Shown: piece by piece, positions 1 through 24,926 of the stretch
How the letters are laid out: the number at the start of each line of letters is the position of its first letter
Position numbering within the stretch: the first letter of the stretch is position 1
Origin: a virus
Reading direction: 5' to 3' (one strand)
Virus record (IMG/VR): IMGVR_UViG_3300025168_000628
Span: 1-24,926 of that record
DNA: 24,926 nucleotides
Notes under the pieces: generated by a model
Told to the model about the DNA's origin: nothing
The model's database searches: none
Seen by the model: only the letters and a program-made list of their open reading frames with translations
Position numbers and translations under genes: made by a program

Positions 1-75
1 GATTATAATTCTTTTAGAGTTTGTAGAGATAGAAAAATAAAGGAAACAATGTTACATAACAAAAGAACAAGATAA
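1..75 (+). CDS. 3' end of upstream gene, probably large terminase subunit (partial)
   Basis: Frame 1 is open from the first base to a TAA at 73-75 and encodes 24 residues ending in a basic tail (MLHNKRTR). The reading frame enters from outside the window, so only the C-terminus is visible. No domain can be recognised in so few residues. The assignment to large terminase rests on position alone: it lies 25 bases upstream of an HK97-type portal gene, where terL normally sits. An HNH endonuclease gene at the opposite end of the window fits the same packaging-gene order. The frame is clear; the product name is inference. Confidence 0.45.
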   Translation, partial: DYNSFRVCRDRKIKETMLHNKRTR

Positions 76-100
76 CAGTATAATTGCAAAAAAATATATA

Positions 101-1291
101 GTGGGAATACTGCAATCAATTCAAAACATCTTTACTACACCTCAGAAAAAAGAAGAAAGAAGTATAAATTATCAACTACCTTTTGGCCCTACAACTCAAG
201 TTTCTCCAGAAACTGCATTGACTTTTTCTGCTGTATGGGCTGCAATGAGATTACTTTCAGAAAGTATTTCAACACTTCCAGTTGGAGTTTTTAGAAAAGA
301 AAACAATGGAGATAACGTAGAAGTAGAATCTGATTTATCTTTTTTAGTTAAATACCAACCAAATTCATATCAAAACAAAATAACCTTTTACGAAAAGATT
401 ATTATGGATATGTTATCAGATGGTAATTCTTATGTTCAAATTGTAAGAAATAGAAACGGAAGAGTAATGGAATTGCTTCCATTAAATTATGGAGATATAG
501 AAACTTATACTTTAGCAAATAAATTATATTATTCAGATGAAAATTCTGGAGAAACTCATGATTCAGAAAATATACTTCATTTTAAAATGATAACAGGGCC
601 AGATGGAATATCTGGACTTTCTCCAATCCAACAATGTAAAGATGCAATTGGTTGGGGTATGGATGTGCAGGAGTACAGTTCAACATTCTTCAAGAATGGT
701 GGAAAATTATCCGGAATATTAGAATCAGATAGAGCATTGTCGGAACAGGCCATAGATAGATTAAGGAGTAGCTTTAATAAAAATTATGGAACTTTAAGTG
801 GTAGTAACCAAACGGCAGTATTAGAAGAGGGATTAAAGTACAAAAGCATATCCGTAACTCCAGATCAAGCACAGTTCCTAGCGAGCAGGCAGTTCTCAAT
901 CCAAGAAGTGGCACGTATTTTTGGACTTCCTCCACATTTATTAAAAGATTTGAGTGCAAGTTCTTTTAACAATATAGAAATGCAATCTCAAGAATTTGTT
1001 TCATATTCTTTAATGCCTTATATTTCTAAGATAGAATTGGAAATGAGTCTTAAATTATTTAGAAGAAATAACATAGGAAGAGAATATATCAAGTTTAATG
1101 TAAACGGATTACTGAGAGGAAACGTAAAAGATAGAGCAGATTATTATAAAACTGCAATTACAAATGGATGGATGACTGTTAATGAAGTAAGAGCAAAAGA
1201 AGATTTAAACAAAGTAGAAGATGGAGATAGTAATTACATTCAAATGAACATGACTACAATAAACAAAATAGGAGAAGAAGATGCCAGCTGA
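101..1291 (+). CDS. Phage portal protein, HK97 family
   Basis: Encodes 396 residues resembling the HK97-type portal family. The dodecameric portal ring forms the DNA entry and exit channel at one capsid vertex and docks terminase and neck proteins. Family-like features are the N-terminal helix region TFSAVWAAMRLLSESISTLP (about residues 41-60) and the segment SPIQQCKDAIGWGMDVQEYS (about 174-193). Length is typical. The start is GTG at 101: the frame is open upstream to a stop at 38-40 but contains no ATG, and the GTG follows an A-rich leader. The 3' end overlaps the protease gene by 11 bases. The family call is strong; the exact start is less certain. Confidence 0.93.
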   Translation: MGILQSIQNIFTTPQKKEERSINYQLPFGPTTQVSPETALTFSAVWAAMRLLSESISTLPVGVFRKENNGDNVEVESDLSFLVKYQPNSYQNKITFYEKIIMDMLSDGNSYVQIVRNRNGRVMELLPLNYGDIETYTLANKLYYSDENSGETHDSENILHFKMITGPDGISGLSPIQQCKDAIGWGMDVQEYSSTFFKNGGKLSGILESDRALSEQAIDRLRSSFNKNYGTLSGSNQTAVLEEGLKYKSISVTPDQAQFLASRQFSIQEVARIFGLPPHLLKDLSASSFNNIEMQSQEFVSYSLMPYISKIELEMSLKLFRRNNIGREYIKFNVNGLLRGNVKDRADYYKTAITNGWMTVNEVRAKEDLNKVEDGDSNYIQMNMTTINKIGEEDAS

Positions 1292-2222
1292 GGAATGTAA
1301 TAACGGGAAGTGGAAATGGGGAGAAACTGGATCTTGCAAATATGATACTCAAGAGGAAGCTGAAAAAGATAATGAAGATAATTATAGAGATCAAGTTGGA
1401 ACAATTATTAGTGATGGAATAGAATTACCAGTATTTGATACAATTGAGGAAGCAGAAAAAGAAGCTGAAAAATTAGGAGGTAATGGTTATCATGAACATA
1501 CAATAGATGGCAAAGTTTATTATATGCCTTTTAATACTCATGAAGAAGCAAAAGAAGCATTAGCAAAAGAAGACAAAAAAAGAGTTTGGGATAAAAAATT
1601 TAATAATACAATTATGGAAAAAAGATTATTTAACATTGAAAACAGATTTGAAACAAAAGAAGATGGCCAAGAAGTGGTTGTTGGGTATGGAAGTATATTT
1701 AATTCCAGAAGTGAAAACTTGGGAGGATTTTATGAATATATATCTCCAACTGCAATTAGTGAAGAAACAATTGCAAAATCAGACACAAGAGCCCTCATAA
1801 ATCATGATCAAAATTTAATTTTAGCAAGACAAAGCGCTGGAACTCTTAATTTGTCTGTTGATGAAAAAGGTTTAAGATATGAATTTGAAATTCCTGAAGG
1901 TTTATCTTATGGAAAAGATTTAGCAATTAATATGAAAAACGGAAATATAAATCAATCCAGTTTTGCTTTTACTGTTGGAGATGATGAATGGAGTACAGAT
2001 GAAGATGGGAATGATATTAGAACTATAACTTCTATTAATAAACTTTATGACGTTTCTCCAGTTACTTATCCTGCTTATTCTAATGCAGATTCTGATTTGG
2101 TTGTAGCTCAAAGAGGATTGGCAATGTATAAAGAAAAACAAGAAATAAAAGAAGAGGAAACAGATTTAGTGGCGCGTTCGTTGGCAAAACTAAAAATTGA
2201 ATTAATAAAACGAACAAAATAA
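1281..2222 (+). CDS. HK97-type prohead maturation protease with extra N-terminal domain
   Basis: Encodes 313 residues. Residues about 112-290 are the prohead protease (U35/S78-type serine protease), which trims scaffold and capsid delta domains in the immature head. The catalytic His is probably H175 in the NHD motif and the nucleophile S227 in QSSFAF. Before the protease lies an extra region of about 110 residues. It has a Cys/Trp segment (CNNGKWKWGETGSC, residues 6-19) and a second segment (GYHEHTIDGKVYYMPF, 69-84), separated by acidic helical stretches. An internal ATG at 1614 could give the bare protease. The ATG at 1281 overlaps portal and keeps the whole conserved-looking N-terminus. 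Gene order portal-protease-capsid supports the role. Confidence 0.9.
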   Translation: MPAEECNNGKWKWGETGSCKYDTQEEAEKDNEDNYRDQVGTIISDGIELPVFDTIEEAEKEAEKLGGNGYHEHTIDGKVYYMPFNTHEEAKEALAKEDKKRVWDKKFNNTIMEKRLFNIENRFETKEDGQEVVVGYGSIFNSRSENLGGFYEYISPTAISEETIAKSDTRALINHDQNLILARQSAGTLNLSVDEKGLRYEFEIPEGLSYGKDLAINMKNGNINQSSFAFTVGDDEWSTDEDGNDIRTITSINKLYDVSPVTYPAYSNADSDLVVAQRGLAMYKEKQEIKEEETDLVARSLAKLKIELIKRTK

Positions 2223-2244
2223 TAATAATAAAAAATTTTTTAAA

Positions 2245-3504
2245 ATGAAATCAAGTATTGAATTGAAAGAAATGAGAAATGATATTATTGATTCTTTAGA
2301 AGTAATCAAAGAAACTGCAACTGCAGAAGAAAGAGATTTAACTTCAGAGGAGAATGATAACATGGATTCACTTCTTAAAAATGCAGATGAATTATCTGCA
2401 AAGATTGAAAGAGCTGAAAAAGTTGAAACTGAAATTAGAAATAATGTAAAGTTAGCTGGAACTCCAGTTCAAAAAGTAAACACTGATAAAGCAACAAGAG
2501 GATGGAGTTTATTTAAAGCTATAAACGAAGTAAGAAATGGAGGTTCTTTAACGGGGATTGAAGCAGAAATGCATCAAGAAGCAGAAGGAGAAGCTAGAAA
2601 AGGTTTGCAAGGTATTGGTATTCCAACAATGATGAAAGAGAAAAGAGCTATTGTTCAAGGTGCTGCTGGTGCTGTAACAAACATTGCTCCAACTGCAATT
2701 GGTGCTTATGTTGATAGTTTACAAGCTTCTGCGTTATATAATAGAATTGGAATAAATGATTTAGGAACTGTTGCTGCTGATACTGTTCTTCCTATTGCTG
2801 GAGGTTCAACTGTTGCATGGGCTGCTGAGGTTGCTGCTGCTGCTGATGGTGGTGTAGACTTTGCAAAAGTAACTTTAACTCCAAAAAGATTATCTGGTTA
2901 TGCAAATCTTTCTAATGTTATTCTTGCTCAAAATGGACCTGCTGCTGAGGCATCTGTAATGAGAGATATGGGAAGAAACATGGGAACACAAATAGATGCT
3001 GCAATGTTTGCTTCTGCTGATTTAGGTGGGGGAGCTCCTGGAGCAATTGTTGGAACTGCTGGAACTTTAACATTTACTGAGTCTGCTGCTGGTGGTGCTG
3101 CTGGTGCTTCTGCTGATATGTTAGAAGCTATCCAAACTATTGCTGATAATCATGGATTAGATGGAAATCTTGCTTTTGTAAATCAATGGGGTTTATATTC
3201 TAATATAAAATCTGCTACACAAGTTACTTCTGTTTCTCCATTATATCAAGATGATAGATTAGCTGGTTATCCAGGTTACTTCTCTAATGCTCCTGCAACT
3301 GCGGGTGGTCCTCCAATTACATCTGCTGATGGAATGTTCGGGGATTTTGGTAGAGTTTATTTTGCAACCTTTGGGCCTTCTTCAATTACAGTTGATCCTT
3401 ACAGTAGAGCTGTAAATGGGGAGGTTAGATTAATAATGAACAACTATATGGATTGGGGTGTTGCTTCTGGTGCTTCATTCGTTAAATATACTACTGTTCT
3501 TTAA
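2245..3504 (+). CDS. Major capsid protein, HK97 fold
   Basis: Encodes 419 residues of the HK97 phage_capsid family, the shell subunit. Residues about 1-75 are a charged, coiled-coil-like scaffolding (delta) domain, expected to be removed by the protease encoded just upstream. The rest is Ala/Gly-rich with family-typical segments such as VDFAKVTLTPKRLSGYANLS (about 209-228), followed by the P-domain and a C-terminal domain ending VASGASFVKYTTVL. ATG at 2245 follows a run of A/T without a Shine-Dalgarno. The gene is closely followed by a strong intrinsic terminator, which suits a highly expressed structural gene. The cleavage site cannot be fixed from sequence alone. Confidence 0.94.
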   Translation: MKSSIELKEMRNDIIDSLEVIKETATAEERDLTSEENDNMDSLLKNADELSAKIERAEKVETEIRNNVKLAGTPVQKVNTDKATRGWSLFKAINEVRNGGSLTGIEAEMHQEAEGEARKGLQGIGIPTMMKEKRAIVQGAAGAVTNIAPTAIGAYVDSLQASALYNRIGINDLGTVAADTVLPIAGGSTVAWAAEVAAAADGGVDFAKVTLTPKRLSGYANLSNVILAQNGPAAEASVMRDMGRNMGTQIDAAMFASADLGGGAPGAIVGTAGTLTFTESAAGGAAGASADMLEAIQTIADNHGLDGNLAFVNQWGLYSNIKSATQVTSVSPLYQDDRLAGYPGYFSNAPATAGGPPITSADGMFGDFGRVYFATFGPSSITVDPYSRAVNGEVRLIMNNYMDWGVASGASFVKYTTVL

Positions 3505-3529
3505 TAGTAATTTATAAATAATTAAAAAA

Positions 3530-3561
3530 GGGGCTGGTTTTGAAGCCAGTCCTTTTTTTTT
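3530..3561 (+). terminator. Rho-independent terminator after the capsid gene
   Basis: A GGGCTGG arm (3531-3537) pairs with CCAGTCC (3546-3552), with one G-U pair, around an 8-base loop. It is followed directly by nine T residues (3553-3561). It lies 26 bases after the capsid stop codon and 13 bases before the next gene, so it probably attenuates rather than blocks transcription into the neck genes. Confidence 0.85.
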
Positions 3562-3574
3562 AAACTAATTTAAA

Positions 3575-4153
3575 ATGTATAGAAGTCTAAAAGAAGTTAC
3601 TTTATCAACTACTCCATTATTTACAACTGCAGAAGCTAAGGATTTTCTTAAAGTTGATACTACGGCAGATGATACTTTAATTGATAATTTAATTAAAGCT
3701 GCAACTGAGTCTTGTCAAATTTATACTAATCAATATTTTTTAAATACTGTTGTAGAACAATACTCTGATTTATGGGCTGAGGTATATACACTTTATAAAA
3801 GTCCAGTTTCATCAATTACTCATATTAAGTATTATGATACTAATGATGTAGAACAAACTTTAGCCGCTTCTAATTACATTTTAGATGATATTTCAAAACC
3901 TGCAAGAATTGGATTAGCAGTTGATGCTACTTTACCAGATTTAGCAGATAGAATAAACGCTGTTCATGTTAAATATACTGTTGGTTATGGAACAGCTTCA
4001 ACAGATGTTCCAGATGGAATAAAACAAGCAGTTCTTTTAACTTTGGGAAATTGGTATGAAAACAGGCAAACAGTAATAACTGGAAGAACAGCAACAGAAT
4101 TACCTTTATCAAGTCAATACTTATTAGATCAGTATAAAATACAAACATGCTAA
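3575..4153 (+). CDS. Head-tail connector (HK97 gp6 / phiE125 gp8-like)
   Basis: Encodes 192 residues resembling the gp6-like connector family. These proteins form a ring beneath the portal and begin the neck. The N-terminal part has the family pattern: a segment on entering the connector domain followed by DDTLIDNLIKAATESCQIYT (about residues 33-52), then a beta-rich middle and a helical C-terminus (QAVLLTLGNWYENRQT). It is the first gene after the capsid terminator and overlaps the following head-closure gene by 7 bases, as in HK97-type neck operons. No catalytic function is expected. The family match is from memory of sequence patterns, not a search. Confidence 0.83.
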   Translation: MYRSLKEVTLSTTPLFTTAEAKDFLKVDTTADDTLIDNLIKAATESCQIYTNQYFLNTVVEQYSDLWAEVYTLYKSPVSSITHIKYYDTNDVEQTLAASNYILDDISKPARIGLAVDATLPDLADRINAVHVKYTVGYGTASTDVPDGIKQAVLLTLGNWYENRQTVITGRTATELPLSSQYLLDQYKIQTC

Positions 4154-4479
4154 GCATAGGCCAATTAGATAGAAGAATTGAAGTTGTATCTCCATCTTAT
4201 ACAATAGATAGATATGGAGAACAGACTAAAGTATATACTGATATTGCTTATACTTTATGGGCTCATGCAGATTGGAAATCAAGCAGAAGAAAAGAAGAAT
4301 CTCAAGAACAAGTTCAAAAAACAGATTTAGTTTTTTATGTACGAAATTTAGGAGTTGAAATTTTAGGAACTTATAGAATAAATTATGATTCCAAAACTTA
4401 CATAATACATGGGATAAAAGAAATAGATGGAAGAGAACAATTTTTAGAAATAGAAACAAAATTAAAAGATAATAACTGA
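4147..4479 (+). CDS. Head closure / head-tail joining protein (SPP1 gp16-like)
   Basis: Encodes 110 residues matching the Phage_H_T_join pattern. An N-terminal LDRRIEV strand is followed by SPSYTIDRYGEQ, a WAHADW segment and a late GTYRINYDSKTYIIHGI stretch. Such proteins close the connector after packaging and provide the surface for tail attachment. Length is typical for the family (about 100-115). Its ATG overlaps the end of the connector gene, and its stop overlaps the next start (TGATG-type junction at 4477-4481), indicating translational coupling in the neck operon. Confidence 0.85.
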   Translation: MLSIGQLDRRIEVVSPSYTIDRYGEQTKVYTDIAYTLWAHADWKSSRRKEESQEQVQKTDLVFYVRNLGVEILGTYRINYDSKTYIIHGIKEIDGREQFLEIETKLKDNN

Positions 4480-5036
4480 TGGGAATTTCAGTAGAAGCAA
4501 AGGGAATTAAAGAGATAACTCAAATGTTCAAGGGTTTGCCAAAGCAAGTTAATAAAGATTTGGTTTGGGGGAGATTTTGGAAAAAGGTTACTGTTCCTTT
4601 ATTGACTGCTGCTGTAAATGAAGCTCCTTTGTTAAAACATCACTCAGGAAAAGATTCAAAGAGAAAAGGAAGAGTTGGAGTTTCATATCCACCAGACAAA
4701 AGTTTAACAATTTCAAGAGGAACATTGAAAAAATCTCTTAAATTTTACAGAACAAGAGCCTCAAAATCTAAAGATGTTCATGGTGCTTATATTGGCCCAA
4801 GAGTAAAAGGAAAATTCAAAAAGAATAAAGGGGGATATTATGGAGCTTGGGTTGAGTACGGACATAGAAATAGAGATGGATCAACATCAAAACCAAACCC
4901 TTTTATGCAAAGAGCATGGAATCAAAAAAGTGGATCAGTTTTAGCAAATGGTTTTTCCGAGGCAGAACAAATATTTATTAAAGCAAACAGAGCTCATGTA
5001 AATAGATTAAAAAAATACGGAAAATTCGGATATTAA
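4479..5036 (+). CDS. Neck/tail-completion protein, HK97 gp10-like
   Basis: Encodes 185 residues, basic, resembling the HK97 gp10 family. The N-terminus (VEAKGIKEITQMFKGLPKQV) is the usual helical start. The late AWVEYGHRNRDG (about residues 125-136) and PNPFMQRAWN (140-149) correspond to the family's conserved G-(P)-x-(P)-F-M-x-x-A region. These proteins act at the head-tail junction or tail terminator complex. The gene shares one base with the previous stop and is one base before the next start. Slightly longer than many family members because of a Lys/Arg-rich middle (about residues 60-75 and 105-118). Confidence 0.82.
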   Translation: MGISVEAKGIKEITQMFKGLPKQVNKDLVWGRFWKKVTVPLLTAAVNEAPLLKHHSGKDSKRKGRVGVSYPPDKSLTISRGTLKKSLKFYRTRASKSKDVHGAYIGPRVKGKFKKNKGGYYGAWVEYGHRNRDGSTSKPNPFMQRAWNQKSGSVLANGFSEAEQIFIKANRAHVNRLKKYGKFGY

Positions 5037-5037
5037 A

Positions 5038-6123
5038 ATGAATATAGGAAAATCAATATATAAAATTTTACATGATAACATTGCAGTTGAGTCAATGGTA
5101 GGAACAAGAATTGCTCCAAATGTAATGAAACAAACATCTCCATTTCCTTTTATCATTTATGATGTTTCTACTGATACTCCAGAAGGACAAAAAGATTCTG
5201 TTGCTTTATTAGATACAGCAACTATTATGGTTTCAGCTTATTCTAAAACTTATGCAGAAGCTTCAAAACTTGCAAACTACATAAGAACAGCTTTAGATAG
5301 AGTAAATGGAGTTTATAACGCTGTAAATATACAAGCAATTGATTTTGATGGTTATGATGATGTATTTGATGATATGAGTGGTTCTGATGGTATATATAGA
5401 AAATCATTAAATTTTAATATTAGAATTATAAATTCTTTCAATAATATTTATTCTACTCATTTTGATGGAGTGGATGATTTTGTTGCTTTAGGTGTTACTG
5501 GAATGAGTGCTGCAAAAAATACAGGATCTATTTCAGCTTGGTTTAAATTAGAAACAACTTCATCAAGTGGAGATATAATGAGAATATTTGAAGATTCAAG
5601 TAATAGTATCAGAATTTTTTATCATGCTGCAAGTAATGAATTAAGAACATTATATTCTGCAGGAGGAACAAATAATACAGCTTTAACAACTGATGCAGTT
5701 GAAGGAAATAATTTATGGCATCATGTTGCTTCTACTTGGGATTCATCTGGTAATTTGAAAATATATTTAGACGGAACTTTAAAAGATACAACAGCAATTT
5801 CAGGAACATTTACAGGAAGTTTTACTACTGCATCAATTGGAAATAATACTCAATCAGGAGGTTATTGGAAGGGAAATATTGATGAAGTTACTTTGTTTAA
5901 TAAAGAATTAAGTTCAACAGAAGTAACATCTTTATATAATGATGGACTACCATTCAATCCTGTTCCTTTAACAAATTTAATTGGTTATTGGAAAATGGGA
6001 GATGGAGGAATTATTGGAGATCCAATTGCAACATTCCCTACAATACCAGATGAAACAGGAAATAATAGTGGAACAATGAGTAATATGGCATCAAATGATT
6101 TTCAAGCTGATGTTCCAGAATAA
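5038..6123 (+). CDS. Tail completion protein (DUF3168-like) fused to a LamG lectin-like domain
   Basis: Encodes 361 residues in two parts. Residues 1 to about 135 look like DUF3168/gp17-like tail-completion proteins: an N-terminal helix with the pattern IGKSIYKILHDN, then FPFIIYDVSTDTPEG and strands ending KSLNFNIRI. Normal family length is about 120-140, so the remaining 225 residues are an addition. That addition has Laminin_G_3/concanavalin-like features: HFDGVDDFVAL (141-151), SISAWFKLE (164-172), LWHHVASTWDSSGNLKIYLDG (around 226-246), WKGNIDEVTLFNKELSSTEV (277-296) and LIGYWKMGDG. The reading frame is continuous with no sign of a sequencing join. A carbohydrate- or surface-binding role on the neck is inferred. 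Confidence 0.82.
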   Translation: MNIGKSIYKILHDNIAVESMVGTRIAPNVMKQTSPFPFIIYDVSTDTPEGQKDSVALLDTATIMVSAYSKTYAEASKLANYIRTALDRVNGVYNAVNIQAIDFDGYDDVFDDMSGSDGIYRKSLNFNIRIINSFNNIYSTHFDGVDDFVALGVTGMSAAKNTGSISAWFKLETTSSSGDIMRIFEDSSNSIRIFYHAASNELRTLYSAGGTNNTALTTDAVEGNNLWHHVASTWDSSGNLKIYLDGTLKDTTAISGTFTGSFTTASIGNNTQSGGYWKGNIDEVTLFNKELSSTEVTSLYNDGLPFNPVPLTNLIGYWKMGDGGIIGDPIATFPTIPDETGNNSGTMSNMASNDFQADVPE

Positions 6124-6127
6124 AGAT

Positions 6128-6361
6128 ATGGAAAAAAAGTATGTTATAATAGAAAAAAGTTATGTTGATTCAGTTGATTTTCAAAAGGTAATTGAAACAT
6201 CAGCAGCAACATTAAGATATAATTTAGATGGAACAAAAACAATAATTAAATTTATTGGAGATGTTCCAGATTTTTTAAGTGGGGATAAAATATATTCTCA
6301 TTCTGAAATAATAGAAACAATCAATAATCCATATAATGGATGGATTGATACAAACGAATAA
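6128..6361 (+). CDS. Small phage protein between neck and tail tube genes, unknown function
   Basis: Encodes 77 residues starting at ATG 6128, four bases after the previous stop. An upstream in-frame ATG at 6095 lies inside the previous gene and is less likely. The protein has a Ser/Val-rich N-terminus, then TSAATLRYNLDGTKTIIKFIGD (about residues 24-45), and a C-terminus with SHSEIIETINNPYNGW. No signal peptide or membrane segment is seen. No function is recognised. Its place between the tail terminator and the tail tube gene suggests a virion or assembly role, but that is inference. Confidence 0.6.
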   Translation: MEKKYVIIEKSYVDSVDFQKVIETSAATLRYNLDGTKTIIKFIGDVPDFLSGDKIYSHSEIIETINNPYNGWIDTNE

Positions 6362-6365
6362 AGAA

Positions 6366-6548
6366 ATGAAATTTGAATTAAAAAGAAGATACGTTGTAAA
6401 CTCAATAAAAACTTTAGAAGCTGGAGCAATTATTGATGTAACACAGGAAAAATATGAGTGGCTTGAAAAAAACGCATATGGAGAGCCAGAAAAAATAAAA
6501 GTAAAAAAAGAAACGAAAACAAAAAAAGCTCAAGAAGAGCAAAAATAA
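6366..6548 (+). CDS. Small lysine-rich protein in the tail operon, unknown function
   Basis: Encodes 60 residues from ATG 6366, four bases after the previous stop. An in-frame ATG at 6336 would overlap the previous gene. The first 40 residues are mixed (YVVNSIKTLEAGAIIDVTQ, residues 9-27), with a pattern reminiscent of short beta-rich phage proteins that begin with a Lys/Arg-rich strand and an E-x-G-x-I/V turn. The last 20 residues are a highly charged Lys/Glu/Thr tail. Function is unknown. It is co-transcribed with the tail tube gene, starting 30 bases downstream. Confidence 0.55.
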   Translation: MKFELKRRYVVNSIKTLEAGAIIDVTQEKYEWLEKNAYGEPEKIKVKKETKTKKAQEEQK

Positions 6549-6578
6549 ATAAATATTAATATTATAAAATAAAAAAAA

Positions 6579-7016
6579 ATGGCAAACGGACAATTAAACG
6601 GAACGGATCTTGGAGTTTACATTGGAGGTACTTTAGTTGCATATTCAACAAGTGCTACTCTAAATGTAAATCATAGTCCACGTTCTACAAGTAACAAAGA
6701 AGATGGTGGTTGGGAAACTGCAATGGAAGGTTACAGAAACTGGGATGTTTCATGTGATGCAATGTATGCATGGTTAGATCCTACGGGAAGTGCAATTTCA
6801 AATGAAACATTAAGCGAAATATTTACTGGTTACATAACAACAAGAGCAAGTTTTACTTTAACTTTTGGAGTTACTTCATCTGTAACAGGAGATACTAAAT
6901 ATACTGGAACGGCATGGCTAACATCAGCTTCTCTTTCTGCTCCGAATGAAGATACTGCAACTTTTTCAGTTTCCTTTCAAGGATCTGGAGAATTGACGCA
7001 AACTATTGCTTCTTAA
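6579..7016 (+). CDS. Major tail tube protein (TP901-1/phage_tail_2-like)
   Basis: Encodes 145 residues with the hallmarks of the TP901-1-type major tail protein: N-terminal NGTDLGVYIGGTLVAYSTSA (about residues 7-26), a central SNKEDGGWETAMEGYRNWDV (38-57) and a C-terminal beta strand TATFSVSFQGSGELTQ. Hexamers of this protein stack to form the non-contractile tail tube. ATG at 6579 follows an A-rich leader. The gene is followed by a strong hairpin, as expected for one of the most abundant virion proteins. Neighbours (tail completion upstream, chaperones and tape measure downstream) agree. Confidence 0.88.
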   Translation: MANGQLNGTDLGVYIGGTLVAYSTSATLNVNHSPRSTSNKEDGGWETAMEGYRNWDVSCDAMYAWLDPTGSAISNETLSEIFTGYITTRASFTLTFGVTSSVTGDTKYTGTAWLTSASLSAPNEDTATFSVSFQGSGELTQTIAS

Positions 7017-7033
7017 TAGTTTATAAATTAGAG

Positions 7034-7079
7034 CCAGCCCTTGCGTTTTCTTTTCTGAGTGCGGGGGTTGGTTTCTTTT
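7034..7079 (+). terminator. Terminator hairpin after the tail tube gene
   Basis: CCAGCCCTTGCG (7034-7045) pairs with TGCGGGGGTTGG (7060-7071) over twelve positions, including four G-U pairs, around a 14-base loop. It is followed by TTTCTTTT (7072-7079). It sits in the 93-base gap between tail tube and chaperone genes. It probably lowers downstream transcription, giving far more tube protein than chaperone and tape measure. Confidence 0.75.
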
Positions 7080-7109
7080 AATATCAGAAAAGACAAAAAA
7101 CTTAGAAAA

Positions 7110-7448
7110 ATGAAATACGAAATTTTAGAAATTGGAGAACACAAAATGGCCGTAAGGTTTGGATTTAACGCTCTTAGAAAATACAGTTTAATGACTGGAG
7201 CAACAATGAATGATTTAAACAAATTAGCATCTGGACAATTAACTTTTAATGATGCTTTCAGTTTAATTTATTGTGGAATTGAAGATGGTTATAGAGCAAA
7301 TAAACAACCTTTTACCTATTCGTTAGATGAAATAACTGATATGTTTGATGGTAACATGGATTGTATGGAGAAAGCTTTTGAGATGCTTGCAAGAGCAATG
7401 GGAGATGGTAACGAAAAAAAGCCGAAGGCCAAGAGAGCCAAGAAGTAG
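7110..7448 (+). CDS. Tail assembly chaperone, short form (gpG-like)
   Basis: Encodes 112 residues starting at ATG 7110 after a CTTAGAAAAA leader; an upstream in-frame ATG at 7059 lies within the terminator hairpin and is rejected. The body (HKMAVRFGFNALRKYSLMTG, then a helical AFSLIYCGIEDGYRANKQPF) resembles gpG-like tail chaperones, which hold the tape measure protein during tail assembly and are absent from virions. The Lys-rich C-terminus (GDGNEKKPKAKRAKK) lies over a slippery A AAA AAG heptamer. Some ribosomes are predicted to shift -1 there and extend into the next reading frame, giving a 220-residue long form. Position upstream of the tape measure supports the role. Confidence 0.8.
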   Translation: MKYEILEIGEHKMAVRFGFNALRKYSLMTGATMNDLNKLASGQLTFNDAFSLIYCGIEDGYRANKQPFTYSLDEITDMFDGNMDCMEKAFEMLARAMGDGNEKKPKAKRAKK

Positions 7449-7461
7449 AGCTAACTTGGCC
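7415..7461 (+). other. Predicted -1 programmed ribosomal frameshift signal
   Basis: The slippery heptamer A AAA AAG at 7415-7421 is exactly in the zero frame of the upstream gene (codons AAA 7416-7418, AAG 7419-7421). Five bases later, GGCCAAG (7427-7433) can pair perfectly with CTTGGCC (7455-7461). After a -1 slip, reading from 7421 runs without a stop through 15 codons to the ATG at 7466 and on to 7771. Heptamer, spacer and stem-loop match known -1 frameshift sites such as dnaX. Tail chaperone genes use this mechanism widely. Confidence 0.8.
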
Positions 7462-7465
7462 AAAA

Positions 7466-7771
7466 ATGGAACAGATAGCATTCGGGCAATTAGGAATGAA
7501 TGTTGATGATTTTTATAATATGTTGCCAAGAGAGTTTTGGAACAAAGTTGATGGGTTTTATGAACTGGAAAACACGAGGCAAAAGAGTAATTGGGAACGT
7601 ACAAGATGGAGCACTTGTTTATTATTAAACATTCAGCTTCCTAAAAATAAAAGTATTAAGCCAACTGATTTAATTCAGTTTGATTGGGAAAGAGAAGCAT
7701 TAAAAATAGATTTTGAAGATTTGAAAAATAAAGCAGAGTTATATAAAAAAAGAATAGAACATGGCAAGTAA
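7466..7771 (+). CDS. Tail assembly chaperone, frameshift extension (gpT-like part of gpGT)
   Basis: The 101 residues from ATG 7466 carry a chaperone pattern: IAFGQLGMNVDDFYNMLPRE (about residues 4-23) and NWERTRWSTCLLLNIQL (about 42-58). They are most likely translated as the C-terminal part of a fusion made by -1 frameshifting at 7415-7421. The joined product (7110-7421 plus 7421-7771) would be 220 residues. The 15 codons between the slip and the ATG (ending ELTWPK) are open and run smoothly into the conserved part, which argues against an independent start. The gene overlaps the tape measure start by 11 bases. An independent start cannot be excluded. Confidence 0.75.
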   Translation: MEQIAFGQLGMNVDDFYNMLPREFWNKVDGFYELENTRQKSNWERTRWSTCLLLNIQLPKNKSIKPTDLIQFDWEREALKIDFEDLKNKAELYKKRIEHGK

Positions 7772-10343
7772 AGCAATTGGTTTTTTAAATTTCAAATTTG
7801 GAGCTGATTTAAGTGGTTTTGAAAGAGCTATGAATAAAGCTCAAAAGAAGCTTAAAAAGTTCGGAACTCAATTACAAAAGACTGGTAAAAATATGACAAT
7901 GGGATTAACTCTTCCTATTGTAGGATTAGGAGTTGCTTCAATAAAAACATTTGCTGATTTTGAACAAGGAATGCTTAAAGTAAAAGCTATTTCTGGTGCT
8001 ACTAATTCTGAATTTAAAGCTTTAACAGAATCAGCTAAAGAACTTGGTTCTACAACAATGTTTACTGCCTCTCAAGTTGCAGAACTTCAACTTAATTTAT
8101 CAAAACTTGGATTTGATCCTCAATCAATTTTAGATTCCAGTCAGGCAATACTTAATTTGGCTCAAGCTACAGATTCAGATTTAGGAGAAGCGGCAACAGT
8201 AGCGGCTTCAACAATGAATGCTTTTGGATTGGAGGCAAAAGATATGACCATGATATCAGATGTTATGGCTGATTCTTTTAGTTCTTCTGCTCTTGATTTA
8301 CAAAAATTCCAAACTGCAATGGCTTCTGTAGCTCCAGTAGCAAATCAAGCTGGTGCTGATATTCAAAGAACTTCAGCAATATTAGGGGTTTTAGTAAATA
8401 ACGGAATTGAAGCTTCATCTGCTGGAACAGCTTTAAGAAATGTATTTTTAGAATTAGCTGATCAGGGGTTAACTTGGGATGAAGCTATGGTAAAAATACA
8501 AACTTCTATGAATCCCCTTCAAACTGCTATGGATTTATTCGGCAAAAGGGGGGCGGCAGTTGCTACAATTATATCAAACAACGGAACAGAAATTCAAAAC
8601 TTAACAGCTGATTTTAATGATTCGGCTGGAGAAGCTCAGAAAATGGCAGATATTATGGATTCAGGAGTTGGTGGAGCAATGAGAAAGCTGCAATCACAAA
8701 CTGAGGGATTATTAATACAATTAGGAACTGCATTAATGCCTATTTTTCAAAAAGTTATAGATAAATTATCAGCATTAGTTAAATGGTTCTCAGGATTAAG
8801 TGAAGAACAAAAAGATAATATTGTTAAATGGGGGTTAATATTAGCTGCAATAGGGCCAGTTCTTATAATTATTGGAAAAATGAGTGTTGGAATCGGTGCT
8901 TTAATTGGAGCTTTTAAAGGTCTTGCAAAATTTCTGGTAGCTAATCCTTATATTGTTTTTGCAGCAGTCATAACTGGTGTTGTATTTGCTTTAGGCAATT
9001 GGATTGAAAAGGCTTGGGGAGTTTCAGACGCTCAAAGGTCAATTAATGAGGTTATGGATGCAGCTAATAAAGCTATCTTAACTCAACAAACGGAAGTTAA
9101 TATATTAACAGGAGTTCTAAAAAATGAAAACTCAACTCTTAAGGACAAAGAAATAGCATTAAATAAATTAAAAGAAATAGCTCCTGACTACTATGGTAAA
9201 TTAAACGCTGCAAAATTAGATGTAATTGCTTTAGATACTGCAACTAAAAATTATACTGAATCTATACAGAAACAAGCTCTTGCAGAAGCGGGGAGAGCTA
9301 AATTAGTGGACTTATCCAAAGAACTAATTGATTTACAGTCAAAACAAAAAGAAGTTAATAAATTTACTGAAACATTATCAAAACTTGGTACTGAAGAATA
9401 TAACTTAGGTATTTTGAATCTTGCAAGTGAAAAAAGTAGTGAGTCAAGAATAAGTTCACTAAAGCAGGAAATTGACCAAATTACAAACTTAGTTGTTGCA
9501 AACGAACAATTAAGCAATTCTCAAAAGAAAGTTGATGATGGATCAGGTATATTTGGTTTATTGGATAGAGTAAAAAAACAATATGGGATTCCAACAACAA
9601 CTCCAACTCCAACAACTCCAACAACAACAACTCCAACAACAACAACAACAACAGGAGGAGTTGAAAAGAAAGTTGAACAAATGGAAGCTCTTTCATTAGC
9701 TACTCATGAAACTTTTGAAGAAATTAATTTACTTTCTCATAGATTAGATGACTTGGCAATGCCAGAGAATTTATTTAATACAGATCCAATGGATAAGTAT
9801 AGAGGTTCTTTAGGTATGTTGGGAGATCAAATAGCAACCTTTATTGGAACAGATATAAAATCAATGGAGGAAGCAATGGCTACCTATGCAGAACAATTGG
9901 GGAATAATTTAGCTCAGGGAGCCGAATCTTTTAAAGAGTATGGAAATACAGTTAAGGGAATAATGAAAGAAGTTATTGGATCTATGATTTCTGCTGGAGT
10001 TGCTGCTGCTGTTAAAACTGCTTTAGAATCAATTCCTCCTTTTCCTGGCTCTGTTTTTTTAATTCCTGCTTTAGCTGGTGCAGCCGCTGGTCTTGCAAGA
10101 ACTGCTTTCAATTCATTAATTCCTTCATTTGAAGATGGAGGAATAATTTCAGGACCAACAGTTGGATTAATGGGAGAATATCCAGGAGCCTCTTCTAATC
10201 CAGAGGTTGTAGCACCTTTAGATAAACTTAAATCAATGATGGGAGGAGGCAATCAAAACATAGTTGTAGAGGGTGTATTAAGAGGAAATGATATATATTT
10301 GTCAAATAAAAATACATCAGTAAACAGATTAAGAACAACCTAA
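7761..10343 (+). CDS. Tape measure protein (TP901 family)
   Basis: Encodes 860 residues. The N-terminal third matches the TP901 tape measure family: FADFEQGMLKVKAISGATNS (about residues 66-85), GSTTMFTASQVAEL, and SSAGTALRNVFLELA. Hydrophobic segments occur at about 350-400 (WGLILAAIGPVLIIIGKM and following) and 755-780, as usual for a protein that may help DNA cross the host envelope. A Thr/Pro linker spans residues 611-631. The C-terminus (FEDGGIISGPTVGLMGEYPG) is a typical tape measure end. At about 0.15 nm per residue the tail would be roughly 130 nm long (inference). It overlaps the chaperone gene by 11 bases. Confidence 0.93.
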   Translation: MASKAIGFLNFKFGADLSGFERAMNKAQKKLKKFGTQLQKTGKNMTMGLTLPIVGLGVASIKTFADFEQGMLKVKAISGATNSEFKALTESAKELGSTTMFTASQVAELQLNLSKLGFDPQSILDSSQAILNLAQATDSDLGEAATVAASTMNAFGLEAKDMTMISDVMADSFSSSALDLQKFQTAMASVAPVANQAGADIQRTSAILGVLVNNGIEASSAGTALRNVFLELADQGLTWDEAMVKIQTSMNPLQTAMDLFGKRGAAVATIISNNGTEIQNLTADFNDSAGEAQKMADIMDSGVGGAMRKLQSQTEGLLIQLGTALMPIFQKVIDKLSALVKWFSGLSEEQKDNIVKWGLILAAIGPVLIIIGKMSVGIGALIGAFKGLAKFLVANPYIVFAAVITGVVFALGNWIEKAWGVSDAQRSINEVMDAANKAILTQQTEVNILTGVLKNENSTLKDKEIALNKLKEIAPDYYGKLNAAKLDVIALDTATKNYTESIQKQALAEAGRAKLVDLSKELIDLQSKQKEVNKFTETLSKLGTEEYNLGILNLASEKSSESRISSLKQEIDQITNLVVANEQLSNSQKKVDDGSGIFGLLDRVKKQYGIPTTTPTPTTPTTTTPTTTTTTGGVEKKVEQMEALSLATHETFEEINLLSHRLDDLAMPENLFNTDPMDKYRGSLGMLGDQIATFIGTDIKSMEEAMATYAEQLGNNLAQGAESFKEYGNTVKGIMKEVIGSMISAGVAAAVKTALESIPPFPGSVFLIPALAGAAAGLARTAFNSLIPSFEDGGIISGPTVGLMGEYPGASSNPEVVAPLDKLKSMMGGGNQNIVVEGVLRGNDIYLSNKNTSVNRLRTT
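9591..9653 (+). repeat. Low-complexity ACA/CCA codon repeat in the tape measure gene
   Basis: A 63-base run of CCA, ACA and ACT codons encodes 21 residues consisting only of Thr and Pro. It contains imperfect ACTCCAACA and CAACAACAA units and is likely to vary in length by slippage or recombination. In the protein it would be a flexible, extended linker between helical regions. Confidence 0.8.
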
Positions 10344-10344
10344 T

Positions 10345-12783
10345 ATGGCAAGAGCATCTTATAATTTACAAATTTTCAAAACAATACCTTTAGAATCAGC
10401 TAATGGAACAACTTATACAGCTACTATTTGGACTTCTTACTCGGGAGGATCTGGAGAATGGAAATTAGCTTCAAATGGATTAAAATTAGACTGGGAATCA
10501 GCTGACGTACAAGATAAAAATTCTCCAATATTAGCTTCTAAACTTACTTTAGATGTTTTGGTTGAAGATTTAGATCAAGAAAACGAAATAATTGGTTTTT
10601 CTGAAAGACCAGAAAAAGATATTTGGGTTACATTGAGAAAAGGATCTACAGGAAGTTTATTATGGTCGGGTTATTTAATACCAAATTTAGATGTCAGTGA
10701 AGATGTATCTTATCCTTATGGTTCAACTTTGGTTTTTGTTGATGGGATTGCTAGCCTTAAAGAAATTCCTTTTTTAAGAGAAACAAACAGTGAAACAGCT
10801 GCAGTTCCAACTTTTCCTTATGTTAAAGCTGATACTTTTGCAAATGCTGGTTATAGACAAATAATTGGATATGATGGAGCTTGGATAAAATTAATTTTGG
10901 ATAATACTGGAATGGTTTTAGAATCAGACGAGGCTGTTGCTTCTGCTGGTATGGAAAATTATTATATTCAAACTGCTGTTAATTGGTGGAATGAAGATAT
11001 GGGGGCTACTCCTGCAACTGCAACTTGCCCTTTAACAATAACAAAAATCAATTTAAGTGATTTTTACAAAGTTTCAGATGAGAATAAGTATACTCCTCCA
11101 ACTACATATTCTGTATTGAAAAGTATTTGCAAATCCTTTAATATGAGATTTTTTTACTGGCAACATAGGTTTCATTTTGTTCAAATTTCAGAATATAACA
11201 CTAATGAACAAGGGTCAGCTCCTTATACCTCGCCTGTAAACATTCCAACAAGAGAATTTTATTATACGGGAAGCTTTAGAACAAGTAGAAATTATTTTGG
11301 AAACACTAATAATTCTTTATATCCTCAAGTTATTGAAACTGGAACATCAAGTGGAGGATTGCAGAAATTGGCAACAACTCAATATGAAGCTTTGCCTGCA
11401 ATAAAAAGAACAAAAACTACCTACGCTGAATATGCTGGAGGAAATTATTTTAATGGGTTTCCTTTGTTTTTAACTCACAACACTGTTTCTGGATTACCTA
11501 CTTCATGGCCAACTGATGGAGCTTCTCATGCTTACACACAATTTTCTCAATCTGGTCAAGAGTATAACATAATGACTTTAACAGATGCTGATCAATTAGC
11601 TGGTTTTTTATGCAGAATATTTTGTTCATTTTCAAACACTTCAAATGCTGATCTTTATTTACAAACTTTATGGACAATTAGAGCAAAACCATCAACATCA
11701 GCTTGGGGAGATGCCGATAATATGACTTTATACAAATTCACTGGAAGTACTTCAGAATTAAAATGGATGAGTACAACTACAGGCTCAGGAGAGTTTCCTT
11801 TATCTAACAACCAACAATATCTTAGAAACACAAGAATAATTCCTGCAAATTGCAATGATTATGTTATAAGCATATTTGATAGTGCTGTTGATAGTATATG
11901 TGATGAAAGCGGGAATCTAATTCCTACTGATCCTTTATTTGTTGGGAGTTGGGATTTTCAATTTTATACATTTACAGAATATGATGATAACAGAACACGG
12001 CCAATGAAAGCTTATTTACAAGGAGATTCTTACTATTCTCATGGATTAATTATAAATAATAATTCTTTAAATGGAGGAACAAATCATGCTGGAACTGCTT
12101 TAGAGTGGGGATATACACCAACTTTTTATGCTTTTGATTATGTAGATACTTTAAGCAATATTTCAAATGGAGGAGCTTTTTTTGAATCCATGTTTGTTCC
12201 TATAAAATCAGGAGGAATATCTTTTGGAAACAATACACAAGAATTGGAAGTGCAGCAAAGTGGAAATGATGCTTTTGAATATAGTGTGGGAGTGATAGCA
12301 TTTGGAGATGGATCTGGTGCAGATACAAATTCTACTTTTCAGGTTTACGATGGAGCTGAGTGGGTTTATGTTAATCCTTTAGGCAAATGGGCTAAGGGGA
12401 TATATACTTGGAATGGAAGTTCTTATGTTTATAGTGCATTAACTTATGATAAAAAGAGTCAAGTTTTACTTGGAGAGGAGATAATGAATAACCAAAGTGA
12501 AACAATTTCAACCTTTAGTGGAATAACAGCTTTATCTTCAATAGATAAATACTTTTCAGGAAGTACAAAGTTGAAATTTATGAATCCATGTGCAAGAATG
12601 GAAGATTCAGATGGTACAAAATATATGATGATGAGGGGTACATTTACCTTACTAAATGATGAATGGAGTGCTCAATGGGTAGAAGTTTATTATGAAGTTC
12701 CAACAACCGTTACAATTGGAAATGCAGACAATAGAACTGGAGGAGATTTTAATCCTCTCCCATTTACCCCAAACACTCCATAA
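10345..12783 (+). CDS. Large tail-tip / baseplate-like structural protein
   Basis: Encodes 812 residues beginning one base after the tape measure stop. No catalytic motif or named domain is recognised with confidence. The sequence is beta-rich, with many aromatic residues. The first 130 residues (ESANGTTYTATIWTSYSGGS, then EWKLASNGLKLDWES and strand-rich segments) could be a Dit-like or hub-like attachment domain. Later regions rich in Gly/Ser/Thr/Asn look like surface or receptor-facing domains. In this gene order the position after the tape measure is normally filled by distal tail and tail-associated proteins, so it probably forms most of the tail tip. No signal peptide is present. The name is from context. 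Confidence 0.7.
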   Translation: MARASYNLQIFKTIPLESANGTTYTATIWTSYSGGSGEWKLASNGLKLDWESADVQDKNSPILASKLTLDVLVEDLDQENEIIGFSERPEKDIWVTLRKGSTGSLLWSGYLIPNLDVSEDVSYPYGSTLVFVDGIASLKEIPFLRETNSETAAVPTFPYVKADTFANAGYRQIIGYDGAWIKLILDNTGMVLESDEAVASAGMENYYIQTAVNWWNEDMGATPATATCPLTITKINLSDFYKVSDENKYTPPTTYSVLKSICKSFNMRFFYWQHRFHFVQISEYNTNEQGSAPYTSPVNIPTREFYYTGSFRTSRNYFGNTNNSLYPQVIETGTSSGGLQKLATTQYEALPAIKRTKTTYAEYAGGNYFNGFPLFLTHNTVSGLPTSWPTDGASHAYTQFSQSGQEYNIMTLTDADQLAGFLCRIFCSFSNTSNADLYLQTLWTIRAKPSTSAWGDADNMTLYKFTGSTSELKWMSTTTGSGEFPLSNNQQYLRNTRIIPANCNDYVISIFDSAVDSICDESGNLIPTDPLFVGSWDFQFYTFTEYDDNRTRPMKAYLQGDSYYSHGLIINNNSLNGGTNHAGTALEWGYTPTFYAFDYVDTLSNISNGGAFFESMFVPIKSGGISFGNNTQELEVQQSGNDAFEYSVGVIAFGDGSGADTNSTFQVYDGAEWVYVNPLGKWAKGIYTWNGSSYVYSALTYDKKSQVLLGEEIMNNQSETISTFSGITALSSIDKYFSGSTKLKFMNPCARMEDSDGTKYMMMRGTFTLLNDEWSAQWVEVYYEVPTTVTIGNADNRTGGDFNPLPFTPNTP

Positions 12784-12787
12784 TATT

Positions 12788-13597
12788 ATGATTACTTCAA
12801 ACACCTCTATTCCATTTATCAAAGCTGAAAACAGCGAGAATAAGTTTTATCTTAGTCAATTAACTTCTGAACATAACGAAGGAGATGTGATAACTACCTC
12901 CACAAATATAAATTGCAGAAAGTTAGTTTTAGCACTTAAAGCTGGAGATAAAATAATAATTAACGGAACTTCTTTAACTGTATATGCAGACGCTGCTGTT
13001 GATGATACTCGCTTTTTTGTAGAAGCAATAACTTTAGAAGAAGCTTTAGAGTTAAACGCAAATATTGCTATTGATGAGAACAATATGTTTGTCCAATATC
13101 AAAGAAAAACAGAAGGAACAATTGGAGGCATTCCAGTTGGTGCAGATTATTTAGGCCCAATAACTTATAATTCTGTTACAAGTGTTTATTCTATTACTGG
13201 AGTTGATCCAACTTATGTGAAAGTTCTTCCAAGAGATTTTATGATTAATGAAGATGGAGCTTATGAGGCCTTAGAGTTTAAAGATTCAGCTAATTCAGGT
13301 TTGCAAGTTGGAGATGCTGCTCAGGAAATGATTGCAACGGTCAATATTCCTTATGGAACATCAGCTACTGAGGTATATATTTGGGGATCTAATACTTCTA
13401 AAGTAGTTGAGGTTTATGAATGTAGAGTAGATACAAATGGAATTGGAAGTGCAATTGGAACAGGAACAACAAATGGAGATGCAATAGGTTTAACATCTAC
13501 TACATCAACTTCTGTAAATTATTTATTAATAATAGTAAAAGTAACGGCTACTTCCAATAGAATATATGGAGGAAAGGTTACACTAACACAAAATTAG
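12788..13597 (+). CDS. Tail fibre-like or tip accessory protein, unknown fold
   Basis: Encodes 269 residues from ATG 12788, five bases after the previous stop. The frame extends upstream to another ATG at 12692 inside the tail-tip gene, which is unlikely to be used. The first 110 residues (MITSNTSIPFIKAENSENKF) are mixed alpha/beta. The centre has EGTIGGIPVGADYLGPITYN, and the C-terminus is Gly/Thr/Ser-rich beta sequence ending TATSNRIYGGKVTLTQN, similar in style to small fibre or head-decoration proteins. No enzymatic motif is seen. As the last structural gene before the lysis genes, it is a candidate receptor-binding component; that is inference. Confidence 0.6.
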   Translation: MITSNTSIPFIKAENSENKFYLSQLTSEHNEGDVITTSTNINCRKLVLALKAGDKIIINGTSLTVYADAAVDDTRFFVEAITLEEALELNANIAIDENNMFVQYQRKTEGTIGGIPVGADYLGPITYNSVTSVYSITGVDPTYVKVLPRDFMINEDGAYEALEFKDSANSGLQVGDAAQEMIATVNIPYGTSATEVYIWGSNTSKVVEVYECRVDTNGIGSAIGTGTTNGDAIGLTSTTSTSVNYLLIIVKVTATSNRIYGGKVTLTQN

Positions 13598-13602
13598 AAA
13601 AA

Positions 13603-13749
13603 ATGAAAGATACAACTCAAGTTATATTAGCAAATGGAGGAGCTTCAGCAACTATGTTAACTGAATGTAATAACATATTAACCTTTATTTCTTTAACCTT
13701 AGCTATAGCCTTTACCATCTATAAATTCTACAAATTATCCAAGAAGTAA
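13603..13749 (+). CDS. Small single-pass membrane protein, holin candidate
   Basis: Encodes 48 residues from ATG 13603, five bases after the fibre gene. A soluble N-terminus (KDTTQVILANGGASATMLTE) is followed by one hydrophobic segment (ILTFISLTLAIAFTIY, residues 25-40) and a basic tail (KFYKLSKK). This topology and its place immediately upstream of a peptidoglycan-peptidase gene fit a class III holin or other lysis-related membrane protein. No family is recognised. Confidence 0.6.
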   Translation: MKDTTQVILANGGASATMLTECNNILTFISLTLAIAFTIYKFYKLSKK

Positions 13750-13816
13750 ACAACATAAAGTTAATAACTTTCATTCAATCAATGTTTTATTATATTTTTT
13801 TTTATAATTTTACAAC

Positions 13817-14209
13817 ATGAGATATTTTAAAATTTCTGAATTTGATTCTGGACTTCCTAATGAAGAGGGAACAGGAATTAATATGAGTCCTGTATTTTTG
13901 GACTTTATTGATGAATTAAGAGCAAGATGTGATTTTCCATTTAGAGTAACCAGTGGATTCAGAACACAAGCTTATCATGATTCTTTAACTAAAAGAGGTT
14001 ACCACACTATAAAAAATTCTGCTCATTTAAAAGGGCTTGCTGCAGATATATCTATTTCAGATAGTGTAAAGCGAGCTCTTTTTGTAGGCCATGCTTTGCA
14101 ATTAGTTCATGAATTAGGATTACCATTTAGAGTTGGAATAAAGAAAGATTCCTTTTGCCATATTGATATAGATGAAGAGAAAACTAATCCACGATTGTGG
14201 ATATATTAA
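13817..14209 (+). CDS. M15-type D-Ala-D-Ala peptidase (endolysin candidate)
   Basis: Encodes 130 residues resembling the Peptidase_M15_3 (VanY/DD-carboxypeptidase-like) family. Visible motifs are VTSGFRT (44-50), the zinc motif SAHLKGLAADI (68-78, with H70 and D77 as likely ligands) and CHIDI (114-118, H115 as third ligand). Such single-domain peptidases cleave peptidoglycan peptides at lysis; some related proteins act in the virion or tail during entry. No signal peptide is seen, so export would need a holin. Small membrane-protein genes lie on either side (13603 and 14261). The motif match is strong; lysis rather than entry is inferred from the neighbours. Confidence 0.85.
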   Translation: MRYFKISEFDSGLPNEEGTGINMSPVFLDFIDELRARCDFPFRVTSGFRTQAYHDSLTKRGYHTIKNSAHLKGLAADISISDSVKRALFVGHALQLVHELGLPFRVGIKKDSFCHIDIDEEKTNPRLWIY

Positions 14210-14260
14210 ACAGCTAATAGAAAGAGCTGAAATACTTTCTTATAATTAAAATTTTACAAA

Positions 14261-14461
14261 ATGTTTAAAAATTGGTTACAAACAATAATTTTAAGGGGAA
14301 TGGGTAATTCTCGTAAATTCTGGTATATGGTTATAGGTGTACTAACAACCATTTTTGCCGATACTTTTAATTTGAATCCTGACGAAGTAAACAATATTCT
14401 AATGAGTGTTGGAGCTCTTATTCTTGGTCAAGGATTTGCAGATATGAATAAAAAGAAGTAA
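14261..14461 (+). CDS. Small two-segment membrane protein, holin-like
   Basis: Encodes 66 residues with two hydrophobic stretches: FWYMVIGVLTTIFADTF (20-36) and ILMSVGALILGQGFAD (46-61). They are separated by NLNPDEVNN and followed by a short NKKK tail. The N-terminus contains basic residues (RGMGNSRK). The arrangement, with a loop ending in an amphipathic turn and a second Gly-rich segment, resembles small phage holin-like proteins found beside endolysins. It begins 51 bases after the peptidase and ends four bases before the phosphoesterase gene. Which of the two membrane proteins (this one or 13603) is the true holin cannot be decided. Confidence 0.6.
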   Translation: MFKNWLQTIILRGMGNSRKFWYMVIGVLTTIFADTFNLNPDEVNNILMSVGALILGQGFADMNKKK

Positions 14462-14465
14462 ATAA

Positions 14466-15695
14466 ATGAAAAGCAAATATCTAAATTATAAGGATGAGAT
14501 ATTAGAGCTTTTTGATAATGGGAAAAATTATATTGAAATATCCAGTTTCCTTATAGATAAATACAAACTGGATGTTTCAGTAGATACACTTAGAAAAAAG
14601 ATAAGAGAGGTTGTTCATTATTTAATTGCAGATAAAGATATTGTTGAGTATAATATTAGACTTGCAAAACAGAAACAAAAGTTCCAAGATTTAAACAGAA
14701 TAGAAAGAAAATCATTTAGAGAGGGAACAAGACAAGAAAACGCTCTGGTAGAGTATAACACCGAAATCATAAAACTATTAAAGAGAGAGAGTTTAAAGAC
14801 CAAACTGAGTAAAAAGAAACACAATACTGAAGCTGCTATAGTTGTTCAGATTGCAGATACTCATTTTAATGAACTTGTGGAGTTAGAATCCAATAAATAT
14901 GATTTTGATATTGCATCAAAACGACTTCAAAAATACGCTTATAAAGTTAAAGAATATGTTAAATTCCATAAAGCAAATAAAGTATTAATTGCAATAACTG
15001 GAGATTTAATTAACTCAGATAGAAGATTGGATGAGCTTATGGCCGCCGCTACAAATAGAGCAATGGCTACATTTCTTGGAGTTCATTTATTAAAACATTT
15101 TATATTAGATTTAAATGAAATTGCAGAAGTTCAAGTTTGTTGCGTTACTGGAAATGAATCAAGAGTAAATCAAGAATTGGGTTGGGTAAATTTGGTTTCA
15201 AGCGACAACTACGATTTTACCATATTTGAGATGTTGAGGTTACTACTTCCAGATATTAACTTTTTGAGAGGAGATGCTTTAGAATTGGTAGTTGAAATAA
15301 ATGGAAAAAATATGTTGGTAATTCATGGACATCAATTAGGAAGAATGGATTCTAATCAAGTTGGAAAAGTAATATCTAAATATAGTGCAAAAGGAGTTAT
15401 AATTGATTTTATAATATGTGGGCACCTCCATGAAACTATGATCAGAGATAACATTGCAAGGAGTGCTTCATTGGTAGGATCTAACGCATACAGTGAGAAT
15501 GCATTGAATTTAAGTGGAACAGCCGCTCAGAACATCTATTGCTTTACAGATGATGGAAGACATGATATAAGGATAGATTTACAGGAAACAAACGGATGGG
15601 ATGGATATGATATAAAAGAAGAGTTATTTGCTTATAATGCAAAGAGTGCACAAAAAACTCATAAAAAAGAAACAATATTTAAAATAATTATATAA
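14466..15695 (+). CDS. Calcineurin-like metallophosphoesterase with N-terminal helix-turn-helix
   Basis: Encodes 409 residues. Residues about 125-350 contain the metallophosphoesterase motifs in order: D131-x-H133 (IADTHF), GD at 179-180 (ITGDLINSD), GNE at 229-231 (VTGNESR), H287/H289 (VIHGHQ) and GHLH at 319-322. These would bind two metal ions and hydrolyse phosphodiesters or phosphomonoesters. The first 55 residues (ILELFDNGKNYIEISSFLID, then VSVDTLRKKIREV) look like a helix-turn-helix of the terminase-small-subunit or resolvase type, joined by a basic helical linker (60-120). DNA as substrate is suggested by this fusion but is inference. It is the last gene before a strong terminator, so it belongs to the late operon. 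Confidence 0.85.
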   Translation: MKSKYLNYKDEILELFDNGKNYIEISSFLIDKYKLDVSVDTLRKKIREVVHYLIADKDIVEYNIRLAKQKQKFQDLNRIERKSFREGTRQENALVEYNTEIIKLLKRESLKTKLSKKKHNTEAAIVVQIADTHFNELVELESNKYDFDIASKRLQKYAYKVKEYVKFHKANKVLIAITGDLINSDRRLDELMAAATNRAMATFLGVHLLKHFILDLNEIAEVQVCCVTGNESRVNQELGWVNLVSSDNYDFTIFEMLRLLLPDINFLRGDALELVVEINGKNMLVIHGHQLGRMDSNQVGKVISKYSAKGVIIDFIICGHLHETMIRDNIARSASLVGSNAYSENALNLSGTAAQNIYCFTDDGRHDIRIDLQETNGWDGYDIKEELFAYNAKSAQKTHKKETIFKIII

Positions 15696-15738
15696 TATTG
15701 CTCCATATTTGTTAAATAGTTAGTTGTTTAGTTGAAAA

Positions 15739-15776
15739 GGGAGTTGAATTTTAAAGGGGTTCAGCTCCTTTTTTTT
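15739..15776 (+). terminator. Strong terminator closing the late (structural) operon
   Basis: GGAGTTGAA (15740-15748) pairs with TTCAGCTCC (15760-15768), nine pairs with one G-U, around an 11-base loop. It is followed by eight T residues (15769-15776). It lies 44 bases after the phosphoesterase stop and separates the late operon from the promoter of the next transcription unit. Confidence 0.88.
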
Positions 15777-15791
15777 ATAGTTTACGTCAAA

Positions 15792-15819
15792 ACTAACGAA
15801 AAATCAACGAAATGTTAGT
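15792..15819. repeat. Inverted repeat with nested direct repeats upstream of the early promoter
   Basis: ACTAAC (15792-15797) and GTTAGT (15814-15819) form a perfect inverted repeat. Nested inside are two AACGAAA copies (15795-15801 and 15806-15812) spaced 11 bases apart, about one helical turn. The spacing and the location, 65-90 bases upstream of the -33 element, are compatible with a binding site for a phage regulator or initiator. No T run follows, so it is not a terminator. Function is unproven. Confidence 0.4.
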
Positions 15820-15882
15820 AACTAAAACACACCAAAAACCAAAAAACTTTCATTTGCTAGGTTAAAAAAAACTTTAAAAAAG

Positions 15883-15913
15883 TTTGTAGATGTTAAAAAC
15901 TATCGTATATTTG
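15883..15913 (+). promoter_or_regulatory. Bacteroidetes-type promoter for the replication/early operon
   Basis: TTTG at 15883-15886 and TATATTTG at 15906-15913 (matching TAnnTTTG) are separated by 19 bases, the arrangement described for the primary sigma factor of Bacteroidetes. The expected transcription start is within about 10 bases of 15913, leaving a leader of roughly 20-25 bases before the ATG at 15941. It is the clearest promoter in the window and lies just after the late-operon terminator. Confidence 0.8.
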
Positions 15914-15940
15914 TATCAAGTTTAACAAATAAAAAATAAA

Positions 15941-16147
15941 ATGTATAAAATAACTCACAAGAAAACAGGATTCATTCATTACTTTAATTCAAAAGAAACT
16001 GCAAATTTTGTTAATGCTAATGGATCTAAAAATTACAAAGTGGAAGAGGTTAGAACTTTAAACAAGTCAGAAATTTTTTACGCTTTTTTAACTTTAACTT
16101 TAATGGCAATTTTGACTCTTGCCTTTATTTATTATGCAACCAATTAA
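15941..16147 (+). CDS. Small C-tail-anchored membrane protein, first early gene
   Basis: Encodes 68 residues. Residues 1-45 are soluble (KKTGFIHYFNSKETANFVNA, then YKVEEVRTLNKSE). Residues 46-65 form a hydrophobic membrane segment (FYAFLTLTLMAILTLAFIYY) near the C-terminus. The soluble part would face the cytoplasm in a tail-anchored topology. It is the first gene after the TATATTTG promoter, so it should be made soon after infection. Host takeover or superinfection exclusion are possible roles, but nothing in the sequence identifies one. The start is well placed after an AAAAATAAA leader. Confidence 0.65.
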   Translation: MYKITHKKTGFIHYFNSKETANFVNANGSKNYKVEEVRTLNKSEIFYAFLTLTLMAILTLAFIYYATN

Positions 16148-16148
16148 A

Positions 16149-16706
16149 ATGGAAGAAAAGCTACAACCAGCACGATTAGCTCTAATGACTATGTTTAAAG
16201 TATTAGAAAAGGATATAATTCAAATGAAGAGTAGAAAACAAAAGAAAGTTCATGCTCGGATGTTTTACAATTATTATTTGTGGAAGGTCTTCAAAGTACC
16301 TCATAATGATATTAAAAAACATATTGAGGGAATGCATCATGCAACCAGTATTTACTTAAAGAATAAATTAGAATTTGAAATGGATAAATATGATTCTGTT
16401 GCAACGGAATGGGAAACTTTTTTATATTTTGCAGAGTATCAAGAAAGTAAACAATTAGATAGATCAAAAGTTAAATGTTTTATAGAAGAATATAAAAAGA
16501 AACAAGAGAAAATTAAGAAATGGGAATCTAATCATATTGATATGGATGATTGGTTTAAATATAGTGGAAAAACAGAAGAAGATTCTACAGAATATAAAAA
16601 TCTAATTGATAAAAAAAATGGATTTGTATCTAAAAAATCAAGAAAAGAATATTTTAGAGAATATTGGAGAAAAAGATCATTAAAAGAAAATACTAAAAAA
16701 AATTAA
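16149..16706 (+). CDS. DnaA domain IV-like DNA-binding protein (possible replication initiator)
   Basis: Encodes 185 residues from ATG 16149, just after the previous stop; ATGs at 16119 and 16134 lie inside the previous gene. Residues about 15-82 resemble the C-terminal DNA-binding domain of DnaA: a helix with FKVLEKDIIQMKSRKQKK, then ARMFYNYYLWKVF, then the signature-like HIEGMHHATSIYLKNKL (58-74), where DnaA has GRDHTTV followed by a helix. There is no AAA+ domain. The C-terminal 100 residues are charged and helical. This could recognise phage origin sites or compete with host DnaA. The match is pattern-based and needs a profile search; the gene itself is clear. Confidence 0.6.
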   Translation: MEEKLQPARLALMTMFKVLEKDIIQMKSRKQKKVHARMFYNYYLWKVFKVPHNDIKKHIEGMHHATSIYLKNKLEFEMDKYDSVATEWETFLYFAEYQESKQLDRSKVKCFIEEYKKKQEKIKKWESNHIDMDDWFKYSGKTEEDSTEYKNLIDKKNGFVSKKSRKEYFREYWRKRSLKENTKKN

Positions 16707-16721
16707 TTAAATAAAAAAACT

Positions 16722-17330
16722 ATGAAAGGAATTTTAGCTACAGGAAACACCGAAACAAAAAGAGAAATAGTTCCATCAGGAACTCACATTGCAAGATGCT
16801 ACTCAATGATCCATATTGGAACAGTTGAATGGGAATGGCAAGGAGAAACAAAATATTCAAATAAAATTAGAGTTACTTTTGAATTACCACATGAAATGAG
16901 AGATTTTGGAGGAGAAAAAAAACCAATGCAAATAAGTAAAGAATATAGGTTATCCTTACATGAGAAGTCTAATCTAAGAAGAGATTTAGAGGGGTGGAGA
17001 GGAAAATCTTTTACAAGTAAAGAATTAGCTCATTTTGATATAACTAATTTAATTAGCAAAGAATGTAATATATCTATTATTTATAAGACTTCAAAAAGTG
17101 GAAATGAATTTGCTCAAATAGGAAGTATTTCAGGAATAACAAAAGGAACTAAATGCCCTAAACAATTTAATGATTCATTCATATTTAATTATGAAGATAA
17201 TTTTAATGTTGAATGGTTAGAACAACAGCCAGAATGGATTAAAGATCAGATAAAAAATACTGATGAATATAAGAGTAAAATGAATCAAAAGAAATTACAA
17301 GACACTCCAACTGATGATATGCCATTTTAA
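16722..17330 (+). CDS. Single-stranded DNA-binding protein (phage OB-fold type)
   Basis: Encodes 202 residues. The N-terminal two thirds are beta-rich (REIVPSGTHIARCYSMIHIG, then KYSNKIRVTFELP and ECNISIIYKTSKSGNEFAQIG), consistent with an OB fold of the phage DUF669/gp2.5 style. The C-terminus is acidic and ends PTDDMPF, closely resembling the SSB tip DDDIPF that recruits replication and repair partners. It probably coats single-stranded DNA during replication and recombination. It starts 15 bases after the previous gene and ends two bases before the next. The tail is directly visible; the fold is inferred. Confidence 0.7.
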   Translation: MKGILATGNTETKREIVPSGTHIARCYSMIHIGTVEWEWQGETKYSNKIRVTFELPHEMRDFGGEKKPMQISKEYRLSLHEKSNLRRDLEGWRGKSFTSKELAHFDITNLISKECNISIIYKTSKSGNEFAQIGSISGITKGTKCPKQFNDSFIFNYEDNFNVEWLEQQPEWIKDQIKNTDEYKSKMNQKKLQDTPTDDMPF

Positions 17331-17332
17331 TC

Positions 17333-17704
17333 ATGATAAAAGGATTTGAAAAACTAACGGATGAATTAACAGATGATGAACTAAAAAAAGTTCCATCAAT
17401 TGTTAAAGGTATTGGAAAACGTATTGGAAAAGAAAATGCAGTTACTTCCAAGATCATTTGCGACAAAATGAATCTGATTGGAGTTAGATTGAGAAAGATA
17501 ATTCACTTTATTAGAGTAAACAATTTACTTTATGGATTATGCTCAAACTCAAAAGGTTATTATGTTGCAAAAAACATTAAAGAACTTGAGGATAATAACA
17601 AAAGTTTACAACAAAGAATTGCATCTCAAATTGAAATATTAAACGCTCTTGAAAAACAAGCTGTTATGTTTGGAGGAACTGGAGAACAAACAGATTTTGA
17701 ATGA
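17333..17704 (+). CDS. Winged-helix-like DNA-binding protein, unknown role
   Basis: Encodes 123 residues. Residues 30-78 (GKENAVTSKIICDKMNLIGV, then RLRKIIHFIRVNNLLYGLCS and NSKGYYVA) have the pattern of a winged helix: recognition helix, then a wing with Gly-Tyr-Tyr. A helical stretch follows (ELEDNNKSLQQRIASQIEIL, residues 84-103) that may form a coiled coil for dimerisation. This type of small protein is common beside replication genes of Bacteroidetes phages, to my recollection. The stop overlaps the methyltransferase start (ATGA at 17701), so the two are coupled. A regulatory or replication-accessory role is inferred. Confidence 0.65.
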   Translation: MIKGFEKLTDELTDDELKKVPSIVKGIGKRIGKENAVTSKIICDKMNLIGVRLRKIIHFIRVNNLLYGLCSNSKGYYVAKNIKELEDNNKSLQQRIASQIEILNALEKQAVMFGGTGEQTDFE

Positions 17705-18324
17705 AAGTTTTAGAATTATTTGCAGGTAGTAGATCAGTTGGAAAAGTTGCTGAAGAAATGGGATTTGAAGTTTTTTCTGTTGATATAAATAATTTTGAAA
17801 ATATTGATTATGTAGTAGATATATTAGATTTTGATGTAAATAAAATTCCTTTTGTTCCAGATGTTATTTGGGCAAGCCCTCCTTGTACTTATTTTAGTGT
17901 AGCTTCAATAGGGCACCATTGGAATAAAGATCATACTCCTAAAACTAAAGAATCTATTTTAGGCCTTAAAATTTTAAATAAAACTTTATCTATTATAAAA
18001 CAATTTCCTCAATCAAAATTTTTTATAGAAAATCCAAGAGGAAAAATGAGAAGAATAATTAAAGGAATAAATAGAACAACAGTAACCTATTGTAGCTATG
18101 GAGATGATAGAATGAAGCCAACAGATATTTGGAGCAATAACATTAAGGATATTTTTAATAAGGATGGATGGATTCCAAAACCAATTTGTTTTAATGGAAA
18201 TGTAAATTGTAAACATGAAGCTGCTCCAAGAGGATCTAAAACAGGAACTCAAGGAAGAAAAAATAATTATGAAAGAAGTAAAATTCCAACTCAATTAATA
18301 AAAGAAATACTTTTATCAATATGA
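17701..18324 (+). CDS. Compact C5-type DNA cytosine methyltransferase
   Basis: Encodes 207 residues with C5-methyltransferase motifs: MKVLELFAGSRSVGKVAEEM (motif I, SAM binding), SVDIN (26-30), ASPPCTYFS (58-66, motif IV with catalytic C62), FFIENPRG (107-114, motif VI-like, E110) and YCSYGDDRMKPTDIWSN (130-146). A C-terminal KIPTQLIKEI helix resembles motif X. The length is well below the usual 300 or more residues, with little room for a target-recognition domain. It could protect phage DNA from host restriction or mark it. Both ends overlap neighbours as ATGA junctions, so it is integral to the operon. Specificity cannot be read from sequence. Confidence 0.8.
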   Translation: MKVLELFAGSRSVGKVAEEMGFEVFSVDINNFENIDYVVDILDFDVNKIPFVPDVIWASPPCTYFSVASIGHHWNKDHTPKTKESILGLKILNKTLSIIKQFPQSKFFIENPRGKMRRIIKGINRTTVTYCSYGDDRMKPTDIWSNNIKDIFNKDGWIPKPICFNGNVNCKHEAAPRGSKTGTQGRKNNYERSKIPTQLIKEILLSI

Positions 18325-18959
18325 ACATAAAAAGAATCCAGAAAAGTAAAAACTATTCTATAATCTCAAATGAGATATTAAGAAGAAAGGATTTAAGCTT
18401 AAAAGCAAAAGGATTAATGAGTTTGATATTATCCCTGCCAGATTCTTGGGATCTTACAGTAAATGGATTAGTAGAGATTGTAAAAGAGTCTAAGAACACC
18501 ATTTACACCGTTCTAAAGGAATTAAACAATTTTGGATATGTAGAACGTAACAGAATAACAGATAACACTGGAAAAGTGGTTAAATGGGAACTTATAGTTT
18601 ATGAGAGTCCACTTACCAAAAAGCCACAACTTAAAAAACCAGATTTGGAAAACTGCATACAAATAAGTACTGATAATAAAATAAATACTAATTTAAATAA
18701 GATATATTGGATTGATGAAATTAAAGAGTTAAATTATCCAAAAGAAATGAAAGAAGATTTTATTGGATATTGGAGTGAAGAATCTAAAACTGGTAAAACA
18801 AGACAATCCCTCCAGCGTACTTGGAACACTGAAAGAAGATTGAAAACGTGGGCAAAGAATGACAAGAATTGGAATAAAACTAAAACATCAAAGATTGATT
18901 CTCAAATTGATTCTTATGTTGGAGCATTAAATTTATTAGAACAGAAATATAAAAACTAA
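18321..18959 (+). CDS. Helix-turn-helix replication initiator (RepO-like)
   Basis: Encodes 212 residues. The N-terminal 100 residues match the phage replication-protein winged-helix pattern: YSIISNEILRRKDLSLKAKG (residues 11-30), then LMSLILSLPDSWDLTVNGL and LKELNNFGYVERNR. The C-terminal part (FIGYWSEESKTGKTRQSLQR, then WNTERRLKTWAKN) is like the end of phage O-type proteins, which recruit host helicase at the origin, sometimes located inside the gene. The gene starts at an ATGA overlap with the methyltransferase. No polymerase or helicase gene is visible in the window, consistent with a recruiter that uses host machinery. The initiator role is inferred. Confidence 0.75.
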   Translation: MNIKRIQKSKNYSIISNEILRRKDLSLKAKGLMSLILSLPDSWDLTVNGLVEIVKESKNTIYTVLKELNNFGYVERNRITDNTGKVVKWELIVYESPLTKKPQLKKPDLENCIQISTDNKINTNLNKIYWIDEIKELNYPKEMKEDFIGYWSEESKTGKTRQSLQRTWNTERRLKTWAKNDKNWNKTKTSKIDSQIDSYVGALNLLEQKYKN

Positions 18960-18960
18960 A
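18944..18960 (+). repeat. Gene-end direct repeat, copy 1
   Basis: The 17-base sequence GAAATATAAAAACTAAA covers the stop codon of the RepO-like gene and occurs again, identically, at the end of the next small gene (19048-19064). Shorter versions end the two following genes: AAATATAAAAACATA near 20347 and ATATAAAAACTAA near 20730. Confidence 0.6.
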
Positions 18961-18964
18961 TGAA

Positions 18965-19063
18965 ATGACAGAACAAGAAGTGATATTTTTATTATTAGGA
19001 ATCTTATTAGGTATGCAGGGAGTGATATTTTTAGAATTAATAAAAAAGAAATATAAAAACTAA
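18965..19063 (+). CDS. Tiny membrane protein, unknown function
   Basis: Encodes 32 residues from ATG 18965, six bases after the previous stop, to TAA at 19061-19063. Residues 6-24 are hydrophobic (VIFLLLGILLGMQGVIFLE) and would span a membrane once, followed by a KKKYKN tail. It fills the gap between two clear genes in the same direction and has a typical A-rich leader, which supports it being real. The last residues and stop are a repeat of the end of the preceding gene, so part of it could have arisen by duplication. No family is recognised. Confidence 0.5.
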   Translation: MTEQEVIFLLLGILLGMQGVIFLELIKKKYKN

Positions 19064-19064
19064 A
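19048..19064 (+). repeat. Gene-end direct repeat, copy 2
   Basis: Identical to the 17 bases at 18944-18960 and in the same relation to a stop codon (encoding KYKN then TAA). It lies four bases before the start of the IbrA-like gene, marking the left edge of the unusual cassette. Confidence 0.6.
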
Positions 19065-19067
19065 ATA

Positions 19068-20363
19068 ATGAAAAACTATAACGAAAACAAAAATGTTTAT
19101 GAAGCTGCAAACGAAAGAATTGATTTTATCTTTAATAATTTTGAAAGAATTTACATGTCTTTTAGTGGAGGTAAAGATTCTGGAGTAATGTTAAATCTTG
19201 TATTAGAGTACATGAGGAAAAATAATATAACTGATAAAATAGGATTAATGGTTTTAGATAATGAAGCTAATTATGAATATTCTTTAAAATTTATGCATAA
19301 AATAATAAATGAAAATATAGATTTATTAGATGTTTATTGGTGCTGTTTACCCGTAACACTTCCTTGCACTGTTAGTAGTTATGAAATAGATTGGCAATGC
19401 TGGGGAGTTAACGATGAAAAAAGATGGATAAGGCCTATGCCAAATGAAGATTATATAGTTAATATAGATAATCATAAATTTGATTTTTTTATTGAAAATA
19501 TGTCTTATGATGAATTTTGGGATAAATTTGGAGAATGGTATGCACAAGATAAAAAATGTGCAAATTTTATAGGAATAAGAACTGATGAAAGTTTAAATAG
19601 GTATAGAGCTATAATGAACAAAAACAAAATCATGATCAATAATTTATGTTGGACTAAAAAAAATACAAAAAATTGTTATAATGTATATCCTATTTATGAT
19701 TGGAGAACAGAAGATGTTTGGATAGCTAATGAAAAATACAATTGGATATATAATGAACTTTACGATATATTTTGGAAGGCAGGACTAACCATTGCTCAAA
19801 TGAGAGTAGCAAGTCCTTTTATGAGTGAATCTAAATCAAGTCTAAATTTATATAGAATTATTGATGGGCATGTTTGGAGTAGATTATGTGCTAGAGTTTC
19901 AGGAGCTAATTTTATAGCTACCTATGGAAAACAATTAACATACAAATCATTTACCTTGCCAGATAATCACACTTGGAAAAGTTTCTGTAAATTTTTATTA
20001 AATACACTACCAAAAGAATCTGGAGAAAATTTTAAGTTGCGCTTTATTCAATCATTAAAATATTGGTGGAGAGTAGGGCGGGGATTAGAAGATAAGGTAA
20101 TAGAAGATTTAACAAAAAATAACATTGATTTTAAGTTAGGAGAAAAAACAAGACATGGTAGAAAAGATAAAACATGCGTAAGAATGATTCCTCCAGATCA
20201 TTTAGACATGTTAAAATGTCATAATTCAGATGTTACAAGTTGGAAAAGATTTGTAATTACAATATTAAAAAATGATCATACTTGCAAATATTTAGGTTTG
20301 GCTCCTACACACGAACAAGCAAAACGACAAAGAATAATTCAAAACAAATATAAAAACATATAA
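19068..20363 (+). CDS. PAPS reductase-fold protein, IbrA-like (DUF3440-type C-terminus)
   Basis: Encodes 431 residues. The PP-loop SGGKDS at residues 33-38 marks the ATP-pyrophosphatase/PAPS-reductase fold, which activates a substrate through adenylation or binds an adenylated nucleotide. Further IbrA-like features are VLDNEANYEYSLKFM (62-76), WCCLPVTLPC (91-100), the Trp-rich IDWQCWGVNDEKRWIRPMP (107-125), and a C-terminal domain containing SWKRFVITILKND (391-403). The function of IbrA is not biochemically known; IbrA and IbrB were described as regulators of eib genes in E. coli prophages. Here the ParB-like IbrB partner lies 399 bases downstream, with an EctC homologue between them. Sulfate assimilation is unlikely in this setting. 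Confidence 0.85.
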   Translation: MKNYNENKNVYEAANERIDFIFNNFERIYMSFSGGKDSGVMLNLVLEYMRKNNITDKIGLMVLDNEANYEYSLKFMHKIINENIDLLDVYWCCLPVTLPCTVSSYEIDWQCWGVNDEKRWIRPMPNEDYIVNIDNHKFDFFIENMSYDEFWDKFGEWYAQDKKCANFIGIRTDESLNRYRAIMNKNKIMINNLCWTKKNTKNCYNVYPIYDWRTEDVWIANEKYNWIYNELYDIFWKAGLTIAQMRVASPFMSESKSSLNLYRIIDGHVWSRLCARVSGANFIATYGKQLTYKSFTLPDNHTWKSFCKFLLNTLPKESGENFKLRFIQSLKYWWRVGRGLEDKVIEDLTKNNIDFKLGEKTRHGRKDKTCVRMIPPDHLDMLKCHNSDVTSWKRFVITILKNDHTCKYLGLAPTHEQAKRQRIIQNKYKNI

Positions 20364-20364
20364 A

Positions 20365-20742
20365 ATGAAAGTAATTAATGAAAACGATTTAATAGGAACA
20401 GAAAGAGATGTTAAATTTAAAGAAGGTAGAAGTATTAGAATGATATTAGAAAAGGATGGAATGGGATTCTCATTTCATAAAACAATTATTCCAAAAGGAA
20501 AAAAAGGACATTGGCACTACAAATATCATAAGGAATCATGCTATTGTATTAAAGGAAAGGGAATATTAACAAATTTAACAACTAAAGAAAAATATAAAAT
20601 TAATGTTGGAGATATTTATATATTAGACAATCATGATAATCATACTTTTGAATCATTAGAAGATGTTGTTTTAATATCTGTATTTAATCCTCCAATTAAA
20701 GGAAATGAAATTCATCAAAAAGATGGATCATATAAAAACTAA
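20365..20742 (+). CDS. ectC: Ectoine synthase (EctC) homologue, cupin
   Basis: Encodes 125 residues, the usual EctC length (about 130). The whole sequence follows EctC: LIGTERDV (9-16), EKDGMGFSFHKT (29-40), HWHYKYHKESCYCIKGKG (49-66), GDIYILDNHDNHTF (82-95) and VFNPPIKGNEIHQKDGSY (106-123). Numbering coincides with published EctC: metal ligands E57, Y85 and H93 are all present, as are R25, T40, Y52, H55, F107, E115 and H117. Position 21, usually Trp, is Gly. EctC cyclises N-gamma-acetyl-diaminobutyrate to the compatible solute ectoine. No ectA or ectB gene is in the window, so the substrate must come from the host, or differ. It starts one base after the IbrA-like gene. Confidence 0.82.
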   Translation: MKVINENDLIGTERDVKFKEGRSIRMILEKDGMGFSFHKTIIPKGKKGHWHYKYHKESCYCIKGKGILTNLTTKEKYKINVGDIYILDNHDNHTFESLEDVVLISVFNPPIKGNEIHQKDGSYKN

Positions 20743-20761
20743 CTAAACAAATTAAAAGAAA

Positions 20762-21286
20762 ATGAAAACAGAAAAATTTTTATCTCCAGTTTACAATGTA
20801 TTAAGAGTACATATAAGTAAAGTAAAGGCAAATGATTATAATCCAAACGCAGTTGCTCCTCCAGAAATGGAACTATTAGAAACCTCTATTTGGGAAGATG
20901 GTTATACTATGCCAATTGTTACTGTTTATGATCCAGAATCAGAAATGTATATTGTAGTAGATGGATTCCATAGATACTCAACAATGATTAATAGTAAAAG
21001 AATAAGAGAAAGAGAGGAAGATCATTTACCAATTAGTGTTTTAAATAAAGATATTTCAGATAGAATGGCCTCCACAATTAGACATAATAGAGCTAGAGGA
21101 AGTCATAATATAGATTTAATGAGTACAATTGTAAGTGAATTAGTAGAAATGGGAAAAGGAGATGCTTGGATATGCAAACACATTGGAATGAGTAAAGATG
21201 AATTATTAAGAATGAAACAAATAACTGGTTTATCTTCTTTGTTTCAAAATAAAGACTTTTCACAAAGTTGGGATGCTGAGATATGA
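20762..21286 (+). CDS. ParB/sulfiredoxin-fold protein, IbrB-like
   Basis: Encodes 174 residues. The N-terminal 90 residues have the ParB-like nuclease/sulfiredoxin fold pattern: VHISKVKANDYNPNAV (about 16-31), EMELLETSIWEDGYTMPIVT (36-55) and the nucleotide-site motif IVVDGFHRYSTM (61-72), where GFHR corresponds to the GxHR box. The second half, ASTIRHNRARGSHNIDLMST and then GDAWICKHIGMSKDELLRMK, is a helix-turn-helix-like region typical of IbrB. IbrB always accompanies IbrA in the cases I know. Proteins of this fold bind ATP or CTP and can phosphorylate or hydrolyse. Its stop overlaps the next start (ATGA at 21283). Partition function is unlikely without ParA. Confidence 0.85.
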   Translation: MKTEKFLSPVYNVLRVHISKVKANDYNPNAVAPPEMELLETSIWEDGYTMPIVTVYDPESEMYIVVDGFHRYSTMINSKRIREREEDHLPISVLNKDISDRMASTIRHNRARGSHNIDLMSTIVSELVEMGKGDAWICKHIGMSKDELLRMKQITGLSSLFQNKDFSQSWDAEI

Positions 21287-21723
21287 TAAAACAAATTTTT
21301 ATTCCTTACTGGAGATGGGAGTGTTATAAGAATAAAATGTATAACAAAATATCCAAAGAAGATGAATATATTAAAAAAGAATTATGTTTTAATTTAATGA
21401 ATAATACAAAAGAATTTAGCAGATCAATGCACGATGTAGTTAAATTATGGAATCTAACAATGTTAAATCATCTTTCAAATAAAGGTTTAAACCGAAAAGC
21501 TTTTGTTGGTCAATGTGCTTGTTATTACAAATATCAAATACCAGAATATATTACAAGACAAGTTTGGAAAACTTTAACTAAAGAAAAAAGTATATTAGCA
21601 AATAATGAAGCTATAAAACATATTAAAAAATGGGAATACAAAATAAAATTAAACAATATATTAAATTATGGGAATCAAGATGTTATAAAAAGGGAATACC
21701 AGATGAAGCTCCAATTCAAATAA
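21283..21723 (+). CDS. Unrecognised 146-aa protein in the IbrAB-like cassette
   Basis: Encodes 146 residues starting at an ATGA overlap with the IbrB-like gene. Visible features are FIPYWRWECYKNKMYN near the N-terminus (residues 6-21) and a conserved-looking central block, NRKAFVGQCACYYKYQIPEY then ITRQVWKTLTKE (71-102), rich in aromatic residues with a Cys-x-Cys. The last 30 residues overlap another gene (21630) in a different frame and are low-complexity, so they may not be under selection. I recall small phage proteins of similar look beside IbrAB-like pairs, but cannot name a family. No membrane segment or catalytic motif is seen. Confidence 0.65.
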   Translation: MIKQIFIPYWRWECYKNKMYNKISKEDEYIKKELCFNLMNNTKEFSRSMHDVVKLWNLTMLNHLSNKGLNRKAFVGQCACYYKYQIPEYITRQVWKTLTKEKSILANNEAIKHIKKWEYKIKLNNILNYGNQDVIKREYQMKLQFK

Positions 21724-21887
21724 GTGATAAAGTTCCTTCATATAAAAAAATTTGTTTATCAATATTAAAAAATGATTATAAAGATTTAGGACATATTCCA
21801 AAAAAAAGTAAATATTACTCAATTTTAAAAAGAATAGAAATAGATCAAAGGGAATATTATGGAAAACAATTAAAGTTAAAATTTTGA
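21630..21887 (+). CDS. Small protein repeating the C-terminal domain of the IbrA-like protein
   Basis: Encodes 85 residues. Residues 10-26 (YIKLWESRCYKKGIPDE) and 35-50 (VPSYKKICLSILKNDY) followed by LGHIPKKSKYYSIL resemble the end of the IbrA-like protein (VTSWKRFVITILKNDH then CKYLGLAP). At DNA level the 17 bases CAATATTAAAAAATGAT are identical at 20260-20276 and 21760-21776. ATG 21630 is the only ATG before the conserved part, so the gene overlaps the upstream one by 94 bases. This probably is a stand-alone version of the domain, possibly binding the same partner or nucleic acid. Domain similarity is visible; function is unknown. Confidence 0.65.
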   Translation: MGIQNKIKQYIKLWESRCYKKGIPDEAPIQISDKVPSYKKICLSILKNDYKDLGHIPKKSKYYSILKRIEIDQREYYGKQLKLKF

Positions 21888-22237
21888 AAGAACTAACTAA
21901 AAAATGTATAGGGCTAATATCAAACACTTTAGTTCAATTAGGACAAACAAAATCAGATAAAGATATTTTTATTATTGCTTCTACTCTTGCAGAGGACTTG
22001 ATGAGAGATTTTGGAAACATGAAATGGAATGATGTAGAGGAGGCTTTTAGATCAGGAATAAGAGGAGAAAGATTTGTAGTGAATGTTCAAACTTATTATA
22101 TATGGTTAAGAGCTCAAAAGAAATTGATTGATGAAGATATATGGAAAAAGAACAATCAAATTACATATAGACCAGATAAAAGATTATACAGGCCAAAGAA
22201 AGGAACAGGTTTACTAACTATTAAAAAACTATTATGA
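21884..22237 (+). CDS. Phage protein of unknown function with TTG start
   Basis: Encodes 117 residues starting at TTG 21884, which overlaps the TGA of the preceding gene; no ATG lies in frame before residue 40. The body is helical: SDKDIFIIASTLAEDLMRDF (residues 24-43), then KWNDVEEAFRSGIRGERFVV and QTYYIWLRAQKKL. The segment with a G-(I/V)-R-G turn followed by a Trp helix resembles the N-terminal parts of proteins seen in replication regions of Bacteroidetes phages, where a helicase-loader role is conceivable. The C-terminus is basic (TYRPDKRLYRPKKGTG). Function is not established. Its stop overlaps the next start as ATGA. Confidence 0.55.
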   Translation: MKELTKKCIGLISNTLVQLGQTKSDKDIFIIASTLAEDLMRDFGNMKWNDVEEAFRSGIRGERFVVNVQTYYIWLRAQKKLIDEDIWKKNNQITYRPDKRLYRPKKGTGLLTIKKLL

Positions 22238-22596
22238 TCATACCTAAAATAAACATAAACAAGAGGAGATTTTGGGATAATAAATGGATGGAAAATAAAA
22301 AAATAACAGCAACAAACCATCTTTTAAAACCTACACAAATTAAAAATTATCAGGTTTCAATTAACACAATAGCCGATGGAGTACAACATAAAGTTGATTG
22401 TGAATATTTTGGAAGAGATATTATTGTAGTTGGAACAGAGTTACAGCAATATAGATTAATAAGTTATCTAATGAAAGAAAACGGATGGCAAATTAAAGAT
22501 AGTTGGAATTTTAAAATGGAAACTGAATTTAAAGAATGGTATATAGAAAATGAAAGCAATCCATATATTCTTAACTTAAAGTATTGGGAATTATGA
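22234..22596 (+). CDS. Hypothetical phage protein, unknown function
   Basis: Encodes 120 residues from an ATGA overlap at 22234. The N-terminus is basic (KININKRRFWDNKWMENKK, residues 5-23). The middle (ISTIADG-like VSINTIADGVQHKVDCEYF, then GRDIIVVGTELQQYRLISYL) is alternating beta and helix, and the C-terminus contains several Trp/Tyr residues (KEWYIENESNPYILNLKYWEL). No membrane segment, catalytic motif or known family is recognised. Tight coupling on both sides puts it in the same transcript as the replication and cassette genes. Confidence 0.55.
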   Translation: MIIPKININKRRFWDNKWMENKKITATNHLLKPTQIKNYQVSINTIADGVQHKVDCEYFGRDIIVVGTELQQYRLISYLMKENGWQIKDSWNFKMETEFKEWYIENESNPYILNLKYWEL

Positions 22597-22829
22597 GAAA
22601 ACCACACAAACACACAGAGATTCATTCTCAATTACATAGATTTTTAAATGAGGAAGGATTCAGCAATGTTATGATTTGTGATATATTACAAATTTCAACT
22701 ACCAATTCTGTTACATTAAAAAAATATATGGAAGATCCAAAACAATTAAAAGTTTATAATATTTATAATATTTGTGAATATACTGATGTAACTTTTGATT
22801 TTGTTATTTCATTAATAGAAGATAATTAA
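22593..22829 (+). CDS. Small Cro/XRE-like helix-turn-helix protein (tentative)
   Basis: Encodes 78 residues from ATG 22593 in an ATGA overlap; an in-frame TTG at 22584 is a less likely start. Residues 14-75 suggest five short helices: LHRFLNEEGFSNVMICDILQ, then ISTTNSVTLKKYMEDPKQLK, then VYNIYNICEYTDVTFDFVIS. This has the layout of Cro/C1-type DNA-binding proteins, in which the second and third helices form the turn and the final helices recur as yxxIcxxtgVxxxxv. It may regulate the operon. No CI-like partner or divergent promoter is seen, so a lysogeny switch is not supported. Confidence 0.5.
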   Translation: MRKPHKHTEIHSQLHRFLNEEGFSNVMICDILQISTTNSVTLKKYMEDPKQLKVYNIYNICEYTDVTFDFVISLIEDN

Positions 22830-22833
22830 CAAA

Positions 22834-22899
22834 ATGATGTTTACAACTTTTCAAACAAAAGAAACATATTTAAAAATTATTTATAAATTTGTAAAATGA
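22834..22899 (+). CDS. Possible 21-aa leader peptide or micro-ORF
   Basis: An ATG at 22834 opens 21 codons (MMFTTFQTKETYLKIIYKFVK) ending in a TGA at 22897-22899, which overlaps the ATG of the next small gene (ATGA at 22896). The junction style is the same as elsewhere in the operon, the only real support. The peptide has no recognisable feature and the frame could be open by chance. Confidence 0.25.
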   Translation: MMFTTFQTKETYLKIIYKFVK

Positions 22900-23030
22900 G
22901 AAATCTTAATTCAATTATAACAATATTAAACAATATGATTACTGTTATATTACTAACTCCAATATTAATATTTGTTTATACAATTAAAATAATAATACAG
23001 ACTCTTGAAAGCTTTTGGAAAAATAATTAA
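22896..23030 (+). CDS. Small single-pass membrane protein
   Basis: Encodes 44 residues from ATG 22896 to TAA at 23028-23030. Residues 14-34 are strongly hydrophobic (MITVILLTPILIFVYTIKII), with a short polar N-terminus and a C-terminal LESFWKNN tail. It resembles the other tiny membrane proteins in this genome (13603, 18965) in size and style but not in sequence. Its end overlaps the TTG start of the NinB-like gene by 26 bases. A TAAATTTG sequence immediately upstream (22884-22891) could be a -7 element, but no -33 element is seen. Function is unknown. Confidence 0.45.
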   Translation: MRNLNSIITILNNMITVILLTPILIFVYTIKIIIQTLESFWKNN

Positions 23031-23385
23031 AGGAAAGATTGTTTTTGATGATCGGGCAAAATTCTTAAATGATGTTGCTAAATTTGATGATGATATTAAA
23101 ATTGTTATTGAAGTGAGAGAAGCAAAAGATATTAGAACAAACGCTCAGAATAGATTATGGTGGAAATGGATTGAACTAATAGCTGATGAAACAGGAAACG
23201 AAAAACAAGAAATACATTCTATTTTGAAATATAAATTTTTATTAAAAGAAGAAATGATTGATGGAGAGCTTCATCAAGGATTAAAGAGTACAACTACATT
23301 AACAAAGGAAGAGTTCGGTAAACTTACTCAGGAAGTTTTTTATTGGGCAAATGATACATTAAACATTAACCTTCCAAATGATTGA
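23005..23385 (+). CDS. NinB-like recombination mediator protein
   Basis: Encodes 126 residues. Features fitting the NinB/Orf family are a first strand pair (KAFGKIIKGKIVFDDR), RTNAQNRLWWKWIELIADET (residues 45-64), a loop with HSILKYKFLLKEE, KSTTTLTKEEFGKLTQEVFY (95-114) and the ending NDTLNINLPND, where the family has gi-x-LP-x-P. NinB/Orf binds single-stranded DNA and assists recombinase loading. The start is TTG at 23005, the only plausible initiation codon before the conserved region; the frame overlaps the small membrane gene. It is adjacent to a VRR-NUC nuclease and an HNH protein, a typical nin-like recombination group. Confidence 0.72.
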   Translation: MKAFGKIIKGKIVFDDRAKFLNDVAKFDDDIKIVIEVREAKDIRTNAQNRLWWKWIELIADETGNEKQEIHSILKYKFLLKEEMIDGELHQGLKSTTTLTKEEFGKLTQEVFYWANDTLNINLPND

Positions 23386-23725
23386 ATCAAGATTACAGAG
23401 TGAGGTTGTTAAGTATATTCAAGTGCAATATCCTAAAGTTAAATATTGTGCATCTCTTGGAGGACAATATCAACCATTTCAATCTCAAAGGAATCGTGCC
23501 CGCAAAACAGGTTACGTTAAAGGGTTTCCAGATTTATTTATATATGAAGCAAGGAATGGTTATCATGGATTAGCATTAGAGATTAAAACATTAAAAGGAA
23601 GAGCTACAAAGGAACAAAAGGAATGGGTAGAAGCATTAAACGAAAGAGGTTACAAAGCTGAGGTTGTTAAAGGACTGCCAGCTATATTAGATTTAATAGA
23701 TAGTTACTTGAATGAAAAAGATTAG
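23378..23725 (+). CDS. VRR-NUC domain nuclease (Holliday-junction-resolvase-like)
   Basis: Encodes 115 residues, essentially a single VRR-NUC domain of the restriction-endonuclease superfamily. The catalytic core is visible: E3 and Q7 in IESRLQSEVVKYI, GFPDLFI (49-55, D52), ALEIKTLKG (66-74, E68 and K70) and TKEQKEWVEAL (77-87, Q80). The end GYKAEVVKGLPAILDLI is family-typical. Phage VRR-NUC proteins are thought to cut branched DNA intermediates, possibly aiding packaging. The gene overlaps the NinB-like gene by 8 bases and the next HNH-like gene by 14 bases. Confidence 0.88.
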   Translation: MIESRLQSEVVKYIQVQYPKVKYCASLGGQYQPFQSQRNRARKTGYVKGFPDLFIYEARNGYHGLALEIKTLKGRATKEQKEWVEALNERGYKAEVVKGLPAILDLIDSYLNEKD

Positions 23726-24038
23726 CGACAAACAAAAGAAAGAGAAGAGAAGGTTATCTATTATTTATAACCAGATAGCAGAAGAGAGAGGCCATTATTG
23801 TACTGGATGTGGTAAGACTGGCAACTTATCTCATTCTCATTTGATTCCAAGAAGTAGAAGAAAAGACTTAGTAACTGATAAAAGAAATATAACGTATCAT
23901 TGTTTAAGTATTGGAGAACATAAAGGTTGCCATGATATGTGGGAAAGTAAAGAAAGAACAAAACTATTAGACTACTGCAAGAACATGGAATACATATTAG
24001 AAGTTGATACTGAATACTATTTTTTAATAACTGAATGA
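23712..24038 (+). CDS. HNH-like zinc-binding protein (NinG-like / nuclease candidate)
   Basis: Encodes 108 residues. After a basic N-terminus (KKISDKQKKEKRR) there is a Cys pair (C30-x2-C33 in HYCTGCGKTG), SHSHLIPRSRRKDL (40-53, likely HNH strand histidines H41/H43), then RNITYHCLSIGEHKGCHDMW (58-77) with C64 and C73-H74. This is the treble-clef layout of HNH proteins. The role is probably nucleic-acid cleavage or structural binding near recombination genes. It differs clearly from the second HNH gene at 24524, so the two are not recent duplicates. The stop overlaps the next ATG as ATGATG. Confidence 0.72.
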   Translation: MKKISDKQKKEKRRLSIIYNQIAEERGHYCTGCGKTGNLSHSHLIPRSRRKDLVTDKRNITYHCLSIGEHKGCHDMWESKERTKLLDYCKNMEYILEVDTEYYFLITE

Positions 24039-24166
24039 TGGCAAAGAAAAGAAAACTTAATAGTAAAAATCCTAAATGGAATAAGGATATAAAAGAAAAG
24101 GAATGGAGCAAAAGAAAACTAATAAAAGAAGTGAGAGGAATAAAGGTTTACTTCTGTTGGGAATAA
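24035..24166 (+). CDS. Small basic protein, unknown function
   Basis: Encodes 43 residues from ATG 24035, overlapping the preceding TGA, or from the adjacent in-frame ATG 24038. The sequence is very basic (AKKRKLNSKNPKWNKDIKEK, then EWSKRKLIKEV) and ends VRGIKVYFCWE. It has no hydrophobic segment. Nucleic-acid binding is possible from charge alone. It fills an otherwise empty 130-base gap in the same direction, with overlap-type coupling, which supports it being a gene. Confidence 0.5.
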   Translation: MMAKKRKLNSKNPKWNKDIKEKEWSKRKLIKEVRGIKVYFCWE

Positions 24167-24170
24167 TTAT

Positions 24171-24374
24171 ATGAATCTATTTACAATACAATGGGCTTCA
24201 ACTAACTTACCAAAGGAACATAGATATATAATCTTTAATGATGGTAAAACCTCAGCTATATTTAAAAGATTCTTATGGATTATATATATAAGAGTTACTA
24301 AGAAACATAAAACAAATTTAGAACAAATAAACTTATTAACTAAATATAAAACTTTAATAAATGAAATACAATAA
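24171..24374 (+). CDS. Hypothetical small phage protein
   Basis: Encodes 67 residues starting four bases after the previous stop. The N-terminal half is beta-like with FTIQWASTNLPKEHRYIIFN (residues 4-23) and DGKTSAIF. The second half is basic and helical (KRFLWIIYIRVTKKHKTNLE, then QINLLTKYKTLINEIQ). A short hydrophobic run (FLWIIYI) is too short for a confident membrane segment. It overlaps the next gene by 14 bases. No family recognised. Confidence 0.5.
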   Translation: MNLFTIQWASTNLPKEHRYIIFNDGKTSAIFKRFLWIIYIRVTKKHKTNLEQINLLTKYKTLINEIQ

Positions 24375-24540
24375 CATAAAGAACATATTAAAGAAACAAA
24401 CAAATAATGGAGTTAAAACATTCTGGACCTTTAACGAGGAAGAGAAAGAGTTTACTCAGATATATAAGAACTACACAAACGAATTAAAGATATACACACC
24501 TCAACAACTATTAGATAAATTATATGCCTACACTTCCTAA
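24361..24540 (+). CDS. Hypothetical 59-aa phage protein
   Basis: Encodes 59 residues from ATG 24361, which lies inside the end of the previous gene, to TAA at 24538-24540, 17 bases into the following HNH gene. The sequence is NNIKNILKKQTNNGVKTFWT (4-23), then an acidic helix (FNEEEKEFTQIYKNYTNEL) and IYTPQQLLDKLYAYTS. It is soluble, probably helical, and unrecognised. Overlaps at both ends follow the pattern of the operon and favour a real gene over a chance frame. Confidence 0.5.
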   Translation: MKYNNIKNILKKQTNNGVKTFWTFNEEEKEFTQIYKNYTNELKIYTPQQLLDKLYAYTS

Positions 24541-24871
24541 AGGTAAACAAAGGCCATGGATTCCAGTAAGGCCAAGCCACATGAGAGATGTAGATAATTC
24601 TTCATTCTATAACTCAAGGCGTTGGCGTTCTATTAGTAAACACTTTAGAAAGAAGAATCCGTTATGCATTCAATGTGAGAGAGATGGTAATGGTCCTACA
24701 CCTGCAACAGTATGTGATCATATCAAACCTATCTCACAATATGGAATGGGAGTTGCAACAGATATAAAGAACTTACAATCCTTATGCACCAGTTGCCATG
24801 CAAAGAAATCCTCAAGGGAAGGAGCAGAGATGAGAAAGACAAAGGTCTATGATAGAAATAAAAAAAAATAA
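24524..24871 (+). CDS. HNH endonuclease, terminase-associated type
   Basis: Encodes 115 residues with a complete HNH motif. FYNSRRWRSISKHFRKKNPL (28-47) is followed by C48-x2-C51 (LCIQCERDG), the VCDHIKPIS core (63-71, catalytic H66), N83 in IKNLQSLC, then C88-x2-C91-H92 (CTSCHAKK). HNH proteins of this type sit just upstream of terS in many HK97-like phages, where they assist terminase in cutting DNA at cos during packaging. Here it is the last gene in the window and is followed by a G6 run, and the opposite end of the window starts with probable terL. Family is certain; packaging role inferred from position. Confidence 0.9.
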   Translation: MPTLPKGKQRPWIPVRPSHMRDVDNSSFYNSRRWRSISKHFRKKNPLCIQCERDGNGPTPATVCDHIKPISQYGMGVATDIKNLQSLCTSCHAKKSSREGAEMRKTKVYDRNKKK

Positions 24872-24926
24872 AAAAAAATATTGTGGTAGGGGGGTATTTA
24901 ATCTTATATAGTATTGTTACGTACAT
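24872..24926. other. Non-coding right end with G6 run; possible packaging/cos region
   Basis: After the HNH stop come A-rich bases and then TTGTGGTAGGGGGGTATTTA (24881-24900), with six G residues in a row (24889-24894), very unusual in this AT-rich genome. A TACGTA palindrome lies at 24918-24923. No open frame of note begins here. A G-rich stretch between HNH and terS would suit a packaging signal, but no experimental or comparative evidence is available in the window. Confidence 0.35.

What the first reader, a model, noticed from the sequence alone, without database searches (positions are those of the whole stretch)
20365..20742. Phage-borne ectoine synthase homologue with conserved active-site positions but no EctA/EctB
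The protein follows EctC end to end. E57, Y85 and H93 (iron ligands in published EctC structures, from memory) fall at the same numbers, as do R25, T40, Y52, H55, F107, E115 and H117. Position 21 is Gly where EctC usually has Trp, in the substrate-contact region. Ectoine synthesis needs EctB and EctA to supply N-gamma-acetyl-diaminobutyrate; neither is here. Known solitary EctC proteins exist, and EctC can cyclise other amides in vitro, for example glutamine to ADPC. An ectC in a phage genome could be an osmoprotection moron, or a cyclase used on a different substrate.
Basis: partly seen in the sequence, partly recalled or inferred. Interest (0 to 1): 0.85.

Follow-up and report, generated by a model that had tools for sequence, protein, structure and literature searches.

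The report
Phage ectoine-synthase-like enzyme in IbrAB operon
A protein built like the bacterial enzyme that makes the salt-protectant ectoine is, in this and more than a hundred other phage contigs, a fixed part of an uncharacterised phage gene set (IbrA–EctC–IbrB) and is probably not making ectoine, so it should not be read as a salt-tolerance gene.

Summary
ORF 20365–20742 is an EctC-family cupin: Pfam Ectoine_synth 1e-43, model pLDDT 95.7, TM 0.88/0.97 to S. alaskensis EctC. The metal ligands E57, Y85 and H93 and most pocket residues are in place; Trp21 is missing; there is no ectA/ectB. The gene starts one base after an IbrA-like PP-loop ATPase (PAPS_reduct+DUF3440, 19068–20363) and is followed by an IbrB-like ParB protein (20762–21286) and two small conserved ORFs. 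In IMG/VR all 80 closest IbrA loci carry EctC, 78 carry IbrB, none has EctA/EctB. EctC presence marks one IbrA clade: 122 of 123 unique sequences, 0 of 90 outside. EctC and IbrB share one open frame in 34 loci, annotated as one protein in Mycobacterium phage Gaia. These phage EctCs form one branch (SH-aLRT 99) apart from ectoine-operon and orphan EctCs. They lack the substrate-clamping Trp (1/96 retain one; 18/18 operon, 85/85 orphan), and IbrA's motif switches from D[L/F/Y]EAQY to DNEANY in the same clade. Osmoprotection, proposed for viral ectC in a 2026 paper, is therefore unlikely. Best reading: a metal-dependent ring-closing enzyme recruited into an IbrAB modification module; substrate unknown.

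The parts
19068..20363 (+). IbrA-like protein: PP-loop ATP-pyrophosphatase/PAPS-reductase fold (FSGGKDSG, DNEANY) plus DUF3440
   Evidence: Pfam DUF3440 7.3e-55 and PAPS_reduct 3.9e-11; phrog_2302 6e-106; SGGKDS in 121/121 and the PAPS-reductase ECGxH Cys motif in 0/121 EctC-linked IbrA; DNEANY in 117/122
20365..20742 (+). EctC-family cupin (the finding); starts 1 base after the IbrA stop codon
   Evidence: Pfam PF06339 1e-43; NCBIfam 150.5 bits; model pLDDT 95.7 and Foldseek match to 5bxx/5onm; residue table
20762..21286 (+). IbrB-like ParB-fold protein (VVDGFHRY box) followed by a helical region
   Evidence: phrog_2159 2e-74; AF2 model pLDDT 74.2, Foldseek best hits KorB/ParB/Noc, weaker SerK and sulfiredoxin
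21283..21723 (+). ORF4: uncharacterised conserved protein of the module (about 115-aa domain); 4-base overlap with the IbrB stop
   Evidence: no Pfam/PHROG family; HMM finds it in 141 of 154 triad loci, some of them duplicates
21630..21887 (+). ORF5: short protein resembling the C-terminal tail of DUF3440 (start codon uncertain; overlaps ORF4)
   Evidence: Pfam DUF3440 positions 137-167, 2.9e-6; fused to ORF4 in L064

Best explanation
The protein is an EctC-family metal cupin that has become the third subunit of a phage IbrA/IbrB operon. The proposed mechanism, inferred and not shown: IbrA (PP-loop ATPase) binds ATP and activates or adenylates a substrate; the EctC-like cupin, with its E57/Y85/H93 metal site, then does the EctC type of chemistry (attack of an amine on a metal-polarised amide with loss of water, closing a ring) on that or a linked substrate; IbrB (ParB fold, NTP switch, probable DNA binder) delivers or gates the activity at nucleic acid. 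The product would be a modified nucleotide or nucleic acid, or an IbrAB-specific metabolite, not ectoine. Shown here: homology, fold, conserved ligand positions, clade-fixed linkage, shared open frames with IbrB, loss of Trp21, the IbrA motif switch, absence of EctA/EctB. Inferred: catalysis, the order of steps, the kind of substrate.
For: (1) All 80 closest IbrA loci found by an IbrA query carry EctC, 78 carry IbrB and none EctA/EctB. (2) In the IbrA tree EctC marks one clade: 122 of 123 inside, 0 of 90 outside, support 99. (3) EctC and IbrB share one open frame in 34 loci, with 3-8 residues between domain envelopes in all but one; Gaia gp104 is annotated as one protein. (4) EctC and IbrA distances correlate (r=0.58) more than IbrA and IbrB (0.27) over 102 loci. 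(5) Metal ligands are 98-100% conserved and R25, T40, Y52, H55, E115, H117 at least 98% in 96 phage sequences, which argues for retained chemistry. (6) The substrate Trp is absent in 95 of 96 phage EctCs but present in 18/18 operon and 85/85 orphan EctCs; W50 (86%) and H51 (93%) are typical of the phage group. Trp21 contacts substrate and W21A keeps 9.7% activity in P. lautus EctC (PMC6344544). (7) An IbrA motif differs with EctC: DNEANY 117/122 versus D[LFYWM]EAQY 87/91.
Against: No activity is known to me for IbrA, IbrB or (conclusively) any orphan EctC. Conserved metal ligands could also serve a sensor or a structural role. EctC is absent from most IbrAB loci, so it is an add-on rather than part of a core reaction. 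One clade member has a peroxiredoxin in the EctC slot (L326). Co-inheritance is partly expected from simple linkage.
Confidence: 0.5

Rival explanations
1. The cupin is a ligand sensor, not an enzyme: it binds a small molecule or metal and controls the DNA-binding/NTP state of IbrB, as cupin-HTH regulators do; IbrAB would be a regulator of phage or host genes.
For: EctC is fused to the N-terminus of the ParB-fold protein, an arrangement like cupin-plus-DNA-binding regulators; IbrAB is annotated as a prophage gene-expression co-activator; IbrB's closest folds are KorB/ParB/Noc.
Against: Nearly all EctC metal and catalytic residues, including those of the C-terminal lid, are kept at 96-100%, more than ligand binding alone needs; EctC tracks IbrA, the ATP-using partner, better than IbrB.
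Confidence: 0.25
2. A working ectoine synthase used by the phage as an osmoprotection gene, with N-gamma-ADABA from the host.
For: Full-length EctC similarity over the NCBIfam cut-off; a solitary P. syringae EctC restored ectoine formation in an H. elongata ectC mutant (PMC5924519); viral ectoine synthase was read this way in PMC13079714.
Against: No EctA/EctB in 80 loci and no EctB in 26 larger contigs (the same query rings in 16 of 120 bacterial genomes); substrate Trp lost in 95 of 96; fixed association and shared frames with IbrA/IbrB, which have no known link to osmolytes.
Confidence: 0.1
3. EctC and IbrAB sit together only as neighbours in a cargo region, without functional coupling.
For: Spacing varies and other genes lie between EctC and IbrB in several loci; one locus has a peroxiredoxin instead.
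Against: 80 of 80 in the converse test, one clade on the IbrA tree, shared open frames in 34 loci, correlated distances and a clade-specific IbrA motif. No other neighbour family outside the module occurs in more than 12 of 86 loci.
Confidence: 0.05

Closest known systems
Ectoine synthase EctC of ectABC operons (P. lautus 5ONM, S. alaskensis 5BXX)
   Same: Cupin fold (TM 0.9), metal ligands E57/Y85/H93, R25, T40, Y52, H55, F107 and the C-terminal lid residues
   Different: No Trp21, C59 instead of V59, W50/H51 motif, no EctA/EctB, embedded in or fused to IbrAB
Orphan (solitary) EctC proteins of bacteria, e.g. P. syringae (PMC5924519, PMC6344544)
   Same: Not in an ect cluster; C59 and often Ser105; function unresolved
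   Different: Orphans keep the Trp, mostly shifted (85/85), have mixed neighbourhoods without IbrA/IbrB partners and branch apart from the phage clade
IbrA/IbrB (E. coli YbdN/YbdM; phage 'co-activators of prophage gene expression')
   Same: PP-loop + DUF3440 protein next to a ParB-like protein in one operon
   Different: Ordinary IbrAB has no EctC and carries D[L/F/Y]EAQY in IbrA; here EctC is added and the motif is DNEANY
Gaia gp104 'ectoine synthase/ParB multidomain protein' (KJ567043) and XCL1123 (MN313256)
   Same: The same three components; the fusion was named by its annotators
   Different: Only annotation labels exist there; the papers searched hold no analysis of the module
Dnd phosphorothioation (DndC + ParB-like DndB)
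   Same: PAPS-reductase-like enzyme with a ParB-superfamily partner; weak DndC profile match (2e-8)
   Different: Match covers about 100 residues only and is far below family level; extra cupin; DUF3440 tail

Membership tests
EctC protein family (PF06339) | Profile score over the curated cut-off across the full length | tested here: met
   149.1 vs 27 bits; 150.5 vs 128 bits
EctC protein family (PF06339) | Single-domain cupin fold like 5BXX/5ONM | tested here: met
   pLDDT 95.7; TMt 0.97, rmsd 0.9 A to 5bxx_B
EctC protein family (PF06339) | Metal ligands E57, Y85, H93 at homologous positions (geometry itself was not measured) | tested here: met
   98-100% conserved in 96 phage homologues
Bona fide ectoine synthase | Substrate-contact Trp21, reported invariant in 437 operon EctCs (PMC6344544) | tested here: not met
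   Gly21 in the window; 95 of 96 phage homologues have no Trp in the region
Bona fide ectoine synthase | Encoded with ectA/ectB | tested here: not met
   0 of 80 loci; no EctB in 26 larger contigs
Bona fide ectoine synthase | Converts N-gamma-ADABA to ectoine | not testable with these tools
   needs an assay
IbrA/IbrB module | PP-loop/DUF3440 protein adjacent to a ParB-fold protein on the same strand | tested here: met
   adjacency is interrupted only by the EctC gene
PAPS reductase (CysH) | C-terminal catalytic ECGxH cysteine motif | tested here: not met
   0 of 121 EctC-linked IbrA sequences; motif known from CysH, from memory
Dnd phosphorothioation system | DndC at family-level score together with DndD/DndE | tested here: inconclusive
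   DndC profile 2e-8 over about 100 residues; DndD/DndE were not sought in every ORF

The most novel reading that the evidence does not exclude
A phage-borne three-component modification system in which an ATP-using IbrA, a metal cupin that closes an amidine-type ring, and a DNA-binding ParB protein install a so far unknown cyclic modification on phage nucleic acid or nucleotides, for example to evade host restriction.
Probability: 0.25. Interest if true: 0.9.

Novelty: new variant of a known kind. Interest (0 to 1): 0.66.

Why it matters
EctC is treated as a diagnostic enzyme of ectoine producers, and viral ectC is starting to be reported as an osmoprotection auxiliary metabolic gene. The data show that a large phage clade of EctC is tied to IbrA/IbrB and has lost the substrate-clamping Trp, so such annotation needs a context check. 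They also give two uncharacterised families, orphan EctC and IbrAB, a shared and testable setting, with cultivable phages (Gaia and Nebkiss on M. smegmatis; XCL1123 on Pseudoalteromonas marina).

Tried and rejected
Osmoprotection moron: rejected on context, missing EctA/EctB and lost Trp21. Chance neighbourhood: rejected by the converse IbrA scan, the IbrA tree and shared frames. 'Phage' hit MT835761 (L013) as a counter-example: a high-GC record with EctB upstream, read as bacterial contamination. IbrA as a true PAPS reductase: ECGxH motif absent. Orphan-EctC neighbourhoods as a clue to the substrate: mixed (NRPS, acyl-CoA dehydrogenase, ABC transporters), no common partner. Whether the basal 'group 1' M. 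abscessus EctC-like proteins of PMC5924519 are prophage EctC–IbrB fusions: 399 genomes of the order of L100 (Actinosynnema; meant to include mycobacteria, names not shown) gave no full-length EctC–IbrB fusion among the listed matches, so untested rather than refuted. Sequence search of IbrA against solved structures: nothing at 1e-3. Repeat and RNA-family scans were not run, as the finding is a protein. The second structure job went to EctC, so IbrA and ORF4 have no model.

Full report
What is there. The window is a 24,926-base IMG/VR virus record with phage portal, replication and recombination genes. The ORF at 20365–20742 is an EctC-family protein by Pfam, NCBIfam and PDB sequence search. 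Its AlphaFold2 model is confident (pLDDT 95.7) and superposes on ectoine synthases (TMt 0.97, rmsd 0.9 Å to 5bxx_B; TMq 0.90 to 5onm).

The missed context. The gene lies in a tight operon: IbrA-like PP-loop/DUF3440 protein 19068–20363, EctC 20365–20742, IbrB-like ParB protein 20762–21286, ORF4 21283–21723, ORF5 21630–21887. IbrB's model is moderate (pLDDT 74.2) and matches KorB, ParB and Noc best, then SerK and sulfiredoxin. ORF4 has no Pfam or PHROG family; ORF5 resembles the DUF3440 tail.

Is the linkage general? An EctC profile found 216 viral relatives; among the 80 kept, 74 have the order IbrA–EctC–IbrB and the others have it rearranged or lack one partner, in several cases at a contig end. 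Those loci were chosen by EctC, so the fair test starts from IbrA: all 80 closest IbrA loci have EctC, 78 IbrB, 77 ORF4, none EctA or EctB. Adding two scans seeded with EctC-less IbrA gave 213 unique IbrA sequences. EctC marks a single clade with 122 of 123 members positive and 0 of 90 outside (branch support 99). The exception, L326, has a 1-Cys peroxiredoxin between IbrA and IbrB. Among isolated phages with IbrA homologues (212 records) only XCL1123, Gaia and Nebkiss carry this EctC, and they hold the closest IbrA (62%; the next is 42%). Three MAG loci with the triad exist; L094 and L095 carry phage-like genes.

Shared frames and co-evolution. EctC and IbrB share one open frame in 34 loci, annotated as one CDS in Gaia. 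A shared frame alone does not prove one protein in each locus, and some loci are overlapping fetches of one contig. Pairwise distances of IbrA and EctC correlate at r=0.58, against 0.27 for IbrA–IbrB and 0.23 for EctC–IbrB (102 loci); linkage alone would give some correlation.

What changed in the enzyme. In 96 phage EctCs the metal ligands and R25, T40, Y52, H55, E115, H117 are 98–100% conserved. The substrate-contact Trp is absent in 95, while operon (18/18) and orphan (85/85, mostly shifted) EctCs keep one. In P. lautus EctC Trp21 contacts the substrate and W21A leaves 9.7% activity; it was reported conserved in 437 operon and 145 orphan EctCs (PMC6344544). The phage group has W50 (86%) and H51 (93%) instead; whether W50 fills the Trp21 space was not measured. 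In a tree of 100 sequences and only 125 columns, phage and MAG-triad EctCs form one side of one branch (SH-aLRT 99). On the IbrA side, DNEANY (117/122) replaces D[LFYWM]EAQY (87/91); with the PP-loop intact this suggests a changed substrate, which is inference.

Mechanism. Conserved metal and catalytic residues, loss of the ectoine-specific clamp, and fixed pairing with an ATP-using enzyme fit a ring-closing or related dehydration reaction on another substrate, coupled to IbrA activation and to IbrB on nucleic acid (about 0.5). The main rival is a ligand-sensing cupin on a ParB regulator (0.25). Ectoine synthesis is about 0.1. I found no biochemical characterisation of IbrA or IbrB in the papers searched (open-access full text only), and orphan EctC function is called unresolved in PMC5924519 and PMC6344544.

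Known or new. The annotators of Gaia and XCL1123 named an 'ectoine synthase/ParB multidomain protein', and PMC13079714 read viral ectoine synthase as salt protection. The papers searched contain no account of the IbrA–EctC–IbrB module. It is filed as a new variant: EctC family yes, ectoine synthase not established.

Limits. IMG/VR contigs are fragments and some are near-duplicates; loci were capped at 80 per scan; the 90 EctC-less sequences come mostly from two seeds; hosts are unknown, so host ectAB was not tested; the metal-site geometry was judged from homologous positions and the fold match, not measured.

Noticed in passing
L326:3868-4617 (+): A 1-Cys peroxiredoxin (AhpC-TSA 2.6e-24) sits between IbrA and IbrB where EctC is otherwise found; IbrB is ParB/sulfiredoxin-fold, so the pairing may not be accidental, or it is a single odd contig.
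   Followed up: partly
window 21283-21723; L179:3070-3495: ORF4, a conserved protein of unknown family, also accompanies many EctC-less IbrAB loci (Microcystis phage type; 75 of 91 unique EctC-less IbrA sequences); one record labels it ParB/sulfiredoxin.
   Followed up: partly
L097-L173: Solitary bacterial EctCs with the CYC motif have mixed neighbours; some loci share NRPS-like (AMP-binding) proteins and 17 an acyl-CoA dehydrogenase-like protein, hinting at secondary metabolism.
   Followed up: partly
L013 (MT835761): A record labelled Bacteriophage sp. carries ectB and ectC at high GC and looks like bacterial contamination.
   Followed up: yes
window 17701-18324: A C5-cytosine methyltransferase-like DNA methyltransferase (phrog_757 7.9e-32) lies upstream of the module.
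   Followed up: no
literature: PMC5924519 group 1: The basal EctC group made only of M. abscessus proteins, doubted there as ectoine synthases, may be Gaia-like prophage EctC-IbrB proteins; not shown.
   Followed up: partly
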